Source: Natronoarchaeum mannanilyticum (GTDB lineage: Archaea; Halobacteriota; Halobacteria; Halobacteriales; Natronoarchaeaceae). From it: a stretch of DNA of 64,000 bases. Below the pieces are notes generated by a model. It ran no database searches. It saw nothing but the letters and a program-made list of their open reading frames with translations, and was not told the DNA's origin. Shown here one piece after another: positions 1 through 64,000 of this stretch. The position numbers were made by a program, and so were the translations under genes. Every line of letters starts with the position of its first letter. Position 1 is the stretch's first letter. The stretch is from positions 62,001 to 126,000 of the forward strand of contig NZ_BAAADV010000003.1 of assembly GCF_039522665.1 (NCBI RefSeq). The letters run 5' to 3'.

Positions 1-60
1 ATCTTCGAGAACCCCGACCACCAGCGCGTCGAGGACTACATCACCGGCAAGTTCGGGTGA
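1..60 (+). CDS. pstB: PstB phosphate ABC transporter ATPase, C-terminal end only
   Basis: Only the last 19 codons and the TGA stop are in the window. The peptide IFENPDHQRVEDYITGKFG matches the C-terminus of PstB, where an 'F.NP....DYI.G.FG' ending is characteristic; the family energises phosphate import. The 5' part and gene context lie outside the window. It ends 343 bases before pstS, with a promoter in between, so it probably closes a separate upstream transcript. It may be the ATPase that serves the downstream pstSCA cassette, which has none of its own; that is inference. Confidence 0.8.
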   Translation: MFENPDHQRVEDYITGKFG

Positions 61-403
61 CTCGCGTTCGACGCCGATACCGAGTTCGCGGTACGGTCCA
101 GTTTTCCGACGTCGTTCACGTCCACCCCGGAGCGGTGCCTGTCTGTATTACTCGGTCGAACTACGGAAACCGAGACGAGACTACGTACGACGGACTACGC
201 GTACTGTGCCGGTACGGACGGAACTGACCTCTATACATGGTGACGCAGTTTCCGGTCTACGCCCCATGCCCCGTGCGCTAAAGCGCCGTTGATCGACCTA
301 TCGTCGCCGATATCGTCCGATTCGAAGAATCTATATATATCTATGGTCCTGGCTATAGCAAAATTAGAACGGTATTTCAGTGGGTATCGACTTGGTACAC
401 TCG
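61..403. other. Intergenic region between pstB end and pstS
   Basis: No credible gene is seen. The left part is GC-rich. From about 285 to 380 the composition becomes AT-rich, with the 8-bp palindrome CGATATCG at 308-315 and a TATA-like run at 331-340. This is probably the control region of pstS. I could not identify a defined phosphate-response box. Confidence 0.6.
331..340 (+). promoter_or_regulatory. TATA-like promoter element of pstSCA
   Basis: The run CTATATATAT lies about 70 bases before the preferred pstS start at 404. It would place transcription start near 362-366 and give a leader of roughly 40 bases. It is the most AT-rich element in the 343-base spacer. Confidence 0.6.
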
Positions 404-1432
404 ATGGCAAGCAACCGACCCGACTCGCAACGTTCGATCGTCTCCCGACGAAAGTTCTTGGGCGCGGCCGGCGGCGCGGCGGCGCTCTCACTCGCCGGCT
501 GCCTGGGCGGCGGCAGCGGTGGACTCTCGGGCGAGGTCGTGATCTCCGGGTCGAGCACGGTGTACCCGGTGTCGAACGCGATGGGCGAGGAGTTCAAGAA
601 GGCGAACTCGAACGTCGGAATGTCCGTCGACCCGACGGGGACGGGTGCCGGATTCGAGAACAACTTCTGTACCGGTAGCAGCGCGATCAACGGCGCATCG
701 CGACCGATCAAGGACAGCGAACTCCAGCGCTGCCGAGACAACGGCGTCGAGCCGGTCGAGTTCCAGGTCGCCAGCGACGCGCTGACGGTCGCGGTCAACA
801 CCGAAAACGACTGGGCGGAGTGTGTCACCGAAGATGAACTTCGCCAGATCTGGAAGCCAGATCCCGCCCAGACGTGGAGCGACGTTCGCTCGGAGTGGCC
901 CGACGAGGAGTTCGAGCGCTACGGTCCCGCGACGACGTCGGGAACGTTCGACTACTTCACCGAGCACATCATCGGCGAGGCGCGCTCCCACACCGACAAC
1001 TACCAGTCCTCGGAGAACGACAACACGCTGATTCAGGGCGTCCAGGGTGCACCCTACACGATCGGGTACTTCGGATACTCCTACTACGAACAGAACAAAG
1101 ACTCGCTCAAGGCCCTCGAGATCGACGCCGGGGACGGCTGCGTCAAACCGAGCCTCGAGAACGCACGGGACGGCTCGTACCCGCTGGCACGACCGCTGTT
1201 CATCTACGTCAACCGGGACGAGATCAAGAACAACGAAGCGGTCCGACAGTTCGTCGAGTTCTACCTCACCCAGTCGTCCAAGGACATCGTCAGCGAGATC
1301 GGGTACGTCCCGGCCAGCGACGAGATCCAGCAGCGGAACCTCGACAAGTTCGAATCGATCGTCAGCGGCGACGACGCAGGGTCGGGCAATCAGTCGAGCG
1401 GGAACACGTCCAGCGGCAACGAGTCGGCCTGA
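404..1432 (+). CDS. pstS: PstS phosphate-binding lipoprotein
   Basis: Extracellular phosphate-binding subunit of the high-affinity Pst ABC importer, 342 aa from ATG 404; an in-frame GTG at 380 would add 8 residues before the signal. Residues 14-33 form a Tat signal (SRRKFLG) ending in a lipobox, LAGC, with Cys33 as lipid anchor. The phosphate-binding loops are recognisable: SGSSTVYPVS near the start of the mature chain and TGTGAGFENN followed by SAINGASRPI. The last 20 residues are a Gly/Ser/Asn-rich flexible tail. It heads a pstS-pstC-pstA cluster. Function is well supported by motifs and neighbours. Confidence 0.95.
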   Translation: MASNRPDSQRSIVSRRKFLGAAGGAAALSLAGCLGGGSGGLSGEVVISGSSTVYPVSNAMGEEFKKANSNVGMSVDPTGTGAGFENNFCTGSSAINGASRPIKDSELQRCRDNGVEPVEFQVASDALTVAVNTENDWAECVTEDELRQIWKPDPAQTWSDVRSEWPDEEFERYGPATTSGTFDYFTEHIIGEARSHTDNYQSSENDNTLIQGVQGAPYTIGYFGYSYYEQNKDSLKALEIDAGDGCVKPSLENARDGSYPLARPLFIYVNRDEIKNNEAVRQFVEFYLTQSSKDIVSEIGYVPASDEIQQRNLDKFESIVSGDDAGSGNQSSGNTSSGNESA

Positions 1433-1487
1433 CCGATTCGCTTCCGAAGACGGTAACTAACCCCCCACCCACAGTAGACCTATATTC

Positions 1488-2423
1488 ATGTCCGGAGAAC
1501 AGCCCACACTAACCACGGACGGCTCCCGCCGGTCGCTCAAGGAAAGCGCCATCAGGGCGGTGCTTTTCGGTTGTGCGGCCCTGTCGATCCTCGTCACGGG
1601 CGGGATCATCCTGACGCTCGGGATCGACGCGATCGAGTTCTTCACCCGAGTGTCGCCGGTGGACTTTTTCACCGGGACGGACTGGAGCCCCGTGATCAGG
1701 CCGTACAGCTACGGCGTGTTGCCGCTGATCCTCAACACGCTGCTCGTCACCGTCCTGTCGGCGTTCATCGCGCTGCCGGTCGGCCTCGCCGCGGCGATCT
1801 ACCTCAGCGAGTACGCGAGCGAGCGGATGCGCTCGATCATCAAGCCCGGCCTGGAGATTCTCGCCGGGATTCCGACGGTCGTCTACGGGTACTTCGCGCT
1901 GGTGTACATCACGCCGTTTATCGACGACTACCTGTTTCAGGTCAGCACGTTCAACGCGCTGTCGGCCTCGATCATGGTCGGCGTGATGATCATTCCGATG
2001 GTCTCCTCGATCAGCGAGGACGCCCTGAGCGCCGTCCCGGACGAGCTCCGTCAGGCCGGCTACGGCATGGGCGCGACGAAGTTCCAGGTGTCGACCGGCG
2101 TCGTCGTTCCCGCGGCCGTCTCCGGGATCTTCTCGTCGTTCATCCTCGGGATCTCCCGGGCGATCGGCGAGACGATGATCGTCGTCGTCGCGGCGGGCCA
2201 GAGCGCGAAGATGATCTACCCCGGCAACGTCGACGAGGTCGTCGTCTCCTCGATCGAGACGATGACCGTCGCGATGGTCAAACTCGTTACCGGCGAGATA
2301 TCGGCCGACGCGACCCAGTACAAAGCGATGTTCGCGATCGGCATTACGCTGTTCGCGATGACGTTCGCGCTGAACCTGGCGAGCACCCTCATCGAGATGC
2401 GCTACAGGGAGGAGTACAAATGA
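1488..2423 (+). CDS. pstC: PstC phosphate ABC transporter permease
   Basis: Integral membrane permease subunit of the Pst importer, 311 aa. It has an N-terminal transmembrane helix at about residues 22-45, a PstC-like TGTDWSP segment, and the binding-protein-dependent permease domain from about residue 75 with hydrophobic helices. The EAA loop reads DELRQAGYGMGATKFQV, which contacts the ATPase. The start ATG at 1488 lies 55 bases after pstS. Its stop codon overlaps the ATG of a 16-codon frame (ATGA at 2420) that leads into pstA. Confidence 0.95.
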   Translation: MSGEQPTLTTDGSRRSLKESAIRAVLFGCAALSILVTGGIILTLGIDAIEFFTRVSPVDFFTGTDWSPVIRPYSYGVLPLILNTLLVTVLSAFIALPVGLAAAIYLSEYASERMRSIIKPGLEILAGIPTVVYGYFALVYITPFIDDYLFQVSTFNALSASIMVGVMIIPMVSSISEDALSAVPDELRQAGYGMGATKFQVSTGVVVPAAVSGIFSSFILGISRAIGETMIVVVAAGQSAKMIYPGNVDEVVVSSIETMTVAMVKLVTGEISADATQYKAMFAIGITLFAMTFALNLASTLIEMRYREEYK

Positions 2424-2470
2424 TCGAAACACGCTACGAGACGACGCTCGACGCCGAGGTGACAGCCTGA
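2420..2470 (+). CDS. 16-codon coupling frame between pstC and pstA (putative)
   Basis: An ATG overlaps the pstC stop (ATGA at 2420) and opens a 16-codon frame, MIETRYETTLDAEVTA, whose own stop overlaps the pstA start (TGATG at 2468-2472). It lies in a different frame from pstA, so it is not an N-terminal extension. The chain of overlaps could pass ribosomes from pstC to pstA. The peptide matches nothing I recognise and may have no function; alternatively the pstA start is mis-chosen. Confidence 0.35.
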   Translation: MIETRYETTLDAEVTA

Positions 2471-3384
2471 TGGCGACCGAATCCTCCGACACGGATTGGT
2501 TCGGGGACGGAAGCGAGACCGGCGCGATCAGGGGACGGCTGTTCGCGTGGGCCTGTCTCGGGGCCACCCTGTTCGGCATCGGGATGGTGATGATCCTGCT
2601 GCTGTACGTCGTGATGGACGCCTTCGCCATCGGCCAACCCAACACGGCACCGTGGCTCGACTGGGGCTTCCTGACAAACGCGACGTCGCGGTTCGCCGAT
2701 GAAGCGGGTCTGTACCCTGCGATCATCGGTTCGGTGATGATGATGGGCGTGATCGCGCTGTCGGCGCTGCCGATCGGCGTCGGGGCCGCGATCTACCTCG
2801 AGGAGTACGCGCCGGACAACAAGCTCGTGCGGTTCATCGAGATCAACATCGGCAACCTCGCGGGCGTCCCCTCGGTCGTCTACGGCCTGCTCGGACTGGC
2901 GGTGTTCGTCCAGATCATGAACCTCGGGATGGGGACCGTCATCGTCGGCGGGTTCACCGTCGGTCTGCTGATCCTCCCGATCGTGATCATCTCCGCCCAG
3001 GAGGCGCTGCGCGGCGTGCCGGACTCCCGCCGGCAGGCGTCGTTCGGCATGGGCGCGACGCGCTGGCAGACGACCAAGAACGTCGTGCTGCCCGAGGCGC
3101 TGCCGGGGATCCTGACCGGGACGATCCTCGCACTGGGTCGCGCGATCGGCGAGACCGCGCCGCTGCTGATGATCGGCGCCGCCGCGTCGGTGTACTCGCC
3201 GCCCAGCGGGCTGTTCGACCGCTTCTCCGCGATGCCGCGCCAGATCTACGCGTGGGTCGGGATGCCCCAACAGGAGTTCCAGTACGGCGTGATGGCCGCG
3301 GGCGTCGTGACGCTGCTGACGGTGTTGCTCCTGATGAACGCCAGCGCGATCCTCATCCGGAACAAGTACCAGCGGGAGTCGTAA
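2470..3384 (+). CDS. pstA: PstA phosphate ABC transporter permease
   Basis: Second permease subunit of the Pst importer, 304 aa. The N-terminal helix is at about residues 25-50, followed by the permease domain with the EAA loop ALRGVPDSRRQASFGMGATR and the motif GRAIGETAPLLMIGA, typical of PstA. The ATG at 2470 overlaps the stop of the short coupling frame. No pstB or phoU follows, unlike the usual pstSCAB-phoU order; the next gene encodes an unrelated membrane protease. Confidence 0.95.
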   Translation: MATESSDTDWFGDGSETGAIRGRLFAWACLGATLFGIGMVMILLLYVVMDAFAIGQPNTAPWLDWGFLTNATSRFADEAGLYPAIIGSVMMMGVIALSALPIGVGAAIYLEEYAPDNKLVRFIEINIGNLAGVPSVVYGLLGLAVFVQIMNLGMGTVIVGGFTVGLLILPIVIISAQEALRGVPDSRRQASFGMGATRWQTTKNVVLPEALPGILTGTILALGRAIGETAPLLMIGAAASVYSPPSGLFDRFSAMPRQIYAWVGMPQQEFQYGVMAAGVVTLLTVLLLMNASAILIRNKYQRES

Positions 3385-3493
3385 CCTCGCAGCAACGCAG
3401 CGGTTCTCCGTCGGATCGTTTTCTTCTGCCGCCGTAACGTTCCTCTCACCGCGTTGGGCAAAACCTAACCGCGGGCCGTCCTATGGTCGAGAT

Positions 3494-4888
3494 ATGTCGT
3501 CGGGCCGGGACCCAGTGCAGCAGGCTGCCGGAGAGGAGCGAGACCTCTACGAAGTATCGTCGTGGGAACCGCGCTCCCGGCTCGACCGGTTCGTCGTGGG
3601 TATCGACGGCGGCGTCCGCCGGATCGCCCAGCTACTCGTCTACGCCGTCGCCGGACTGATCGGCCTCTCGGTGGCCGCGCTCTCCGTGTGGGTGCTACTC
3701 GCGGAGTTCCACGTCGGGAACCTCGACGCCGTCACCGATCCCGTCGTGACCGCGCTGGTCGTGCTGTCGGTCGTGCCGGCGCTCGCGCTCGCGGGCTACG
3801 TCTGGCGCACCGACGTGACGACCGGCGAGCCGATCGGGCTACTCGCGGTGACGTTCCTGCTGATCATGCTGCTGGCGGGGTTCGTCGCGATCCTCAACGA
3901 ACTCGGCGGTATCGTACTGGGCGTCCGCGAAAGCGCGTTCGGCGTCGGGACGATCCTGTTTTACTACCTCGTCGTCGGGCCGGTCGAGGAGACGGCCAAG
4001 CTGGTGGCGGTGCGGCTCCACGCCTACCGGAGCGACCGGTTCGACGCCGTGATCGACGGCGCGGTGTACGGCGCCGTCGCCGGGCTCGGCTTCGCGACGA
4101 TCGAGAACGCGCTGTACATCACGCGCGCGTTAGAGCCCGCGACCACCGCGCTGGGGACGATCGCCGCGGCCGACGGGATCACCGCCGCGCGGGCGCTGGC
4201 CGGCCCCGGTCACGTGATCTACTCGGGCGTCGCCGGCTTCTACCTCGGACTGGCGAAGTTCAACCGCGAGTACGCCGTGCCGCTGGTGTTGAAGGGGCTG
4301 CTGATCGCGGCCGTGCTCCACGGGACGTACAACGTCGGCGCGTCGATCGTTCCCGGACTGGTCTACCAGTCGACGTCGCTGTCGCCGCTGGGCGCGACGA
4401 TGGCCTTTATCCTGCCGTTCGACGCGCTGGCGGGCTACTACCTCTACCGAAAGATCCGGAACTACCGCGACACCTACCGCGCGGTCGAGGCCGAGCGGTG
4501 GGACGATCGGGTTCCGCTGCCCGAACTGACGGAGTTCGATCCGGCGACCGATCCGGATCGCCCCGGTCTCGGCGCTCGCGGCGCGGACGGCGACGCCGCC
4601 GCAGCGGGATCCGCCGGCAACCGATCGGACGACGTCCGGACGACCGGCGCCCGCTCGAACGGCGGCGCCGGCGCGACGGCGACAGACTCCGGTCGCGGGA
4701 CGGCCGATGCCGTCGGCTCCGGAGCCGAGGGGAAGGTATCTGACCCGGCGTCTGACGACGATAGCGCCGACTCCTCGGAGTCGGACGACGCGCGAGAGTT
4801 CGTGGACGCCGACCGGACGGCGGCGTCACAGCCGGACGAGGACGACGAAGACGACGAGGAGGACTCGCTCGACGACTGGGAGTTTTAA
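3494..4888 (+). CDS. PrsW-family intramembrane metalloprotease
   Basis: Predicted polytopic membrane protease of the PrsW/CPBP-like group, 464 aa. Hydrophobic helices fill residues about 45-330. The family signature is present: GPVEETAKL with Glu165-Glu166, the downstream FATIENALY segment, and a later GPGHVIYSGVAGFYLG segment with a conserved His. In Bacillus PrsW cleaves an anti-sigma factor; the archaeal substrate is unknown. The last ~125 residues form an Asp/Glu/Ser-rich tail, probably disordered and cytoplasmic. It stands alone after the pst cassette. Family assignment is firm; role is not. Confidence 0.85.
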   Translation: MSSGRDPVQQAAGEERDLYEVSSWEPRSRLDRFVVGIDGGVRRIAQLLVYAVAGLIGLSVAALSVWVLLAEFHVGNLDAVTDPVVTALVVLSVVPALALAGYVWRTDVTTGEPIGLLAVTFLLIMLLAGFVAILNELGGIVLGVRESAFGVGTILFYYLVVGPVEETAKLVAVRLHAYRSDRFDAVIDGAVYGAVAGLGFATIENALYITRALEPATTALGTIAAADGITAARALAGPGHVIYSGVAGFYLGLAKFNREYAVPLVLKGLLIAAVLHGTYNVGASIVPGLVYQSTSLSPLGATMAFILPFDALAGYYLYRKIRNYRDTYRAVEAERWDDRVPLPELTEFDPATDPDRPGLGARGADGDAAAAGSAGNRSDDVRTTGARSNGGAGATATDSGRGTADAVGSGAEGKVSDPASDDDSADSSESDDAREFVDADRTAASQPDEDDEDDEEDSLDDWEF

Positions 4889-4985
4889 CGGTACTGCGGA
4901 TCGGGCTCGGGATCGGCCGGAACATCGGCGTCAGCGCGAGGGGCCCTCCACCAGAATTTTCGCGCTGGACTACGGCGCGTACGAT

Positions 4986-5180
4986 ATGTCGGTCCAGAAG
5001 GCGATGCTCGTCGAACTGTTCGCGATCGTCCTCGTTCTCTACGGGTTGGCGACCGTCACCCACGAGTACACGATGGGCTCGCCGGTGTACTTTCACCTGG
5101 GCCTGTACGTCGGGATCGGAGGAATGCTCTACGCAGTCGTCGATGGTGTGAGGTCGGTCGGGGGCACCAGCGACGCGTGA
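4986..5180 (+). CDS. Small two-helix membrane protein, unknown function
   Basis: A 64-aa protein with two hydrophobic segments, at residues about 8-24 and 36-52, joined by a short polar loop (THEYTMGSPV). The ATG at 4986 follows the PrsW gene by 97 bases, and the frame ends 15 bases before the convergent riboflavin synthase gene. Length, hydrophobicity pattern and start context suggest a real small membrane protein. I recognise no family. The proximity to PrsW may be chance. Confidence 0.55.
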   Translation: MSVQKAMLVELFAIVLVLYGLATVTHEYTMGSPVYFHLGLYVGIGGMLYAVVDGVRSVGGTSDA

Positions 5181-5195
5181 GTAGGCGCGGACGCG

Positions 5196-5789
5196 TTACC
5201 GATAGCCGTCGAGCAGCTGCTCGGCGTACTTCGCGATCACGTCGACTTCCAGGTGGACCGGATCGCCCGGCTCCTTCTCCGAGAGCGTCGTCAGCTCGTA
5301 GGTCGTCGGGATGATCGCGACGGTGATCGCCTCCTCGGTGCGCTCGGCGACGGTGAGGCTGATGCCGTCGAGCGTGATCGACCCTTTCTCGACGACGTAG
5401 GGCGCGAACTTCTCGGGCAGATCGAACTCGAACTCCCAGTCGTCGCCGACGCGGCGCACGTCCCGGACCTCGGCGGTGGCGTCGACGTGGCCTAGGACGA
5501 CGTGGCCGTCGAAGCGGCCGTCGGCCGGCATCGCGCGTTCGAGATTGACCCGGTCGCCCTCCGCGAGCTCCCCGAGGTAGGTCTTCGCGATCGTCTCGGC
5601 GGCGAGGAACGTCTCGAACCATCCATCCCGAGATTCCTCGACTGTCAGACAGGCGCCGCTGACGCTGACGCTCTGGCCGTGTTCCAGGTCCGCGGTCGTC
5701 TCGTCGCCCGCGATCCGCAGCCGGACGCCCTCGTCGGTCTCGGTGCGACCGACGACCTCGCCGGTCTCCTCGACGATGCCGGTGAACAT
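5196..5789 (-). CDS. ribE: Riboflavin synthase, alpha-chain type
   Basis: Catalyses dismutation of two 6,7-dimethyl-8-ribityllumazine molecules to riboflavin, the last step of flavin synthesis. 197 aa, the usual size for the homotrimeric RibE family. The start MFTGIVEETGEV at 5789 is the classic N-terminus. Two lumazine-binding repeats are visible: the first has CLTVEE after a VSVSGA segment, the second has GSITLDGISLTVAE near residue 115. It ends in an acidic haloarchaeal-style C-terminus (KYAEQLLDGYR). The gene is divergent from the amidohydrolase gene, with 123 bases between starts. Confidence 0.93.
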   Translation of the reverse strand: MFTGIVEETGEVVGRTETDEGVRLRIAGDETTADLEHGQSVSVSGACLTVEESRDGWFETFLAAETIAKTYLGELAEGDRVNLERAMPADGRFDGHVVLGHVDATAEVRDVRRVGDDWEFEFDLPEKFAPYVVEKGSITLDGISLTVAERTEEAITVAIIPTTYELTTLSEKEPGDPVHLEVDVIAKYAEQLLDGYR

Positions 5790-5912
5790 GTGCGGACGTA
5801 GGCGGTCCCGCGTCGAAAGGATTCCGCATCGGCGTCGCGCCGCCGACGAGCCGTGCCGCGATAGAACGGCGCTCCCCCAACCGTTTTGCCGATGCCGCGC
5901 GCCGGCTTTCCC

Positions 5913-7484
5913 ATGACCGAGGCCGCCGACCTGCTCCTGACCGGAGCGGAGGTGCACGCGCTGACAGATCCCGACCGAACCGCCGAGGCCGTCGCGGTCC
6001 GTGACGGTGAGATCGTCCGCGTCGGACCGGAGTACGAGGTGCGATTCCTCGAGGGCGTCGAGACGGACGTTATCGAGCTCGACGGCGGCGTCGTGCTGCC
6101 GGGGTTCATCGATGCCCACACGCACGTCCAGTTGCTCGGCCAGTACGAGCTACACGCCGACCTCTGGGGGATCGAGAGTCGCGGCGAATGTCTGGATGCG
6201 CTCCGAGACCACGCCGCCGAGCTCGACGCCGAAAGCGAGGATGCCGACAGCCCGTCGGACGACTGGGTGGTCGGGTTCCGGTACGACGAGAGCGCGTGGG
6301 ACGCCGACCGCCCCCTCACCCGCGAGGATCTCGACGCCGTAAGCGAAGACCGACCCGTCGCCGTCTTCCGGATCGACGTCCACAGCGCCTCGCTGAACGG
6401 GGCAGCGCTGGAGCGACTTCGCGACGACCTCCCCGAGAGCGACGTCCGCACCGAGAGCGGCGATCCGACTGGCGTGATCGTCGAGGACGCGCTGGACGTG
6501 CTCTGGGAGCACGTCGCGCCCGATCGTGAGGACGCCCGCGAGCTGCTGGTCGCCGCCCAGGAGCGCGCCCACCGGCTCGGCGTCACCGGCGTCCACGACA
6601 TGGTGCGGAACACGACTCTGCCGTGGGCCTACCGCGCGCTGGATCGGGAGGACTGCCTGCGCCTGCGCGTCCGACTCAACTACTGGGCGGACCACCTCGA
6701 CGCCGTCTCGGAGGCCGGCCTCGCGCCCGGCGCCGGCAGCGAGTTCGTCCGGACGGGCGCGATCAAGAGCTACACCGACGGCGCGATCGGCAGCCACACC
6801 GCCAGGCTGGGCGAGCCGTACGACGACAACCCGGAGGAGCATGGCCAGTGGGTGATCGAACCGGACGAGCTACGGGAAATCGTCGCGGACGCCGCAGCGT
6901 CCGACTTCCCGGTCGCCGCCCACGCGATCGGCGACGCCGCCATCGACGCCGCGCTGGACGCCTTCGAGAACGCCGACGCCGCCCTGGAGGATCCGAACCG
7001 GCGTTACCGGATCGAGCACGCCGAACTGGCCGACGACGAGCAGATCGACCGGATGGCCGCTGCGGGCGTCGTCGCCTCGGCCCAGCCGAACTTCCTCCAG
7101 TGGGCCGGCGAGGGCGGGCTGTACGACCGCCGCCTCGGCGTCGAGCGGCGCAAGCGGGCCGACCGGTTCCGGCGCTGGCTCGACGCCGGCGTCCCGGTGG
7201 CGTTCGGGAGCGACTGTATGCCGATGGACCCCCTCTACGGCGTCGATCAGGCGGTGAACGCGCCGACCGACGCCCAGCGCATCTCGGTGACGGAAGCGCT
7301 GCGAGCCTACACCTACGGCGGCGCGTTCGCGGCGGGCGACGAGGACAGGCTGGGGACGATCGAAGTCGGCAAGACGGCCGATCTAGTCGCGCTGGAACGC
7401 TCGCCGTGGGAGCACTCCGAGGCGATCGACGAGATCGGCGTCGCGCTAACCGTCGTCGACGGCGACGTGGTCTACGGCGGGTAG
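5913..7484 (+). CDS. YtcJ-like metal-dependent amidohydrolase
   Basis: Metal-dependent hydrolase of the amidohydrolase superfamily, YtcJ group, 523 aa from ATG 5913; TTG 5886 and ATG 5892 are in-frame but leave a less typical N-terminus than MTEAADLLLTGAEV. The metal-binding motif is DAHTHVQLLG near residue 70. Later come VAAHAIGDAAID, RIEHAEL, and GSDCMPMDPLYGVDQAV near the C-terminus. The substrate cannot be inferred; some relatives act on formamides or N-substituted amides. No partner genes are present. Confidence 0.85.
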   Translation: MTEAADLLLTGAEVHALTDPDRTAEAVAVRDGEIVRVGPEYEVRFLEGVETDVIELDGGVVLPGFIDAHTHVQLLGQYELHADLWGIESRGECLDALRDHAAELDAESEDADSPSDDWVVGFRYDESAWDADRPLTREDLDAVSEDRPVAVFRIDVHSASLNGAALERLRDDLPESDVRTESGDPTGVIVEDALDVLWEHVAPDREDARELLVAAQERAHRLGVTGVHDMVRNTTLPWAYRALDREDCLRLRVRLNYWADHLDAVSEAGLAPGAGSEFVRTGAIKSYTDGAIGSHTARLGEPYDDNPEEHGQWVIEPDELREIVADAAASDFPVAAHAIGDAAIDAALDAFENADAALEDPNRRYRIEHAELADDEQIDRMAAAGVVASAQPNFLQWAGEGGLYDRRLGVERRKRADRFRRWLDAGVPVAFGSDCMPMDPLYGVDQAVNAPTDAQRISVTEALRAYTYGGAFAAGDEDRLGTIEVGKTADLVALERSPWEHSEAIDEIGVALTVVDGDVVYGG

Positions 7485-7532
7485 CGCTCAGCCCCAGCGT
7501 CGTTTTTTATACAGCCCGATCCAAGAGGAAGT

Positions 7533-7730
7533 ATGCCCTTCGGAGTGGTCGATATCACAGTAACGGGCGGACTGGTCCTCCTGTGCGCCGCAGGCATCAA
7601 GTACGTCGTCGACAGGCTGTACGAGCGAGTGGCGTGGAGGAACGTCTACGCCCGAGCGGCGATCACCGCGATCCTCGCCGGCGTCGGGGGCGTCGTCGCG
7701 GCCTACACGATTCTGGGGACGCTACAGTAG
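7533..7730 (+). CDS. Small membrane protein, unknown function
   Basis: A 65-aa protein with hydrophobic segments at residues about 10-25 and 41-62, joined by a basic/aromatic loop (DRLYERVAWRNVYARA). A GAGG ribosome-binding sequence lies just before ATG 7533, and a T-rich TATA-like run (TTTTTTATAC, 7503-7512) lies 20-30 bases upstream, which may also help end the preceding transcript. I recognise no family; the composition and start signals support a real gene. Confidence 0.6.
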   Translation: MPFGVVDITVTGGLVLLCAAGIKYVVDRLYERVAWRNVYARAAITAILAGVGGVVAAYTILGTLQ

Positions 7731-7822
7731 CTCGTCGAACCCGAGCGTCGCAGCCGCCAACCACAGTCAGGTATCTTCCGTGAATACTCCGTTCGTTAGC
7801 TCCGAGTGGCGCCACAGGCGTG

Positions 7823-7843
7823 TTGAAAACAAAATCTTTTCAA
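7823..7843. promoter_or_regulatory. Perfect 7-7-7 inverted repeat upstream of nadA (candidate operator)
   Basis: TTGAAAA (7823-7829), a 7-base spacer, then TTTTCAA (7837-7843): a perfect two-fold symmetric site in an AT-rich island within GC-rich DNA. It ends 50 bases before the nadA ATG, where a promoter is expected. A dimeric repressor of NAD synthesis is a plausible binder; this is inference from position and symmetry. Confidence 0.5.
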
Positions 7844-7893
7844 TACTGTACTCTGAAGTCGCTAGCAATCACTGGTGTCCCACCGTGGCACGA

Positions 7894-9024
7894 ATGGAAA
7901 CAGCAGACATCGAAACCGACCTCAGCCTCTTCAAGTACGACAACCTCGAACAGCTGCCCGAACAGTACCGGGAGCTGGACGAGGCCGAGCGTTCGGAGCG
8001 CATCGAAGCGGCGCTCGACGCGCTCGGCGACGACGTCGTGATCCTCGGGCACAACTACCAGCGCCGGGAGATCGTCGAGCACGCCGACTTCATCGGCGAC
8101 TCCTACCAGCTCTCGAAGGAGGCCGCGAACGCCGACGCCGAGTACGTGATCTTCGGCGGGGTGACGTTCATGGCCGAGAGCGCCGACATCATCACCGACG
8201 ACTCCCAGACCGTGATCCTCCCGAGCATGGAGGCGTCCTGCCCGATGGCCGGGATGGCCGAGGCGCTGCAGGTCGACGCCGCGTGGGCCGAGATCACCGA
8301 CGCCGCGCCCGACGCCGATATTATTCCGATCACGTACATGAACTCCTACGCAGACCTCAAGGCGTTCACCGCCGAGCACGGCGGCGCGGTCTGTACCTCC
8401 TCTAACGCGCATCTCGTGTTCGACTGGGCGCTGGAGAAGGGCGACAAGGTGCTGTTCCTTCCGGACAAGCACCTCGGCGAGAACACCGCCCACCGGCTCG
8501 GGCTCGAAGACGAGACCGCCGACTGGGACCCCTGGGATCCCGAAGGCAAGGACGCTGCGGAGGTCGCCGAGTCCGACATCATCCTCTGGGACGGCTACTG
8601 CCAGGTCCACGAGCGCTTCCGCGAGAGTCACATCGAGGACATCCGCGAGAAGCATCCCGACGCGAACGTCGTCGTCCATCCGGAGTGTCGCCGCGAGGTC
8701 GTCGAGGCGGCGGACGTGGTCGGCTCGACCAGCACGATCTGCGAGGTCGTCGAGGAGGCCGATCCGGGCGACCAGTGGGCGATCGGCACCGAGATCCACC
8801 TCGCGAACCACCTCGACCGCTGGCACCCCGAGGTGGAGGTGCTGCCGCTCTGTGGCGACGCCTGCATGGACTGCAACGCGATGCGCCAGATCGACCCGAA
8901 CTACCTGACCTGGGTGCTCGAAGAGCTCGTCGCGGGCCGCGAGCGCAACGTGATCGAGGTCGCGCCCCGCGAAAAGGAACTCGCCGAGGTGGCGATGGAC
9001 CGCATGCTGGAGCTACAGGGCTGA
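7894..9024 (+). CDS. nadA: Quinolinate synthase NadA
   Basis: Condenses iminoaspartate with dihydroxyacetone phosphate to quinolinate in de novo NAD synthesis; a cytoplasmic [4Fe-4S] enzyme. 376 aa. The N-terminal module begins near VILGHNYQRREIVE; family segments include ADFIGDSYQLS, MEASCPMAGMAE, and the C-terminal cysteine motif CGDACMDCNAM. HPECRREV carries another conserved Cys. ATG 7894 is preferred over an upstream in-frame start at 7780, which would read through the AT-rich control region. It is the first gene of nadA-nadB-nadC, with 3 bases to nadB. Confidence 0.95.
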   Translation: METADIETDLSLFKYDNLEQLPEQYRELDEAERSERIEAALDALGDDVVILGHNYQRREIVEHADFIGDSYQLSKEAANADAEYVIFGGVTFMAESADIITDDSQTVILPSMEASCPMAGMAEALQVDAAWAEITDAAPDADIIPITYMNSYADLKAFTAEHGGAVCTSSNAHLVFDWALEKGDKVLFLPDKHLGENTAHRLGLEDETADWDPWDPEGKDAAEVAESDIILWDGYCQVHERFRESHIEDIREKHPDANVVVHPECRREVVEAADVVGSTSTICEVVEEADPGDQWAIGTEIHLANHLDRWHPEVEVLPLCGDACMDCNAMRQIDPNYLTWVLEELVAGRERNVIEVAPREKELAEVAMDRMLELQG

Positions 9025-9027
9025 CCG

Positions 9028-10692
9028 ATGAGCGAGGACCACCTCACCGCGGACGTGCTCGTCGTCGGGAGCGGCATCGCGGGCTGTTCGGCCGCGCTCG
9101 CCGCCGCGCGCGAGGGCGCCGACGTGCTCGTCGCAACGAAAGCCGAGCGTCCCGAGGACGCCAGTACGGACTGGGCTCAGGGCGGCATCGCGACCTCGCG
9201 CGACGACCCCGAGCAGTTCAAGCGCGACGTGATCGAGGCCAGCGCCGGCACCGCCGATCCGGAGGCGGTCGACGTGCTCGTCGAGGACGCCAACGACGCG
9301 GTGCGAGACGTACTGCTCGACACGCTCGACGTCGGCTTCGACACGAACGGCGAGGACGCCGACGCGGCGACCGAGGACGACGATAACGCCGACGCGGAGA
9401 CCGGAGACGGCGCCGAGGACCGGAAGTTCGACTTCGCGCGCGAGGCCGCCCACTCCGAGGAGCGGATCCTCCACGTCGACGCCTCGACGGGAACCCACAT
9501 CCTCCGGCCGTTCCTGCAGTATCTCGACGACCACGAGCGCGTGACGATTCTCGAAGATACCGCCGCGCTCGACCTGATCGCCCACGAGGGGCGCGTCCAC
9601 GGCGTCCAGCTCGACCGGACGCCGGCGGGCGAGCGCGCGCCGACGGGCCACCCCGCCTTCGCCGGCGCGACGATCCTCGCGACCGGCGGCGTCGGCTCGC
9701 TGTTCCCCCGCTCGACGAACCCGGCGGGCGCGACCGGCGACGGCGTCGCGATGGCCGCGCTGGCGGGCGCCGACGTCGCGGACATGGAGTACGTGCAGTT
9801 CCACCCGACCGCGTTCGATCCCGACACCGGTGCCGAGCGCGGCGACGCCGCGGGCGGGGACGGCGACGCGAGCGAGCGCGCGACAACGTTCCTGATCAGC
9901 GAGGCCGTCCGCGGTGAGGGCGCCCTGCTGCGGAACGGCGCAGGCGAGCGGTTCATGCCCGAGTACCACGAGGACGCCGAACTCGCCCCGCGCGACGTCG
10001 TCGCCCGCGCCGTTCAGGAGGAACGCGAGGCGACCGGAGAGGTTGTGCTGGACGTGAGCCCGCTCGACTTCGAGCGCGAGTTTCCCGACCTCGCCGCGGA
10101 GTGCGAGGATCGCGGGGTCGACTGGAGCGAGGGGATCCCGGTCGCGCCCTGCGAGCACTTCCTCTGTGGCGGCGTCGACGTCGACGACCGCGGCCGGACG
10201 AGCCTGGATCGCCTGTTCGCGGTCGGCGAGTGCGCGCGCACCGGCGTCCACGGCGCCAACCGGCTGGCCAGCACCAGCCTGCTCGAAGGGCTGGTCTGGG
10301 GGCTGCGGGCGGGCGAGGAAGCGGTCGGCGCCGACCCCGAACCGATCGAGGTGCCCGACCTGCTCGACAGCGATCCCGCGCTCCCCGATCGGTTCGCCGG
10401 CGAGAAGTTCACGCGCCTGCGCCGGGTGATGGACGAGCGCGTCGGTCTCCGGCGGGATCCCGAGAGGCTCCGCCGCGCGGCCGCCGTGCTCCGGCGGCTC
10501 AAGGGCGAGGTCGACGCCTACGTCCGGACGCGAACGGCCAGGGACCTCTACGAGCTTCGCAACGCCAGCGTCACCGCGCTGCTGATCGCGCGGGCGGCCG
10601 CCGAGAACCCCGAGTCGGTCGGCTGTCACTACCTCGTGGACGCCGACGGCGAGGCGCCGAACGAACCCGACGCCGAACCGGCGGACGACTGA
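9028..10692 (+). CDS. nadB: L-aspartate oxidase NadB
   Basis: FAD-dependent oxidase that makes iminoaspartate for NadA. 554 aa. The N-terminal dinucleotide fold is VLVVGSGIAGCSAALAAA, followed by the DWAQGGIA motif and later EYVQFHPTAF and the fumarate-reductase-type segment CGGVDVDDRGRTSLDRLFAVGE, then HGANRLASTSLLEGLVWG. A helical C-terminal domain follows. An acidic stretch at residues about 108-135 (rich in D, E and A) is extra relative to bacterial NadB and probably a surface loop. Spacing of 3 bases from nadA and 1 base to nadC indicates one transcript. Confidence 0.95.
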   Translation: MSEDHLTADVLVVGSGIAGCSAALAAAREGADVLVATKAERPEDASTDWAQGGIATSRDDPEQFKRDVIEASAGTADPEAVDVLVEDANDAVRDVLLDTLDVGFDTNGEDADAATEDDDNADAETGDGAEDRKFDFAREAAHSEERILHVDASTGTHILRPFLQYLDDHERVTILEDTAALDLIAHEGRVHGVQLDRTPAGERAPTGHPAFAGATILATGGVGSLFPRSTNPAGATGDGVAMAALAGADVADMEYVQFHPTAFDPDTGAERGDAAGGDGDASERATTFLISEAVRGEGALLRNGAGERFMPEYHEDAELAPRDVVARAVQEEREATGEVVLDVSPLDFEREFPDLAAECEDRGVDWSEGIPVAPCEHFLCGGVDVDDRGRTSLDRLFAVGECARTGVHGANRLASTSLLEGLVWGLRAGEEAVGADPEPIEVPDLLDSDPALPDRFAGEKFTRLRRVMDERVGLRRDPERLRRAAAVLRRLKGEVDAYVRTRTARDLYELRNASVTALLIARAAAENPESVGCHYLVDADGEAPNEPDAEPADD

Positions 10693-10693
10693 G

Positions 10694-11521
10694 ATGCCCG
10701 TCACCGACCGCCAAGTCGAGCGCTGGCTGCGCGAGGACCTGGGCCACCACGACGTGACCAACGACGTCCCCGACGAGACGACCGGCCGGCTCGTCACGAA
10801 GGAACCGGGCGTCCTTGCGGGCGTCGAGGCGGCGACGGCCGTCTTCGAGTACCTCGGCGTCGACGTCGTCAAGGCAGTCGCCGACGGCGACCGAGTCGAG
10901 CCGGGCGACGCCGTGCTCCGGGTCGAGGGCGAGTCTCGGGATGTGCTGCGCGCCGAGCGCGTCGCGGTGAACGTCGCCGGCCACGCCGCCGGCGTCGCGA
11001 CGAAGACGCGCGCGGCGGTCGACGCCGCCAGATCCGAGTCCGACGACGTGGCGATCGCCGCCACGCGAAAGACCACGCCGGGCCTGCGCGGCGTCGAGAA
11101 GCGCGCGGTCGTCGCCGGCGGCGGCGACACCCACCGGCTCGACCTCTCCCACATGGTGATGGTGAAGGACAACCACGTCGCCGAGATGGGACTGGAGGAG
11201 GCCGTCACGCACTTCCGCGAGAAAGCGTCGTTCGCCACGAAGATCGACGTCGAGGTCGAATCGCCCGAGGACGCGCCGCGGGCCGCCGACGCGGGGGCCG
11301 ACGTCGTCCTGCTGGACAACATGACGCCCGCCGAGACGCGCGAGGCCGTCGACCTGCTCCGCGAGACCGACCCGGACGTCCTCGCGGAGGCGTCGGGCGG
11401 CATCACCGTCGAGACGGTGCCCGAGTACGCCGCGACGGGCGTCGACGTGATCTCGATGGGTGCGCTGACCCACAGCGCGTCGACGCTGGATCTGTCCTTT
11501 CGGACGGGGCGTCGGTCCTGA
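10694..11521 (+). CDS. nadC: Nicotinate-nucleotide pyrophosphorylase NadC
   Basis: Converts quinolinate and PRPP to nicotinate mononucleotide, the third step of the pathway. 275 aa, normal length. Motifs include the N-terminal EDLGHHDVTND, RVAVNVAGHAAGVAT, the substrate-binding ATRKTTPGLRGVEKRAVVAGGG, VMVKDNHV and VLLDNM, then ASGGITVETVPEYAATGVDVISMGALTHS. The ATG follows the nadB stop by one base. Together nadABC form a complete de novo branch from aspartate, likely controlled through the site at 7823-7843. Confidence 0.96.
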   Translation: MPVTDRQVERWLREDLGHHDVTNDVPDETTGRLVTKEPGVLAGVEAATAVFEYLGVDVVKAVADGDRVEPGDAVLRVEGESRDVLRAERVAVNVAGHAAGVATKTRAAVDAARSESDDVAIAATRKTTPGLRGVEKRAVVAGGGDTHRLDLSHMVMVKDNHVAEMGLEEAVTHFREKASFATKIDVEVESPEDAPRAADAGADVVLLDNMTPAETREAVDLLRETDPDVLAEASGGITVETVPEYAATGVDVISMGALTHSASTLDLSFRTGRRS

Positions 11522-11544
11522 CGTCATGACTGGTGTTTGTTACC

Positions 11545-11576
11545 GTTTGTCACAACCTTCGCCTTTCGCGACAAAC
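11545..11576. repeat. 7-bp inverted repeat GTTTGTC...GACAAAC
   Basis: Arms at 11545-11551 and 11570-11576 are perfectly complementary, separated by 18 bases. It lies 24 bases after the nadC stop and about 175 bases before the copper-protein start. It could be an operator or part of a weak terminator, but there is no following T-run. Confidence 0.35.
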
Positions 11577-11750
11577 AGTACTCGCGGGTACCGCCGGACG
11601 CGGCCGGCGATCGCGGCGTCGGCGCGGCGAAACTTACCCCGGCGTCGCGGCGTCCTCTCCGAATACCGAACCGTATTTGCACGACGTGAGAGGGACGCTA
11701 CTCTCGAACGGTCGTCTGCAACTAACTGGAGAGGCGTCGTGCACCCGATC

Positions 11751-12944
11751 ATGCAGCGACGCAACCTGCTACGGACGGTCGGCGCCGCATCGGCACTCGG
11801 AACGGGAGCAACGGGCGCGCTCGCGACCCAGTCCGGCGGCGGCGGTGGAGAGAACGGCGGCGGACAGGAGTGTGCGCTCCCGGACTGCATTCACCCGACG
11901 CTGGGGTACTCCGGACTGGCCGGCGACAGTGGAGACTCGCTCCCAAACGATCTCCAGCCGGACCACGAGGTCGCCCTGGAGACGCGGACGGGCGGCGGAG
12001 CGGGAAGCAGCAACGGTGACGACAACGGAGGTAGCGGGGAGGGAAGCAGTGGCGGCAACGGTGGAGCGGGTGGGAGTGGACCAGACGGCAACGGAGCGCC
12101 ACAGCCGCCCGAAAGCGCCGAGGAGCTCCCCGAGTTCGTCTTCGAGCCGACGGGGCTGGCCGTCGAGTCCGGCGACGTCGTCCGGTTCACGCTCGCGTCG
12201 CCCGACCACACGGTGACGGCCTACCACCCGGCGCTCGGACGCCAGCGCCGCGTGCCCGAGGGCGTTCCGCCGTTCTCGTCGCCGGTTCTGGGCGCCGAGA
12301 CGTTCTGGCTCTACCGCTTCGACGAACCCGGCGTCTACGACGTCCTCTGTGCGCCCCACGAGATCTTTGGAATGGTCGGCCGGATCGTCGTCGACGGCGG
12401 CGAGGCAAACTTCGGGGAGGAAACGTACCCCGCGCAGCGCGGCCCGGAGTTCACTGCCGCGACCGTGCTGGACGACGATGCGCTCGACCCGGAGAACGTC
12501 GCCGAGGCGGGCGCGGTGAGCTGGAACGATCTCGCCGACGAGAGTATGGCCATGCAGATCGAGTTCGCCGAGACGGCCGAGGAAGACTCCGGAGGGGACG
12601 GCAGCGGCGAAGACGGTTCCGGCGGGGACGGCGCCGTGAGCGTCGGCGACGAGCAGCTCGAAGACGGAGATCTAGAGATCACCGAACACGAGTTCGTCGC
12701 CGAGGGGGACGTGTTCGAGGAGGTGTACGTCGAAGGTGTAGTCGAGAACACCGGCGATGAGACCTACGACAGCGTCGAAGTGCAGGTGACGGTGTACGAC
12801 GCCGACGGGAACCAGCTCGACCAGTACATCGACATCACGTCGGACCTCGACGGCGGCGATTCCTGGCAGTTCGAGGCGCTGATCCTCGAGAGTTCGGAGG
12901 ACATCGCGGAGTACGACATCGAAGTCGAGGGGACGCAGTTCTGA
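11751..12944 (+). CDS. Secreted halocyanin-like copper protein with C-terminal FxLYD domain
   Basis: 397 aa. Residues 1-25 look like a Tat signal (MQRRNLLRTVGAASALGTGA). A Gly/Ser/Asn-rich linker covers about 75-120. A cupredoxin domain spans about 125-225 with all four type-I copper ligands: His153 (DHTV), Cys200 and His203 (LCAPHE), and Met208 (FGM). After a second acidic/Gly linker, residues about 300-397 form an FxLYD-type beta domain (EVYVEGVVENTGDETYDSV). ATG 11751 is chosen because an upstream in-frame start would bury the signal. It probably carries electrons outside the membrane; the FxLYD part may mediate binding. Confidence 0.8.
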   Translation: MQRRNLLRTVGAASALGTGATGALATQSGGGGGENGGGQECALPDCIHPTLGYSGLAGDSGDSLPNDLQPDHEVALETRTGGGAGSSNGDDNGGSGEGSSGGNGGAGGSGPDGNGAPQPPESAEELPEFVFEPTGLAVESGDVVRFTLASPDHTVTAYHPALGRQRRVPEGVPPFSSPVLGAETFWLYRFDEPGVYDVLCAPHEIFGMVGRIVVDGGEANFGEETYPAQRGPEFTAATVLDDDALDPENVAEAGAVSWNDLADESMAMQIEFAETAEEDSGGDGSGEDGSGGDGAVSVGDEQLEDGDLEITEHEFVAEGDVFEEVYVEGVVENTGDETYDSVEVQVTVYDADGNQLDQYIDITSDLDGGDSWQFEALILESSEDIAEYDIEVEGTQF

Positions 12945-12972
12945 GGCTCCGGGCCTCGGGGCGTCGTTTTTT
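12943..12972 (+). terminator. Hairpin plus T-run terminator after the copper-protein gene
   Basis: GAGGC (12943-12947) pairs with GCCTC (12953-12957); ten bases later comes TTTTTT (12967-12972). The stem begins within the stop codon. Haloarchaeal termination depends mainly on T-rich runs, so the T6 is the stronger part of this call. Confidence 0.55.
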
Positions 12973-13052
12973 GTCATGGAAACGGTAACGGTCGGTAGAC
13001 GAGCGACGCGGGTCCCACTATCCGCAGCGCGCACTTGCCCGGACGCGAGACG

Positions 13053-14012
13053 ATGAACGAACTGGATCGGTCCCCCGAGACGATCGCGCCCCTCGACCAG
13101 TCGGTGCTGGCGCGGTTCGAGCGTCCGCACGTCGACGAGCCGGTCCGGCTGGCCGTGCTGGCCGACGCCCACCTCGCGACGCGCGCCGAAGGATCGTGGA
13201 AGGCGCTTCACCGCACCGAAACGGCGCTCGAACGCGCGATCGCGGACGTGAACGACCGTGGCGTCGACGCCGCGCTCGTCGCGGGCGATCTCACGAAGGA
13301 CGGCGAGGGTCGAAACTTCGACCGATACGAGCAGTTGATCGAGCGCCTGAACGCGCCGACTGCGACGATTCCCGGCAACCACGACGTTCCGAAAGCAGAA
13401 CTCGACCACCGGGTGATTCCCGTCGAGGCGTTCGCCGAGCGCTTCTGCGAGGACGGACTGCCCGCCCGGCGGTCGTTCGGCGGCGTCGACGTCGTTACCC
13501 TGAACACCGCGACCCATCCTCACGGTCGCCTTCGAACATCCCACGACGGCGCGGTCGGAGCGCGCCAGCGCCGGTGGCTCGACGACGCGCTGGACGACGC
13601 GGAGACACCGATCGTGCTCGGCCATCATCCGGTGATGGCGTTGCCGGAGCACGAACAGTTCTCCAGAAGCCACTTCACGCTGCGCGACGCCGACGCGACG
13701 CTCGACGTGCTCGCCGGCCACGACGTCCCGCTGGTTTTCTCGGGCCATCACCACCTGCCGGCGACGAGCCGCGAGCGCGGCGTCCGCGAGGTGATCGCGC
13801 CCGCGCTGTGCTCGTACCCGCGCGCGTACCTGCTCGTTGAGGTGGGGCCCGAGGGCACGACGATCCACTTCGTCCCCGTCGAGACGCCGACGGCCGCCGT
13901 CGACGTACGCCTCCACGGCGCCGGCGGGAATCAGGTCGGCCGCAAGGTGACCGAGTGGGCCGAGCGCCGACTCGCCGCCGCTCCGCTCGTCGACGAACGG
14001 GGAGGTGAGTGA
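13053..14012 (+). CDS. Calcineurin-like metallophosphoesterase
   Basis: 319 aa from ATG 13053; a TTG at 13035 would add six residues. The full dinuclear metal signature is present: LADAHL, GDLTKDG, PGNHDVP, HHPVM and SGHHHLP. The layout resembles CpdA/IcC-type phosphodiesterases. No signal peptide is seen, so it is probably cytoplasmic. Substrate unknown; cyclic nucleotides or phosphodiesters are typical. Its stop overlaps the GTG start of the next gene (GTGA at 14009), so the two are probably co-translated. Confidence 0.85.
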   Translation: MNELDRSPETIAPLDQSVLARFERPHVDEPVRLAVLADAHLATRAEGSWKALHRTETALERAIADVNDRGVDAALVAGDLTKDGEGRNFDRYEQLIERLNAPTATIPGNHDVPKAELDHRVIPVEAFAERFCEDGLPARRSFGGVDVVTLNTATHPHGRLRTSHDGAVGARQRRWLDDALDDAETPIVLGHHPVMALPEHEQFSRSHFTLRDADATLDVLAGHDVPLVFSGHHHLPATSRERGVREVIAPALCSYPRAYLLVEVGPEGTTIHFVPVETPTAAVDVRLHGAGGNQVGRKVTEWAERRLAAAPLVDERGGE

Positions 14013-14923
14013 GCGTGCCGCCCGACGACAACACCGAGCCGGCATCACTTCAGGCGTCTCGCCGGACGGTGCTGCGCTCGATCGGCGCGCTGGGCGTGCT
14101 CGGCGCGGTCGACGCCGAGCGCTGGGCCGGCCCGTGGAACCGTCCCTTCACGATGCTCCGGACGCCGGCGTCGACGCGGCTGGCGGACGTCGGGACGGCA
14201 GAAGCAAGCGAATCGGGGTCCGGCACGGCCGCCGCGGCCTCCGGACGCCGAACCGTGGGCGACGATCCGGAACTGGCCGTCAAGCGCGTCCCGACGCCGA
14301 CGGTCGCGCTCTCGGGGCTCGTCGAGGGGCGCGCCGCGGCGGCGGAGCTGGACCCGCTCGCGGCGCTGCTGGCCGAGCGCGCGGGCATCGGCACCGTCCT
14401 GGCGCAGGCGGCCGACGGCCGGATCGATCGCGGCGACGGCCAACGCGTCGAGAGCGTCCTCGCGACTGCCCGTGACGACGTCCGCGGGATCGAGGACCTG
14501 CGGGACCGACGCGTCGCGTTCGGCGACCCGCTCTGTGGCATCGACTCGCTGTACCCGCTCGGGACGATCGAGGAGACACTCGGCCGGGGCGTCGCCCTCG
14601 ACGACGAGTTCGGGGTCCGGTGGGTCGACAGCGGAAGCGCCACCGCGGTGGCGGACGAGGTTGCGGCGATCGGTACGACGGCGACGGCGGCCGATCGCGC
14701 CGGCCTGCGACCGATCGCGAGCGCGGGCGAGCTCCCGCGACCGGTGCTCGTCGCGGGCGCCGCGATGCCCCGCGTCGAGCGCGAGCGGTTCGTCGAGGCC
14801 GCGGGCGCCGTGGCATCCGAACGCGAGGGATGGCTCTCCGAGGTTCGGCGCGTCGACGCCGCGGCGCTGGACGCCGTCGCCGAACGGGCGACCGCTCTCG
14901 GCGTCCGCCTCGACGCCCTGTAG
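14009..14923 (+). CDS. Tat-signal protein resembling PhnD-type substrate-binding proteins
   Basis: 304 aa from GTG 14009, overlapping the phosphoesterase stop. A Tat motif, SRRTVLRSIGALGVLGAVDA, is near residues 18-37, without a clear lipobox Cys. The mature part has IEDLRDRRVAFGDPLCGIDSLYP, which resembles the 'L.G..VAFGDP.S.SG...P' signature of phosphonate/phosphate PhnD-like binding proteins, then a DSGSATAVADEVA segment. No permease or ATPase genes follow. It may be an orphan binding protein or a periplasmic sensor. Assignment rests on one motif and is tentative. Confidence 0.5.
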   Translation: MSVPPDDNTEPASLQASRRTVLRSIGALGVLGAVDAERWAGPWNRPFTMLRTPASTRLADVGTAEASESGSGTAAAASGRRTVGDDPELAVKRVPTPTVALSGLVEGRAAAAELDPLAALLAERAGIGTVLAQAADGRIDRGDGQRVESVLATARDDVRGIEDLRDRRVAFGDPLCGIDSLYPLGTIEETLGRGVALDDEFGVRWVDSGSATAVADEVAAIGTTATAADRAGLRPIASAGELPRPVLVAGAAMPRVERERFVEAAGAVASEREGWLSEVRRVDAAALDAVAERATALGVRLDAL

Positions 14924-15020
14924 GAGAACGCCGTGATAGACACACTGCAGAGGAGATCGAACTGGGGTGTCGTGACCTGGCCGACGAGACTGAGCCACCC
15001 CGGGACGAGCCGTGTACCGT

Positions 15021-15060
15021 GGTGACGGACCGTTTGCCGCGGTGACGGGCCGTTTGCCCC
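15021..15060. repeat. Two tandem 20-bp units upstream of the 15118 gene
   Basis: GGTGACGGACCGTTTGCCGC (15021-15040) is followed directly by a copy differing at two positions (15041-15060). The pair ends about 26 bases before a TATA-like element, where activator or BRE-adjacent sites would lie. Function unknown. Confidence 0.55.
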
Positions 15061-15085
15061 GACGACGATCTGCGTCCAGTCCGAC

Positions 15086-15095
15086 CGTTTATACC
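15086..15095 (+). promoter_or_regulatory. TATA-like element for a leaderless transcript
   Basis: CGTTTATACC sits 23-32 bases before ATG 15118. That spacing puts transcription start at or next to the start codon, typical of haloarchaeal leaderless mRNA. Confidence 0.6.
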
Positions 15096-15117
15096 GGATG
15101 CCGCGGCGAGAGCCCCC

Positions 15118-15567
15118 ATGCCAACGTACGAGGCGTTCCTGTCGGACGACAGGGCCATCGAGGGGTTGCCGATCAGGCTCGTGATCGCGATCGTCGTCGG
15201 CGTTGCGAGTCTCAGCATCATGATGTCGATGCTGGGCGGCATCGGCACGCTCGGCGCGACCGAACTCGACGCCCAGCCCGAAGCGGAGGTGATCGACGCC
15301 GACGAGCGAACGCTCTCGGTGACGGTCGTCGACGAGAGCGGCGAGCCGGTCGAGGGCGCGACGGTCGTCGTCGACGGCGACTCCGCCCAGCTCGACGAGA
15401 TCGCGACCGGTACCTCCGGCGAGGACGGCACCGCGTCGGTCCGGATCGACCCCGAGCTCCGCCAGAATCAGGATCGCGGCACGCTGCAGATCGACATCAA
15501 GCCCCCCAGCGGCACCGACTTCCAGGACAAGCGCCAGAACACGGAGGTGCTGGTCGTCGATCGGTAG
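15118..15567 (+). CDS. Membrane-anchored conserved haloarchaeal protein with carboxypeptidase-regulatory-like fold
   Basis: 149 aa. A single hydrophobic helix at residues about 20-42 (LVIAIVVGVASLSIMMSMLGG) follows a short charged N-terminus ending in RAIEGLPIR. The outside part, residues about 65-149, reads like a carboxypeptidase-regulatory or Ig-like beta domain: VTVVDESGEPVEGATVVVDG then SGEDGTASVRI. Such N-termini occur in haloarchaeal surface and pilus-associated proteins, but there is no clear prepilin cleavage motif. It ends 39 bases before a convergent methyltransferase gene. Function unknown. Confidence 0.65.
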   Translation: MPTYEAFLSDDRAIEGLPIRLVIAIVVGVASLSIMMSMLGGIGTLGATELDAQPEAEVIDADERTLSVTVVDESGEPVEGATVVVDGDSAQLDEIATGTSGEDGTASVRIDPELRQNQDRGTLQIDIKPPSGTDFQDKRQNTEVLVVDR

Positions 15568-15606
15568 ACGGGGCCTGGAGACAAAGCGTTCGACGTCGCA
15601 GCTGAG

Positions 15607-16344
15607 TCAGCGGTCCTCCCAGTCGATCCAGTCCCGTTGCCAGCCGTGGCGCGACTGGGCTTCGCGCCGGGCGCGCTCGCGGTCCTCGCGAGCCGTGCGG
15701 TTGCGCTCGACCGCGTCGACCTGCTCGCCGTCGACCAGCAGCGGCGCGAACGCCACGCCGCCGAGCTCTTCGGCCTCGCCGTCGGCGTCGAACGCGGTCA
15801 GCGACTGCTCGCTCGCGCCCTGCGGCATCACCAGCCGACCGTCGTCGTCGAGCTGGTCGAGCAAGGCGTCGGGCGGCCGGACTGCGGCGGCTTCCAGTAG
15901 AATCCGGTCGTAGGGCGCGTACTCGGGCAGCCCGTCGGCGCCGTCGCGGCGGTCGACCAGTACCTCGCCGTAGCCGGCGTCCGCGAGGTTGCTCCTGGCT
16001 TCGAGTACGAGCGAGCGTGCGATATCGAGGGCGTGGACGTTGCACGAACCGGCGATCTCGGCGGCGACGGCGGCGGTGTAGCCGACGCCCGCGCCGACGA
16101 TCAGCACCGTGTGGTCGGCCTCGACGTCCAGCGCCTCGAGCAGTCGCGCCGCCGTGCTCGGGGCGAGCACGCGCGTCCCGAGACACCGGTGGCTGGTGTC
16201 GGCGTACGCGCCGCGATCGTCCTCGACGAACTCGTGACGCGGGACCTCCCGCATCGCCACGCTCACCTGATCGCTACGGACGACCGCCTTGGCCTCGTGC
16301 TCGAGGCTGTCGACCATGTCGTCACGCAGCACCGCGGGTTCCAT
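15607..16344 (-). CDS. Protein-L-isoaspartate O-methyltransferase relative (divergent)
   Basis: 245 aa SAM-dependent methyltransferase. The N-terminal VAMREVPRHEFVEDDRGAYAD and motif I VGAGVGYTAAVAAEI are PIMT-like. However, the PIMT substrate signature GxxQTIS is replaced by GTRVLAPSTAA, and the usual acidic residue before motif I is Ile. So it may act on something other than isoaspartate. It ends in an acidic/Arg-rich tail with several Trp (RHGWQRDWIDWEDR). It sits beside a canonical paralogue in the same direction, 119 bases away. The fold is clear; the substrate is not. Confidence 0.75.
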   Translation of the reverse strand: MEPAVLRDDMVDSLEHEAKAVVRSDQVSVAMREVPRHEFVEDDRGAYADTSHRCLGTRVLAPSTAARLLEALDVEADHTVLIVGAGVGYTAAVAAEIAGSCNVHALDIARSLVLEARSNLADAGYGEVLVDRRDGADGLPEYAPYDRILLEAAAVRPPDALLDQLDDDGRLVMPQGASEQSLTAFDADGEAEELGGVAFAPLLVDGEQVDAVERNRTAREDRERARREAQSRHGWQRDWIDWEDR

Positions 16345-16463
16345 GTTTCAGGTGACGGTCCGGACGGTTAAGAATCGCGCGGCCGGTCGCGAGCACCCGG
16401 CCTGCAATCGCAGGGCGGCGCGGCCGCTCGGGGAGTGAGCATCCCGCTATGCGAACCCCAACG

Positions 16464-17120
16464 CTATCCGCGCATCTGTACGAATCGGACGCCGCCGTGA
16501 TCCTCGACGTCGAATTCGCCGTCGGATCGCTTGCGGTACCGCTGTAGCGTCTGACTGCGAGCGCCGATCGGCGCCAGCGCGACGCCGCCGTCGCGCAGCT
16601 GCTCGCCGACGGCGTCGGGGAACTCCCGGGCCGCGCAGGTTAGATACGCCGCGTCGTAGGGGGCGTGCTCTGGCCAGCCTTCGCGCCCGTCGCCGACGCG
16701 GACGGAGACGTCTTCGTAGCCGAGCTCTGCGAGCGTTTCGCGGGCTCGCTCCGCGAGTTCGGCGCTGTACTCGACGCTGTAGACGTGCTCGGAGCCGACG
16801 ACCTCGGCGGTCACCGCGGCGTGATACCCGCAGCCGGTGCCGACTTCGAGCACGTCGTCACCCGGCGCGGCGTCGAGCAGCTCGACCATGATGCCGACCA
16901 TGTGTGGCGCGCTGATCGTCTGGTCGTCGCCGATCGGCAGCGGGCGGTCGGCGTAGGCGTTCCCGCGGCGCCCCTCGGGGACGAACTCGTGGCGCGGTAC
17001 CGCGCGGAGGGCATCGAGCGTCGCCGGATCGGTGACCCGCCCGCTTTCCGCGAGCCGATCGACCATCCGGTCGCGTCGGCGCTCGAACGATTCGTCGGGG
17101 TTGTCGTCGGAGCCGAACAT
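16464..17120 (-). CDS. pcm: Protein-L-isoaspartate O-methyltransferase
   Basis: Repairs damaged proteins by methylating L-isoaspartyl residues with SAM. 218 aa from MFGSDDNPDES at 17120; an in-frame ATG at 17156 would add 12 basic residues. Family motifs are intact: ALRAVPRHEFVPEG, PLPIGDDQTISAPHMV (substrate signature), VLEVGTGCGYHAAVTAE (motif I) and RVGDGREGWPEHAPYDAAYLT. It is next to the divergent paralogue downstream, and the HVO_0476-type gene lies upstream in the same direction. Function is well supported. Confidence 0.9.
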   Translation of the reverse strand: MFGSDDNPDESFERRRDRMVDRLAESGRVTDPATLDALRAVPRHEFVPEGRRGNAYADRPLPIGDDQTISAPHMVGIMVELLDAAPGDDVLEVGTGCGYHAAVTAEVVGSEHVYSVEYSAELAERARETLAELGYEDVSVRVGDGREGWPEHAPYDAAYLTCAAREFPDAVGEQLRDGGVALAPIGARSQTLQRYRKRSDGEFDVEDHGGVRFVQMRG

Positions 17121-17189
17121 GGGAAGCAGGCGTCGGATTGAGCGGGGAAGTCGCACGATTCGAGCGAGTTCCCTGGATCGCGGACCGCC

Positions 17190-17840
17190 TTACCAGGCCG
17201 ACCAGGCGGTCGTCGACTCGTCGCGGACGTACAGCCGCTTGACGTCCTTCGCGGGGGCCGAGTCGCCCGGGTGATCGAGCTTGTCGTGGTTGTAACCGGC
17301 GGCGTCGTCGCGGACGTAGATCCCCTCGACGGTGAACTCCTCCTCGCCGAGTTCGTCGGTCGCGTCGACCGTGAACTCGTAGTCGCCGGGGACCTGCAGT
17401 GTGACGCTCCGGGTGTCGTCTCGCTTCCCGTCTTTCGGGTGGATCGTCGCGTTGACGCCGACGTTGCCCACCGCGCGCGTCCAGATCGTGTCGACGTCCT
17501 CGGCGGTCGCCTCCTCGACGCGCCCGCCGGTGTCGAGTTCGAGGCTGGTGATCCGGACGGTCATGATCGCCTCGTCGGTGTCGAGGACGAACTCCTCGCC
17601 GACCGCCAGGGTCTCGTCGGCGGGCGGCTCGGCGGTCGCGGTGAACGACTCGCCCTCCTGGGAGACGACGACGTTCCGCTGAACCGTGGTGTCGCGCTCG
17701 ATTTTCGTCTTGTGGACGTGGTCGCACTCAGTGCATCGCACCGTCGCCTGGCCGCCGTCCTTGAGCAACTCGTGGACCGTCTCGACGTCGGGCGAACACG
17801 AGGGGCACGCGGCGGCCACGCGCTCCGCAGTCTCTGTCAT
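17190..17840 (-). CDS. HVO_0476-type zinc-ribbon protein
   Basis: 216 aa. The N-terminus has a zinc ribbon, CPSC at residues 10-13 and CTEC near 35-38, followed by beta-rich sequence (TVQRNVVVSQEGESFTAT) and a C-terminal segment with VKRLYVRDESTTAWSAW. This layout matches a conserved haloarchaeal family known from Haloferax as HVO_0476. Function unknown; a nucleic-acid or protein-binding role is possible. The ATG at 17840 leaves 121 bases to the divergent glycosyltransferase gene that opens the glycan locus. Confidence 0.75.
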   Translation of the reverse strand: MTETAERVAAACPSCSPDVETVHELLKDGGQATVRCTECDHVHKTKIERDTTVQRNVVVSQEGESFTATAEPPADETLAVGEEFVLDTDEAIMTVRITSLELDTGGRVEEATAEDVDTIWTRAVGNVGVNATIHPKDGKRDDTRSVTLQVPGDYEFTVDATDELGEEEFTVEGIYVRDDAAGYNHDKLDHPGDSAPAKDVKRLYVRDESTTAWSAW

Positions 17841-17961
17841 ATCAACGTGGTAGCGTCCGAGAAGGTATAAGCAGTGGGAGTGCGGGATGTCGGTCGCGGA
17901 AGGGAGGTAGACCAAGGGGCTAACCGATGGAGTTTTTGGGTCGGTCTCGAAAGACGGGCCT

Positions 17962-19122
17962 ATGAATTTGCGCGGAGGTGTCACACGCCTACTGGCGATC
18001 GTCGGCGGGCTGGTGGCCCTGACGGGGTTACCGTATGCGATTTACATTATTCTCTACGAACTCCGAAAGCCGGAGGGGTCGCCCGCAAAGAAGGAGCCGG
18101 TCGAACCGGCGGTCAGCGTCGTGCTGCCGACGTACAACGAGGCCGACATCGTCGAGACGAAACTCGAAGATCTGCTGGAACTGGACTATCCGATGGAGAA
18201 AGTCGAGCTGGTCGTGGTCGACTCCAGCGACGACGAGACGCCGGAACTGATCGAGGCGTTCTTCGAGGACCGGGACGCGCCGGAACTGACGCTACTGCGC
18301 GAAGACGAGCGTCGTGGCTTAGCGGTCGCGCTCAACGAGGCGTACGCCGCAGCCGACAACGAGGTCGTCGTCAAGACGGACTGCGACTCGAAAGTGGCGC
18401 CCGACGCAATTCGGGAAGCGGTAGCGAATCTCGCCGATCCGGACGTAGCGGCTGTGACAGGGCGAAACGCCGAAGTGCTGGGCGGCAGCAAGGTCGAGCG
18501 GGGGTACCGCGACGTGCAGTCGAAGATCCAGACGCTGGAGTCCCACCTCGACTCGACGTTCATCTTTCATGGACCATTCTCGGCGTTTGAGCGCGACGCG
18601 ATCCGACCGATCGATGAGGACTCGATCGCCGACGACACGGAGCTCGCGCTGAAGATTCGGAAAGAAGGTGGGCGCGTAGTGTTCGACCCCGCGATACGGT
18701 ACCGAGAGGCCGCCCATTCGTCGTTCGGGAAGCGTCGTCAGCAAAAAGATCGGCGGGCGATGGGCCTGTTACGGCTCCTGTGGCGACAACGGGGGATGGT
18801 GGGACGGTACGGGAAGTATGGACGCGTCGTGTTGCCGTTCAACTGGTGGTTCATGATAATTTCTCCGTGGCTCATTGCCGGAATGGTCGGTATCGCGACT
18901 CTTGGGGCTCTGACCGTCGGCGGCCCCGTTGGGCTGGTTGTTCCGTCGGCGCTAGCGGCGGTCGTCTTACTCGGTTCGCGCGACGCGCTGGGGCCGTTCC
19001 AGTTGCTGTACTCGCTGTTCGACACACAGGTGTCGCTGTTCCGGGCGAGTCTGAAACTGTTGGCCGGGAAGGGCGACGGGACGTGGGATGTCGACCAGGA
19101 GCTCCGTGAAGCATTCAACTGA
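17962..19122 (+). CDS. Membrane glycosyltransferase, family 2
   Basis: 386 aa. An N-terminal transmembrane helix (about 10-32) precedes a GT-A domain: SVVLPTYNEADIVETKLEDL, VVVDSSDDETPEL, and the metal-binding DCD in VVKTDCDSKV. An acidic ADDTELALKIRKEGGRV segment marks the acceptor side. Two or more C-terminal helices lie at about 298-345. It probably transfers a sugar from a nucleotide or lipid-linked donor to a growing glycan on the cytoplasmic face. First gene of a surface-glycan cluster; 54 bases separate it from the next glycosyltransferase. Confidence 0.85.
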   Translation: MNLRGGVTRLLAIVGGLVALTGLPYAIYIILYELRKPEGSPAKKEPVEPAVSVVLPTYNEADIVETKLEDLLELDYPMEKVELVVVDSSDDETPELIEAFFEDRDAPELTLLREDERRGLAVALNEAYAAADNEVVVKTDCDSKVAPDAIREAVANLADPDVAAVTGRNAEVLGGSKVERGYRDVQSKIQTLESHLDSTFIFHGPFSAFERDAIRPIDEDSIADDTELALKIRKEGGRVVFDPAIRYREAAHSSFGKRRQQKDRRAMGLLRLLWRQRGMVGRYGKYGRVVLPFNWWFMIISPWLIAGMVGIATLGALTVGGPVGLVVPSALAAVVLLGSRDALGPFQLLYSLFDTQVSLFRASLKLLAGKGDGTWDVDQELREAFN

Positions 19123-19176
19123 CGGCGAGAGGCATAATATCTAAGCGCGTACAGAGGTTCTTCACAGTATCAGCAG

Positions 19177-20268
19177 ATGAGCGACGTCACTATGGTCACG
19201 ACCCCCGACGACGGATCGTGCGGGATCGGCAATTACACAGGCGACCTCCTCCGCGCGATGCCGGAGGCGCTCGATGCGAACGAAGTCTACGTCGAACTCG
19301 GATCGCTCGACCCCTTCGAGTTCCTGAGAGCGGCATTCGAGGCGGGACTCTCGGACGCGCCGACCGTTCACGTCCAGCACGAGTATGGAATCTTCGGCCC
19401 GAAGAGCCTGATGAGTTGGTTGTTCTTTCCGATCTTGTTTGTTCTGGCGACGCTCCGAGACAAGCGAATCGTGGTGACGTTCCACAGCGCCTGGAACAGC
19501 GATACGGTCGGCGCACCGCTGCGACCGCTCAAGCGAGCGTATGTGGCGCTGAACAACCGGATGGTCGCCGCCATCGCGGACGAGGCCGTGTTTCTATCAG
19601 AAAACTGCAAAGAAAAGTTCCTCGAGAGCGCTCCGCTCGAGTCCGTCACCGTGCTGCCACATGGCGTGCCGACGGAGACGAAGCCGATGGACGAAGCGGA
19701 CGCCAAAGCCGAGTTCGGCTACGATCCCGACGAGACGGTGATTGTCGAACCGGGGTACGTCCGGCCGGAGAAAGGGTGCGATCTCTTCGTCGACCTCGCC
19801 CGGCGTCTCGAGGACTACTCGTTTCTCCTCGCCGGCGGGAGCCAGGGCGCCGATGAGTACTTCGAGGAGATACGACGCGAGATCCCGGAGAACGTCCAGA
19901 TGACGGGCGTGCTGTCCGACCGTCGCTTCCACGCGGCCTTTATTGCTGCGGACCTCGTGGTGCTTCCCTACCGCGAGGTCACGCAGAGCGGCATCTTCAA
20001 CTGGTGTGCGGCCTACGAGCGGCCAGTCGTCGGGAGCGATGAACCGTACTTCGAGCGATTGTCGGACAACTGGGACGCCGTAGAGGTTGTCGACTTCAAC
20101 GACATCGACCGAGCGGCCTCGATCGTGCGAACGATCGTCGAGAGCGACGAGCGGTCGAGAGAACTGAAAGAAAGAGTTGGTAAGTACAGGTCAGACAGGT
20201 CATTTGAAGGCGTAGTCGAAAAGCAACTCGACATATACCAGCGTGCTGATACGTCGTCGGGCGGATGA
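19177..20268 (+). CDS. Glycosyltransferase, GT4-like
   Basis: 363 aa, GT-B fold. The N-terminal half has a donor-loop-like DDGSCGIGNYTGDLLRAM and VHVQHEYGIFGP; the C-terminal half has EPGYVRPEKGCDLFVDLARR and LVVLPYREVTQSGIFNWCAAYERPVVGSDEP in place of the usual E-x7-E motif. There is one hydrophobic stretch near 90-105 (WLFFPILFVLATL), perhaps a membrane-association patch. A TATA-like AT-rich stretch (CATAATATC) occurs about 45 bases upstream. It probably adds a sugar to the same glycan as its neighbours. Confidence 0.8.
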   Translation: MSDVTMVTTPDDGSCGIGNYTGDLLRAMPEALDANEVYVELGSLDPFEFLRAAFEAGLSDAPTVHVQHEYGIFGPKSLMSWLFFPILFVLATLRDKRIVVTFHSAWNSDTVGAPLRPLKRAYVALNNRMVAAIADEAVFLSENCKEKFLESAPLESVTVLPHGVPTETKPMDEADAKAEFGYDPDETVIVEPGYVRPEKGCDLFVDLARRLEDYSFLLAGGSQGADEYFEEIRREIPENVQMTGVLSDRRFHAAFIAADLVVLPYREVTQSGIFNWCAAYERPVVGSDEPYFERLSDNWDAVEVVDFNDIDRAASIVRTIVESDERSRELKERVGKYRSDRSFEGVVEKQLDIYQRADTSSGG

Positions 20269-20371
20269 TCAGAGACAGGTATTTCTATTTCCCTTGGTTA
20301 AAGGAGGCAATCGATTCTGGTAAGTCAAAACGAGGTTACAATCCCCACTGCTTCGGAGAGATGCCGAAAGC

Positions 20372-21061
20372 ATGAATATACTTGAAGCAGTGGTGTGGGC
20401 CATGTTACGGTCCCTGCTCCGGTATCCATACAATAAACTCCTGCGAAGCCGTCTACCCCGTAAGATCGGTTCATTCAACGGTGTAGCCGTCAGGTGGCCC
20501 CGACTGTTAGATATGCGGGATACAAAACCGGAATGGAAAGATGGAACGATCAGTGCCGTCCGGAACACGGTTGAGCCGGGAGACTTAGTCGTTGAGATAG
20601 GAAGTGGGTTCGGCGTCGCCACAATCTGGGCAGCCCGCTGTGCAGGAAAGGAAGGGACGGTCACCACGTATGAAGCGAGCCGCTCTCGATATGATGTCAC
20701 GAAAGAAACGGTCATGTTGAACGGCATGCAGGAGCGCGTCGAAGTAGTTCACGCGCTCGTCGGCGAAAACGTGGATGTATTCGGCGAGCTTGAGGGAGCA
20801 CGGTTCGTGGACCCGGACGAGTTGCCCGAAGCAGACGTTTTGATTACAGACTGCGAGGGAGCAGAAACAAAAATTATCGAAAGTCTTGATACGATTGATC
20901 CGGAGCGCGCCATCATCGAAGCGCATGGATTCGCAGGCGCGCCGAGCAAGGAAATTAAAGATAAACTCGTGGAACACGGATATGAGATTACGGCCGTGTG
21001 CGACGCCTTACCGGGGGACACACCTGAAAAGGACCACAAGACAGTCGTTGCGGAACGATAA
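20372..21061 (+). CDS. FkbM-type SAM-dependent methyltransferase
   Basis: 229 aa. Motif I is VVEIGSGFGVATIWAARCAG; the FkbM-like post-motif is LITDCEGAETKIIESL, then IIEAHGFAG. FkbM enzymes methylate sugar or polyketide hydroxyls, which fits capping or decorating a glycan. Local G+C is visibly lower (about 55%) than in flanking genes, and codon choice is less GC-biased, suggesting acquisition from another source. ATG 20372 lies 103 bases after the preceding gene; 25 bases separate it from the next glycosyltransferase. Confidence 0.8.
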   Translation: MNILEAVVWAMLRSLLRYPYNKLLRSRLPRKIGSFNGVAVRWPRLLDMRDTKPEWKDGTISAVRNTVEPGDLVVEIGSGFGVATIWAARCAGKEGTVTTYEASRSRYDVTKETVMLNGMQERVEVVHALVGENVDVFGELEGARFVDPDELPEADVLITDCEGAETKIIESLDTIDPERAIIEAHGFAGAPSKEIKDKLVEHGYEITAVCDALPGDTPEKDHKTVVAER

Positions 21062-21086
21062 TTGACCCTCCGTTATAAAGAAACCA

Positions 21087-22220
21087 ATGAGATCACGCCA
21101 GGGACTTACTGATGATGACCAGGTCGCCGTCGTTCATGGTGTCGCATTAGAACACGGGGGAGGTATGCGTGTCGCGGAAGAAATCGCTCGAACCTTCGAC
21201 GCCCCGCTCTATATCGGGTTCTGCCGGTCGGGCGTAACTGAACACGTCAGCACCGACATAGAGTGTCATGTCATCCGTGATGACAAATCAATCACGGGCA
21301 AACTTGCAGGTGAATCCTCTCTCGTGAGGAACTTATATACTCTTTGGGAATTTCAGCACGTTCCCGAATTAACCGATTTCGACATCGTTATTCAGTCTGC
21401 TAGTAGTTTCGACTGGTATACGCCACCACCTGAACAGAATCTGATCCGATACGCGCACTCAGCGCCGGAACTCGCCTACCGGAGCTTCTCAGAGTTATCG
21501 AAATTTAGAACCAATAGGCTAATTGGATTGGTCAGTCGCGTACTGCGAACTCATACAATCCGGTACGCCGATGCGTATATCGCAAACTCCGAGATCACAG
21601 CTCAAGAGCTAAACCGTTACTTCGGGATTAAACCGGCTATCGCGTACCCGCCGATCGACGTATCAAAGTACAGCAAGCGTGATCAACAAGAGTACTACCT
21701 TACTGTTTCCAGACTAACTGGTGATAAAGGGGTCGAAGAGTTGGTCCAGATGTTTACAACAGAGCTGCCAAACCGAAAACTTAAGGTGGCGGGGACTGGC
21801 CCAATCGAGGATCGATTGCGAGGTATCGCGGGTGATAACGTAGAGATTCTGGGCTGGGTCAGCGAGGAAAGAAAGTACGACCTCCTCGGGTCGTGTCGTG
21901 GTTACATTCTGAACTCAGGAGTCGAACAATTCGGGATTTCGTCTGCGGAGGCGCTCGCCAGCGGTACGGCAGTTCTTGGTGTCGACGATGGGTACACATC
22001 CTACCAAATAATAAACGGGAAAAACGGGGTTCTCTACGAAAGAGGGGATCTTCCCGACGCCGTGCGAACGTTTGAGTCAGAAGGCGTTACGATGACTCGA
22101 AATGAGATTCAGCAGACGGCCGCGGACTACGACGTCGAAGAGTTTCGTCGGCGTATCGGAGCAGTCATTGAAGAGGTCGTTGAACAGTCCAGTCATACAT
22201 CAATATCCGAATATCTATAA
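21087..22220 (+). CDS. Glycosyltransferase family 4
   Basis: 377 aa, GT-B fold. VHGVALEHGGGMRVAEEIAR is the N-terminal donor loop; LTVSRLTGDKGVEELVQMF and the E-x7-E motif in GVEQFGISSAEALASG mark the catalytic C-terminal half. Composition is strikingly AT-rich for this genome: individual 60-base stretches at 21481 and 21661 are about 43% and 38% G+C. A TATA-like GTTATAAAG lies about 10-17 bases before ATG 21087. Likely a horizontally acquired sugar transferase for the surface glycan. Confidence 0.85.
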   Translation: MRSRQGLTDDDQVAVVHGVALEHGGGMRVAEEIARTFDAPLYIGFCRSGVTEHVSTDIECHVIRDDKSITGKLAGESSLVRNLYTLWEFQHVPELTDFDIVIQSASSFDWYTPPPEQNLIRYAHSAPELAYRSFSELSKFRTNRLIGLVSRVLRTHTIRYADAYIANSEITAQELNRYFGIKPAIAYPPIDVSKYSKRDQQEYYLTVSRLTGDKGVEELVQMFTTELPNRKLKVAGTGPIEDRLRGIAGDNVEILGWVSEERKYDLLGSCRGYILNSGVEQFGISSAEALASGTAVLGVDDGYTSYQIINGKNGVLYERGDLPDAVRTFESEGVTMTRNEIQQTAADYDVEEFRRRIGAVIEEVVEQSSHTSISEYL

Positions 22221-22317
22221 ATGAGGGTCTCGAAAACCGTCGCTGACCTTCGGAGAATGCAGAAGACAATTATAGCATCACCGTGTCACTCTTAGGCCAA
22301 GGAATACTGTGTTGAGA

Positions 22318-23280
22318 ATGTTCGGCAAAAACATCAAATACATAATAAGCGAGATACGCAATAACTACCACGACACGTACTGGTGGCGAATGCGGTTCCA
22401 AAACCGCATCGTTGGGCCGATTCAGGAGTCCTTGGAGGAGGACCCCGGAATCGACGTGATGGCCCGTGACTGGGACAATCTGCTGGTGCTGGACGCCTGC
22501 CGCTCGGATCTGTTCGAGGCGACAATCGATCTCGACAAGTTCGACGCGTACGAGGTCGTTAGGTCGCAAGCGTCGGCGACACCGGAGTGGATGGAGGAGA
22601 ATTTCGCCGGCGAGACGTTCGGCGATACCGTGTACGTCAGTGGGAATCCATGGGTGTCGAAAATCGCTCCCGACGCATTTCACGACATCGTGAACATCTG
22701 GCTAGAGGACTTCGACATTGAACAGGAGGAACTGGCCGAGGTTGAAGTGCTCAATGAGCTTGGGATGACATTTGGCGAGACGGTACCCGCCGAACGAGTC
22801 AACGAGGCGGCGCTGGAAGCAGCCGAGCAGTACCCCGACAAGCGACTGATCGTCCACTATTTCCAGCCCCACGCCCCGTTCGTCGGAAATCCGGACGGAA
22901 GTCGAAAGGACGCCGTTCCGGACATCCATCCCGGCCGCCCGCTAGCAGCGGGAGAAATCGAACGCGAGGAGGTGTGGTCGCTGTACCGCGAAAACCTCGA
23001 GTACGTGTGGCACCACGCCGAAACGCTCACCGAAGAACTGGGTGGAAAATCGGTCGTGACCAGCGACCACGGCGAGATGTTCGGCGAGCGACTCTCTCCC
23101 TTCCCGATCCGAGGGTACGCACATCCTATCGGACTCCGATCGCCCGAACTCGTCGACGTTCCGTGGGCGGAGATCCAGCACGGCGATCGTAGGTCGATCA
23201 CCAACGACGGCGTCCGGACCGTGGCCGTCGAAGAGGACGTCGTCGACGACCGACTCAGAGATCTCGGGTACAAGGTGTGA
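22318..23280 (+). CDS. Alkaline-phosphatase-superfamily protein, WWR-motif paralogue 1
   Basis: 320 aa from ATG 22318; GTG 22309 would add three residues. The N-terminus has YHDTYWWRMRF..RIVGP, shared with the gene at 26656. Superfamily features: Asp59 in LLVLDACRSD, Thr88 in SATPEW at the nucleophile position, HYFQPHAPFVG, TSDHGEMFGERL and GYAHP. No formylglycine motif (C/S-x-P-x-R) is present, so classic sulfatase activity is unlikely. It ends RLRDLGYKV, like sulfatases. A hydrolase or phospho-group transferase acting on the glycan is inferred from context. Confidence 0.7.
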   Translation: MFGKNIKYIISEIRNNYHDTYWWRMRFQNRIVGPIQESLEEDPGIDVMARDWDNLLVLDACRSDLFEATIDLDKFDAYEVVRSQASATPEWMEENFAGETFGDTVYVSGNPWVSKIAPDAFHDIVNIWLEDFDIEQEELAEVEVLNELGMTFGETVPAERVNEAALEAAEQYPDKRLIVHYFQPHAPFVGNPDGSRKDAVPDIHPGRPLAAGEIEREEVWSLYRENLEYVWHHAETLTEELGGKSVVTSDHGEMFGERLSPFPIRGYAHPIGLRSPELVDVPWAEIQHGDRRSITNDGVRTVAVEEDVVDDRLRDLGYKV

Positions 23281-23505
23281 CACGGAGCAGTCCGCGGGCC
23301 GAGAGACGGCTTCCGAGGCGCCGATACGCAGTGCCCGATCTGACCGGATACACCGGAGTCCCGCGGCCGACGTGATGCGCGAGTCGCACCCACAACGCAC
23401 CCGGCGGCGCACCTCGAAGGTGTCGACACAGACCGTGAGCATCGCCCGACACCGCCGGGTAGTAGAGCGTTTCAAGTACGTCTCTCGATTACGGGAGCAC
23501 GAGAG

Positions 23506-24942
23506 ATGAGTCAAGGTGGCGAGTTCGGGCTGGAAGTCTCGAAGGGGTTCGTCGCGAAGATCGTCTTGGCAGCCATCGGCTTCCTCGGCAGCATCGTCTT
23601 CGCGCGAGTGCTCGGCCCCGCCGGCTACGGCAGCTTTCACGTGATCCTCGCCGTATCGGCCGTCCTCGACAATCCGGTCAGCGGGTTCGGAAACGCATGT
23701 AAGAAGCGTATTTCCGAGTACGATCACGATCCCGGGGAAATTCTCACTGCGGGGTTCGCCGTCGCGCTGGTCGGCGCGGCCGTCGTGTTCGCGGGCGCAC
23801 TGGTTGCGGAGTCCTTCGTCGACTACTTTGACATGGAGAACGGCCCGCTGCTCGTCGCCGTCGTGTTCTCGGGCGTCGTCTTCTTCAAGATCGCCCAGCC
23901 GATGGTCGCTGGACTCGGAAAGTTCGGAACGGCGGTCACTCTCGACATGCTCCGGTCCCTGTTCACGATCCCGCTTCAGCTACTCCTCGTCGTCGTCTTC
24001 GGGCTGGGCGTCAGCGGGATGGTGTACGGACTCACGGTAGCGTCGCTGATGACGGTCCCCCTCACACTGTTCGTCCTCGGCGTTCGGCCGGCGATGCCGA
24101 GCAGATCGACCCTCGAGAGTCTCTGGGCATACGCCCGCTTTTCCGTGCCGAACAACTTCGTCGGAACGGCCTACAGCAAGCTCGACGTGCTCCTGTTGAG
24201 CGCGGTGCTCGGAACCGCCGCCGCAGGGCAGTACCAGATCGCTCTGCAGTTGATGTTGCCTGCGACGCTTCTCGCGTCGGTGATGGGATCCGGGCTGTTC
24301 GCGGAAGTCAGCGCGCAGGTGAGCCGCGACGAGGCGGTCGATGGACAAATTACGAACAACGTCGCGTTCGCATCCCTGTTCGCCGTCCCACTATTTTTCG
24401 GCGCCCTGGCGATGCCCGAAAGCATCGTGGTGACCGTGTTCGGCGGGCAGTATCGAGACGCCGCCGCGCTCCTGATCGGACTGGGCATCTACCAGATCTT
24501 TCGGACGCAGACGACCCAGGTTTCGTCGGTGCTCTCGGGGTACGATCGGCCCGATCTACTCCTCTGGATCAAGACCCTCACGGTGGTCACAAACGTCGCG
24601 CTCGGGGTCGTGCTCATCTACCAGATCGGTGCGCTCGGGGTCGTCGTGGCGACAGTCGTCGCAGAAGTGACGAGCTACGTCCTGTTAACGTACTACGCGC
24701 GTCGCCACGTACGCTACGCCATCTTCCCGGACCCGCTCCGATACCAGTTTCTCGCCGGTCTCGTGATGTTCGCCGTCGTCGAGTTGCTCCACCGGTGGAT
24801 CGGCGTCAGTTCGTGGTTCGAACTGCTCACGATCGTCAGCGTCGGGGCAGCCGTGTACGGGATCGCGCTGATCGCGCTCTCGGACGTATTTCTGTTCACC
24901 GCGAAGAGTATTCTCGACGACGCAATCGAGCGGTACGGCTGA
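23506..24942 (+). CDS. Polysaccharide flippase, PST/Wzx type
   Basis: 478 aa, 12-14 hydrophobic helices throughout. The N-terminus KGFVAKIVLAAIGFLGSIVFARVLGPAGYGSF carries the characteristic 'ARxLGPxGYG' signature of O-antigen/lipid-linked sugar flippases of the MOP superfamily. It probably moves the lipid-linked glycan across the membrane before transfer to surface protein; Haloferax AglR plays a related role. A 225-base GC-rich spacer precedes it, in which I see no gene. A convergent alkaline-phosphatase-type gene ends 49 bases downstream. Confidence 0.88.
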   Translation: MSQGGEFGLEVSKGFVAKIVLAAIGFLGSIVFARVLGPAGYGSFHVILAVSAVLDNPVSGFGNACKKRISEYDHDPGEILTAGFAVALVGAAVVFAGALVAESFVDYFDMENGPLLVAVVFSGVVFFKIAQPMVAGLGKFGTAVTLDMLRSLFTIPLQLLLVVVFGLGVSGMVYGLTVASLMTVPLTLFVLGVRPAMPSRSTLESLWAYARFSVPNNFVGTAYSKLDVLLLSAVLGTAAAGQYQIALQLMLPATLLASVMGSGLFAEVSAQVSRDEAVDGQITNNVAFASLFAVPLFFGALAMPESIVVTVFGGQYRDAAALLIGLGIYQIFRTQTTQVSSVLSGYDRPDLLLWIKTLTVVTNVALGVVLIYQIGALGVVVATVVAEVTSYVLLTYYARRHVRYAIFPDPLRYQFLAGLVMFAVVELLHRWIGVSSWFELLTIVSVGAAVYGIALIALSDVFLFTAKSILDDAIERYG

Positions 24943-24991
24943 CGGTGGCACCGCGGTCCAGGTTCGGCGTCGGCCGGTCTGTGGCATATCC

Positions 24992-26434
24992 TCAGCCGTA
25001 GCCGAGGTTCTTCAACCGTTCTTTGACGCCAGCGTCGACTGTGTCATCAACCAGAACGACGTCTGTTCCGTACCGTTCGTTCATACGCTCTTTGTATTCC
25101 GAGAGAGGTGTAGAGAAGTCGTTCACGACCGGTTCGTCGCCGTCCTCCCCATCGACGAGTTCCTCTCGAGAGGGCGATCGACCGACGGCGTACTTGCGGC
25201 GGCGTCCCAACGAATCCCACACGATCTTCATATCGTCTTGGTATACGCAGCGTTCCGCGCGGTCCCAGTACTCGAACTCCTCAAGTTCCTCACTCAGCGT
25301 GTCGCGACCGGGTACGGCCACCCGCTCTGCAGGCACCTCAGTGCGCGGTAACCGAGGCGAAGATCCGTCAACGATCGCACGACAGAGTTCGCCCACGTCG
25401 AGTTGTGACAGCGGTTGGTTCTCGTCAAGGTCGAATTCATCCGGCGGATTGAACACCAGCAGCGGGACGTGCAACAGCCCCTCTGAAAGGCCGCCTGCGG
25501 CGTGTCCGATCAGGTTATCCTCGTAGTCGTATCCGAGGTTTTCGCCGTGGTCCGAGGTTACGATAACCGTCGTCTCGGTGTCGATTTCTCGTTCGGTCCA
25601 CTCGAGGAACTCGGCGATCACTCGATCGAGGTAGTCGATCGATGCCCGGTACAGTTCGCGGAGATTTTCGACGTACGACGAGTACTGGTCGAAATCCGAC
25701 GCCGTATTCATCTCCCAGTTGGGAACCTCGTCCGACGACCACGACGCCGGTGTCGAGTACAGTGATCGATCGTAGGAGGCGACCGCACGGTGAGGCATGT
25801 GAGCCTCCATGAGATTTGCGTACAGGAATACTGGTCGTCCGGAATTACTGCTCGAGAGCGCATCCTTAGCGCCCGCAACGACGTTCTGTGCTCCGTAGTC
25901 GGCGTACCGAGGAACGGCCGGGAACCAACTGCCGGTTTCGTACAGCTTGACTGCGGCGCCGTTTACCAGACTCGGCAGAAGCGATCGCTCCCTAGCCGCC
26001 TTCAGTAGGAACTTGGCATACTTCGATGACCCTCCGTCGTGGTTCGCCGCGAATGACACAAGATCGACACCCCCGTCTAGGAATCCGAACCTCGTGAACG
26101 AGATCGCGTTGTACTGATCGAACAGGTCTCGAAATCCCTGTCGAGTGTTCAGGTTGAAGTTCGCATTCACAGCGACGGACCGATGTTCGTCGAGGTCGTC
26201 GATGAACGTGTCCTCAAGGGAAATCGTCGAATAGGAGGGAGAGTAGGCATGTATGCCGTGTTCATTGGGGAGATGTCCCGTCAGCATTGAGGCATGGCTC
26301 GGGATCGTCCAAGTGCTCGCCGCGTAGCAGCGCTGGACCTCGATGTCGGAACGTTCTCGTAGCCGGGACGAGTACTTGTCGAAGAAGTCTTTTCGGACTG
26401 TATCCAGAACGACAAAAACGACATTTCGAGTCAT
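24992..26434 (-). CDS. Sulfatase-like alkaline-phosphatase-superfamily enzyme with Thr nucleophile
   Basis: 480 aa, no signal peptide. Asp11 in VFVVLDTVRKDF binds metal. The nucleophile region reads ASTWTIPSHASMLTG: Thr43 occupies the place of the formylglycine Cys/Ser and His47 replaces the following Arg, so FGly maturation is not expected. VTSDHGENLGYDYEDNLIGHAAGG supplies the other metal ligands. Phosphodiesterases and phosphoglycerol transferases of this superfamily use Thr. It ends ERLKNLGYG. It is transcribed against the flippase and divergently from the second WWR paralogue. Annotation as a plain sulfatase would be risky. Confidence 0.75.
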   Translation of the reverse strand: MTRNVVFVVLDTVRKDFFDKYSSRLRERSDIEVQRCYAASTWTIPSHASMLTGHLPNEHGIHAYSPSYSTISLEDTFIDDLDEHRSVAVNANFNLNTRQGFRDLFDQYNAISFTRFGFLDGGVDLVSFAANHDGGSSKYAKFLLKAARERSLLPSLVNGAAVKLYETGSWFPAVPRYADYGAQNVVAGAKDALSSSNSGRPVFLYANLMEAHMPHRAVASYDRSLYSTPASWSSDEVPNWEMNTASDFDQYSSYVENLRELYRASIDYLDRVIAEFLEWTEREIDTETTVIVTSDHGENLGYDYEDNLIGHAAGGLSEGLLHVPLLVFNPPDEFDLDENQPLSQLDVGELCRAIVDGSSPRLPRTEVPAERVAVPGRDTLSEELEEFEYWDRAERCVYQDDMKIVWDSLGRRRKYAVGRSPSREELVDGEDGDEPVVNDFSTPLSEYKERMNERYGTDVVLVDDTVDAGVKERLKNLGYG

Positions 26435-26655
26435 ATTTGGTGTTTGAAATACCTCGACACCGTTGGAGCTATTGGGATCGGCGAAGACGGTGTCGAGAGT
26501 CGGATATTACGTTCGTTCCGGGAAAATATACGTTTGTTGGTCCTGCTCACCGTGACTCTCCCACAGAGCAAGTACTGATCGGCAGACAACGCTCACGTCA
26601 GGTCCGAAGACGAACCTAAGTATTTTTACCACGACGACCGCTCTTAGCGAGGGCA

Positions 26656-27576
26656 ATGGGCCAACTCAGAAGCGTTCTTGAAAACTACGACGATCAATGG
26701 TGGTGGCGGCATCGGTTGCTCTCTCGTGTTGTCGGTCCGTTAACAAGACTCATCTACGGTAGCGGAGGCGAAGATGTCATGTCGAGAGACTGGGATAACC
26801 TGTTCATCTTCGATGCCTGCAGGTCGGACATGTTTGAAGAAGTGGTCGGAGTAGATCAGTTCGATTCGTACGAGACGATACGATCGAAGGGCGGAAACAG
26901 CCCGGAATGGATAAGAAACAATTTCAACGGAAAAACGTACAACGACACGATATACGTCGTCGCGAACCCTTGGACGCACGTTCTCGAACAGGACATTTTC
27001 TTCAAAGTTATCGACGTGTTCGAGGAGAAAGAGATGGTCCAGTCCTGTAGTTCGATCGACTTCGAGAAGTGGGACGATGTCGGCACTGTCCCGGCTAGCG
27101 TGATGAACGACGTGACGCGGAAGATCCACGATACCCATCCGGACAAAAGGCTTATTGTCCACTACTTCCAGCCGCATGATCCGGTTATCGGCAGAGGAGA
27201 CGGAGAGATAGAGATCGACGAAGAACTCGAACCGAGAACGAATCTGGTTACCGGCCGCGTTTCACCGGGGGAAATCTGGGACGGGTACAGCAGAAATCTT
27301 CAGTACGTGTATCATTACGCCGAGAAACTGATGGACGATCTGGACGGGAAGACGGTGATTAGCGCAGATCACGGCGAGCTACTGGGCGAAATCCTATGGC
27401 CAATTCCTGTTCGTGGATATGCACACCCAGAGGGGGTATATCATCCGAACTTGACTACTGTTCCTTGGGCAGAGATTGACGGGGAGCGCCGCGAAATCGC
27501 GGCGGGGCAGGGCAATCACGATCGAATCTCCAAAAACAAAGAGAGGCTCAGAGACCTCGGATATCTGGGTGATTGA
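26656..27576 (+). CDS. Alkaline-phosphatase-superfamily protein, WWR-motif paralogue 2
   Basis: 306 aa, paralogue of the 22318 gene over its whole length. Shared features: YDDQWWWRHRLLSRVVGP N-terminus, DVMSRDWDNLFIFDACRSD with Asp53, Ser82 in NSPEW at the nucleophile position, HPDKRLIVHYFQPHDP, ISADHGELLGE, PVRGYAHPEG, TVPWAEIDG and the ending RLRDLGYLGD. G+C is about 48% in places, lower than paralogue 1. A TATA-like AGTATTTTTACC lies about 30-40 bases before the ATG. The T/S swap at the nucleophile suggests both can act as hydroxyl nucleophiles. Confidence 0.7.
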   Translation: MGQLRSVLENYDDQWWWRHRLLSRVVGPLTRLIYGSGGEDVMSRDWDNLFIFDACRSDMFEEVVGVDQFDSYETIRSKGGNSPEWIRNNFNGKTYNDTIYVVANPWTHVLEQDIFFKVIDVFEEKEMVQSCSSIDFEKWDDVGTVPASVMNDVTRKIHDTHPDKRLIVHYFQPHDPVIGRGDGEIEIDEELEPRTNLVTGRVSPGEIWDGYSRNLQYVYHYAEKLMDDLDGKTVISADHGELLGEILWPIPVRGYAHPEGVYHPNLTTVPWAEIDGERREIAAGQGNHDRISKNKERLRDLGYLGD

Positions 27577-27642
27577 TTGTACGTGCCTATAACGCATCCG
27601 CATCGCCGCGAACATCTACGGTGTAACGATTTCACTACTGCA

Positions 27643-28689
27643 CTAAGAACGAGAATACACGCACTCTATCTTCGACACTACGTCGTTCCAGTCGTTGACC
27701 GTTGACGGATCAGTCGATTCACAGCGTACCGAACGAATTCCCGCGGCCACGGCGTCGTGCTCGTCGGATGTGATGCTCGCTACTCCGTCCCGGTACGCCC
27801 ACTCGGCGAGCGCGCCCGCCTCGCGGACCACGCACGGCGTCCCAGCGGCGATTGCTTCCTGGACGGTCATCCCGAACGCCTCGAACGCCGAGAGCGAGAC
27901 GTACACCGACGCACCAGCGTACAGCGATGGCAGTCGATCGTCGGCAACGAACCCCTCGAAGTGAACGCGGTCCGCGACGCCGACCCGCTCGGCGATCCGC
28001 TCCAATTGGTCTCGGTAGGGCCCGCTTCCCGCCACGACGAGGTCGTACTCGGGAAGCCGGTCGAGCCCCCGAATCACGTGCTGGATTCCCTTGTACTCCT
28101 CGAGCCGACCCACGCAGAGCAGATACGGGCGATCGCGAGTTTCGGGCGTTGCGTCCGCGAACCGATCGCGGTCAATCCCGTTCGGGATCGTTCGCGCATC
28201 GACGTCTAGGTCCCGAGCGAGACGATCTCGTTCCCAGTCGCTAACCGCGATCACGGCGTCAGCGCGGCGCAGGGCCCAACCGCCGGGGTACCGGTAGAGA
28301 TCGAGCAGCACGTCGCGGACTCGATCAGCACTCCCGCCGTGGTAGTGCGGTGTCGCCACGAAGCGCTGGTCGCTACCGACGGCGGCGGCAGCGAACAGTA
28401 GCGGCAGAGAGTGGTAGTTGTGGGCGTGGACGATGTCGGCGGCGCTAGTCTGGACAGTCGCTGCGACGCCGGGCGCCACGTGGAACGCTCCGCCCGGGGC
28501 GACGCCACGGTGGCGGACGACGTCGACGCCATCGATCGTCTGGTTCCGAGGGTCGTCGGAGCGGCGGTCAGCAGTGACGACCGTCACCGAGTGACCGGCT
28601 TTGACCAGGCGAGTAGCTAACTCTCGTACGTGGGTTTCGACGCCGCCGGTTCGGGGGGCGTACCGGGGTGTCACCTGGAGGATCTTCAT
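27643..28689 (-). CDS. Glycosyltransferase family 4
   Basis: 348 aa, GT-B fold. N-terminal MKILQVTPRYAPRTGGVETHV is a textbook GT4 donor loop; IVHAHNYHS, AVIAVSDWERDRL, LCVGRLEEYKGIQHVI and the E-x7-E motif in SAFEAFGMTVQEAIAAGTP follow. High G+C like the genome backbone, in contrast to the 21087 transferase. It closes the glycan locus, running towards the second WWR paralogue (66 bases between ends) and divergently from phoU. Sugar specificity cannot be told. Confidence 0.88.
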   Translation of the reverse strand: MKILQVTPRYAPRTGGVETHVRELATRLVKAGHSVTVVTADRRSDDPRNQTIDGVDVVRHRGVAPGGAFHVAPGVAATVQTSAADIVHAHNYHSLPLLFAAAAVGSDQRFVATPHYHGGSADRVRDVLLDLYRYPGGWALRRADAVIAVSDWERDRLARDLDVDARTIPNGIDRDRFADATPETRDRPYLLCVGRLEEYKGIQHVIRGLDRLPEYDLVVAGSGPYRDQLERIAERVGVADRVHFEGFVADDRLPSLYAGASVYVSLSAFEAFGMTVQEAIAAGTPCVVREAGALAEWAYRDGVASITSDEHDAVAAGIRSVRCESTDPSTVNDWNDVVSKIECVYSRS

Positions 28690-28754
28690 CCGCCGGTCGA
28701 ACGATAGGGTGCGTCCAGATAAAGATCGAACGGCCGGGCCGCTTCAATAGTCAT

Positions 28755-28859
28755 GCGGTAAAAGTGGCGAGGATGGATCAAAACATCTGGGATTCATGTC
28801 GGTGGAGGATCTTCCGGCGGCGGCGGCAAACCTTCCCAGTCCGATAGCACTTTTACCGC
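28755..28859. promoter_or_regulatory. Mirrored 11-bp promoter elements in front of phoU
   Basis: GCGGTAAAAGT at 28755-28765 and its exact complement ACTTTTACCGC at 28849-28859 are 83 bases apart. The right copy holds TTTTAC 24-29 bases before the phoU ATG, so it looks like a TATA region giving a leaderless mRNA. The left copy is the same element facing the glycosyltransferase gene. Together they look like a divergent promoter pair. Confidence 0.5.
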
Positions 28860-28879
28860 GAGAGCAGCACCGTACCAGT

Positions 28880-29557
28880 ATGGCCCGAGACGATTTCCAG
28901 CAGCAACTCGCGGATCTAGAGGAAGACGTACTGTACATGAGCGAACTCGTCCTGGAGCGACTTCGCATGGGACTCGACGCGCTCGAACAGAAAGACCGGG
29001 AGACCGCCCGGGACGTCATCGAGGGCGACCACGAGATCAACCAGCTGTACCTCGATCTCGAACAGGACTGCATCGACCTGCTCGCGCTCCAGCAGCCGGT
29101 CGCGAGCGACCTGCGCTTCATCGCGTCGTCGTTCAAGATCATCACCGACCTCGAGCGGGTCGGCGACCTCGCGACGAACCTCGCGGAGTACTCGCTGAGC
29201 GCCTACGAGGACGTGTTCCCGGAGGTCGACGTCCAGGCGATCGGAACCTTGACCCACGACATGATCGAGGACGCGATGACCGCCTACGCCGAGCGCGACA
29301 CCGACGCGTGCCGAGAGATAGCCTCCCGCGACGACGAGCTCGACGAGCTGTGCGAGCAGGCCAGCCAGACCGTCGTCCGGGACCTGATCGAGCGCGAGCT
29401 CGACGCGCCCGACGACGAAGAGATCGAGGAGCTACTCAACGATGTCTCGAGACTGCTTCTGACGATCCGCGACCTCGAGCGCGTCGGCGACCACGCGGTC
29501 AACATCTCCGCGCGGACCGTGTACATGGTCGAAAGCGACGACGAGCTGATCTACTGA
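28880..29557 (+). CDS. phoU: PhoU-family phosphate-signalling regulator
   Basis: 225 aa from MARDDFQQQL at ATG 28880, 24-29 bases after a TATA-like element. Two three-helix PhoU repeats are visible, each with the E/D-rich metal-binding pattern: DLRFIASSFKIITDLERVGDLATNLAEY and LLTIRDLERVGDHAVNISARTVY. PhoU proteins restrain Pst transport and phosphate signalling. It is about 25 kb from the pst cassette in this window, not in the usual pstB-phoU arrangement. It may serve that cassette or one outside the window. Confidence 0.92.
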   Translation: MARDDFQQQLADLEEDVLYMSELVLERLRMGLDALEQKDRETARDVIEGDHEINQLYLDLEQDCIDLLALQQPVASDLRFIASSFKIITDLERVGDLATNLAEYSLSAYEDVFPEVDVQAIGTLTHDMIEDAMTAYAERDTDACREIASRDDELDELCEQASQTVVRDLIERELDAPDDEEIEELLNDVSRLLLTIRDLERVGDHAVNISARTVYMVESDDELIY

Positions 29558-29569
29558 AAACGAGGGGGT

Positions 29570-30124
29570 TCACCGACCGTCGTAGCGCCACGTTTCGCCG
29601 CCCCAGTGGGGATCGACGACGCCCGGCAGGTCACCCAGGCGCTCGCTGACCGTCTCCCACCAGGGCTCGGGGTCGTCGTACCCGGCCGCGTGGGACGGAT
29701 ACACGTCGCGCTTGAAATCCGCCGCCTCCAGCTCACCGTCCTCGCGAAGCCGGTCGAAGGCCGCGCGAACGGCGTCCCGGCGCCAGTCGCGCATCATCCC
29801 GCTGACGCCGGGCATCTCCATGTCCTTCAGCAGCTCGTCGACGCGTTCGTCGACCGGCCGGCCGTCGCCGTCCTCGTCGACGAACGCCGCGCGCGGCCGA
29901 AACCACACCGTCAGCGGCGGCTCCTCGCGCACTCGCTTGCGCCGCAGTTCGCCCGCCCGGCAGAGCGCGTCGAGCTTGCTCCGGGCCTCGTACTCCGTCG
30001 TCGCGATGGCGTCGGCGATCTCGGCTGCGGTGCGCGGCTCTGCGCCCTCGAACTCGGATAACAGCTCCTCGTCGGGGACCTCTTCGACGAACTGTCCCCA
30101 GCTACGATCGTCGTTGTCGCTCAT
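29570..30124 (-). CDS. Conserved haloarchaeal winged-helix-like protein
   Basis: 184 aa. Residues about 25-65 read like a helix-turn-helix: EPRTAAEIADAIATTEYEARSKLDALCRAGELRRKRV. The middle has PPLTVWFRPRAAF and MPGVSGMMRDWRRDAVRAAFDRL; the C-terminus is Trp-rich (EPWWETVSERL, HWGGETWRYDGR). No family recalled with certainty. It could be a transcription regulator of unknown target. Converges with phoU, 12 bases apart. Confidence 0.55.
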   Translation of the reverse strand: MSDNDDRSWGQFVEEVPDEELLSEFEGAEPRTAAEIADAIATTEYEARSKLDALCRAGELRRKRVREEPPLTVWFRPRAAFVDEDGDGRPVDERVDELLKDMEMPGVSGMMRDWRRDAVRAAFDRLREDGELEAADFKRDVYPSHAAGYDDPEPWWETVSERLGDLPGVVDPHWGGETWRYDGR

Positions 30125-30247
30125 CGGTCACCCCCGCGGAGTCGAGCATCATTTTTTCCGTCATCCGTCATCGTGATAACTTTTTGGGTGATCGGACGGC
30201 CGGTTCCCGTCGAGTCGCCGTCCTGACGCGCGGATCGACCGTCTTGC

Positions 30248-30709
30248 TCAGTCGTCCGCGACCGCGCGCTCGATCGCCGTCTCGGCGTACCACACCACCG
30301 AGAAGTCCTGCGGGCTCGGCAGCGCGCAGGCGGCCCACGCGACCGCGGCGGCGACGACGCGAGGGTCGCCCGTCGCCAGCGGGTCCGGCAGGACGCCGAA
30401 GACGACCAGCGCGAACGGCGCCAGGAGCGTCAGCGGCATCAGCGCGGCGAGGCGGACCCCCCACGCCGGCGCGTCGGCCGGGACGGTGCGGGGTCGCACC
30501 GACGCCCAGGTGCCCAGCAGTCCGGCCCGGAGCAGCCCGGCCGATCCGCGATCTCCCAGCCAGCGGATCTCGTAGTCGACGCCGATCGCGCGCAGCGCGA
30601 GCGCGTGGGCGTACTCGTGGGCGACGGTGCCGAGGCCGAGCGTACAGAGCAGGACGGCGCCGACCGCGAGGAGGCGGAGCGGCGTCGCGGCGAGCTGGAG
30701 GGGGTCCAT
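30248..30709 (-). CDS. Small M50-like membrane zinc metalloprotease
   Basis: 153 aa with about four hydrophobic helices. HEYAH at residues 31-35 within the first helix is the zinc-binding HExxH of site-2 proteases; a later PSPQDFSVVWY segment carries an Asp that could be the third ligand. It lacks PDZ or CBS modules, so it is one of the minimal archaeal S2P-like proteins. Substrate unknown. The start ATG is at 30709; a 123-base gap separates it from the HTH gene downstream. Confidence 0.65.
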   Translation of the reverse strand: MDPLQLAATPLRLLAVGAVLLCTLGLGTVAHEYAHALALRAIGVDYEIRWLGDRGSAGLLRAGLLGTWASVRPRTVPADAPAWGVRLAALMPLTLLAPFALVVFGVLPDPLATGDPRVVAAAVAWAACALPSPQDFSVVWYAETAIERAVADD

Positions 30710-30911
30710 AGGGCGATCGTACTCGTCACGGAAGCGGCGGTAGGACCGCTTTAATCTATCGGTCCAGCGGTTCTTCCTCGGAATACCGAGATGCGACGGC
30801 GGCGAGACCGTCGGAAAGGCGAGCTTACCGGAGCGTCATCCGCGGGCCGGCCGGACGGTCGAACTCCGCGCGGAGCACAACGTAGAAGGCGCCGACGCGT
30901 CGAGTGTCGGC

Positions 30912-31874
30912 ATGGTCGGAAAAGTCGATCCGAAGACGCTGGCGCGGGTGCTCGCCGGAACCGGCGCGTCGAGCGCGGCGGTCGGCGTCGGTCCCGGGTT
31001 CGGCGAAGACGCCGCGGCGATCGAACTGGGCGAGCAGACGCTGGTCGTCAGTTCGGATCCGATCTCGCTCGCGGCCGAGCGCATCGGCACGCTCGGCGTC
31101 CACGTGGCGTGCAACGACGTCGCCGCGAGCGGCGGCGATCCCGAGTGGCTGACGAGCGTCCTCCTGCTCCCCGGCGACGCCGACGACGCGACGATCGACG
31201 CGATCGTGGCCGATCTCGACCGGGAGGCCGCCGCGCTCGACGCGACGATCGTCGGCGGCCACACCGAGTACGTCGACCAGCTGGAGCGGCCGCTGCTCTC
31301 GCTGACGGCGATCGGCACGACCGACCGGTTCGTTCCCACGGGCGGCGCCGAGCCGGGCGATCGCGTCGTCCTGACGAAGGGCGCCGGGATCGAGGCGACG
31401 GCGATCCTCGCGACGGACTTCGCGGACGAGCTCGGTCTTCCGGCCGACGCCGTCGACGCCGCGGCGACCTTTTTCGAGGAGATCAGCGTCGTCCCCGAGG
31501 CCCGCGTCCTCCGGGAGCACGCCACGGCGATGCACGACCCCACCGAGGGCGGCGTGCTGGGCGGGCTGGTCGAGCTCGCGCGGGCCGCCGAGGCCGGCGT
31601 CGAGGTCGAGCGCGCGGCGGTCCCCGTGCGCGAGGAAACCGAGCGGGTCTGCGCGGCGATGGGCGTCGATCCCCTGCGAACGTTCGGCTCGGGTGCGCTG
31701 CTGGCGACGCTGCCCGCAGAGCGCGTCGAGGACGCGCTCGCGGCGCTCGACGACGCCGGCATCGAGGGAGCGGAGATCGGCCGAGTCGTCGAAAGCGAGC
31801 GCCACGGCGTCGACCTCGACGGCGAGCACTTCGCAGAGCCGCCGCGCGACGAACTGTACCCGCTCTGGGAGTAG
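30912..31874 (+). CDS. AIR-synthase/HypE-like ATP-binding protein
   Basis: 320 aa. The fold family (PurM/HypE/ThiL/SelD) is shown by GPGFGEDAAAIELG, VSSDPISLAAERIGTLGVHVACNDVAASGGDPEWL, the loop GGHTEYVDQLERPLLSLTAIG, and MHDPTEGGVLGGLVELARAAEAGVEV. The latter is closest to HypE. No hydrogenase or other hyp genes are in the window, so a role in hydrogenase maturation is doubtful. The substrate is unknown. The upstream region to the M50 gene is 202 bases, with an AT-rich CTTTAATCTAT near 30750. Confidence 0.78.
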   Translation: MVGKVDPKTLARVLAGTGASSAAVGVGPGFGEDAAAIELGEQTLVVSSDPISLAAERIGTLGVHVACNDVAASGGDPEWLTSVLLLPGDADDATIDAIVADLDREAAALDATIVGGHTEYVDQLERPLLSLTAIGTTDRFVPTGGAEPGDRVVLTKGAGIEATAILATDFADELGLPADAVDAAATFFEEISVVPEARVLREHATAMHDPTEGGVLGGLVELARAAEAGVEVERAAVPVREETERVCAAMGVDPLRTFGSGALLATLPAERVEDALAALDDAGIEGAEIGRVVESERHGVDLDGEHFAEPPRDELYPLWE

Positions 31875-32007
31875 CTCGGCGTCGACGCTTCGGGGCGCGG
31901 ACCGTCTCCTCGACGGACACGTCGGCAACCGAACCCGACGAGCCTGCTGACAAACCGAGACAGGTGGCGCGAACGAACTTCTCGCGGCGCGTCGACGTCC
32001 ACATCGT

Positions 32008-32220
32008 ATGTCGGCAGTCAAGATCATCAAGGTGCTCGGCACGTCCGAGGAATCGTTCCACGACGCGACTCAGGAGGCCGTCCGCGAGGCGTCGCAGACC
32101 ATCGAGGACATCAAGGGCGTCGAGGTGGAGGACCAGACGGCGTCCGTCGAGGACGGCGAGATCACCCAGTACAAGACGACCGTCGAGGTCGCGTTCCCCG
32201 TCAAGCACGGCGAGGAGTGA
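32008..32220 (+). CDS. Dodecin-family protein lacking the flavin-stacking Trp
   Basis: 70 aa, full dodecin length; dodecins form hollow dodecamers that store flavin in haloarchaea. GTSEESFHDA, the long helix QEAVREASQTIEDI, and the strands VEVEDQ and YKTTVEVAF align without gaps to Halobacterium dodecin. Two residues that bind flavin there, Trp36 and Gln55, correspond here to Gly37 and Lys56. So flavin stacking as in the known protein is not expected. Start ATG 32008; the stop is followed at 27 bases by the convergent cbf5 gene. Confidence 0.85.
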   Translation: MSAVKIIKVLGTSEESFHDATQEAVREASQTIEDIKGVEVEDQTASVEDGEITQYKTTVEVAFPVKHGEE

Positions 32221-32247
32221 CGGCAAAGATACGTTCCGTCGGCCGGC

Positions 32248-33189
32248 TCAGACCAGTACGCGTTCGAGTTCGACGGCGACGCCGCGCTCCGCGTCCGGAT
32301 CGCCGACCAGACGGCCGAGACAGACAGCGGCGTCGTCGGGCGTGAAGCAGGCGACCAGCGGCGCATCGTCATCGCCGTCCGCTCCGGCGGCGTCCGCGTC
32401 GGCGCCCGGAACGGCGTCCGAATCGACCGAGAGCACGCCGGGCGCGTACACCGGCGCCCCTTCGGCGACCTCGCGGGCGGCGCTCTCGGCGATCGTCACG
32501 TGCGGGAGGTGATCGAGCGCGCGCTCGGCCGGCTCGACGACCTCGCGCAGCGGCGCCTCGTCCCCCTCCTCGAGGAACGCCAGCGCGTCGACCAGATCGT
32601 GCATCGTGTGCATGTCCCGGTCGTCGAAAGGATCGGTCGCGGTCCGGCGCAGATCGCCCATGTGGGCGCCGGTTCCGAGCGCCAGCCCGAGGTCGTGACA
32701 GAGCTTCCGGACGTACGTGCCGCTCTCGCAGCGGATGCGCAGGAGCGCCTGTCGATCCTCGACTTCCAGCAGGTCGAGGTCGTAGATCTCGCGCGTGCGC
32801 AGGCGCCGGGTCACGGCGCTCTTGCGCGGCGGCTTCTGGTAGAGGTCGCCCTCGAAGCTGTCGACGATCGCCTCGGCGTCCCGCGGTGCCTCGTCGTGGA
32901 GTTCCAGCACCGCGACGTACTCCTTGCTGCCCTCGAGAAACACCTGCGCGAGGCGGGTCGCGTCGCCCAGCAGCACCGGGAGACAGCCCGTCACTTTGGG
33001 GTCGAGCGTCCCGGCGTGGGCCGCGGCCCACTCGCCGGCGGAATCCTCGGGCGCGACGTGCTCGCCGGTCGCGTCGCGCACCCAGCCCGACACCTGGTGG
33101 GCCGAGGGGCCGGGCGGCTTGTCGAGGTTGACGACGCCGAAGGCGAGCAGGTCGGCGGGCGAGCGTTCGTCGGGCGGGCCGCGGATCAT
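32248..33189 (-). CDS. cbf5: Cbf5 pseudouridine synthase of H/ACA RNPs
   Basis: 313 aa. RNA-guided pseudouridylation of rRNA; also standalone at tRNA U55. The N-terminus GVVNLDKPPGPSAHQVSGW and the catalytic AGTLDPKVTGCLPV (Asp in TLDP) are clear; RRLRTREIYDLDLLE and RCESGTYVRKLCHDLG follow. A PUA domain fills residues about 235-313, with an Asp/Ala-rich insert near 255-275. It lies 18 bases after cmk in the order adk-DUF106-cmk-cbf5 typical downstream of archaeal secY. Confidence 0.93.
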   Translation of the reverse strand: MIRGPPDERSPADLLAFGVVNLDKPPGPSAHQVSGWVRDATGEHVAPEDSAGEWAAAHAGTLDPKVTGCLPVLLGDATRLAQVFLEGSKEYVAVLELHDEAPRDAEAIVDSFEGDLYQKPPRKSAVTRRLRTREIYDLDLLEVEDRQALLRIRCESGTYVRKLCHDLGLALGTGAHMGDLRRTATDPFDDRDMHTMHDLVDALAFLEEGDEAPLREVVEPAERALDHLPHVTIAESAAREVAEGAPVYAPGVLSVDSDAVPGADADAAGADGDDDAPLVACFTPDDAAVCLGRLVGDPDAERGVAVELERVLV

Positions 33190-33207
33190 AGTAGAGGCAG
33201 GTGCATC

Positions 33208-33786
33208 TCAGAAGTCGTAGTCGACGCCGGTGATCGGCGTCTTGCCCTCGTCCTCGTCGGGGTCGTAGCGCTCGACGGCGTCGACGACCAGCGACGGGAC
33301 CGCGTCCTCGCCCCAGCGGGCGGTGTTGACCGTCAGGTCGTAGATCGAGAGGTCCTCGATGTCGATGTCGTAGTACTCCAGGTAGCGCTGGCGCTCGCTG
33401 GCGGCGCGCTCCTTGGTCTCGTCGAGCGCCTGCGCCACGGGCTTGTCCTCGCGGTCGGCGATCCGGCGCGCGCGGACCTCGATCGGCGCGTCCAGCCAGA
33501 TGCGCACGTCGGCCTCGTCGGCGGCGAGCCAGCCGGCGAGCCGGGATTCGAGCACGACGTCCTCGCGCTCGCGGGCGACCTCCTGGAGACGGCGGTCCAG
33601 ATCGCGGTCGATCTGCGGATCCGTCTCGGCGAGCTCGTTGAACTCCGCGAGCGAGTGACCCCGCTCGTCTGCGAGTTCGCGAAAGATGTCGCCGCCGCTG
33701 ACGTGCTCTACGTCGAACGCCTCCGCGAGCGCGGCGGCGGTCGTGGACTTTCCGGCGCCGGGCGGGCCGGAAACGGTCAGTAACAT
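33208..33786 (-). CDS. cmk: Cytidylate kinase
   Basis: 192 aa from [14 protein letters not shown] at 33786; an in-frame upstream ATG at 33792 would add two residues. The P-loop GPPGAGKST, the CMP-binding segment [12 protein letters not shown], and [30 protein letters not shown] are those of archaeal Cmk. It phosphorylates CMP/dCMP. It overlaps no gene; 125 bases lie between it and the DUF106 gene upstream, in which I see no further gene. Confidence 0.93.
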
Positions 33787-33911
33787 ACACACACTGAGCG
33801 ACTGGCGCTAAAAGAGGTTTTGAACTCGGTCGGCGCGCGGCGGATCGCCGGAGGGCGCGGTGAGCGGACCGGCGGCGTCGCCGACCCGCGCGGCGGGCGG
33901 GAAAACGGCCG

Positions 33912-34817
33912 TCAGGTCGAGGGCGTCGTCTGGATGTTCAGCGGCTTGGCGAACAGCTGGCGGAACCCCATCGTCGAGAGGAAGTACCAGACGATCCACG
34001 CCGGCATCGGGCCGAGGATCCCCTCGTCCCACTGGATCTCGCCGACGAACGGCATGATCGCCGTCTGCTCGGCCGCCGGGATCTGGCCCGTGTTGGTGAT
34101 CCAGTAGAGCCACAGGAAGATGGGGATCGTCAGCACCATGATCCACACCATCGGGCGGAACTGCTCTTTGAACATGCCGAGCTGATCGCCCATGGCCTCC
34201 ATCTGCTCCTCCTGGATGCGTTCGAGGGCCTCGTCGTCGCCCCGTTCCTTGGCGGCTTTGCGCTTTTCCTGGATGGCCTGCATCTGCTCTTGGTACTCGG
34301 ACATCTTCTCCGAGTCCATCAGGTTCGCCTGCAGCAGCATCGAGTACACCGACGTCAGCATCGCGACGACCATCACGACGGCGTAGAACGGGAGCACGGC
34401 GTCGATCGGCCCGAGCATGAGATCGATCGAGTTCCCGACCGCGTTCCGGACCGGGTTGAAGTAGTATCCGACCATCATGCCCAGCGTCGCGAGGCCGGCC
34501 AGCTTGTCCCACTGGGACCAGGAGCTGTCCTCGCTGTCGACGTCGGGGGTATCGGGCATCTCGACGGAGCCGTCGTCGCCGACGACCTGCTCGACCCCCT
34601 CGGGATCGGACAGGCGGAAGGCGTCGCCCTCCGCGCTCCGGAGGACGCCTTGCTCGATCAACCGGCCCCACTGGCCGCTCGTGACGTCGCCCTCGACGTC
34701 TTGCCACTCGACCTCGCCGCCGTTCTGATCGGCGACGCGTTTGACCGACGCCAGCGCGTCGGCGAAGTCCTCATCTTCCTCGATGAGGGACTGCACTTTC
34801 TCCGCGGTGCGCACCAT
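33912..34817 (-). CDS. DUF106 membrane insertase (EMC3/YidC-like, Ylp1)
   Basis: 301 aa. After a ~90-residue acidic, wHTH-like N-terminal region, three to four transmembrane helices follow: around 108-128, 140-165, 230-250 and 275-290. A basic/charged coiled coil sits between the first pairs (EYQEQMQAIQEKRKAAKERGDDEALERIQEEQ), and MFKEQFRPMVWIMVLTIPIFLWLYW marks the core. This is the archaeal Oxa1/YidC/EMC3 homologue proposed to insert membrane proteins with SecYEG. Its place near secY, adk and cmk agrees. Confidence 0.88.
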   Translation of the reverse strand: MVRTAEKVQSLIEEDEDFADALASVKRVADQNGGEVEWQDVEGDVTSGQWGRLIEQGVLRSAEGDAFRLSDPEGVEQVVGDDGSVEMPDTPDVDSEDSSWSQWDKLAGLATLGMMVGYYFNPVRNAVGNSIDLMLGPIDAVLPFYAVVMVVAMLTSVYSMLLQANLMDSEKMSEYQEQMQAIQEKRKAAKERGDDEALERIQEEQMEAMGDQLGMFKEQFRPMVWIMVLTIPIFLWLYWITNTGQIPAAEQTAIMPFVGEIQWDEGILGPMPAWIVWYFLSTMGFRQLFAKPLNIQTTPST

Positions 34818-34903
34818 TTGACGGTGGCTAGGCGACCCCCCGTAATCAACCTTTTACTCTCGGCGCGTCGTTTCGGGGGTCGGCGACCGGAGGAGGTGTG
34901 CGC

Positions 34904-35284
34904 TCACCCGAAAAGCGGCGTCAGCCCCTCCGGGGACTCTGTCGCCCCCTGGAACCGGACGTCGTCGCCGATCTCGACGTCGGCGTCGATGCGAGCGGTC
35001 ACGCGCGCGTCGCCGACCGTCACCAGCGCGACCGTGTACGGCGCCGCGAACCCCTCGGGCGCCACCTCGACGCGCGTCGCCGAGTAGACCGTTCCCTCTT
35101 CGGGGAGTTCGACGGGATCGAGATCGCGACTGCCGCAGCGCGCGCAGGCCGCCTTCGGCGCCGCGGTGACGTGCTCGCAGTCGGGACAGGCCTGCCCGAG
35201 CAGCCGGTCGTCTTCCAGCGCCGCCGTCCAGCCGTCGACGCCGAGCTCGCCGTCGGACAGATACTGGCCGAGATCGCTCGTCAT
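34904..35284 (-). CDS. Zn-ribbon OB-fold protein partner of thiolase (DUF35 type)
   Basis: 126 aa. A rubredoxin-like ribbon, CPDCEHVTAAPKAACARCG, precedes an OB fold (GTVYSATRVEVAPEGFAAPYTVALV). In archaea such proteins bind thiolases and hold acyl-CoA. The thiolase gene upstream overlaps this start (ATGA at 35281-35284), so the two are probably made together. Pair function may be in acetyl-CoA condensation or acyl-CoA degradation; the pathway is not visible here. Confidence 0.83.
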   Translation of the reverse strand: MTSDLGQYLSDGELGVDGWTAALEDDRLLGQACPDCEHVTAAPKAACARCGSRDLDPVELPEEGTVYSATRVEVAPEGFAAPYTVALVTVGDARVTARIDADVEIGDDVRFQGATESPEGLTPLFG

Positions 35285-36450
35285 CGCGCGGCCTCCAGCA
35301 CGGTGACGACGGTCGTCGCGGCGTCGCCGCCGAGGTTGTGCGCCAGCCCGACGTCGGCGTCTTCGACCTGGCGATCGCCGGCGTCGCCGCGGAGCTGCTC
35401 GGTCAGCTCAACGAGCTGGGCGACGCCCGTCGCGCCCAGCGGGTGGCCCTTCGCTTTGAGCCCGCCGCTGGGATTGACGGGAATCTCCCCGCCCAGCGAC
35501 GTGCGGCCCGCCGCAGCTGCCGGGCCGCCCTGACCGTCCTCTACCAGCCCCAGCGCCTCGGTCGCCAGCACTTCCGCGCCGGTGAAACAGTCGTGGAGTT
35601 CGACGACGTCCACGTCGTCGGGACCGATCCTCGCGGTCTCGTAGGCCTGACTCGCGGCGTCGCGCGCGGAACGGGTCACGGAGGGGTGAGCTTTGTCGGC
35701 TATCGGGACGACGTCGGTGGCGTGCCCGACGCCCGCGACCGGTACTAGGTCGCAGTCCAGTTCCGCCGCGACCTCGGCGCTCGCCACGACGACCGCGGCC
35801 GCGCCGTCCGAGAACGGACAGCAGTCGTGGAGGTGGAACGGATCGGCGACGATCGGCCCCTCCAGCACCTCCTCGACGGTGGTCTCCTTGCCGAAGTGCG
35901 CGCGGGGGTTCAGACTTCCGTGGTAGTGGTTCTTGACGGCGACCTCGGCGAGTTGCTCCTCGGTCGTGCCGTACTCGTGCATGTGGCGCTTGGTCAGCAG
36001 GGCGAACACGCCGGGGAAGGTGAGGCCGGTCGGGCGCTCGTACGTTCCGTGGGCGGCGCTGGCGAAGATCCGCGTCATCTCGTCGGTCTCACGGCCGGTG
36101 GCCGCCGAGCAGCGCTCGACGCCGCCGACCAGCACCGCGTCGTGGTGGCCCGCCTCCACGGCGCGGACGGCGTGCTTGAACGCGTTCGAGGAGGTCGCGC
36201 AGGCGTCCTCGAAGCGCTGGCAGGGGACGCCAGCCAGTCCGACGTGGGACGCCAGCGTCGGCGCGAGGTGGCTCTCGCCCTCGATCTGGCCGCCCATCGT
36301 GTTGCCCAAGTACAGCGCGTCGATATCCGCCGCCTCGACGCCGGCGTCGTCCATCGCGGGGAGTGCGGCGTCCGCGAACAGTTCGGGAAGGGTCGACTCG
36401 TGGACGCCGAACCGCGTCATCCCGGCGCCCGCGATCGTGGCTTCGCGCAT
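35281..36450 (-). CDS. Thiolase-family acyltransferase
   Basis: 389 aa. The acyl-accepting cysteine is Cys84 in FEDACATSSNAF. VELHDCFTGAEVLATEALGL and NPSGGLKAKGHPLGATGVAQ carry the His residues of the oxyanion site. The second catalytic Cys of classical thiolases is replaced by AHNLGGDA, as in SCP2-type thiolases. So this may be a SCP2-like or degradative thiolase rather than acetoacetyl-CoA synthase. Its stop overlaps the OB-fold gene. A TATA-like run 25-36 bases upstream suggests a leaderless message. Confidence 0.87.
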   Translation of the reverse strand: MREATIAGAGMTRFGVHESTLPELFADAALPAMDDAGVEAADIDALYLGNTMGGQIEGESHLAPTLASHVGLAGVPCQRFEDACATSSNAFKHAVRAVEAGHHDAVLVGGVERCSAATGRETDEMTRIFASAAHGTYERPTGLTFPGVFALLTKRHMHEYGTTEEQLAEVAVKNHYHGSLNPRAHFGKETTVEEVLEGPIVADPFHLHDCCPFSDGAAAVVVASAEVAAELDCDLVPVAGVGHATDVVPIADKAHPSVTRSARDAASQAYETARIGPDDVDVVELHDCFTGAEVLATEALGLVEDGQGGPAAAAGRTSLGGEIPVNPSGGLKAKGHPLGATGVAQLVELTEQLRGDAGDRQVEDADVGLAHNLGGDAATTVVTVLEAAR

Positions 36451-36474
36451 GAACGTAGACCGGGCGCTCGCGAC

Positions 36475-36486
36475 AAAGTAATTATC
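36475..36486 (-). promoter_or_regulatory. TATA-like element of thiolase/OB operon
   Basis: Read on the minus strand, GATAATTACTTT lies 25-36 bases before the thiolase ATG at 36450, so transcription would start at the start codon. The flanking DNA is GC-rich. Confidence 0.6.
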
Positions 36487-36528
36487 GTTTGTGATCGAAT
36501 CCGCACACGATCCGAACCTGCCGGGGCG

Positions 36529-37026
36529 TCACTCCGCGTCGAACGGCCACCGCCCGTCGACCGAGTGAATCGTCATCGACGACCCGTCCGAGGACGCCCG
36601 CACGCGGTCGTGGACCTGCGCCGCGTTGAACGTCTCGCGGGTCGTCGCGACGTTGTAACAACCGATCTCGTCGCCGCCGTCGGCCCACTTCGGCGTACAG
36701 ACGCCGACGACGTAGCGGACTTCCTCGTAGGATAGTCGAAGTTCCTCGTGGAGTGACTCGGAGACGACGGGCCGGCGCGGCGTGTCGAAGTAGCGATCCC
36801 ACTCACCGAAGGGGCCCTCCAGTTCCGGGGGCTTCTCGCCCGGCGGTGAGCTCAGTTCGACGTCGATTACGGTGTCACTCTTCCAGACGCCGTTCTCCCC
36901 GTACATCCCCTCGATCGTCTTCAACTGAACGTACCCTTCGGCGCCGGGCCGGAGCGCGTTACACCCGGCGAGCGCGCCGACGCCGGCGACGCTGGCGGAG
37001 CGAAGCAGCGTTCGTCTGGAGGGCAT
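36529..37026 (-). CDS. Tat lipoprotein, unknown function
   Basis: 165 aa. SRRTLLRSASVAGVGALAGC at residues 3-22 is a Tat signal with lipobox; Cys22 is the probable lipid anchor. The mature part has no motif I recognise. It has two Cys near YVVGVCTPKW and EIGCYNVA that could form a disulfide outside the cell, and ends IHSVDGRWPFDAE. Lies in the region inserted between adk and DUF106. The 78-base spacer to the thiolase gene downstream contains the thiolase promoter. Confidence 0.6.
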   Translation of the reverse strand: MPSRRTLLRSASVAGVGALAGCNALRPGAEGYVQLKTIEGMYGENGVWKSDTVIDVELSSPPGEKPPELEGPFGEWDRYFDTPRRPVVSESLHEELRLSYEEVRYVVGVCTPKWADGGDEIGCYNVATTRETFNAAQVHDRVRASSDGSSMTIHSVDGRWPFDAE

Positions 37027-37112
37027 CGTTCGCAGTTCGGACAGTTTGCAGTAAAATTCTCCGCTCGTCGGGCGTTCGGACCGACGGAGCGGTGTTTCCG
37101 ATAGGCGTCCCG

Positions 37113-37265
37113 CTACGGCGCCGAAGCGACGCCGGCGGCGCCCCGTTCAGACCGTTCGGCGATCGCGTCGCGCACGTCCTTCCAGACGAGATCGGTCGGA
37201 CGCTCGCCGTCGGTCGAGTAGATCGGAAGGTGCAGCTCGGGGAATTGATTAGTGGATTCAGCCAT
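37113..37265 (-). CDS. 50-residue protein copying the adenylate kinase C-terminus
   Basis: A 50-aa frame with ATG at 37265 and TAG at 37113-37115. Its middle reads [21 protein letters not shown], nearly the same as the Adk ending [21 protein letters not shown]. The DNA shares an exact 25-nt run (37156-37180 versus 37578-37602 in adk), 422 bases apart in the same orientation. The N-terminal 18 residues (MAESTNQFPELHLPIYST) are unrelated. It may be a remnant of partial adk duplication or a small functional protein; the intact frame is notable but short. Confidence 0.5.
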   Translation of the reverse strand: MAESTNQFPELHLPIYSTDGERPTDLVWKDVRDAIAERSERGAAGVASAP

Positions 37266-37287
37266 AATTCTAGCCGTGAATCACCGA

Positions 37288-37512
37288 ATGATCGAGAGCG
37301 CGTTTCGCAGGGTTCGACCGATCCTCGTGACTCTTGCACTACTCGCCGTCACCGCCGGAACAGCCATCGCCGCCCGCGACGGGCTGACCGCGCTGGGCTA
37401 CGAGGAGTTAACGACCGGTCTACCGGGGCGAGTGCTGTTCGCGGCGTCGTTCGTAACCGGCTTCGTCGTGCTGTTCGCGCTCCTGACGTTCTGGTACGCT
37501 CGCCGCGACTGA
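37288..37512 (+). CDS. Small two-helix membrane protein, unknown function
   Basis: 74 aa from ATG 37288 (GTG 37252 would add 12 residues). Hydrophobic segments at about 10-28 (ILVTLALLAVTAGTAIAA) and 46-68 flank a short loop (DGLTALGYEELTTGLPG). It starts 22 bases from the divergent 50-codon frame and ends 55 bases before adk, which runs towards it. No family recognised. Real coding is plausible from the two clean helices. Confidence 0.5.
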   Translation: MIESAFRRVRPILVTLALLAVTAGTAIAARDGLTALGYEELTTGLPGRVLFAASFVTGFVVLFALLTFWYARRD

Positions 37513-37567
37513 AGTCTTCACGCGCGGCGCGCGTTCGCAGGTCGAAGAGAAACGGGACCGAGGTCGA

Positions 37568-38215
37568 TCAGGCCTTCTCGGCGATCGCGTCGCGCACGTC
37601 CTCCCAGACGGCGTCGGGCGCGCGCTCGCCGTCGACGCGGACGAACTCGTCGTCGCCCTCGTACTGCTCGATGACGGGGACGGTGTTGTCCTCGTACACG
37701 TTCAGGCGCTCGCGGACGGTCTCCTCGGTGTCGTCGTCGCGCTGGATCAGTTCGCCGCCACACTCGTCGCAGACGCCCTCCTCCTCGGGCTGATCGTACT
37801 CGACGTGGTAGTTCGTGCCGCACTCGTCGCAGACGCGGCGGCCGGTGAGGCGGTCGACCAGCTCCTCCTTGGCGACGTCGAGGTGGAGCACGACGTCAAG
37901 GTCGGTGATCTCGTCGAGGTACTCCGCCTGCGCGGGGTTGCGCGGGTAGCCGTCGAGCACGTAGCCGTCGGCCTCCTGGAGGGCGGTCTTGACGATCTCG
38001 TTGACGACCTCGTCGGGGACCAGCTCGCCGGCCTCCATGTACGCGCGGGGCGTGTCGTACTCGGTGTCGAGGTGACCGATGTCCATGTCCTTGTTCGCGC
38101 GCAGCGCGTCGCCCGTCGTGACGTGCTCGACGCCGAACTCCTCGACGATCCGCGAACTCTGCGTTCCCTTGCCCGCACCCGGTGCTCCGAGTATCAGTAC
38201 GTTCGGATTGGCCAT
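37568..38215 (-). CDS. adk: Adenylate kinase
   Basis: 215 aa. ATP + AMP to 2 ADP. P-loop [10 protein letters not shown], the AMP segment [24 protein letters not shown], and a zinc-type LID with [13 protein letters not shown] ... CDECGGEL (four Cys) are all present. Long bacterial-type Adk, as in other haloarchaea. A purine-rich AGGCTGAG lies about 10 bases before the ATG, and TTTAAGCC/TTTAACCC repeats 20-35 bases upstream are a probable promoter. In other haloarchaea adk is beside secY and DUF106; here both neighbours are displaced by inserted genes. Confidence 0.95.
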
Positions 38216-38294
38216 GGTCGTATCTCAGCCTCCCGGGTTAAAGGCTTAAAGAAAACCGGCCGGGCTTTTGGCCCCGGGGTACCAACCGGAGACC

Positions 38295-38726
38295 ATGACG
38301 CGATTCGACGCCGCCGACGCCGAGGCGCGACTGGCGCTGTTCGTCGACGCCATCGACGCCCACGAGCAGCGCTCGAGCCCGTTCCTGACGATCGAGGCCG
38401 ACGCCGCTGCCGAGGCCGACGGCGCCGCTGGGGAGACCGACGAGAGCGGAGACGGTGAGAACGACGACCCGCCCTGGATCCAGTACGCCGACGGCACGCT
38501 CAACCTCGACTGCACCGACGCCGAACTCGACCGTCTGAAGTCGCTGCTCGACGAGTTCCCGGCGTTCTCGATCGACGACCTCCACAGGCCCGAGGAGGCC
38601 GAGGGGACGAACGTCCGCCTGACCGCCCGCACCGACCCCGAGCGCGTCGCGCAGTTCCTCGACCGTGCGTTCCGCGAGGTGTACGAACGCCCCGAGGAGT
38701 ACCGCGCCTGGGCGGCCGAAGTGTAG
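38295..38726 (+). CDS. Conserved hypothetical acidic protein
   Basis: 143 aa from ATG 38295. N-terminal MTRFDAADAEARLALFVDAID is followed by an acidic low-complexity segment (about 35-62), then a compact alpha/beta part: IQYADGTLNLDCTDAELDRLKSLLDEFPAF, FLDRAFREVYERPEEYRAWAAEV. I do not recognise the family. No signal or membrane segment. It is divergent from adk (79 bases between starts) and convergent with the Bat-type regulator, 27 bases apart. Confidence 0.6.
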   Translation: MTRFDAADAEARLALFVDAIDAHEQRSSPFLTIEADAAAEADGAAGETDESGDGENDDPPWIQYADGTLNLDCTDAELDRLKSLLDEFPAFSIDDLHRPEEAEGTNVRLTARTDPERVAQFLDRAFREVYERPEEYRAWAAEV

Positions 38727-38753
38727 CGCGCGAACGGAAACAGCCGGAGACGA

Positions 38754-41700
38754 TCACCCGTCGCCGGACTCGGACGCGAACAGTTTCCCGAAGAGCTTGC
38801 GCTGGCCCGCCCGGAGGTGGTCGTTGAACGTCGGCTGGGTGATGTCCATCGACGCGGCGACCTCGCTGCCCGAGCGCGTCCGCGGCGTCTCGAAGTAGCC
38901 GCTGTGGAACGCGGTCCGGAGCGCCTCGATCTGGCGCGGCGTCAGGTCGTCGGTCAGCGCGGCGTGGAACTCGGTGAGCGTCTCCCGGGATCGTTCGCTG
39001 GTGCGCTTGCCCGTCAACGTCGCCTCGGGGTACCGCGACCGGAACGACGCCGCGAACTCGCGGGCGGGCTCGCCGGACGCGATCTCGATGGTCACCTCGG
39101 CCTCGCCGTCCTCGGCGCGGAGCCGGGTGAGCCTGCCGCCGTGGTCGAGCACCGTCGCAGCGGGACAGTCCTCGGCGAGCAGCGCCTCGAACAGGCACAC
39201 CCGCTCGCCGCCGTCCTCGCGCTCCGATACGAGCGACACCTCGCTGATCGAGAGCCCGGCGGCGGCGTCCAGGATCGCCTCGGGGGCGGCGTCCCGCGTC
39301 CGGAAGAACACCCGGAGTCCGCCGTCGGCCTGCGGGACCATCGTCTCGTGGACGAACGCGCACCCGGCGTCGCGCGTGAGTTTCGCGACCGTGAAGTCGT
39401 CGTCCGAGACGGCAAAGTCGAGCTCGGCGACCTCGTCGCTGACCAGCGCGCGCTTGCTCTTCAGCGCGCTCGCGGCGTAGGCGATCGTGTCGCTCAGCTC
39501 CGTCAGGACGTCCCGCTCCAGCTCGTCGAACATCCCCGGTTCGGACGCGTAGACGCCGAGGACGCCGAACGTCGTGTCGCCGTGGACGAGGGGGAGCGCG
39601 GCGATCGACTGGAACCCGCGTTCGAGGGCGACCCGCTGCCAGGACTCGAACGGCGGACTGCCGACCACCTCGTCGACGACCTGCACCTCGCCCGTCCGGA
39701 GCGCCCGACCGGCGGGTTCGAGCGTCTCGACGCCGCCCTCGACGTCCACCTCGATCTCCTCAGGGTAGCACGAGGTGGCGCCGGCTCGTTCGACGGGCGT
39801 CACCGTTCCGGACACCGCTTCAGCGTCGCCGACCCACGCGAGCTCGTAGGGGCCGCCGTCCGCCGCCAACTCCTCGCAGACCACGCGGAAAATCTCGTCC
39901 CGGCTCGAGGCGCCGACGAGCGCCTGGTCGATGTTGCGGATGATGGAGTTGATGCGCTCCAGCCGGCCGAGCGTCTCCGTCCGGTCCTCCAGCGTCGCCT
40001 CGCGGGCCCGGAGCTGCTGTTCGCGGCGCGTCCGCCCGAACGCGGCGCCGACGTTGGCGGCGACCGTCTCGACGAAGTCGTAGTCGCCCGGCGAGAACCC
40101 GCCCTCGCTCGTCGCGCCGACGAGAAACACGCCCTGCTTGCCCAGCGGGAACGCCGCGATCTCGGATACCCGCTGCGACGCCGACGCGTCGCCGGCGTCC
40201 GAATCGAGGTCGTCCCGCCGTCGCGGCTCGTCGTTGACGAACGCCTTCCAGCCGACGCCCTCGCCGACCGACAGCGGCGAGTGCTCGGCCAGCAGACGGT
40301 CGCCCGCCCCGGTCGCCGCCAGCGGTTCCAGGACGCCCGTCTCCGCGTCGTCGATCGCGACGGCCGCGACGGGGAGGTTCAGGGAGTCCTCGGCCGCGGC
40401 GACGACGCGCTCGGCGATGTCCGCCGTCGTCTCGGGATCCATCAGCTCGCGGCTCAGTCCGTTGAGCGCGGCCAGCCGGTCCTCGCGGTGGCGCCGGTCG
40501 AGTTCGTACTCGATCCACTGCCCGATCAGTTCCAAGAACGTCCGCTCGCCGGACGTGAAGTCGGCCTCCCGCGGCGAGCGGTCCAGAAAGCAGATCGTGC
40601 CGTACTGTTCGTCGCCGACGGCGATGTCGACGCCGGCGTAACACGCCAGTCCGAGCTGCTCGTAGAGCGGGTCGTCGGTCCACCCCGCAGCGGCGGCGTC
40701 GCTGACCGACAGCGTCTCGCCCTCGGAGACGACCTCCCGGCAGTAGTGCGTCGACGACGCCGGCGTCGTCGCCCCCTCCGCGATCTCGGGGTGGTCGCCG
40801 TGCATCGCCTCGATCTCGAAGACGTCGCCGCGATCCCGGGCCAGCAGTCCGGCGTCGGCGCCGAACCGCTCGGCCCCGAGCTCCAGCAGCGCGTCGATCT
40901 TCTCGTCGAACGACCGGTCGGTGTCCGAGGTGACGTCGTACGCGCGACGGAGGTACCGCTCGCGCTCGAGGCGGTCGAGTTCGTGTCTGAACCACTCCCC
41001 CATCAACTCGACGAACGCCTGCTGGCCCTCGGTGAACGGCACATCGCGGGGGTTCGTGTCCGCGAAGCACAGGGTTCCGTACCGATCTGCGCCGCCGGAG
41101 ACCGTGACGCCGAGGAACGACTCCAGCCCGTACTGCTCGTAGGCCGGATCGTTCTCCCACCCCTCCGCTGCGGCGTCCGCGACGCCGAGCGGGCCGTCGG
41201 ATTCGAGGACCCGCCGGCAGTACGTCTCCGATACCGGCGCCGTGTCACCCGGCTGGATCAGCTCGTGCGATCCCACTGCGTCGACGATCTCGAACGCCTC
41301 GCCGTCGATCTGCGAGAGGAAGCCGACGTCGAGGTCGAGGTACTCCCGCCCGAGATCGAGCAGTCGTCGGGTTTTTTCGTCGAACGAGGCGTCGGGAGCC
41401 GCGATCGTCTCGTAGAGTCGGCGGAGAAATCGCTCGTGGGTCTGCAGCGACGTCGTCGCGACGGCGCGATCGCGGAGCACCCCCAGCATTCGGTCGACCT
41501 CGCGACTCGCGCGCTCGGTCGAGAACAGTTCCGCCGCCGGCGTGTAGTAGAGATTCGAACAGACGGCGCCGTCGTAGACGAGCTGCGGATGGGTCTTGAC
41601 GAGATCGCGGATGACCGCCGGCGGAAAGCGATCGCGATCGTACTGGCACAGCGCGATGCAGTCCCCCGCGGGGAGCGCCGTATCGAACTTCCCCTCGTAC

Positions 41701-42206
41701 TCGAGCAGTTCCTCGGCGTCGACGTCGGCGTCGAGCAGCCAGGTCATCTCGCCGGTGACCCGGAGGGCCTCGTACTCCTCGCGGGCCTCGTCGACGGCGT
41801 TCTCGAGGAACGCGACCATGTCGTCGGGGTCGAACTCGCCGTCGGAACGGTAGGTGGCCGCCGGGGATCGAATCTCGAGCGCCCCGGACTCGAGGGCGGC
41901 GTCGACGTCGACGCCGCCGTCCCGCAGCGCCGCGATCACGTCGGCGCGCGAATTGTCGTCGACGATGTACAGACAGTGCTCGCCGTCGGCCAGCCCCTGC
42001 CGGACGAACGGGACGACGGCGGCGAACTGCTCGGCGCGGGATTCGTACAGCAGCGCGATGTGGTCGTCGTGATCGTGACCGTCGTCCGAGCCGACAGGGT
42101 CGCGAAGTGGGTCGGGCTTCCGGAGAGCGTCGAGTCCGCTATTGCGATCGCCGGCGGAGTCTCTTTCGGCGGAACCGCTCACGGCGTCCCTCGTGTAGGA
42201 GCGCAA
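38754..42206 (-). CDS. MEDS-GAF-Bat multidomain transcription regulator
   Basis: 1150 aa if TTG 42206 is used; GTG 42182 is an alternative start and no early ATG exists. Residues about 47-230 form a MEDS-type sensor (HDDHIALLYESRAEQFAAVVPFV...). Four GAF domains follow at about 265-400, 420-555, 575-725 and 750-910; the first two are close copies (YGTLCFADTNPRDVPFTEGQ, YGTICFLDRSPREADFTSGE). A Bat-type associated domain precedes a C-terminal HTH_10 (LTPRQIEALRTAFHSGYFE...PTFNDHLRAGQRKLF). Likely a soluble sensor that regulates transcription in response to light, redox or metabolites. Target genes unknown. Confidence 0.85.
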   Translation of the reverse strand: MRSYTRDAVSGSAERDSAGDRNSGLDALRKPDPLRDPVGSDDGHDHDDHIALLYESRAEQFAAVVPFVRQGLADGEHCLYIVDDNSRADVIAALRDGGVDVDAALESGALEIRSPAATYRSDGEFDPDDMVAFLENAVDEAREEYEALRVTGEMTWLLDADVDAEELLEYEGKFDTALPAGDCIALCQYDRDRFPPAVIRDLVKTHPQLVYDGAVCSNLYYTPAAELFSTERASREVDRMLGVLRDRAVATTSLQTHERFLRRLYETIAAPDASFDEKTRRLLDLGREYLDLDVGFLSQIDGEAFEIVDAVGSHELIQPGDTAPVSETYCRRVLESDGPLGVADAAAEGWENDPAYEQYGLESFLGVTVSGGADRYGTLCFADTNPRDVPFTEGQQAFVELMGEWFRHELDRLERERYLRRAYDVTSDTDRSFDEKIDALLELGAERFGADAGLLARDRGDVFEIEAMHGDHPEIAEGATTPASSTHYCREVVSEGETLSVSDAAAAGWTDDPLYEQLGLACYAGVDIAVGDEQYGTICFLDRSPREADFTSGERTFLELIGQWIEYELDRRHREDRLAALNGLSRELMDPETTADIAERVVAAAEDSLNLPVAAVAIDDAETGVLEPLAATGAGDRLLAEHSPLSVGEGVGWKAFVNDEPRRRDDLDSDAGDASASQRVSEIAAFPLGKQGVFLVGATSEGGFSPGDYDFVETVAANVGAAFGRTRREQQLRAREATLEDRTETLGRLERINSIIRNIDQALVGASSRDEIFRVVCEELAADGGPYELAWVGDAEAVSGTVTPVERAGATSCYPEEIEVDVEGGVETLEPAGRALRTGEVQVVDEVVGSPPFESWQRVALERGFQSIAALPLVHGDTTFGVLGVYASEPGMFDELERDVLTELSDTIAYAASALKSKRALVSDEVAELDFAVSDDDFTVAKLTRDAGCAFVHETMVPQADGGLRVFFRTRDAAPEAILDAAAGLSISEVSLVSEREDGGERVCLFEALLAEDCPAATVLDHGGRLTRLRAEDGEAEVTIEIASGEPAREFAASFRSRYPEATLTGKRTSERSRETLTEFHAALTDDLTPRQIEALRTAFHSGYFETPRTRSGSEVAASMDITQPTFNDHLRAGQRKLFGKLFASESGDG

Positions 42207-42554
42207 ATCGGTCGGCGCGCGGTGCGATCTCTCGTCGAGGACGTCGGGATGTCAGTGTGTATCATAGCAGTTGCTGGCAGCCGAGAGGAGCGTCGCTGAC
42301 GCGAGGTCGGCGAACGGCACAGGTTCGCCAGCCGTTCAGTGTCGGTTCGAACGTCCCGTACGTGCATAAGCGCCGCGTCTATCCCGTTTCAGCGCCCTTA
42401 CAGGTAAGTCATCTATCGCGTTCGCGACGCCGGCGGCGGCGCCGACACGTCCGGACCCTACCCCCGACAATCCCTGATTTCCGGGTCGCTCGGCGAGCGC
42501 CGAGAGCCCCGTACAGTTTTCCACGAGTTCGATGTATCCGTCCCTGGGGGAACT
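42207..42554. other. 348-base intergenic region between divergent genes
   Basis: No gene is credible here. It holds a perfect stem GGCGAAC/GTTCGCC with 7-base loop (42309-42329) and CTCGGC/GCCGAG with 4-base loop (42489-42504). GGGGG five bases before ATG 42555 may serve as ribosome-binding site of the next gene. A TATA candidate is not obvious; TGCATAAG near 42363 is the best. Confidence 0.5.
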
Positions 42555-43148
42555 ATGAGCAGTGTTCTAACACAGGAGAAAAAAGAGACGCTCGCCAGAT
42601 CAGTCGAAGGCGCCGTGCGGCAGCCGCTGAAGGAGGCGTTCAAGGAAGCGATGGAGGAAGCCGAGCAGGAGCGCTCGGCGGGGGCGCGGGGCCGCCGACT
42701 GGCCCGCACGCTGTTGCTCGTCGGCGCCGGCGTCGCGATCGGCTACCGACTCCGGAGCGACGAGGTCGAGACCGAACGCGCCCGAGAACGCATCGAGGAA
42801 AGCACCCGGAGCGGACGGAGTCGCGGCGGCGTCCTGCGTAATCTAGTGCTGGCCGTCGGCGCCGTCGGCGCCGCGTACGCGCTCAAGTCCCGGATGGGGT
42901 CGGTCGACGAGGTCGTCGATCAGGCCGCCGAGCAGGTCCAGACCGTCGCCGAGCAGACCACCGATCGAACGGACGAGGCAGCCGGGCGCATCTCGACGGT
43001 CACCGGCGAGGCCGCCGAGCAGATCGAGGAAGGCGGCGAGGAGGTCGCCCAGCAGGTCGAGCAGGGCGGCGAGCAGGCCGCGGAGCAAGTCGACGAAGCC
43101 GCCGAGACGTCTGAGGAAAGCGTCCCGTCCGACGAGGACGAGAAGTAA
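42555..43148 (+). CDS. Membrane-associated protein with coiled-coil repeats
   Basis: 197 aa. The N-terminus is charged and helical; two hydrophobic segments lie at about 53-66 (ARTLLLVGAGVAIGYRL) and 93-112 (VLRNLVLAVGAVGAAYAL). The last ~85 residues are an amphipathic repeat in which AAEQV/EGGEQ/DEAAE units recur every 7-11 residues, giving a long acidic coiled coil. The pattern recalls membrane-shaping or chromosome/stress-associated small proteins but I recognise no family. A hairpin terminator follows within 12 bases. Confidence 0.65.
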   Translation: MSSVLTQEKKETLARSVEGAVRQPLKEAFKEAMEEAEQERSAGARGRRLARTLLLVGAGVAIGYRLRSDEVETERARERIEESTRSGRSRGGVLRNLVLAVGAVGAAYALKSRMGSVDEVVDQAAEQVQTVAEQTTDRTDEAAGRISTVTGEAAEQIEEGGEEVAQQVEQGGEQAAEQVDEAAETSEESVPSDEDEK

Positions 43149-43159
43149 GGGCGCCGCGA

Positions 43160-43180
43160 CGGCGTCGCGACGCCGTTTTT
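43160..43180 (+). terminator. Palindrome plus T5 terminator
   Basis: CGGCGTCGCGACGCCG (43160-43175) is a perfect 16-bp palindrome, followed directly by TTTTT (43176-43180). It lies 12 bases after the stop of the coiled-coil gene and between two convergent genes. Confidence 0.65.
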
Positions 43181-43290
43181 CCGGTCGATCGGAGCTACGA
43201 GCAGCAGCGCACGGAGCAACCGGGGCTCGACATCGGAGCTGTCGCTGGCGAGCTGGCGTCAAAAGAAAACGTCGCGACGGGCGTTCGGCG

Positions 43291-44748
43291 CTACTTGCCG
43301 AACATGTCCCGCATCATCGGGTGCATCTCCATGAGCTGCTCCTCGGCGATCTCCTCGTACAGCTTGTACGTGATCGAGACCGTCAGCAGCAGCCCGGTGC
43401 CGGTCACCGTCCCGATGGTGCCGAGCATGTTCGCCATCACGGCCAGCAGGCCGACCAGCGCGCCGCCGATGACGGTCACTTGCGGGATGTACCGCTCCAT
43501 GACCTTCTCGAGCACGCCGGTGTTCTGGCGGAATCCGGGGATCTGCATCCCCGAGTTCTGGATCTGCTTGGCCGTCGATTCAGGGCCCATGTCGGTCGTC
43601 TCGACCCAGAAGATGGCGAAGATTGCGCCACCCACGATCATCACCGTGAGGTCGATGCCGACCCGGAGCATGATCTGCCAGATCTCGTAGTTGGCGGCCG
43701 AGCCGCCGGCCCACCACATCCACTGGTCGGGGCTGTAGATCGGCGACGTGTAGTAGAAGAACCCGCTGACCGGGCTCCCCTGCTGGTAGACGCCGAGCCA
43801 CGACGGCATCCCCGCGGTCCTGTTGAGGATCTGCCCGAGGAACTGCAGGTTCGCCTGCAGCGCGCGGACGAGGATCATCGGCAGGACGCTCGCGTAGATG
43901 AGTTTCACCGGGAAGCGTCCGCGGGCACCCTTCACGCGGCTGTGCGAGAGAGGGATCTCGACCCGGACGCTCTCGGCGTACACGACGACGACGAAGATCA
44001 GCACCGTCGTGAACAGCGCGAGCAGCTGGCCTTCCCCGAAGATCAGGTACTGGAGGCCGCTGCCGCCGACGAGCGAGCCTTCGGGGCCCGCCCGGCCGAG
44101 CGCGATGTCGAACCAGGTCGGGAAGAACCCGCCGGCCCGCGGGCTGAAGAGCCCGGCGACGAGCTTCTGGCTGACGCCGGCGATGATGAACAGCCCGACG
44201 CCGCTGCCGACCCCCCACTTCGAGACGATCTCGTCCATGTAGAGGATCAGGATTCCGCCGGCGACGATCTGGGCGAACACCAGCAGCTCGAGGCCGATCA
44301 TCGGGATGCCCAGCGACTGGGCGATCCCTTCGGAGACCTGCAGCAGTCCGGCCCAGACGGTCGGGATGGCCATCATGACGGTCATCACGACCACCAGCAG
44401 CTTCTGGAGGCCCTGGTAGAGGACCTGATCGCGCGGATCGTCCGTGTCCAGCCCGAGCAGGTCGGTCCCGCCCAGCAGCTGGAGCACGATGCTCGCGGTG
44501 ACGATCGGCGCGATGCCGACCTGCATCAGCGTCCCCTGGCCGACGGCCAGGATCGACTGGAACTGCTGGAACAGCGCGCTCTCCGAGCCGCGGGGCACGC
44601 CGACCAGGTAGATGTTGGTCAGCAGGAAATACAGCATCAGGATCCCGCCGGTCCACATCAGCTTGCGCTTGAACGGCACGTGGCTCTTCGGCTGGCGGAC
44701 GATCGGCATCCGCGTCAGGACCGGTTCAGCGACCTCCTTCCATCCCAT
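43291..44748 (-). CDS. secY: Protein translocase SecY
   Basis: 485 aa, ten transmembrane helices. Channel subunit of the Sec translocase. MGWKEVAEPVLTRMPIVRQPKSHVPFKRKLMWT is the archaeal SecY N-terminus; the plug-side and lateral-gate helices are recognisable (SILAVGQGTLMQVGIAPIV, GIGVGVGS-like KWGVGSGVGLFIIAGV), and the cytoplasmic loop HSRVKGARGRFPVKLIYASVLPMILV precedes TM7. Last gene of the minus-strand S10/spc operon, 3 bases after L15. Confidence 0.96.
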   Translation of the reverse strand: MGWKEVAEPVLTRMPIVRQPKSHVPFKRKLMWTGGILMLYFLLTNIYLVGVPRGSESALFQQFQSILAVGQGTLMQVGIAPIVTASIVLQLLGGTDLLGLDTDDPRDQVLYQGLQKLLVVVMTVMMAIPTVWAGLLQVSEGIAQSLGIPMIGLELLVFAQIVAGGILILYMDEIVSKWGVGSGVGLFIIAGVSQKLVAGLFSPRAGGFFPTWFDIALGRAGPEGSLVGGSGLQYLIFGEGQLLALFTTVLIFVVVVYAESVRVEIPLSHSRVKGARGRFPVKLIYASVLPMILVRALQANLQFLGQILNRTAGMPSWLGVYQQGSPVSGFFYYTSPIYSPDQWMWWAGGSAANYEIWQIMLRVGIDLTVMIVGGAIFAIFWVETTDMGPESTAKQIQNSGMQIPGFRQNTGVLEKVMERYIPQVTVIGGALVGLLAVMANMLGTIGTVTGTGLLLTVSITYKLYEEIAEEQLMEMHPMMRDMFGK

Positions 44749-44751
44749 GTC

Positions 44752-45255
44752 TTACTCCCCGTCTGCCTCTGTCTGGGATACGTCTTGTGGTTCGTCCTCG
44801 TCCTCTGCTTCCTCGGCGCGGTCGCTCAGCGTCGCTTCGCCGCCCTCCTCTTCGATGAGCGCGCGAGCGCTCGCGGAGAAGGCGTCGGCGACGACTTCGA
44901 GCTGGTTGCGGACCTGCCCGCCGCCGAGCACCTTGACGACGTCGGCCTCGTGGCCGTCCTCGACGATGTCGCGCGCGTCGAGGCGGAACCCGTCGTCGGT
45001 CTCCTCGGCGTCGCCCTCCGCCGCGTAGACGGCGGCGTCCTCGTCGAGCTTCTGGACCGCGATCTCGAGGACCTCGTCCTGGACCGAGTCCGGACGGGTG
45101 AAGCCGTGTTTGCCGAGCGGTTCGTAGTTGTGGAACTCGTGTTTGTCGCGCCCGGCCGCGCCGCGGCCGCCCCGGTGGCCGGCCCCGCGGCGGTTCTTGT
45201 GGGAACCGCCGCCGTGCGTGCGCGAACCGCGCTGGCGTCGTTTCTTGCTGGTCAT
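44752..45255 (-). CDS. rpl15: Ribosomal protein L15 (uL15)
   Basis: Large-subunit protein, 167 aa. The Gly/Arg-rich N-terminus SKKRRQRGSRTHGGGSHKNRRG is the uL15 signature that threads through 23S rRNA; the later globular part contains ADVVKVLGGGQVRNQLEVVADAFSASA. The C-terminal ~25 residues are acidic, typical for halophiles. Between L30 and SecY, 3 bases from each, as in other archaeal spc operons. Confidence 0.96.
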   Translation of the reverse strand: MTSKKRRQRGSRTHGGGSHKNRRGAGHRGGRGAAGRDKHEFHNYEPLGKHGFTRPDSVQDEVLEIAVQKLDEDAAVYAAEGDAEETDDGFRLDARDIVEDGHEADVVKVLGGGQVRNQLEVVADAFSASARALIEEEGGEATLSDRAEEAEDEDEPQDVSQTEADGE

Positions 45256-45258
45256 GAT

Positions 45259-45726
45259 CTATCGCATTGCGGTGAGGAGGTCGTCGATCTCCTCGGAGGT
45301 GTGTTTACCGAGCTGCCCGCCCTCCTTGGTCGGGTGCTTGATGCCCTCGTGGCCGCTGCGCGGCGGGTGAAGCCGAAGCACCGGCGAGAGCCCCTCGTCC
45401 TGGAGCTTCGTCTCCTCGTCGGTCAGCGCGGCTGCGAGATCGCTGATGTCGTCGTAGTCGGTGTTGTCCGCCACCCACTCGTCGTCGACGTCGGCGTCGC
45501 CCTCGAGCGGTTCGGCGCGCTTCGCCAGCAGCGTCTCGACGACGTCCTGGCTGGGCTCGCCGTGGGCCACGTAGTCGTTGACCTTGTGGACCATCCCGGT
45601 GTACGCTTCGGTCTCGGGGACGAGCGTGCAGTGGTTGATCCGCGAGAGGTTCAGCATCGAGAGCGTGTCCTCGACGCCGCCCTCCATGTTCACTTCGCTC
45701 CGGAGCTGAACGACTGCTTTCGTCAT
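45259..45726 (-). CDS. rpl30: Ribosomal protein L30 (uL30)
   Basis: 155 aa, archaeal long form. [38 protein letters not shown] is the conserved N-terminal ferredoxin-like fold; the C-terminal archaeal extension contains [26 protein letters not shown]. Its ATG overlaps the S5 stop (45723-45726), so translation is coupled. Confidence 0.96.
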
Positions 45727-46367
45727 TCGATCACCTCGCGCTTCTCGAAGGCGCGCTCGGGCACGCGGGCCTCGGCGGTGTTGCGCAGGGCGTTGAACGT
45801 CGCCTTCGCGAAGTTCACCGTCGTGCGCGTGTTACCGGAGGAACGCGTCCAGGCGTCCTCGATTCCCGCGAGTTCGAGCACGTTGCGGACCGTCTCGCCG
45901 CCCGCGAGGCCGAGGCCACGCGGCGCGGGTCGCAGTTCGACCTCGACGGAGCCGGCCTTGCCCGTCGAGCGCAGCGCGACCGTGTGGGGACGGCCGCAGC
46001 CGCACTCCCAGGAACCACAGCCCCGCGAGACGTTGATCATGTTCAGCTTGGCGATGTCGATCGCCTTCTGGATGGCGGCGCCGACCTGGTCGTCGCGACC
46101 TTCGGCGTAGCCGACAAAGCCGTCGCGGTTGCCGATGGCGACGACGCAGCGGAACTTGACCCGGCGACCCGAGTCGGTCATCCGCTGTACCATGTTGATG
46201 TCCAGCACCTCGTCTTCCAGCCCCGGCAGGAGCTGGTCGACGACCTCCGGCTCCTTCAGGGGGAGACCGGAGTTGAGGGCGTCCTCCATCGTGTCGATCT
46301 CGCCCTCCTGTACCTTGCGACCGAGCCGTGTGACCGGCTCCCAGCCGCCGTTGTAGTTGTTGCTCAT
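45723..46367 (-). CDS. rps5: Ribosomal protein S5 (uS5)
   Basis: 214 aa. Small-subunit protein near the mRNA entry. [48 protein letters not shown] is the double-stranded RNA-binding part; [21 protein letters not shown] the C-terminal domain. A few Cys ([10 protein letters not shown]) occur in the central loop, as in other archaeal S5. Overlaps L18 and L30 by 4 bases each. Confidence 0.96.
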
Positions 46368-46912
46368 TCTAGGATCTCCTCCCGCACTTCGTCGAAGTGC
46401 TCGGGCAGTTCAGTCGCGTCGAACTCGCCGCTGTACAGCGGCTCGTCGAGCTGTTCGGCGTACTCGGCGATGTGCTCGCCGCGGTTGCGCGACCAGTCCG
46501 CCAGCACGCTCTCGTTGTGGGGGATCTCGACGCCCGCGTCGATCGCCCCTTCCTGTACTGCGAAGACTTTGCTCCCTTCGGTCGCCGTGTTGAGGCCGAT
46601 GTCCAGCACCGCTTCCTCCAGACCGGCGTCGAGCGCGCGTTGGCCAGCGAGGAGTCCTGTCAGGTAGGCGGCCGGAAGGTTGCCCGTCGGGGCTTCCCAG
46701 CCGTACTCTGCCAGATCGCTGGAGTTCGCGCTCACCTTCGTCTCGTCGCCCTGCGGTCCGGGGACGATCAGCTGCGCCGAGACGTGCTTGTTGCTCTTTC
46801 GAGCGACAAGACGCGGTTTGCCGGATTTGAGGAGGCGCAACCTCTGGTGGTAGTCGGTCCGGACCTCGCGGCGGCGCCGCATCGGCACCTTGTATCGTGG
46901 TCCACTCGCCAT
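46364..46912 (-). CDS. rpl18: Ribosomal protein L18 (uL18)
   Basis: 182 aa, archaeal/eukaryotic L5-like long form that binds 5S r[43 protein letters not shown] is the conserved basic N-terminus; [26 protein letters not shown] the core. Its start shares one base with the L19e stop. Confidence 0.96.
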
Positions 46913-47382
46913 TATTGATCACCTTCGACGTCGACTTCGACGTCGTAGTTGTTCTCTATGTAGTTCACCAGCCGCTTGCGGTCGCGGAACTCCCCGCCGC
47001 GAGACTTGTTGTACAGCTCGCGGTACTGTCCGGGATCGAGATCGCCGGAGTCGCGGAGTTCGCGGAGCAGCTGACGCTGGGCGCGCACTTTACCTCGCCA
47101 CTCGTCTTTGGGGTCCTGCCGAGCGCCGGCCTTGCCCTGGCGCGTGCCGGGGCCCTTCTGGTGGCCGTAGGAGCGCTTCTCGGCGCGCTTGCGCGCGCGA
47201 CCTCGAGAGTTGCCCTTCTTTTCCTCGGCGCGGATGGTTCCCTGATCGACGAGCTCGCGGATGTCCTCGCGGGTGATCGCGTCGACGATCTCGCCCTGCT
47301 GGTCGGGGTCGAACCAGACGCGGTTCTTCCCGACGTCGAGCACGTCCGCCGCGAGTCGCTTCTGTGAGCTCAGATCCGTCAT
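46912..47382 (-). CDS. rpl19e: Ribosomal protein L19e (eL19)
   Basis: 156 aa. Found only in archaea and eukaryotes. [25 protein letters not shown] is the N-terminal signature; the basic middle part ([27 protein letters not shown]) binds 23S rRNA. The start overlaps the L32e stop by 4 bases. Confidence 0.96.
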
Positions 47383-48086
47383 TGTTCGACCTCCACTTCG
47401 ACGTAGGTCGGGTTCAGCACCCGGATCTCTGCGTCTTCGGCCTGCTCCTCGATGCGCTCGCGCTTGCGCGCGCCGACCGACGAGGCGATCCGTACCGCCT
47501 CGGTGTCGGGGTCGACGCCCTCGAGGTCGTCCGTGTTGTGGACGCGGACCTCCTCGAAGCCGCTGGGATGCTTCCCGCGAACGGCCTCGGGCGTCCGGTA
47601 GCCGGCCTCGACCATGTCGCCCTTGCCCTTGTGACCGCGGCGCATCTTCGAGAGCGCGCCGCGGGGCTTGCGCCAGGACTCGGGGATTCGCTTCTTCTTG
47701 TGGTAGTCCTGCTGCCGGAACGCCGGCTTGCCGACCCGCTTGCGCTGGTCGAGCAGGCGCTGTTCTTCCTCGGAGAGGTCGGGCGTCTTGGAGGCCAGCC
47801 CGCGGGGCTGGAGCTCCGTCTCGACGTCCTCCTCTTCGGCCTCTTCCTCGGCGGCTTCGTCCTCGATCTCGGCCTCGGTCTCGGCGTCCTCGTCGACTTC
47901 GAGGTCGCCGACGTCGGCCTTGATGCGGGCCGCGAGCGCGTTACCGATGCCCTCGGCGCTCGAGAGCTCGTCCTGGCTCGCCGCCTTGACGTCCTCGACG
48001 GACTCGAAGCCGGCCTCGCGGAGCGCTTCCGCCTTGCTGTCGCCGACGCCGCTGATGTCCTCCAGTGTTTCGGGGTCGTCTGCCAT
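47379..48086 (-). CDS. rpl32e: Ribosomal protein L32e (eL32) with N-terminal helix-hairpin-helix extension
   Basis: 235 aa. The ribosomal part begins near residue 115 ([34 protein letters not shown]) and matches eL32. Residues about 1-60 resemble a helix-hairpin-helix domain like those of Rad51/DNA ligases ([31 protein letters not shown]), followed by an acidic linker at 62-90. Haloarchaeal L32e is known to carry such an extension; its purpose is unknown. Confidence 0.94.
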
Positions 48087-48089
48087 CTA

Positions 48090-48623
48090 TCAGGCACCTC
48101 CTTTGGCGGGTTTCTCGGTGATGTAGACGCCGTCCTGGAAGACGCGCACGTCCTTCCCCGAGACCGTCGTCAGCTGTTCGATGTCGGCGGCCGTCTGGCC
48201 GACCGCTTCCTTGTCGGGACCGGACACCGTGATCAGCTCCTCGTCGACCTCGACGTCGGTGTCGCCGTGGACCTGCGTCCGACGGGCGGCCTTCTCGCCG
48301 AGGAAGTTCTCGATCACGACCTCGCCGTTCTCGGCGCGCACCTGCATCGGGAAGTGGGAGTAGAACACTTCGAGCGTGTACTCCCAGCCCTCGGTGACGC
48401 CGTGGAGCATGTTCGCGACGTGGCTGCGGAACGTGCCGACCGTCGCGGTGGTCTTCGCGTCCTCGTTCTCGCTCTCGATGACGACGGCGCCGTCGTCGAC
48501 CGAGACCGTCACGTCGGGGTACCAGAGGCGTCGCGTGACGCTTCCGTTCGGTCCCTCGACGGTCAGCTCGAGGTGGTCGACCTCGGCGCTGACCTCGTCC
48601 GGTAGTTCGACTGTTTCCTTCAT
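48090..48623 (-). CDS. rpl6: Ribosomal protein L6 (uL6)
   Basis: 177 aa from MKETVELPDEV at 48623; longer in-frame starts would run into S8. Two repeats of the L6 fold: LTVEGPNGSVTRRL and ITVSGPDKEAVGQTAADIEQLT. Binds 23S rRNA near the GTPase centre. 3 bases after it comes L32e; 2 bases before it S8 ends. Confidence 0.96.
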   Translation of the reverse strand: MKETVELPDEVSAEVDHLELTVEGPNGSVTRRLWYPDVTVSVDDGAVVIESENEDAKTTATVGTFRSHVANMLHGVTEGWEYTLEVFYSHFPMQVRAENGEVVIENFLGEKAARRTQVHGDTDVEVDEELITVSGPDKEAVGQTAADIEQLTTVSGKDVRVFQDGVYITEKPAKGGA

Positions 48624-48625
48624 TG

Positions 48626-49018
48626 TCAGTACACGTACGCGATGACCTGGCCACCGATGCCCTGTTCGCGGGCCTCGTAGTGGCTCATGATGCCGTGGCT
48701 GGTCGTGACGACGAGCGTCCCGTAGTCGCGGGCGGGGAGGAACCGCTTCTCCCACTTCTCGAACTCGTCGGCGCCAGCGGAGTAACGGGGCTTGACCGGC
48801 CCGCACTCGTTGATGGCACCCTTCAATTCGACCTCGAACTGACCGGACTTGCCGTCGTCGACGAACTCGAAGCTGTCGACGTACCCGCGGTCGTAGAAGA
48901 CCTCGAGTACCTGTCCGATCTCGTTCGAGGCGGGCGATACCTCGTGCGTGAGATGCCCCACGCTCTCGGCGTTACTGATGCCGGAGAGCGCGTTGCTGAG
49001 GGGATCGTTTGCTGTCAT
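48626..49018 (-). CDS. rps8: Ribosomal protein S8 (uS8)
   Basis: 130 aa from MTANDPLSNALSGISNAES at 49018. The C-terminal signature VVTTSHGIMSHYEAREQGIGGQVIAYVY binds helix 21 of 16S rRNA. Spacing of 2 bases to S14 upstream and L6 downstream. Confidence 0.96.
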   Translation of the reverse strand: MTANDPLSNALSGISNAESVGHLTHEVSPASNEIGQVLEVFYDRGYVDSFEFVDDGKSGQFEVELKGAINECGPVKPRYSAGADEFEKWEKRFLPARDYGTLVVTTSHGIMSHYEAREQGIGGQVIAYVY

Positions 49019-49020
49019 GG

Positions 49021-49203
49021 TTATCGATACTTCTTGAATCCCATCGAGCGGGCGATCTCGCGGAAGCACTGTCGGCACAGCCAGATGTCGTACTTACCGA
49101 CCAGGCCCTGCTTGCGGCCGCAGCGCTGGCACTCCTCGAGCTGGCCCGTGCGCTTGGTGGCGTGCTCGCCCGTCTGTTCGTTGCCGTTCTCGCTTTCGCT
49201 CAT
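49021..49203 (-). CDS. rps14: Ribosomal protein S14 (uS14), zinc-binding
   Basis: 60 aa. Zinc-ribbon Cys pairs, [22 protein letters not shown], and the ending [14 protein letters not shown] define archaeal S14. The start overlaps the L5 stop by 4 bases. The N-terminus is a little longer and more acidic than in non-halophiles. Confidence 0.96.
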
Positions 49204-49724
49204 TTGGATACCTCCGCGTCGAAGGTCGACTCGACGTAGCGGACCGCGTCCTCGGGGTCGAGTCGGTGGTTCGAGGGGATCGAGCGGCTGGCCTTGTCGC
49301 GCTTGGCGACGCGGTAGCCGGGACGCACCAGGTTGACGGTGACGTCCAGCCCGAAGATCCCGATGCTCGGGTCGTACTCCTGGCTCGGGAAGTCGGTGTG
49401 CTCCTCGACCCCGAAGCTGAAGTTGCCGGTGTCGTCGAACTGCGAGGCCTGCAGGTCGGCCAGCGGCAGCGCGGTCTCCAGGAACTCGTGGGCGTCGTCG
49501 GCTCGAAGGGTGACCTTCGCGCCGATCGGGTCGCCCTGACGGATCCCGAAGTCCGGCTTCGTCGCTTTGGCGAGCGTTCGAACGCTCTCCTGGCCGGTGA
49601 CCTCCTCGATGATCTCCTCGGCGTTGGCGAGTTCGCGGCCGCCCTGACCGACGCCCATGTGGACGACGACCTTCTCGACGCGCGGCTCGCGCATCTCGTG
49701 GAACTCCGCTTCAGCTTCGCTCAT
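49200..49724 (-). CDS. rpl5: Ribosomal protein L5 (uL5)
   Basis: 174 aa. [32 protein letters not shown] is the L5 N-terminus; [15 protein letters not shown] and the tyrosine-containing C-terminal [14 protein letters not shown] the rest. Contacts 5S rRNA and P-site tRNA. Overlaps S4e and S14 by 4 bases. Confidence 0.96.
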
Positions 49725-50494
49725 TCGTCATCCTCCTCCGTTTCGTGGTCGGCGGCGTCCTCGGAGTCTGCCTCCGCGGAGCCGTCCTCAAGGCCGCCCT
49801 CGACGAAGTTCTCGTCGATCACGACGACGTACGGCTCGACGGTCTCGAAGTCGTCGCTGTCGGCGATGCCCTCGACGAGGACGCCGTTATCGCCGCTGCC
49901 GGGAGTGACCTGAATCTCCTCGATCCGGCCGATCTCGCCGGCGTGCTGGCCGCGAACGGCCGTGACGAGTTCGCCCTCCTCGTAGGGGAAGTGGGCGACG
50001 ACTTCGCTTGTCTCGTTGTCGACGACGACCGAGTCGCCGCCGCTGTACTGCTCTCCGTCCTCGACGAGCAGGTTCTGCCCGTCGTGGAGGTTGAGCTGGG
50101 TGTCCCCGCCGGGGACCTGCTGCAGGTCGTCGATCTTGCCGAGCTTGCTGCCCGCGGCGTCGGCGTCGATCTCGGTCAGCGCGAGCCGACCGCCCTCGTC
50201 GGGGAACACGCGGTAGTACTCCTCGCGCTGCGTGAACGCCAGGATGTCGAACATCCCGATCGGACGCGACTCGTCGGAGACGGCGTCGCCGTTGACGAGG
50301 ACCGCGTCGTTGTTCAGCGCGTAGCGCGCTTCCTTCTTCGAGTCGGCGTAGCCGAGCACGTCCCGCATCAGGACGACGAGGGGGACGCCCTCGCGCCCGT
50401 GGGGACCGGAACCGGCCTTCACGGTGAAGGTCTCGGTCTTGCGCTCGACCGGCCAGGAGTTCGGTGCTGAGAGTCGTTTCTGGTGTTTCGTCAT
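49721..50494 (-). CDS. rps4e: Ribosomal protein S4e (eS4)
   Basis: 257 aa. [29 protein letters not shown] is the start; an S4-like RNA-binding domain covers [28 protein letters not shown], then a KOW-like segment [15 protein letters not shown]. The last 35 residues are almost all acidic. Only in archaea and eukaryotes. Confidence 0.96.
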
Positions 50495-50847
50495 TCGCTA
50501 TCACCTCGGAGACGGGCCTCGCGCCGATCGTCCTCGAGGTCGAGGTCCGTGATGCGGAGATTGCTGGCGTCCAGCGGCCGCGGGACCTCCTCGCCGTCGG
50601 CCTTCTCGACGGTGACGTCCTCGACGTGGACGACGCCGTCCTTCAGGTCGACGGCGACGACCTCTTCTTCCTCTCCGGCGTGGTCACCGCGCATGACCTC
50701 GACCGTGTCGCCCGCGTTGACGCGGACGCGACGACGGTCGAACTCGTCGCGGAGCTCGTCGGAAAGGGTGGCGCGGACCTGCTTGTGTCGCTCGTGCAGG
50801 GGCGCGTCGTCCGTCTGATTTCGCTGTTTGCGTGGTTGTCGTGTCAT
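50491..50847 (-). CDS. rpl24: Ribosomal protein L24 (uL24)
   Basis: 118 aa. The KOW motif appears as [27 protein letters not shown]; the N-terminus [27 protein letters not shown] is the archaeal form. One of the first proteins to bind 23S rRNA. Its start lies one base past the L14 stop. Confidence 0.95.
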
Positions 50848-50848
50848 A

Positions 50849-51247
50849 CTATACGATCATCGTAGCGGTGCTTGCGATGCTTCCGAACCGCTCTGCGACC
50901 TCCCGCGCGATGGGACCCTTGATCTCGGTCCCGCGGGGCTCCTCGTTCTCGTCGATGACGACGGCAGCGTTGTCCTCGAATTTGAGGCGCGTGCCGTCGG
51001 GTCGACGGATCGACTTGCGCTGGCGGACGACCACGGCCTCGAGCACCTGGCGACGCATCTCGGGCGTCCCCTTGGTGACCGACACGGTGATCTTGTCGCC
51101 GATCCCCGCCTTCGGGTGGCGGTTCTTGGCGCCGGAGTAGCCGGCGACGCTGATGACCTTCAGCTCACGGGCGCCGGTGTTGTCGGCGCACGTGATCAGC
51201 GAGCCCTTCTCGAGGCCCTGGGTCACGTCGGCGTTCAGCGCTTCCAT
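50849..51247 (-). CDS. rpl14: Ribosomal protein L14 (uL14)
   Basis: 132 aa from [32 protein letters not shown] at 51247. The uL14 signature [34 protein letters not shown] is intact. Its start shares a base with the S17 stop (51247). Confidence 0.96.
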
Positions 51248-51594
51248 CAGTCGCCACCTCCCGCGGCGGCGTCCTCGTCGTCGACCTGCTCGACGACGAC
51301 GTGGCTCTTGGTCTTCGAGAGCGGTCGCGTCTCTGCGATGCGAACCGTGTCGCCGACCGAGAGGCCGAGACACTCCGGCGCGTGGGCCGGCACTCGGCTG
51401 CGTCGCTTCATCAGTCGATCGTACTTCGGCACGTTCACGTCGTACTCGCGTTCGACGATCACGGTCTTCGTCATGTCTGTGGAGGCCACCTCGCCCTCGA
51501 GCGTCTGGCCGCGCACGGATAGCGATCCGTGGAACGGGCAGTTCTCGTCGGAGCAGGTGGTCTCCGGCTCTGGTACGTTTAATCCGATTGCCAT
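51247..51594 (-). CDS. rps17: Ribosomal protein S17 (uS17)
   Basis: 115 aa. [39 protein letters not shown] gives the archaeal S17 N-terminus plus OB fold, with [23 protein letters not shown] at the end. The start lies within the 3' end of rnp1, an overlap of 16 bases. Confidence 0.95.
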
Positions 51595-52100
51595 GGTGAA
51601 TTCCCTCGTGTTTCGGTGCGTTCGGCGGGTCGTGAGAGCAGTCGCGAGCCATCCACCGTAACGTAGGTCACGCCATCGCCGGAGGGGACGTCGGCGTCGG
51701 TTTCCCGATCGCCGGCCGGTCGGCCGGCAAGCGCAGGTCCGTCCTGCGCGGTCGCCGTCTGCCCTGCCTCCAGTTCTGACGCGATCCCCGATCCCTTCTC
51801 GGGATCGGCGGCTTCATCTGTGGCGTGCCCGCTGGCACGGTCTTCGATCGCGAACTCGAATTTCGAGCCCTGCTTCGGCACCTGTCGCACCCGAGAGTCG
51901 CCGCTGTCCGCCGCTCGCGGGCTCGGCCCGCTCGCGTCGTTCGAGGCGCGTCGCGCCTCGCAGTCGAGATGGAGGGTGTTGGCCGTCTCGACGACGACCC
52001 GCCCCTCGATCCCGATCAGGTCGGCGTTCGGAGCCTCGACGACCCGCGCGTGCAGGCCGTTGAGCTCGTGTCGCGGCAGCGTCTCGGGTGTCAGTGGCAT
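51579..52100 (-). CDS. rnp1: RNase P protein component 1 (Rnp1/Rpp29) with two in-frame insertions
   Basis: 173 aa, against roughly 90-110 for simple haloarchaeal forms as I recall them. The core is intact: [69 protein letters not shown]. Between the core pieces lie insert A (residues about 49-69) and insert B (about 88-143), low-complexity and rich in A, G, D, S, E. The DNA of both inserts is full of perfect hairpins. The protein is needed for RNase P activity on tRNA precursors. Inserts fall in loops of the Rpp29 barrel, so function is probably kept. Confidence 0.93.
51711..51960. repeat. Cluster of six perfect hairpins inside rnp1 inserts
   Basis: Perfect stems (arm length/loop): 51711-51728 (8/2), 51731-51749 (7/5), 51788-51808 (8/5), 51824-51839 (6/4), 51917-51931 (6/3), 51942-51960 (8/3). 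All fall in the two extra protein segments of rnp1; the first four in insert B, the last two in insert A. Confidence 0.8.
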
Positions 52101-52101
52101 G

Positions 52102-52317
52102 TTATTCCTCGTCTTCGAGATCGCCTTCCTCGCGCTGGATCGTCTTGATCCGCGCGACGGCCTTGCGAAGCTCGCTGATGCGGCCCGGATCCTCCGGGGC
52201 GCCACCAGCGGCCTGTACGGCCTTCGCGTTGAGCAGCTCGGTCTCGAACTCCTCGAGTTCGGCCTCGCGCTCGGCGGGCGTCATGTCGCGGATCTCCTCG
52301 GGGTGAAGGATCGGCAT
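52102..52317 (-). CDS. rpl29: Ribosomal protein L29 (uL29)
   Basis: 71 aa. HPEEIRDMTPAEREAELEEFETELLNAKA forms the first helix pair and ISELRKAVARIKTIQREE the second; sits at the exit tunnel. One base separates it from rnp1, and its start overlaps the S3 stop. Confidence 0.95.
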   Translation of the reverse strand: MPILHPEEIRDMTPAEREAELEEFETELLNAKAVQAAGGAPEDPGRISELRKAVARIKTIQREEGDLEDEE

Positions 52318-53273
52318 CAGGCGTCACCTCCCTCTTCGGAGTCCTCGTCGTCGGCCGCTTCCTCGTCTTCCATCTCCTCCATCAGCTCGTCGGCCTCGGC
52401 CTCGACGTCCTCTTCGAGCTCGTCGAGCTCCTCGGCGATCTCCTCTTCCTCGTCGCCGGGGACCTCGACGTCCTCGAACTCCTCGTCGTCGGCTTCGGCG
52501 GCCTCCTCGACGACTTCCTCGTCGAGGACTTCTTCGGCCGAGTCGGCTTCTACGTCGGCCTCGCTGGCTTCGGCGGCGCCCTCTTCGAGCTCCTCGAGTT
52601 CTTCCTCGTCGGGCTCCTCGAGCAGCTCCTCGACGCCCTCGCCGGTCTCGACTTCCTCTTCGAGGGCGGACACGTCGGCGTCCTCCTCGATCTCGAAGTC
52701 GTCGGGCAGCTCGGCGCCCGGCGGGATGATCTTGACGTCCACGCCGATCGTCCCGAGCTTCATGACGGCGACGCCCTGGCCGTGGTCGACGATCGTCTCG
52801 GCGGGCTCGCCGTTGTGCTTGATGTAGCCGTCGTTGAACTTCTCGACGCGCGAGCGCGCGCCGGTGACCTTCCCGGAGAGGACGATCTCGGCGCCCAGCG
52901 CGCCGGCGTCCATGATGCGTTCGAGCGTGGTGTGGCCCGCCTTGCGGAAGTACCAGCCGCGCTCGAGTGCGTTCGCGAGTCGGTCGGCGACGATCCGGGC
53001 GTTCAGATCGGGTTCGTCGACCTCCTGAACGTCGATCTGGGGGTCCTCGAGGTTGAACTTCTCCTCGAGGGCCGTCGTGATCTTCCGGATGTTCTCGCCG
53101 CCCTTGCCGATCACCATACCGGGCTTCTCGGCTTTCAGGACGATCTGGGTGCCCATCGGCGTCTTGGCGACGTCCATGCCGCCGTAGCCGGCGCGACCCA
53201 GTTCGTCGGCGAAGAACTCGTCGATCTGGGACTTCTGCATCCCGTCCTCGATGAACTGGTGTTCGTCTGCCAT
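52317..53273 (-). CDS. rps3: Ribosomal protein S3 (uS3) with long acidic tail
   Basis: 318 aa. KH domain [27 protein letters not shown] and the C-terminal S3 domain [41 protein letters not shown] are intact. From about residue 195 the tail is nearly all Glu/Asp/Ala, over 110 residues, a haloarchaeal feature that probably stays outside the rRNA core. Overlaps L22 and L29 by one base. Confidence 0.95.
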
Positions 53274-53734
53274 TATTCGTCAGCCTCCTTGAGGATGAGT
53301 TCGACGTCCACTTCGATCGTGTTCCAGGCCGTCGCTCGGCCCATCGCGCGGGGCTTGCGGCCCTGCACCTCGCCGACCTTGTGGGCGGCGACGTGCTCGA
53401 TGATCATCTCCTCGCCGTCGAACCCCTGGTGGTCGGCGTTGTTGACGGCGTTCTCGATCAGGTCGAGGAACTCGCCGCTGGCCTTCTCGGGGTAGCGACC
53501 GGCGTCCCAGCCGTCGACGCCGGACTTGTGGCCGACGCCGCTGTTGTGCTGGCGGAACGGGACGGGCTGTTCCTCGGCGATGACCGCTTCGAGGTACTCG
53601 GTGGCCTCGGCGGCGGTCTTGCCCTTGATCTCCCGGGCGATCGCCTTGCTGTGCTTGTGGCTCATGTGACGCTCCCGGAGCATGGCTTTCGCCGTCGAAT
53701 CCGGGTCCACGTCGACGCTGTAGTTGATTCCCAT
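53273..53734 (-). CDS. rpl22: Ribosomal protein L22 (uL22)
   Basis: 153 aa. [37 protein letters not shown] is the archaeal L22 N-terminus; [24 protein letters not shown] carries the tunnel loop. Located between S19 and S3, 3 bases from S19. Confidence 0.96.
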
Positions 53735-53737
53735 GGT

Positions 53738-54163
53738 TTACTTGAGCGGTACGAACTTCGACGAGCGGGTCGCGCCGATGCCGGCCTGACCGTGCTCGAC
53801 GGAGGTCCGGGTGAGCTGGAACTCGCCGAGGTAGTGGCCGATCATCTCGGGCTCGACCTCGACGCGCTCGAAGCTCTGGCCGGTGTAGACGGCGAACGTC
53901 AGTCCGACGAACTCGGGCAGGATCGGCATGTCGCGCAGGTGCGTTCGGATCGGGTCGTTGGCCGTCTCCTCTTCGCCCTTCTCGCTTGCCTTCTCGAGCA
54001 GCTTCTCGTGCTCGACGCTGAGCCCGCGCTCGATAGTTCGCCGCTGGCGTGCGGGGAGCAGTTCCGCGACTTCCTCGCGCTCCATCTCCTGCAGCTCGTC
54101 GAGTGTGTGACCGCGGTAGGTGAACTCACCTTCGCGGCCGGTTCTGTATTCGGATTCGCTCAT
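53738..54163 (-). CDS. rps19: Ribosomal protein S19 (uS19)
   Basis: 141 aa, archaeal/eukaryotic S15-type. [35 protein letters not shown] precedes the core [22 protein letters not shown] and the ending [14 protein letters not shown]. Overlaps the L2 stop by 4 bases. Confidence 0.96.
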
Positions 54164-54882
54164 TCGTTCCCACCTCGTCCGGTTCGCTTGGACGCGATGT
54201 CACCGACTTTGCGGCCCGGGGGCGTGTCCCGCGAGACGCTCTTGGGTTTGCCCGGGTGCTGGCGGCCGCCGCCACCGAACGGGTGGTCGACGGCGTTCAT
54301 CGCCACACCGCGGACGCGCGGGTACTTCGTCCCGCGAGCTTTCATCTTGTGGTGCTTGTTGCCGGCCTTGACGAACGGCTTCTCCGTCCGTCCGCCGCCG
54401 GCGACGACGCCGATGGTCGCCCGGCAGTCGGGGTCGAGGCGCTTGACCTCGCCCGACGGGAGCTGGATGACCGCGGCGTCCCGGTCGTGCGTGATCAGGT
54501 CCGCGCTGACGCCGGATGCGCGAGCGTACTGACCGCCGTCGCCGGGGTTGGCCTCGACGTTACAGACCGGCACGCCCTCCGGGATCTCGGCCAGGGGGAG
54601 CGTGTTGCCGGGCTGGATCTCCGCGGAGATGCCGACCTGAATTCGGTCGCCGATGCCGACGCCCTCGGGCGCCAGCACCATGCGCTGGTCGCCGTCGTCG
54701 AACTCGACGACCGCCACGGGCGCCGAGCGCGCGGGGTCGTGCGTGATGTCGATGACGTCGCCAGCGACCAGGTCGCTGTCCTCTGCGGTCTTGTGCTGCT
54801 TGTCGGACTTGTAGCGGTGCGAGGGGGCTCGGAACGTCGAGCCGCCGCGACCGCGTCGTTGTCCCTGAATTCGTCGTCCCAT
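54160..54882 (-). CDS. rpl2: Ribosomal protein L2 (uL2)
   Basis: 240 aa. [24 protein letters not shown] at the start and the peptidyl-transferase-proximal [40 protein letters not shown] at the end; the conserved His is in VDHPFGGG. 2 bases after L23. Confidence 0.97.
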
Positions 54883-54884
54883 TC

Positions 54885-55139
54885 TTAGAACACCCCGATT
54901 CTGGAGGCGACCTCGTCGGCCGCGTCGTCCTCACCGAGCTTCACGGTGGCCTTCTTGGTACCTTCCATCGTCACCTGCGTGTTGACGTCGACGACTTCGA
55001 CGTCGAACCGCTCGGAGACGGCGTCGGCGATCTCGGGCTTGGCGGCGTCGATGTCGACGACGAACTGGAGCTTGTTCTCGAAGTCCATGTCGTTCATCGC
55101 CTTCTCCGTGACGAGCGGGTGTACGATCACACTGCTCAT
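54885..55139 (-). CDS. rpl23: Ribosomal protein L23 (uL23)
   Basis: 84 aa. VIVHPLVTEKAMNDMDFENKLQFVVDIDAAKPEI is the uL23 fold at the tunnel exit, where signal recognition particle binds. Overlaps the L4 stop by 4 bases. Confidence 0.96.
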   Translation of the reverse strand: MSSVIVHPLVTEKAMNDMDFENKLQFVVDIDAAKPEIADAVSERFDVEVVDVNTQVTMEGTKKATVKLGEDDAADEVASRIGVF

Positions 55140-55888
55140 CGGTCGGCCACCTCCTCGAGTGCGCTCTCGGTGAACACCGTCAGTCGACCGCCCTCCGCGC
55201 CGGGCGCGAGGTCTTCGGCGTTGACCTCGGCGGCCGTCGCGACGTCGGCGCCGGCGAGGTTGCGCGCGGCCTTCGAGGGGCCGGTCTCGCTCGACGTGAC
55301 GAAGAGGATCGACTTCGGCGTCTTGTACTTCCGTCCGCGGGTCTTCCCGCGACCCGAGCGGACCGATCGGTTCTCGTCGGCGCGCTCGACGTCCTCGTGG
55401 ACGCCCAGCGACTCGAGCAGCGAGACGACCTCCTGGGTCTTGACCAGGTCCTCGAACTCGTCGTCGACGACGAGGGGGAGCTCGACGTCCTCGTCGAACT
55501 CGTGGCCGCGCTCGGCCACCAGATCGGCGTCCGCGGTGGCGGCGATCGCCGAGCGGACCGCCTTCTTGCGCTCCTTGTCGTTGACGTCGAGACCCTGGTC
55601 CTTCTCGGCCTTCGGCGGATGCGCCTTGCGCCCGCCGACGGCCTGGGGGACGCGGCGGGCCTCCCCGTTCTGTCGGGGAACGTGGGCCATGCCGCGACCG
55701 CTACCCGGCGACTCGGCCGGGGTTCGGAGACCGGCGTACTCATCTGCGCCGTAGTCCTGCTTTCGGTTTGCCTGGGCGGCGAGCACCGCGCGCTCGATCA
55801 GGTCCTGCCGAACCGTGGTCTCGAAGACCTCCGGCAGGTCGACCGTGCCCGCGTCCTCGCCGTCCAGGTCGCGTACTGTTGCTTGCAT
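55136..55888 (-). CDS. rpl4: Ribosomal protein L4 (uL4)
   Basis: 250 aa. DLPEVFETTVRQDLIERAVLAAQANRKQDYGADEYAGLRTPAESPGSGRG is the tunnel-loop part; ILFVTSSETGPSKAARNLAGADVATAAEVNAEDL the second half. Typical archaeal form. 3 bases after L3. Confidence 0.96.
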   Translation of the reverse strand: MQATVRDLDGEDAGTVDLPEVFETTVRQDLIERAVLAAQANRKQDYGADEYAGLRTPAESPGSGRGMAHVPRQNGEARRVPQAVGGRKAHPPKAEKDQGLDVNDKERKKAVRSAIAATADADLVAERGHEFDEDVELPLVVDDEFEDLVKTQEVVSLLESLGVHEDVERADENRSVRSGRGKTRGRKYKTPKSILFVTSSETGPSKAARNLAGADVATAAEVNAEDLAPGAEGGRLTVFTESALEEVADR

Positions 55889-55891
55889 GAG

Positions 55892-56914
55892 TTATCCCTG
55901 GTTCGATTCCGTCGCTACGTAGCGCACCTCGGGGTCGAGGCGCGGCTGGTCGTTCGGTCGCACCGCCGTCCGCAGTCGGAGCAGGCGCTCCTGGGGGCCC
56001 GGCGCCGAGCCCTTGATGAGCGCGTAGTCCCCCTCGACCTCGCCGTAGTTGACGAAGCCGCCGTCCGGCGTGATGCCGTCCTCGCCGCCTTCGCCGAGAT
56101 CGATGAGGCGCTTGTTGAGCTCCGTGCGCTGGTGGTAGCCGGTCTGACCCTGCTGGGGAACCGTCGAGCGAACGCGCGACGGGTTCCAGGGGCCGAGGTT
56201 GCCGATCCGGCGCCGCCAGCCCTGGCGGGCGTGCTTTCCTTTGCGTTTCTGGACGCCCCAGCGCTTGACGGGGCCCTGGGTGCCCTTGCCCTTGGTGACG
56301 CCGGCGACGTCGAGATACTCGCCGGGTCGGAAGATCTGGTCGGCGGCGTGCTCGCCGCCCTCCTCGATGAGCTCCAGACCGTACTCGAGGCGGTCCGAAA
56401 GGGAACCGCCGCCGATCCGGGTCTCCATGACGTCGGGCTTCTTCTTGGGGACGCTCTTGACTTCCTCGGGGACCGTGTGCGTGATCATCCGCAGGTCCGC
56501 GATCCGGCCGTCCTCGAGAGTCTCTCGAATCTCGGACTCGGCGGCGTCGCGGTCGTGGTCCTCGGGCAGATCCAGCGTCCGGTCGAGCTCCTCGTGGAAC
56601 TCGTCGGCCCAGATCTCCGTCAGGGGCGTCTTACCGTAGGGCGTGTCCTCGTACGCTCGCAGGGCGACCGCCCGCATGGGCGGGGTCTCCACGATGGTGA
56701 CGGGCACCGTCTCCTCCATTCCTTCGCGCGGGGAGTCGGCTTCGTCGTTGATCATCACCACGTGGGACATGCCGGCCTTGTAGCCGGCGAAACCCTGCAG
56801 CGTCGGCTGTCCGTCGTCGTCCGGCCACGATCTAAAGCGCGGTACCTCGCTGGTCGCGCGCTTGCGGGGGCCGAACCCCAACGAGCCTTTGCGTGGTCTG
56901 CTTGGTTGTGGCAT
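55892..56914 (-). CDS. rpl3: Ribosomal protein L3 (uL3)
   Basis: 340 aa, archaeal/eukaryotic long form. PQPSRPRKGSLGFGPRKRA at the start, LQGFAGYKAGMSHVVMIND, and the conserved loop VRSTVPQQGQTGYHQRTELNKR near the peptidyl transferase centre. 7 bases after the SPOUT methyltransferase gene. Confidence 0.96.
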   Translation of the reverse strand: MPQPSRPRKGSLGFGPRKRATSEVPRFRSWPDDDGQPTLQGFAGYKAGMSHVVMINDEADSPREGMEETVPVTIVETPPMRAVALRAYEDTPYGKTPLTEIWADEFHEELDRTLDLPEDHDRDAAESEIRETLEDGRIADLRMITHTVPEEVKSVPKKKPDVMETRIGGGSLSDRLEYGLELIEEGGEHAADQIFRPGEYLDVAGVTKGKGTQGPVKRWGVQKRKGKHARQGWRRRIGNLGPWNPSRVRSTVPQQGQTGYHQRTELNKRLIDLGEGGEDGITPDGGFVNYGEVEGDYALIKGSAPGPQERLLRLRTAVRPNDQPRLDPEVRYVATESNQG

Positions 56915-56921
56915 TGTTATT

Positions 56922-57842
56922 TCACTCTGGTAGTGTCAGGCTGGCGAGTGAGGCGAACATCGCTTCTTCAGTTCGCACGACCTCGCTGCCCTGGTTCGGG
57001 ACCGTGTTCAGCCAGAGGTCGAACCGGTTGGGTGCGCCCGATTCGACTGTGATCCGCGACGAGCCGTCCTCGTCGCTCGATTCGCGTTCGGCGGGGACGT
57101 CGTCCCCGCCCTCTCGTTGCCCCTCCGGGGCAACGCCGTCGACGGTGATACCGTCGAGCATCGCCGGAAGCCCTCTCTCGGGCGCGCCGAAGGCGACGGT
57201 CGTTCCGTCCGCCCTGACGCGTCCGGCCAGCGATCCGAGCCGCGACGTGGTGAGATTCTCGCCGAATCTCGACGTCGCGATCCGGACGCCGGCGTCCTCA
57301 CGGCCGAGCGCTTCCGATAGGTCCGCGCGGTCGACCGAGAACCCCGGAAGGGGTGCCTCGACCAGCTTCGCACGGACCGGCTCTCGCGAAGAGATCCTGA
57401 CTGTTACGCGCTCTCCCTCGGTCACCTCCATTCCCGGAGGGACGCCGAGCGAGATCGGGTGTTGCATTCCGCAATTGACCCGTACGCGCCCGTCAGGTCC
57501 GACCTCGGTCACGATTCCCTGTCTTGTCGACCCCGGACCGTCTGATCCGGAGCCGGTCTGCGACGAGGCGAGCAGCGGCGGCAGGATGCCGGCGTACTCC
57601 AGTTCGTCCCGACGCCCCCAAGCCTCCTTTCGGAGGTAGGGCGGCGTCGCGGCGTACCGCAACACCGTTTCGACGAACCCGCCGCCCCACCTGCGCTCGC
57701 CTTCCCCGTCGGGGAAGACGGTCAGGCGATCCGCCCGGAACACCGTCGCCGCGCGGGCGACGTAACCGATCTTGCGCGTCGCCTCGCGCTTGTCTTCGGC
57801 TTCCCGGACGAGGGACGACGGCACGAGCAGGCTGACTGTCAT
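56922..57842 (-). CDS. SPOUT-family RNA methyltransferase, first gene of the ribosomal operon
   Basis: 306 aa from MTVSLLVPSSLVREAEDKREATRKIG at 57842; the frame stays open upstream but that part has no family features. Belongs to the family of putative RNA uridine N3-methyltransferases found beside archaeal L3. Conserved: ADRLTVFPDGEGERRWGGGFVETVLRYAATPPYLRKEAW and FDLWLNTVPNQGSEVVRTEEAM. Residues about 228-262 are extra, low-complexity, and carry three perfect hairpins in the DNA. A TATA-like element lies about 57-66 bases upstream. Confidence 0.87.
   Translation of the reverse strand: MTVSLLVPSSLVREAEDKREATRKIGYVARAATVFRADRLTVFPDGEGERRWGGGFVETVLRYAATPPYLRKEAWGRRDELEYAGILPPLLASSQTGSGSDGPGSTRQGIVTEVGPDGRVRVNCGMQHPISLGVPPGMEVTEGERVTVRISSREPVRAKLVEAPLPGFSVDRADLSEALGREDAGVRIATSRFGENLTTSRLGSLAGRVRADGTTVAFGAPERGLPAMLDGITVDGVAPEGQREGGDDVPAERESSDEDGSSRITVESGAPNRFDLWLNTVPNQGSEVVRTEEAMFASLASLTLPE
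57091..57156. repeat. Three adjacent perfect hairpins inside the SPOUT gene
   Basis: GCGGGGAC/GTCCCCGC (57091-57109, loop 3), GTTGCCCC/GGGGCAAC (57116-57134, loop 3), CGACGGT/ACCGTCG (57140-57156, loop 3). All fall in the extra segment of the protein. Further hairpins at 57252-57270 (7/5), nested within CGCGACG...CGTCGCG (57241-57279), at 57701-57717 (7/3) and 57744-57762 (7/5), lie in conserved parts. Confidence 0.75.
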
Positions 57843-57897
57843 GCCGTGACGCTTCGACGCCTCGCCACTAGACTGTGCCGATGTTTTCCGGGCCGGT

Positions 57898-57907
57898 CCT
57901 ATAAGGG
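57898..57907 (-). promoter_or_regulatory. TATA-like promoter of the S10/spc ribosomal operon
   Basis: On the minus strand CCCTTATAGG lies 56-66 bases before the SPOUT ATG, giving a leader of about 30 bases. It is the only convincing TATA element upstream of an operon that runs 14 kb with spacings of at most 7 bases. Confidence 0.6.
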
Positions 57908-58053
57908 TAGCGGAACGGATTCGGGGCTGTGAGCCGTTCACATCCGCGTTGTGACGGGTTCACGCGCTTTCGGGGCGGCGTCGCTTCGGACGATTCGGCT
58001 TTGCCCGCGTGCGTGTAGACCCTATTTGAGCGCCGCGGCGTCTCGACGAGCGA

Positions 58054-58076
58054 AGCGGCGGCGTCTCGCCGCCGCT
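58054..58076. repeat. 10-bp perfect hairpin, loop TCT
   Basis: AGCGGCGGCG (58054-58063), TCT, CGCCGCCGCT (58067-58076). Same style (perfect arms, three-base loop) as the hairpins in rnp1 and the SPOUT gene, but outside coding sequence. Confidence 0.7.
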
Positions 58077-58262
58077 GTGACGCCGGCGCCGACTCCGGCT
58101 CGCGCTCGGAATCGAGTACAATCGGCGTCGTGACGCCAAAGCCGACCGGTCGATTCGCGGCCGCCACCACGCGGTGCCGTCCCGTGGTTTCGCGTGACGG
58201 AGCGGCTTCGATTCGCAACCCTTTTACATTCCTCCCGCGATAGTTGTGATTGCAGACGAAGG

Positions 58263-58333
58263 GCGCTGGTAGTGTAGTGGTATCACGTGACCTTGCCATG
58301 GTCACAACCTGGGTTCAAATCCCAGCCAGCGCA
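58263..58333 (+). tRNA. tRNA-Gly (GCC)
   Basis: 71 bases. Acceptor arms GCGCTGG (58263-58269) and CCAGCGC (58326-58332) pair fully, discriminator A58333. Anticodon stem TGACC/GGTCA encloses the loop TTGCCAT with anticodon GCC, reading GGC/GGU. T-arm CTGGGTTCAAATCCCAG is canonical. No CCA is encoded and no intron is seen. A solo tnpB follows 200 bases downstream. Confidence 0.95.
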
Positions 58334-58500
58334 CTCCTCTGAAGACTACCTCCTTTAGATTCGTCTTCTCCATCGACAGGTGTTGGGGTGAAATAACGGT
58401 GAATGCCTGGTTGATTGAGAACGCTCTCCGAGTCACCGAGTAACCTGCCGAGTAGGTCCATCAAACCTGCGTCGTTAATATTCGACTCCAACAACCAGAA

Positions 58501-58510
58501 ATTATAATTA
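58501..58510 (+). promoter_or_regulatory. TATA-like element of the tnpB gene
   Basis: ATTATAATTA lies 23-32 bases before the GTG start of tnpB, so the message is probably leaderless. The 199-base gap from tRNA-Gly also contains GAAGAC...GTCTTC (58341-58346, 58363-58368), a possible tRNA terminator or element edge. Confidence 0.55.
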
Positions 58511-58532
58511 GTTTCCCTTCCATGGACTAACC

Positions 58533-59786
58533 GTGGCAGGTCCCGACTACCTCAGACGAACGGCAATCACCCGTTTATCGGTGTCTGAACGGGAAGCGGA
58601 CCTGCTGGAGGAGACCATAGTAGAATGGCAACGCGGCGCGAACATCGCTACAAGCGTGGGGTGGACGAATTCCGTCACCGACAAGCGGCGACTCCAATCC
58701 CTCTGCTACGACGATATTCGCGACCAGACTGATCTCGGGAGTCAACATACTATCCTGGCCTGTTTTCAGGCTGCAGAGGCCCTCAAGGGAATCCACACGC
58801 GCAAACAGGAGGGCCGAGAGTACTCGATGCCCGAGTTCACGTCACCGACGGTGACGTACGATGCGAAGACGATGACGTTGTTCGATGATGGAACCGTCTC
58901 GCTTGCGACGACAGCCAGTCGCATTCGGTGTGAGCTCGTTCTACCCGAGGACGAAGAAGGGTATCAATACCAGTATCTCGACTCGGAGGAGTGGCAGATC
59001 ACCGAGTCTACGCTAACCGCGCGCGACGGAGAGTACTATCTGCACCTCGGCTTCCGAAAACATAGTTCCGAAAGCGAGACCGACACCGCAGAGGACAGGA
59101 CAGTTCTCGGGGTCGATCTCGGTATCGAAAATCTTGCAGTTACCAGCACCGCTCACTTCGAGTCGGGACGACAACTCCTCCACGAACATCGAGAGTACGA
59201 AAAAGTCCGGAAAGGCCTCCAGAGAACGGGAACGGAATCGGCACGTCGGACGATCGTTCGGCGTGGAGACCGCGAAAAACGGCACAATCGCGACTACCTT
59301 CACCGCGTTTCGAACCGAATTCTCAGAGAGGCCTCGAAGTACGACTGTACGCATATCGTGTTCGAGGATCTCACGTACATCAGAGACGCGATGGCGAGCT
59401 CCCCGAGATTCCAACAGTGGGCGCACCGCCAGCTGGTCAGATACGTCTCTTACAAGGCCGAGGAGCAAGGTATCGAAGTCGAGTTCGTGGATCCACAGAA
59501 CACTAGCCGACGTTGCTGCGACTGCGGATACACGAGTCAGAACAACCGAGTCAACCGCGAAGTCTTCGAGTGCAAGAGTTGCGGCTCCACCGCGAATGCA
59601 GATTACAACGCGGCGAAAAACATCGGATGGAAATTCGTCCGTTGTGGGCAACAGCACTCACAGCGGACGGGCGACAGTCAACTCGCCCTAAAGTCGGGGA
59701 CTGTGAAGCCGAATCGGGGATTTGCTCCGTACCCATCAGTAGATAGTGGGGTAGAGGCAGAGAACACCGACAAGCCTGCTAGCTGA
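58533..59786 (+). CDS. tnpB: TnpB RNA-guided endonuclease (IS1341/IS605 type), no tnpA partner
   Basis: 417 aa from GTG 58533. The RuvC-like nuclease is complete: Asp195 in LGVDLGIENLAV, Glu278 in IVFEDLTYI, Asp357 in NADYNAAKNIGW. The zinc finger CCDCGYTSQNNRVNREVFECKSCG is intact. TnpB proteins cut DNA guided by an RNA from the element's right end. No tnpA is present on either side, so it is a solo element of the IS1341 type. The tail SQLALKSGTVKPNRGF is typical of haloarchaeal tnpB and may overlap the guide RNA gene. Element boundaries were not found. Confidence 0.9.
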   Translation: MAGPDYLRRTAITRLSVSEREADLLEETIVEWQRGANIATSVGWTNSVTDKRRLQSLCYDDIRDQTDLGSQHTILACFQAAEALKGIHTRKQEGREYSMPEFTSPTVTYDAKTMTLFDDGTVSLATTASRIRCELVLPEDEEGYQYQYLDSEEWQITESTLTARDGEYYLHLGFRKHSSESETDTAEDRTVLGVDLGIENLAVTSTAHFESGRQLLHEHREYEKVRKGLQRTGTESARRTIVRRGDREKRHNRDYLHRVSNRILREASKYDCTHIVFEDLTYIRDAMASSPRFQQWAHRQLVRYVSYKAEEQGIEVEFVDPQNTSRRCCDCGYTSQNNRVNREVFECKSCGSTANADYNAAKNIGWKFVRCGQQHSQRTGDSQLALKSGTVKPNRGFAPYPSVDSGVEAENTDKPAS

Positions 59787-59973
59787 GAAACCGGGACGGT
59801 CACCTCGAGAAATCGGGCAGGCAGTTGGCATCCCAGCCGACCATTCCGTGTGAGCCAAACGGAGAGCAACGCAGTTCTTTCGGTGGCCAGGATAGTCCAA
59901 GATCGGAAGGCCAGGACGATCGTACAACTGGTGAACCAGTAGCGTTAGGCCTCCGGCCGCCGAACCGGCGCCC

Positions 59974-60285
59974 ATGACAGTCGTCGCACTCCTGTCGGTC
60001 GCACCGGTGATCGAGGACAGCATGTCCAGAGAAGTCGCCAAGGCCGTCGACGCGCTCGACGACTACGACGTCGAGTACGAGACCAACCCGATGGGCACCG
60101 TCATCGAGACCGAGGATATCGAGGAGCTGTTCGCCGCGGCGCAGGCGGCCCACGAGGCCGTCGACGCCGACCGAGTCAGCACGGTGCTGAAGATCGACGA
60201 CAAGCGAGCGGTCGAGACCGATGCCGACGCGAAGGTCGACGCAGTCGAGGATCATCTGGGACGAGCGCCACGGAGCGACCGATAG
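59974..60285 (+). CDS. MTH1187-family thiamine-binding protein
   Basis: 103 aa. MTVVALLSVAPVIEDSMSREVAKAVDALDDYDVEYETNPMGTVIETEDIEELFAAAQ matches the ferredoxin-like MTH1187/YkoF-type family; related proteins bind thiamine or cofactor precursors. Residues PMGTVIE line the binding site in relatives. Stands alone, 187 bases after tnpB with nothing recognisable in between. No thiamine genes nearby. Confidence 0.85.
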   Translation: MTVVALLSVAPVIEDSMSREVAKAVDALDDYDVEYETNPMGTVIETEDIEELFAAAQAAHEAVDADRVSTVLKIDDKRAVETDADAKVDAVEDHLGRAPRSDR

Positions 60286-60408
60286 CGGCGGGTCGCTCGG
60301 CGCGGTCGGATCATCGTCGTCTCGTACGGGAGTCGAGCCCGTCGTGTCGCCACCCGAACCAGTTCCGCGAAAGCCCTTCAAACGAGCAGGGCGTACGTTC
60401 GGTCGACC

Positions 60409-60618
60409 ATGGAACAGCTCAGCTTCGACGTCGAAGGGATGTCCTGTTCGGGCTGCGAAGGCAACGTCTCGGACGCGCTGGACGATCTCCAGGGCGTCAA
60501 GAGCGTCAACGCCGACCACGAAGGGGGGAACGTATCGGTCACCTACGAGGAGAAAAAGACCGACGCCGCGGAGATGAGCGACGCCATCGAGGGCGCGGGC
60601 TACGAGGTCGTCGGATAG
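60409..60618 (+). CDS. Heavy-metal-associated domain protein, CopZ-like
   Basis: 69 aa. One HMA domain: the metal-binding GMSCSGCEGNVSDAL near residues 10-24, then VKSVNADHEGGNVSVTY and AIEGAGYEVVG. Such single-domain proteins carry Cu(I) to P-type ATPases or sense copper. No ATPase or regulator in the window. Cytoplasmic, acidic. Spacing to the next gene is 93 bases. Confidence 0.9.
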   Translation: MEQLSFDVEGMSCSGCEGNVSDALDDLQGVKSVNADHEGGNVSVTYEEKKTDAAEMSDAIEGAGYEVVG

Positions 60619-60711
60619 GGCGCTGAAGCGAGTCGCAACTGGCCTGAACGCAACCAGCTACTTTTGCCGGGGACGGACGATCGATAAGCGGCGTGGCCCT
60701 CTGAGGAACGA

Positions 60712-62031
60712 ATGAGCAGACGCTGGCTGTACGCGTGGGGACTCGGCTCGGCGGCGTTCGGCGCGGCGTCGCTGCTGGTGCCGCTGTACGTCGTGACGCT
60801 GGGCGGCGGCCCGGCCGATCTGGGATACCTGGCGGCCGCGGCGGCGTTTCTGGGCGCGCCCGGGGCGATCGTCTGGGGGCGACTGGCCGACCGGACGACG
60901 CGCCGGCGCGAGGTCGCCGTGGCGAGCCTCGCGGGCGTCGCCGCCGTGCTGGCCGCGACGCCGCTGCTCGGCGGGACGTGGGCGGTGATCGTCGCCAACG
61001 CGGTCCTGTGGCTGCTGGTCGCCGCCGCGGGGCCGGTGCTGACGCTGCTGGTCGTCGCCGACGCGCCGGAGTCGGCGTGGAGCCGCGAGATCGGCCTGCT
61101 CAACGCCTACCAGGGGTACGGCTGGGCGGCCGGACTGGTGCTGGGGCTGGCGTGGACCGCCGTCGTCGGTCGCACACTCGACCCCGCGACGGCCCAGCGC
61201 ACGCTGTTCTGGGCGAGCGCGGCGTGCGCCGGCGCGGCGGCGGTCGGGATGGCGCGCTGGATGCCGCGGCCGGCCGAGCGCAGCGTCGCCCGCGTCGATC
61301 CCCGACGGGTCGCCCGGACGCTCGGGGCGTCGCGGCGCAACGTCCGCAGCGCGACGTTCGCGTTCGCGCCCAACCGGCTGTACTGGTCGACGCGGGCGAT
61401 CCATCCCCGTCGGCTCGCCGAGCGGTTCACACCCGCGCTGGCGGGCTACTTCCTCGCCGCGGTGCTGTTTTTCACCGGCTTCGCCGCGTTCTGGGCGCCG
61501 CTCCCGCTGTTCCTGACCGACGCGGGCTACGGCGGCGACGCCGTGTTCGGGCTCTACCTGGTGTCGAGCCTCGGCTCGGCGGCGTTCTACGTCGGCGCCG
61601 GTCGACTGAGCGCCGAGTACGACCTCCGGGGCCTCCAGATCGGCGCGCTGGGCGTCCGGGGCGTCACGCTGCCGGCCGTCGCAGTAGTTGGGGCTCTCGG
61701 GACCGCGGCCGTCGGCGTCGGTCTGACCGCGCTGGCGTTCGCGGTCATCGGCGTCGCCTGGGCCGTCATCTCCGTCACCGCGACGACGATCGTCACCCGG
61801 CTGGCGCCGACGTCGCTGCGCGGCGAGGCGCTGGGCGTGTACGCCGCGCTCTCGGCGCTGGCCGGCGGCGTCGGCAGCGTCGCCGGCGGCTGGCTCGCCG
61901 CCGGCCCCGGCTTCTCGACGACGTTCGCCGTCGCGGGCGCGCTGGTGCTCGCCGGCGCCGTCCTGATCGGGCTGCTCCGCGAGATCTCGGCGCGGACCGC
62001 GATGGCGACCGAGACGATGACGGCTGAGTGA
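60712..62031 (+). CDS. Major facilitator superfamily transporter
   Basis: 439 aa with about 12 hydrophobic helices in two halves joined by a basic loop (about residues 180-235). WGRLADRTTRRREVAVASL after the second helix is the MFS motif A variant; VSSLGSAAFYVGAGRLSAEYDLR the equivalent in the second half. Substrate cannot be inferred; drug or sugar efflux types resemble it. No neighbours that would help. Start ATG 60712. Confidence 0.82.
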   Translation: MSRRWLYAWGLGSAAFGAASLLVPLYVVTLGGGPADLGYLAAAAAFLGAPGAIVWGRLADRTTRRREVAVASLAGVAAVLAATPLLGGTWAVIVANAVLWLLVAAAGPVLTLLVVADAPESAWSREIGLLNAYQGYGWAAGLVLGLAWTAVVGRTLDPATAQRTLFWASAACAGAAAVGMARWMPRPAERSVARVDPRRVARTLGASRRNVRSATFAFAPNRLYWSTRAIHPRRLAERFTPALAGYFLAAVLFFTGFAAFWAPLPLFLTDAGYGGDAVFGLYLVSSLGSAAFYVGAGRLSAEYDLRGLQIGALGVRGVTLPAVAVVGALGTAAVGVGLTALAFAVIGVAWAVISVTATTIVTRLAPTSLRGEALGVYAALSALAGGVGSVAGGWLAAGPGFSTTFAVAGALVLAGAVLIGLLREISARTAMATETMTAE

Positions 62032-62118
62032 GGGGCCTGTAGCGAAACAGGAAGGTCTGCGAGAGCGCGCTCGCCCGGATGACGAAAGGGTAAACGGGAG
62101 GACGGACAATCCACCGGC

Positions 62119-63051
62119 ATGGAGAGTCTCAACCGGATGGCGATCGAGCTGGTCGACGAGGCGCTGGACTTCGCCGAGGAGCTCGACATCGGCGCGCACG
62201 AACTCGACAACGAGGCGACGGTGCTGGACTTCGGCGTCGAGTTCCCCGGCGGCGTCGAGGCCGGACTGCTGCTCGCGGAGATCCAGACCGCCGGGCTGGC
62301 GACCGTCCAGACGCGGATGGACGAGGTCGCCGGCGCGCCGATCCCCCACGTCGAGCTGTCGACCGACCACCCCGCGCTGGCGCTGCTGTGCTCCCAGAAG
62401 GCGGGCTGGGAGCTCAGCGCCGACGGATTCGAGGGACTGGGCAGCGGCCCGGCCCGCGCGCTGGTCGGCGAGGAAGAGGAGTTCGCCCGCGTGGGCTACC
62501 ACGACGCGTTCGATCTCACGGTGCTGGCCCTCGAGAGCGACGAGTTACCCGACGAAGCCGTCGCCGAGCAGGTCGCGCGCATGGCCGACGTCGAGACCAG
62601 CGGCGTGTTCCTGCCGACGTTCCCGACGGCGAGCGTCGTCGGGAGCGTGACGACGGCCGCGCGCGCCGCCGAACTCGCCGCGTTCCGACTCTCGGAGCTG
62701 GGCTACGATCCGGTGGATCTCGCCGGCGCGACGGCGAGCGCACCGATGCCGCCGGTCGCGGGCGACGAGGAGACCGCGCTCGGCCGGACCAACGACGCGC
62801 TGGCCTACGGCGGGCAGGTCCACCTCACGGTCGAATCGGAGTTCGACCGCTTCGACGAGGTCGTCTCGACGGCGACCGACGAGTACGGTCGGCCGTTCGC
62901 GGACATCTTCGCGGAGGCCGACTGGGACTTCTACGACGTCGAAGAGAGCGTCTTCGCGCCCGCGCAGGTGACGGTCGACGTGCTCGGCGGCTCGACCGAG
63001 GTGTACGGCGCGACCGACGAGGAGCTGCTCGCCGAGAGCTTCGACCTCTAA
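62119..63051 (+). CDS. mch: Methenyltetrahydromethanopterin cyclohydrolase
   Basis: 310 aa. Converts methenyl- to formyl-tetrahydromethanopterin in C1 metabolism. MESLNRMAIELVDEALDFAEEL and the long central match (AGLATVQTRMDEVAGAPIPHVELSTDHPALALLCSQKAGW, GSGPARAL) are characteristic. IPTFPTASVVGSV-like FLPTFPTASVVGSVTTAARAAELAAF forms part of the active site. Haloarchaea keep Mch homologues without methanogenesis. Its stop lies one base before the GTG of the next gene. Confidence 0.93.
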   Translation: MESLNRMAIELVDEALDFAEELDIGAHELDNEATVLDFGVEFPGGVEAGLLLAEIQTAGLATVQTRMDEVAGAPIPHVELSTDHPALALLCSQKAGWELSADGFEGLGSGPARALVGEEEEFARVGYHDAFDLTVLALESDELPDEAVAEQVARMADVETSGVFLPTFPTASVVGSVTTAARAAELAAFRLSELGYDPVDLAGATASAPMPPVAGDEETALGRTNDALAYGGQVHLTVESEFDRFDEVVSTATDEYGRPFADIFAEADWDFYDVEESVFAPAQVTVDVLGGSTEVYGATDEELLAESFDL

Positions 63052-63052
63052 C

Positions 63053-63571
63053 GTGACGACGCAACAGTTCAAACCGGTTCCCGAACCGCCAGAATCGCTG
63101 GAGAGAGTTGAGGAAGCGCGGCGGGCCGTCCCCCTGGTGCCCGACCCCCAGGCGGACTGCTGTGCGCGCCTGCAGGACCGGATCGGGTCGGGTAGTCGGC
63201 AGGACGCCGAAGCACAAGGCGCGTCGAGCCCTGTCTCGCTAACTCGACAGGACGCCGAGACGTGGCTCACGTTCCTCCGCGCGCTCGAACTCGTCGAGCG
63301 CAAGCAGAGCGGCTACGCGCGAACCCGTCACGACATCGATCGGGACGAACTGGCGTCGGCGTTCCGCGAGCGCGTCGTCGGCGCCGACGCGGCGCTGGAC
63401 GCCGCAGCGGGACAGTCGGGGGACGCCGCCGTCGAAGCCGCCTTCGAGGCCGTCCGCGATAGCGTTCCGGAGTGGGAGCGGCGGCGCCACGACGACTGGG
63501 AGTCGGTGTGGCGCGATCGGACGGAGCGACTGCTGGAGTGGGGCGACCTCTTCGGCGTCGATACGTCGTAA
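63053..63571 (+). CDS. Conserved hypothetical protein coupled to mch, with 16-codon insertion
   Basis: 172 aa from GTG 63053, one base after the mch stop, so probably co-translated. Residues about 66-105 look like a winged helix (DAETWLTFLRALELVERKQSGYARTRHDIDRDELASAF); the C-terminus is Trp/Arg-rich (EWERRRHDDWESVWRDRTERLL). Residues 50-65 are an insert: the pentapeptide RQDAE occurs on both sides of it, from an 11-bp direct repeat. Function unknown; conserved pairing with mch would suggest a C1-related role. Confidence 0.6.
   Translation: MTTQQFKPVPEPPESLERVEEARRAVPLVPDPQADCCARLQDRIGSGSRQDAEAQGASSPVSLTRQDAETWLTFLRALELVERKQSGYARTRHDIDRDELASAFRERVVGADAALDAAAGQSGDAAVEAAFEAVRDSVPEWERRRHDDWESVWRDRTERLLEWGDLFGVDTS
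63200..63258 (+). repeat. 11-bp direct repeat flanking a 48-bp in-frame segment
   Basis: CAGGACGCCGA at 63200-63210 and again at 63248-63258, offset 48 bases (16 codons). Removing one copy plus the 37 bases between restores a plausible continuous protein. It looks like a short duplication-flanked insertion. Confidence 0.6.
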
Positions 63572-63638
63572 CTGGGAGCAATACGTCGTAGCCGGGGAGC
63601 ATCGACGACCGGAACGACGCGGCGCGTCGGGACCGAGC

Positions 63639-63664
63639 GACACCCACACACCACCGGTTCAAGT
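63639..63664 (+). repeat. 26-bp direct repeat, copy 1
   Basis: Starts GACACCCACACACCACCGGT and ends TCAAGT; identical to copy 2 at 63816. The core GGTTCAAGT resembles a tRNA T-arm. In this copy CGGTTC pairs with GAACCG (63655-63672). GAGGGAGGGGGTCC follows 11 bases later. Confidence 0.8.
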
Positions 63665-63815
63665 GCGAACCGAACGAGGGAGGGGGTCCATCGTGGGGGC
63701 GACGAATCGGTCCCCCAGCGAATTATTGATCCGAGAAGGGCGACGAGATCGAACTCCGCAGGAAACGAGAGGCCGGATACCGCGGTCGTCGAAGGTCCGA
63801 CTACACCGTATCGAG

Positions 63816-63841
63816 GACACCCACACACCACCGGTTCAAGT
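63816..63841 (+). repeat. 26-bp direct repeat, copy 2
   Basis: Exact copy of 63639-63664, 177 bases downstream. GAAGGGAGGGTCC follows about 16 bases later, echoing the G-rich tract after copy 1. The inverted pairing of copy 1 is not kept. Confidence 0.8.
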
Positions 63842-63880
63842 CCGCGGCGTCAGGACGGAAGGGAGGGTCCCGAGCACCCC

Positions 63881-64000
63881 TCACGACTGCGGCGCGCGCC
63901 GCTTCAGATCCGCCACGATGTCGTCGAAGTCGCCGACGTCTTCGAGCGCGTCGAGGGCGGCGGTCGTCGGAACCTCCAGCGCGTACTCGTAGTAGTTGCC
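63881..64000 (-). CDS. C-terminal end of an unidentified protein
   Basis: The last 39 codons of a minus-strand gene running off the right edge; stop TGA at 63881-63883. The peptide begins GNYYEYALEVPTTAALDALE and ends ADLKRRAPQS. The acidic composition is typical for the genome, and the frame is open to the edge. Too little is present to name a family. Confidence 0.5.
   Translation of the reverse strand, partial: GNYYEYALEVPTTAALDALEDVGDFDDIVADLKRRAPQS

Follow-up and report, generated by a model that had tools for sequence, protein, structure and literature searches.

A short open frame beside a haloarchaeal adenylate kinase gene is probably a recombination scar joining the adk 3' end to lipoprotein-gene remains

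The window, by which we mean the whole analysed stretch of 64,000 nucleotides, belongs to a haloarchaeal genome of ~3.57 Mb and was compared with the genome of one genus mate (the sister species, G001) and with those of family members including Halostella pelagica (G004). The gap between the conserved genes adk and DUF106, about 30-180 bp wide in most haloarchaea, reaches 2.75 kb here (34818-37567) and ~18 kb in G001 (L033/L034), and several of the other surveyed loci (L036, L056, L058, L063, L065, L069, L080, L082, L086) have inserts of about 1-2 kb. The locus comprises the following features.

33912-34817, minus strand: DUF106 (EMC3/TMCO1-like) gene, which adjoins adk in most haloarchaea.
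34904-35284, minus strand: DUF35 OB-fold (ChsH2-like) partner gene of the thiolase; Pfam zf-ChsH2 and OB_ChsH2_C; 78% amino-acid identity at the sister-species locus, L033.
35281-36450, minus strand: thiolase gene; Pfam Thiolase_N and Thiolase_C_1; 89% amino-acid identity at L033, also lying in the sister-species interval.
36529-37026, minus strand: intact lipoprotein gene, 165 aa, with a MPSRRTLLRSASVAGVGALAGC lipobox and the C-terminus SMTIHSVDGRWPFDAE-stop; homologues ending in IHSxxGxW occur in many haloarchaea.
37113-37265, minus strand: open frame of 50 codons, read here as a probable chance frame spanning a scar and not as a gene.
37144-37212, minus strand: decaying copy of the adk 3' end including the former stop codon; absent in G001.
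37203-37212, minus strand: junction, CGACGGCGAG, read in frame as DGE by both the adk tail and the lipoprotein tail, as located by aligning the chimera with the G001 lipoprotein tail and its own adk tail.
37203-37235, minus strand: remnant of a lipoprotein C-terminus, LHLPIYSTDGE, syntenic with LHLLIHSTDGEWPFDSE-stop in G001.
37252-37512, plus strand: small membrane-protein gene, 86 aa from GTG; 90% amino-acid identity in G001; no Pfam match.
37568-38215, minus strand: adk, adenylate kinase, 215 aa, the source of the copied tail; 88% amino-acid identity to G001.

The adk product matches Pfam ADK (E 2.1e-41) and ADK_lid and is a bona fide adenylate kinase. From adk through the membrane-protein gene and beyond, the DNA of G001 aligns throughout with the window. 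Within the membrane-protein gene, 12 of the 19 substitutions between the two species fall at third positions, and the ATG at 37288 (74 aa) is its likelier start; elsewhere, only three weak relatives (33-40% identity) were found among 392 genomes of the order. The larger sister-species insert (L033 2350-19929), its frames read by eye, holds genes of acyl-CoA/lipid metabolism, an ABC transporter of the branched-chain amino-acid type and regulators. These surround the shared thiolase-DUF35 pair, which is all that the window genome keeps at this place. The family of the intact lipoprotein gene has no Pfam model and is patchy in the order, with a match in 66 of 392 genomes, many of them weak.

The ORF list of the window confirms an earlier note on this DNA in giving a minus-strand frame of exactly 50 codons at 37113-37265, intact from ATG through stop, and the frame does carry a copy of the Adk tail, in the same orientation as adk and about 300 bases from it. 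The repeat is direct and far above chance. It extends over 57 nt at 88% without gaps, or over 70 nt at 84% with one gap (E ~3e-14), includes a run in which 32 of 33 nt are identical, and corresponds to 37565-37634 at the adk end. Its local alignment score is 45, against maxima of 24 in 300 shuffles and 28 among 60 other pieces of the window. The copy is a fragment, amounting to 70 of the 648 nt of adk, and is the only second copy of the adk tail in its own genome. An assembly artefact was considered as its source and judged unlikely, given the 16% divergence of the copy from adk and its position well within a contig of 425 kb.

The earlier note regarded the rest of the frame as unrelated sequence. 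This does not hold, since the part before the adk-like stretch can be aligned with G001 DNA and has the remnant of a lipoprotein C-terminus at its end. The 5' part of the frame lies in the DNA upstream of the small membrane-protein gene on the opposite strand, and is followed by approximately 11 codons (LHLPIYSTDGE) resembling the C-terminal end of a lipoprotein in G001. In that species the undisrupted lipoprotein tail is retained at the homologous place: beyond the membrane-protein gene, on the strand equivalent to minus, lies CTGCACCTTCTGATCCACTCTACCGATGGGGAGTGGCCGTTCGACTCGGAGTGA, which reads LHLLIHSTDGEWPFDSE-stop. Over the final 44 nt this tail is 82% identical to the end of the lipoprotein gene of the window (E 1e-6), scoring 27 against maxima of 18 in 1000 shuffles and 17 among 84 other pieces. 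The remnant itself, at 11 to 17 codons, is short and gives a weak score with the family profile, and its identity as a lipoprotein tail is therefore based on this DNA similarity together with the shared pattern IHSxDGxWPFDxE, an IHSxxGxW ending being typical of the family of 36529-37026.

The window keeps the lipoprotein stub up to STDGE and then continues with the adk tail, the switch falling at CGACGGCGAG (37212-37203). Both genes read these bases as Asp-Gly-Glu, so that the lipoprotein and adk frames are in register by accident. The five codons past the junction (RPTDL) resemble neither parent well, and for this reason the crossover could extend some 15 nt past CGACGGCGAG, to about 37190. 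The intact lipoprotein gene follows directly after the scar. Within the family, the spacer at 37027-37143 has no convincing relative and gave only short G+C-rich matches at chance level.

The start ATG of the frame sits in AT-rich DNA upstream of the opposite-strand membrane-protein gene, which accounts for the same ATG being present in G001; there the reading is ATG-GCT-GGA-ACC-CAC-TAA, with the stop after five codons. At the other end, the copied adk stop persists as TGA but out of frame, as one base has been lost just before it (CGG-TC-TGA in the copy, AAG-GCC-TGA in adk), and it is this loss that lets the frame pass. The residues after AERS are the read-through of the frameshifted stop and make up the last 11 codons, ending at a chance stop.

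These observations bear directly on whether the frame is a gene, as the earlier note took it to be. It suggested, among other things, a small protein imitating the Adk tail. Put more generally, a small protein specific to this lineage might be translated from the frame and use its Adk-like tail, for example to compete with the C-terminal helix of Adk or to bind as that helix does. An intact frame with both fused pieces in register is what such a protein would show, yet we consider it most improbable: G001 has a stop early in the frame, the last 11 residues come from reading on past a frameshifted stop, the Adk-like stretch carries five residue changes in 20 aligned codons with no sign of constraint, and the product has no match to a Pfam family. 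A related proposal, to which we give hardly any weight, is that of a young chimeric gene: the recombination junction would have given rise to a new small protein, the in-register fusion of lipoprotein tail and Adk tail, whose transcription and translation would be confined to this species. A structured RNA at this position was also considered and rejected, the region being without an Rfam match at E up to 1.

Judged from a single comparison, that with the sister species G001, the frame is not conserved, being closed there and lacking the adk copy. The earlier note proposed looking for the match in close relatives, and its absence from the closest one available argues against a gene. No copy of the adk tail occurs anywhere in the adk-DUF106 interval of G001, nor does a second copy of its adk end occur within the 24.5 kb examined. 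Likewise, when other haloarchaeal adk loci were queried with the terminal 75 nt of adk and 25 aa of its product, no comparable tail copy was found in their flanks, some of which extended only 1.5 kb downstream.

The pattern of change within the copy points the same way. Relative to the resident adk it has acquired 10 substitutions in 60 aligned nt, in addition to the 1-nt deletion. By codon position the differences number 5/2/3, compared with 12/13/49 for adk between both species (Fisher p 0.04, a contrast that rests on 10 changes). The third-position bias seen in adk is thus missing from the copy, which, in so small a sample, is consistent with an absence of constraint. The frame is almost certainly a leftover patch, composed of a lipoprotein-gene tail and a decaying adk tail, and not a working gene.

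We therefore favour, at a probability of roughly 0.88, the reading of the 50-codon frame as a non-functional recombination scar, in which a 3' segment of adk was joined to the 3' remains of a lipoprotein gene. On this reading, a short DNA segment with the adk 3' end would have been joined to lipoprotein 3' remains already lying upstream of the membrane-protein gene. The simplest such event would be an unequal exchange of the tandem-duplication type between the adk tail and the lipoprotein tail, after which most of the duplicated DNA would have been lost. An exchange of this type would yield the order observed, namely lipoprotein tail, adk tail and lipoprotein gene. Given that the stub is shared with G001, this history would also need the body of the first lipoprotein gene to have been lost, and either a later loss in G001 or a later import in the lineage of the window. 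Self-comparison of the locus revealed neither a second copy of the membrane-protein gene nor a remnant of a lipoprotein body. Subsequently the copy has decayed, through substitutions and the 1-nt deletion that shifted the adk stop out of frame. What the sequences show directly is the copy with its chimeric partner, the junction, the missing base and the lack of the copy in G001; the type of exchange, its date and the absence of function are inferred.

Import from a relative of a segment holding an adk tail and a lipoprotein gene would have the same appearance. The copy and the lipoprotein gene might, accordingly, have been acquired horizontally from another species of the genus and not derive from the resident adk, a possibility we regard as real though rather unlikely. 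In its favour, the copy ends in AER(S), like the Adk of G001 (AERA) and unlike the resident Adk (AEK), and no near relative of the lipoprotein gene occupies this position in other members of the family. Where the resident adk and that of G001 differ, the copy sides with the former at four sites and with the latter at two. Against an import, 31 of the best-preserved 32 nt of the copy match the resident adk and 27 that of G001, and no lipoprotein gene beside adk, the possible donor arrangement, was present among the 9 family and 392 order genomes searched.

It remains to consider what the scar says of the block of genes around it. The earlier note had proposed a scar of the recombination that inserted genes between adk and DUF106; we retain the scar but not the insertion of genes. 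The membrane-protein (86 aa), thiolase and DUF35 genes are also found in the sister-species interval, where there is no copy of the adk tail, and as they occupy the adk-DUF106 interval of both species they are probably older than the scar. Of the whole block, the adjacent lipoprotein gene is the only one with which the scar can be linked, if with any.

A mobile element offers another route to such a repeat. An element that integrated at the adk 3' end could have rebuilt the gene, with the original end pushed aside to become the second copy and the repeat serving as its att site. A direct repeat of a gene 3' end with its stop, in the same orientation and flanking a small gene, would fit, as would the fact that the adk-DUF106 interval receives inserts in many haloarchaea. 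Against this, the DNA between the copies, that is, the membrane-protein gene, is present in the sister species without a second copy, so that the copy is not tied to the insertion of that gene. No integrase was seen among the genes of the window interval by ORFs and Pfam, the frames of the large G001 insert, read by eye, point to metabolism and transport, and the 26-nt core of the repeat was found on no viral contig, just as the other adk loci yielded no second copy. We thus reject an integrative-element att site as very improbable.

Two wider points follow. Firstly, an intact short frame that strongly matches a known protein can be a scar, its openness accidental, and such frames should be treated with caution. 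Secondly, genes have repeatedly been gained and rearranged in the stretch between adk and DUF106, two genes that are direct neighbours in the majority of haloarchaea.

Among known systems, the att repeats of integrative elements at gene 3' ends offer a likeness, both being direct repeats of a 3' end including the stop. Here, by contrast, there is neither integrase nor element, and G001 has the intervening DNA but no repeat. A second parallel is microhomology-mediated joining, in which, as here, the junction falls at a short stretch identical between two non-allelic sequences. Microhomology-driven end joining with deletions is among the findings reported for Haloferax volcanii (PMC7521656), and we infer from it that joining of this kind is plausible in haloarchaea; the present product, known from sequence alone, nonetheless resembles the junction of a duplication or an import. 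The nearest counterpart is a partial gene duplication, or gene-fragment pseudogene, at a rearrangement breakpoint: a short, decayed 3' fragment in direct orientation, fused to another remnant. From this there is no essential difference, save that the frames here happen to be in register and so give an open chimeric frame.

Follow-up and report, generated by a model that had tools for sequence, protein, structure and literature searches.

A conserved structured RNA within the coding sequence of haloarchaeal rnp1: a candidate internal leader of rps17

In many haloarchaea the gene rnp1, which encodes an RNase P protein, carries a conserved structured RNA inside one of its in-frame inserts (insert B). 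Two helices define this RNA: a short hairpin (P1), and a long-range helix (P2) that spans a domain of variable length. The base pairs of both helices are retained among relatives while the letters that form them change. The element is embedded in frame in a protein gene, and it is present in 264 of the 392 genomes of the order.

Results

The rnp1 gene and its perfect stems

The window (that is, the whole 64,000 nt stretch of Natronoarchaeum mannanilyticum DNA that was analysed) contains rnp1, which is flanked by the genes of ribosomal proteins L29 and S17. The gene consists of 173 codons plus a stop codon (window 52100..51579, minus strand). Its product belongs to the PF01868 family (E 3.5e-18; 66.4 bits, against a cut-off of 27), with 6k0a_E and 1oqk_A as relatives in the PDB. 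The first-pass annotation had described six hairpins in two inserts of this gene. All six were recovered by a script that searched for non-overlapping perfect stems with arms of at least 6 and loops of 1–5; one additional stem was found in the Rnp1 core. The gene, its downstream neighbour, and the stems are as follows:

51579..52100, minus strand: rnp1 (RNase P protein of the Rpp29/Pop4 family) coding sequence, stop codon included; identified by PF01868 and translation
51247..51594, minus strand: rps17 (uS17), PF00366 Ribosomal_S17, E 3.6e-26; its start codon (51594) falls within the end of rnp1
51894..51960, minus strand: insert A, which carries both of the perfect hairpins 51960-51942 and 51931-51917; outside the conserved RNA
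51960-51942, minus strand: perfect stem of insert A, 9 bp with a loop of 1 by script (8 bp with a loop of 3 in the first-pass annotation)
51931-51917, minus strand: perfect stem of insert A, 6 bp, loop of 3
51867-51855, minus strand: perfect stem in the Rnp1 core, 6 bp, loop of 1
51839-51824, minus strand: perfect stem, 6 bp, loop of 4; peripheral hairpin CGTGCCAGCGGGCACG with core GTGCCAGCGGGCAC, directly 5' of the conserved element
51808-51788, minus strand: perfect stem, 8 bp, loop of 5
51749-51731, minus strand: perfect stem, 7 bp, loop of 5
51728-51711, minus strand: perfect stem, 8 bp, loop of 2

In a sample of the genome comprising the window and 12 further stretches (11 of them of 20 kb; 285,690 nt), rnp1 has the highest stem count, with 7 non-overlapping stems per 289 nt against a mean of 0.93. 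The second-densest cluster of the window (57011-57340) contains 6 stems per 289 nt, as does a sampled stretch (L047) near its position 16821. When the codons of rnp1 were shuffled synonymously, 1.91 ± 1.29 stems were obtained, and a count of 7 was reached in none of 200 shuffles. For a second gene of the window, rps4e (49721-50494), synonymous shuffling gives 3.28 ± 1.32 stems, and 2 of 200 shuffles come up to its actual count of 7.

The same codon-preserving shuffles were used to compare hairpin density inside and outside the inserts of relatives (with loci L037, L080 and L108 left out). The excess that the first-pass annotation had proposed for the inserts is present: 99 stems in the inserts of 65 element-bearing rnp1 genes, against 23.3 ± 5.1 in shuffles. 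It is not, however, confined to them. The cores of the same genes, with 125 stems against 36.1 ± 6.2, also exceed their shuffles, and in 21 rnp1 genes that lack the element the cores contain 35 stems against 15.4 ± 4.1. Because rnp1 cores exceed codon shuffles with or without the element, stem counts are weak evidence; they were abandoned as the principal evidence, and covariation was taken as decisive.

Architecture of the insert B element

In relatives, the Rnp1 core is broken at the same position by an insert of variable length (insert B). At the DNA level, this insert and the codons that follow it contain, in order, (i) CACAGATGAAGCCG, (ii) an 8 bp hairpin of varying sequence, (iii) GGGGACCGCGTCCAAACT, (iv) a variable region, (v) GGCGAGGGCGTGGCCTACGTTACGGTGGATGG, and (vi) CTGCTCTCACGACCCGC. 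In the window these correspond to the following parts:

51809..51822, minus strand: conserved CACAGATGAAGCCG, made up of CA, the GAU bulge, GA, A and finally GCCG; putative bulged kink-turn strand; signature and conserved rare codons ACA GAT GAA
51788..51808, minus strand: hairpin P1, 8 bp with the 5 nt loop GAGAA; two-sided changes in 8/8 pairs (45 sequences), covariance model R1
51777..51787, minus strand: 5' strand of long-range helix P2; best covarying helix of the gene scan, two-sided changes in 7/10 pairs
51676..51776, minus strand: variable domain inside P2, holding hairpins 51749-51731 and 51728-51711; length changes by multiples of 3
51666..51675, minus strand: 3' strand of long-range helix P2; same covariation evidence as the 5' strand
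51659..51665, minus strand: conserved UACGUUA, joining P2 to the conserved strand that follows; Val GTT in 66/66 against 3% background, altered in genus g7
51649..51658, minus strand: conserved CGGTGGATGG, candidate for the CGG(U) strand of P0 and for the non-bulged strand, (G/C)GA, of the kink-turn; invariant save for the 3n position (65 sequences)
51626..51640, minus strand: conserved TGCTCTCACGACCCG, complementary to CGGGUUGUGAGAGCA of 16S rRNA helix 11 through 14 Watson-Crick pairs plus a single G.U

Folded as a single sequence, the window element forms P1 and 8 bp of P2, without P0 (the proposed pairing of the flanks). In the window this 8 bp part of P2 ends in U-A and A-U, where C-G is the commonest pair elsewhere.

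The comparisons below draw on several sets of sequences. Of 99 rnp1 loci, ten were missed by the extraction pattern and left out of the codon analysis, the RNAalifold prediction and the helix scan; the remaining 89 comprise 23 genes classed by peptide pattern as lacking the element and 66 that bear it. One of the latter (L079) was excluded from the element references. From the resulting 65 elements, the 45 of at most 175 nt were used to build an alignment (A2) and a covariance model (R1). Twenty divergent sequences outside the model, picked among the R1 matches, form set A3. Set A5 consists of 80 named loci (77 distinct) obtained by protein: the best 80 of 151 matches to element-bearing query proteins, with many species that are also in A2.

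P1 and P2 covary

Given the codon alignment, RNAalifold finds P1 and P2 unaided, alongside weaker helices. In a scan for covarying helices across rnp1, P2 scores highest, followed by P1 with five of its pairs. In the 45 compact elements, P0 included, 96.7% of cells are paired, against 83.1 ± 0.7 in shuffles. Two-sided changes occur in 15 of 21 pairs (8.9 ± 1.2 in shuffles), and the covariation score is 0.437 (0.180 in shuffles). Controls in which the structure was slid along the same elements are only 36–46% paired. Covariation therefore lies above both the slid controls and the shuffles, which leave relatedness in place, as it should for a conserved structured RNA.

The two further sets give the same picture, with the proviso that both were aligned to the R1 model, so that the fit favours the model. 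The A3 sequences are 93.0% paired (shuffles 86.2 ± 0.9), with two-sided changes in 8 of 18 pairs, a count matched by 2 of 500 shuffles; the A5 loci are 98.3% paired (90.4 ± 0.4), with two-sided changes in 10 of 18 pairs. A search for further covarying helices in the tail of the element yielded weak candidates only.

These results bear on two suggestions of the first-pass annotation. The idea of an RNA structure that regulates the operon internally is strongly upheld by covariation as far as the structure goes, while the regulatory part derives from position. Slipped-strand growth, proposed as a source of the hairpins, may account for the peripheral ones, but not for a covarying helix that spans the whole variable domain.

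Fixed rare codons and an unbroken reading frame

Conservation at the nucleotide level extends beyond the helices. Among those of the 66 genes that have the residue in question, the valine codon is GTT in 100% (3% of valine codons in the background), GAT is used in 100% at two sites (5%), TCA in 100% (2%), and ACA in 97% (5%), where the background is the seven operon genes of the window. These fixed rare codons lie outside the P1 and P2 helices. Conserved rare codons were also seen at the start of rnp1 (GCA, ACA, CGA and GAA; window 52100-52060); these occur partly in genes without the element too, and are perhaps linked to translation start.

The A5 elements range from 121 to 274 nt, yet all 80 fall into the same length class modulo 3 and none contains an in-frame stop. 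That the frame is kept, without stops, across these lengths argues against an intron and in favour of an RNA that doubles as coding sequence. The element thereby shows that an RNA can change length in three-nucleotide steps and gain hairpins, yet still be translated.

A kink-turn signature in the conserved flanks

The flanks of the element can pair as NCCG/CGGU, after which CA-GAU-GA-A lies opposite (G/C)-GA-UG; this is the standard kink-turn layout. The sequence signature (a 3 nt bulge, G.A at 1b.1n, A.G at 2b.2n, and U at L3) is present in 65/65 elements and in 80/80 A5 loci, although the latter counts are no measure of frequency, given that the A5 query proteins were element-bearing. Bulge position L1 varies (G in 62, A in 2, U in 1; n=65). 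The −2 pair is C-G in all sequences. The −1 pair is A-U in 64/65 and 80/80; according to the text available for PMC6298567, most natural kink-turns have C-G at this position. The same source states that a kink-turn with 3b = C or 3n = G can fold with ions. The 3b.3n pair is A.G or C.C in 61/65 and 68/80, in keeping with that rule, and A.C in 4/65 and 12/80, against it. Among the 65 elements, the C.C form is seen in family f7 only.

The three P0 pairs are paired in 100% of the 45 compact elements; two of them are invariant, and changes in the third are one-sided. P0 is absent both from the RNAalifold prediction and from the fold of the window element as a single sequence, and the latter pairs the CC of P0 with a GG adjoining P1. 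The C-helix of the proposed kink-turn has just two canonical pairs. With P0 and the C-helix almost invariant, it is the signature, and not covariation, that speaks for the kink-turn. With this qualification, the flanks are predicted to pair as P0 and to form a kink-turn, which would give a three-way junction P0/P1/P2.

Complementarity to helix 11 of 16S rRNA

The conserved segment TGCTCTCACGACCCG (51640-51626) ends 31 nt before the start of rps17, a proximity typical of a ribosomal leader. It can form its 15 consecutive pairs with CGGGUUGUGAGAGCA in the 16S rRNA of a genome (G007) from the same family as the window genome. The match was noticed first, after which six strings, two of them overlapping, were tested. 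Its score was attained by 12 of 20,000 random genome 20-mers against 16S plus 23S rRNA, by 9 of 20,000 against 16S rRNA, and by 0 of 60,000 against a 50 nt helix 11 window, figures that must rise several-fold because the match had been noticed beforehand and the test covered six strings.

Among rnp1 genes, the score is attained by 69 of 85 that bear the element and by none of 23 that do not (best 10.0). In 74 of the 80 named loci, pairing with the G007 helix 11 extends over the full 15 nt, G.U allowed; in seven of these 74, an A replaces the G.U by an A-U pair. The segment is lost in all eight genomes examined of genus g7 and in L132, and three of the four g7 genomes checked still have the standard helix 11. 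This standard form occurs in 25 of the 28 genomes printed, and helix 11 is so nearly invariant that its covariation with the segment cannot be judged. The three genomes with a differing helix 11 (G086, G012 and G105), in which complementarity is lost or reduced, are uninformative. No conserved intramolecular partner was found for TGCTCTCACGACCCG in the scanned sequences; 15 of these have 8 nt partners, and five have 7 nt partners. We treat the complementarity as a lead.

Other likenesses to rRNA and RNase P RNA were also considered. Mimicry of RNase P RNA was rejected, there being merely scattered 7–8-mers in common, and mimicry of 23S rRNA domain I found no support in ungapped matching. Ungapped matching against 23S rRNA gave nothing convincing in the same sense either, and the conserved strings share at most 9 nt. 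The assembly to which the window belongs yielded no large-subunit rRNA.

Peripheral hairpins and insert A

Outside the conserved helices, the picture is one of lineage-specific change. The variable domain, the 5' edge of the element, and insert A all contain perfect hairpins that are peculiar to each lineage. Insert A is missing from a congener (L002), in which the arms of the variable-domain hairpins are retained. Insert B, which relatives also carry, is not specific to this species. The 14 nt hairpin core GTGCCAGCGGGCAC was found in 3 of 114 loci (L001, L006 and L105), always in rnp1; these loci belong to different genera and families, and the core lies at different places within the insert. 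One locus (L009, genome G005) differs in that rnp1, after an insert A with an 8 bp hairpin, joins an apparent rpl6, the intervening genes being absent; this is probably an assembly join in a draft genome.

Peripheral hairpins are presumably tolerated because the protein loop at this point is free to vary, and they may be likened to RNA expansion segments. Template switching is a possible origin: the portion of PMC8794818 consulted describes it as a source of perfect stems together with multi-base compensatory changes.

Distribution

A search with the R1 model found the element in 264 of the 392 genomes of the order and in 10 of 17 haloarchaeal families; in a phylum-wide sample, 43 of 294 genomes match, all 43 within the same order. 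Both searches used strict filters, by which weak matches may be lost. The listing has one match per genome, save for G123 with two, and in all 40 genomes compared (of the 264) the match lies inside rnp1. In Natronorubrum bangense (L159), an extra rnp1 with the element is carried on a plasmid record, beside the chromosomal one. The rnp1 loci studied above include 60 regions from that part of 381 rnp1-bearing genomes for which places were listed; as these were chosen mostly for long spans, they favour insert-bearing genes, and 264/392 is the less biased count.

In another collection, the element was found in named species that belong, among others, to Natrinema, Natrialba, Natronorubrum, Halorussus, Halobellus and Halogeometricum. 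Nine species of Haloferax are also among them, and the element is thus present in the genus of a main genetic model. Among the R1 matches listed for the 392 genomes, none is from family f4, which indicates that haloarchaea can do without the element; the f4 rnp1 genes inspected have little or nothing at the insert B position. Two genes of family f6 (L054 and L094) have a linker there in which no stem was found. In all eight g7 genomes examined, the junction and the 16S-complementary segment are changed and P1 and P2 are retained. One locus (L131) gave no protein with the pattern used in the junction comparison.

Rfam 15 gave no match at gathering score in five loci. In the window (50500-53500) it gave two hits below gathering score (E 0.48 and 4), on the plus strand and outside the element. 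A scan of DNA with a single protein (P0001) gave no match.

Discussion

A proposed internal, translated leader

The location of the element before rps17, together with its fold and its conservation in cis, points to an internal leader. On balance we lean, by a little, towards reading insert B as a conserved structured mRNA that acts as an internal, translated ribosomal leader at the rnp1/rps17 junction; our confidence is lowered because the folding programs do not form P0. Judging from its position, the element probably controls this operon, acting on rnp1, rps17 or both.

The amino acids of insert B would, on the internal-leader reading, be the protein-coding readout of a structured mRNA element. 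Whenever rnp1 is not being translated, the P0/P1/P2 junction would fold just ahead of the rps17 start and could be bound, via its kink-turn, by a kink-turn protein. Our first guess at this ligand is L7Ae, a subunit of RNase P (in the text seen of PMC4919917). RIP-Seq in Sulfolobus proposed L7Ae-bound kink-turns in coding sequences (PMC5539422, as excerpted), and the archaeal l7ae leader kink-turns share a GAU bulge (excerpts of PMC6298567). A second guess is one of the ribosomal proteins whose genes follow, for instance uS17 or uL24, L24 being described as binding Kt-7 of 23S rRNA (PMC5061560, in the part available). The operon encodes many RNA-binding proteins besides these candidates. S17 binds a kink-turn of 16S rRNA, Kt-11. 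The bound junction may set the translation or stability of rps17 and later genes, and a ribosome translating rnp1 would unfold it, so that rnp1 and rps17 would be coupled. The 15 nt segment complementary to helix 11 may link such a switch to free 16S rRNA. If the leader reading is true, synonymous changes in rnp1 should alter the expression of rps17 and later genes.

Other explanations

The complementarity to helix 11 could carry more weight than this. The element may be a sensor of rRNA, in which the segment pairs with helix 11 of unassembled 16S rRNA and this pairing, with no protein, either throws the switch or localizes S17 synthesis beside its binding site. Such a sensor would fit the run of 15 consecutive pairs, seldom reached by random 20-mers, the 69 of 85 element-bearing genes that attain the score, and the contact of S17 with helix 11 in E. 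coli and T. thermophilus (PMC3359968, as far as available). It fits less well with chance figures that need raising several-fold, with a helix 11 too constant for covariation, with the absence of the segment from all eight g7 genomes and L132 despite a standard helix 11 in three of four g7 genomes, and with the expectation that helix 11 should be buried in the mature 30S subunit; we hold it to be doubtful. A compound version, in which the translated leader senses unassembled 16S rRNA via helix 11, directly or with L7Ae or uS17, and controls uS17 and later ribosomal proteins, strikes us as unlikely; if true, it would tie tRNA processing to ribosome assembly. A kink-turn signature that closes a structured domain, next to a 16S antisense segment, also recalls the L7Ae-bound guide RNAs, and one may ask whether an intragenic small RNA is excised from the rnp1 mRNA and acts in trans, with the kink-turn as its protein-binding end. 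By eye, the printed sequences show no D box after the antisense segment, the 40 places compared all lie within rnp1 (only G123 has two matches), and all 80 named loci retain the reading frame, which together make this quite unlikely.

The remaining explanations dispense with a functional RNA. A mutational process, either template switching or slipped strands, could create hairpins and preserve their perfect stems without their having any function, as the lineage-specific perfect hairpins of insert A and the variable domain would allow; template switching is described as making such stems (PMC8794818, in part). A process of this kind yields neighbouring hairpins rather than a covarying helix around a variable domain, and it leaves both the rare codons outside the helices and the presence of the element in 264 of 392 genomes unexplained. 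As the explanation of the element as a whole it is very unlikely, and for the conserved core a mutational origin is already disfavoured. Were the insert conserved instead as a functional loop of Rnp1, the loosely conserved peptide TDEAA...GTASKL would be accounted for, but P1 keeps its pairs while the encoded peptides differ, and among the letters fixed outside the helices are third positions that make rare codons, so that selection on the protein is an extremely improbable account. An intron spliced from the mRNA would explain why the Rnp1 core is interrupted, and why relatives such as family f4 are without the insert; with the frame kept in 80 of 80 loci, no stop, and lengths from 121 to 274 nt, it is extremely unlikely.

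Comparison with known systems

Palindromic elements of Rickettsia (RPEs) are in-frame, hairpin-rich DNA inside protein genes. The rnp1 insert is likewise in frame and hairpin-rich, and the first-pass annotation had likened it to them. The likeness does not extend to copy number: the genome contains the 301 nt insert region once in full, plus one 39 nt match of 82% identity, where an element of this type would have many. Nor does it extend to sites, as relatives in 10 of 17 families carry the same RNA, in different and covarying letters, at the same position. The idea of an inserted palindromic element is accordingly not supported.

Archaeal box C/D sRNAs combine a kink-turn with an rRNA antisense segment, and have a D box directly after the guide. 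The rnp1 element resembles them in its kink-turn signature and rRNA antisense, and differs in its structured interior, in the lack of a D box (CUGA) after the antisense segment in the printed sequences, judged by eye, and in that no copy was seen apart from rnp1 (40 places).

The L7Ae-bound kink-turns of archaeal mRNAs are closer, in that kink-turns have been proposed within coding sequences of Sulfolobus (excerpted text of PMC5539422 and PMC6298567). The rnp1 kink-turn would differ in closing a junction with two covarying helices, and, unlike the l7ae leader kink-turns (PMC6298567, in the part available), most of its 3b.3n pairs predict folding with ions alone.

Archaeal cis-regulatory RNAs are few; four new leaders were termed a significant increase in 2020 (PMC7247131, text seen in part). 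In the portions available of PMC7247131, PMC2864571, PMC5539422, PMC10134880, PMC4919917 and PMC8672879, the rnp1 element goes without mention. It is outside the 20 motifs in Table 1 of PMC7247131, the available text of which contains neither 'rnp1' nor 'RNase P'. The ribosomal leaders described there, including the S15 leader of Halobacteria (Eckert and Weinberg 2020, PMC7247131, as excerpted), are nevertheless its nearest counterparts in two respects: (i) they are covarying cis-RNAs shortly upstream of a ribosomal-protein start, and (ii) they are limited to a lineage and have a ribosomal protein as candidate binder. Unlike them, the rnp1 element is translated as part of the gene upstream, inside whose coding sequence it lies.
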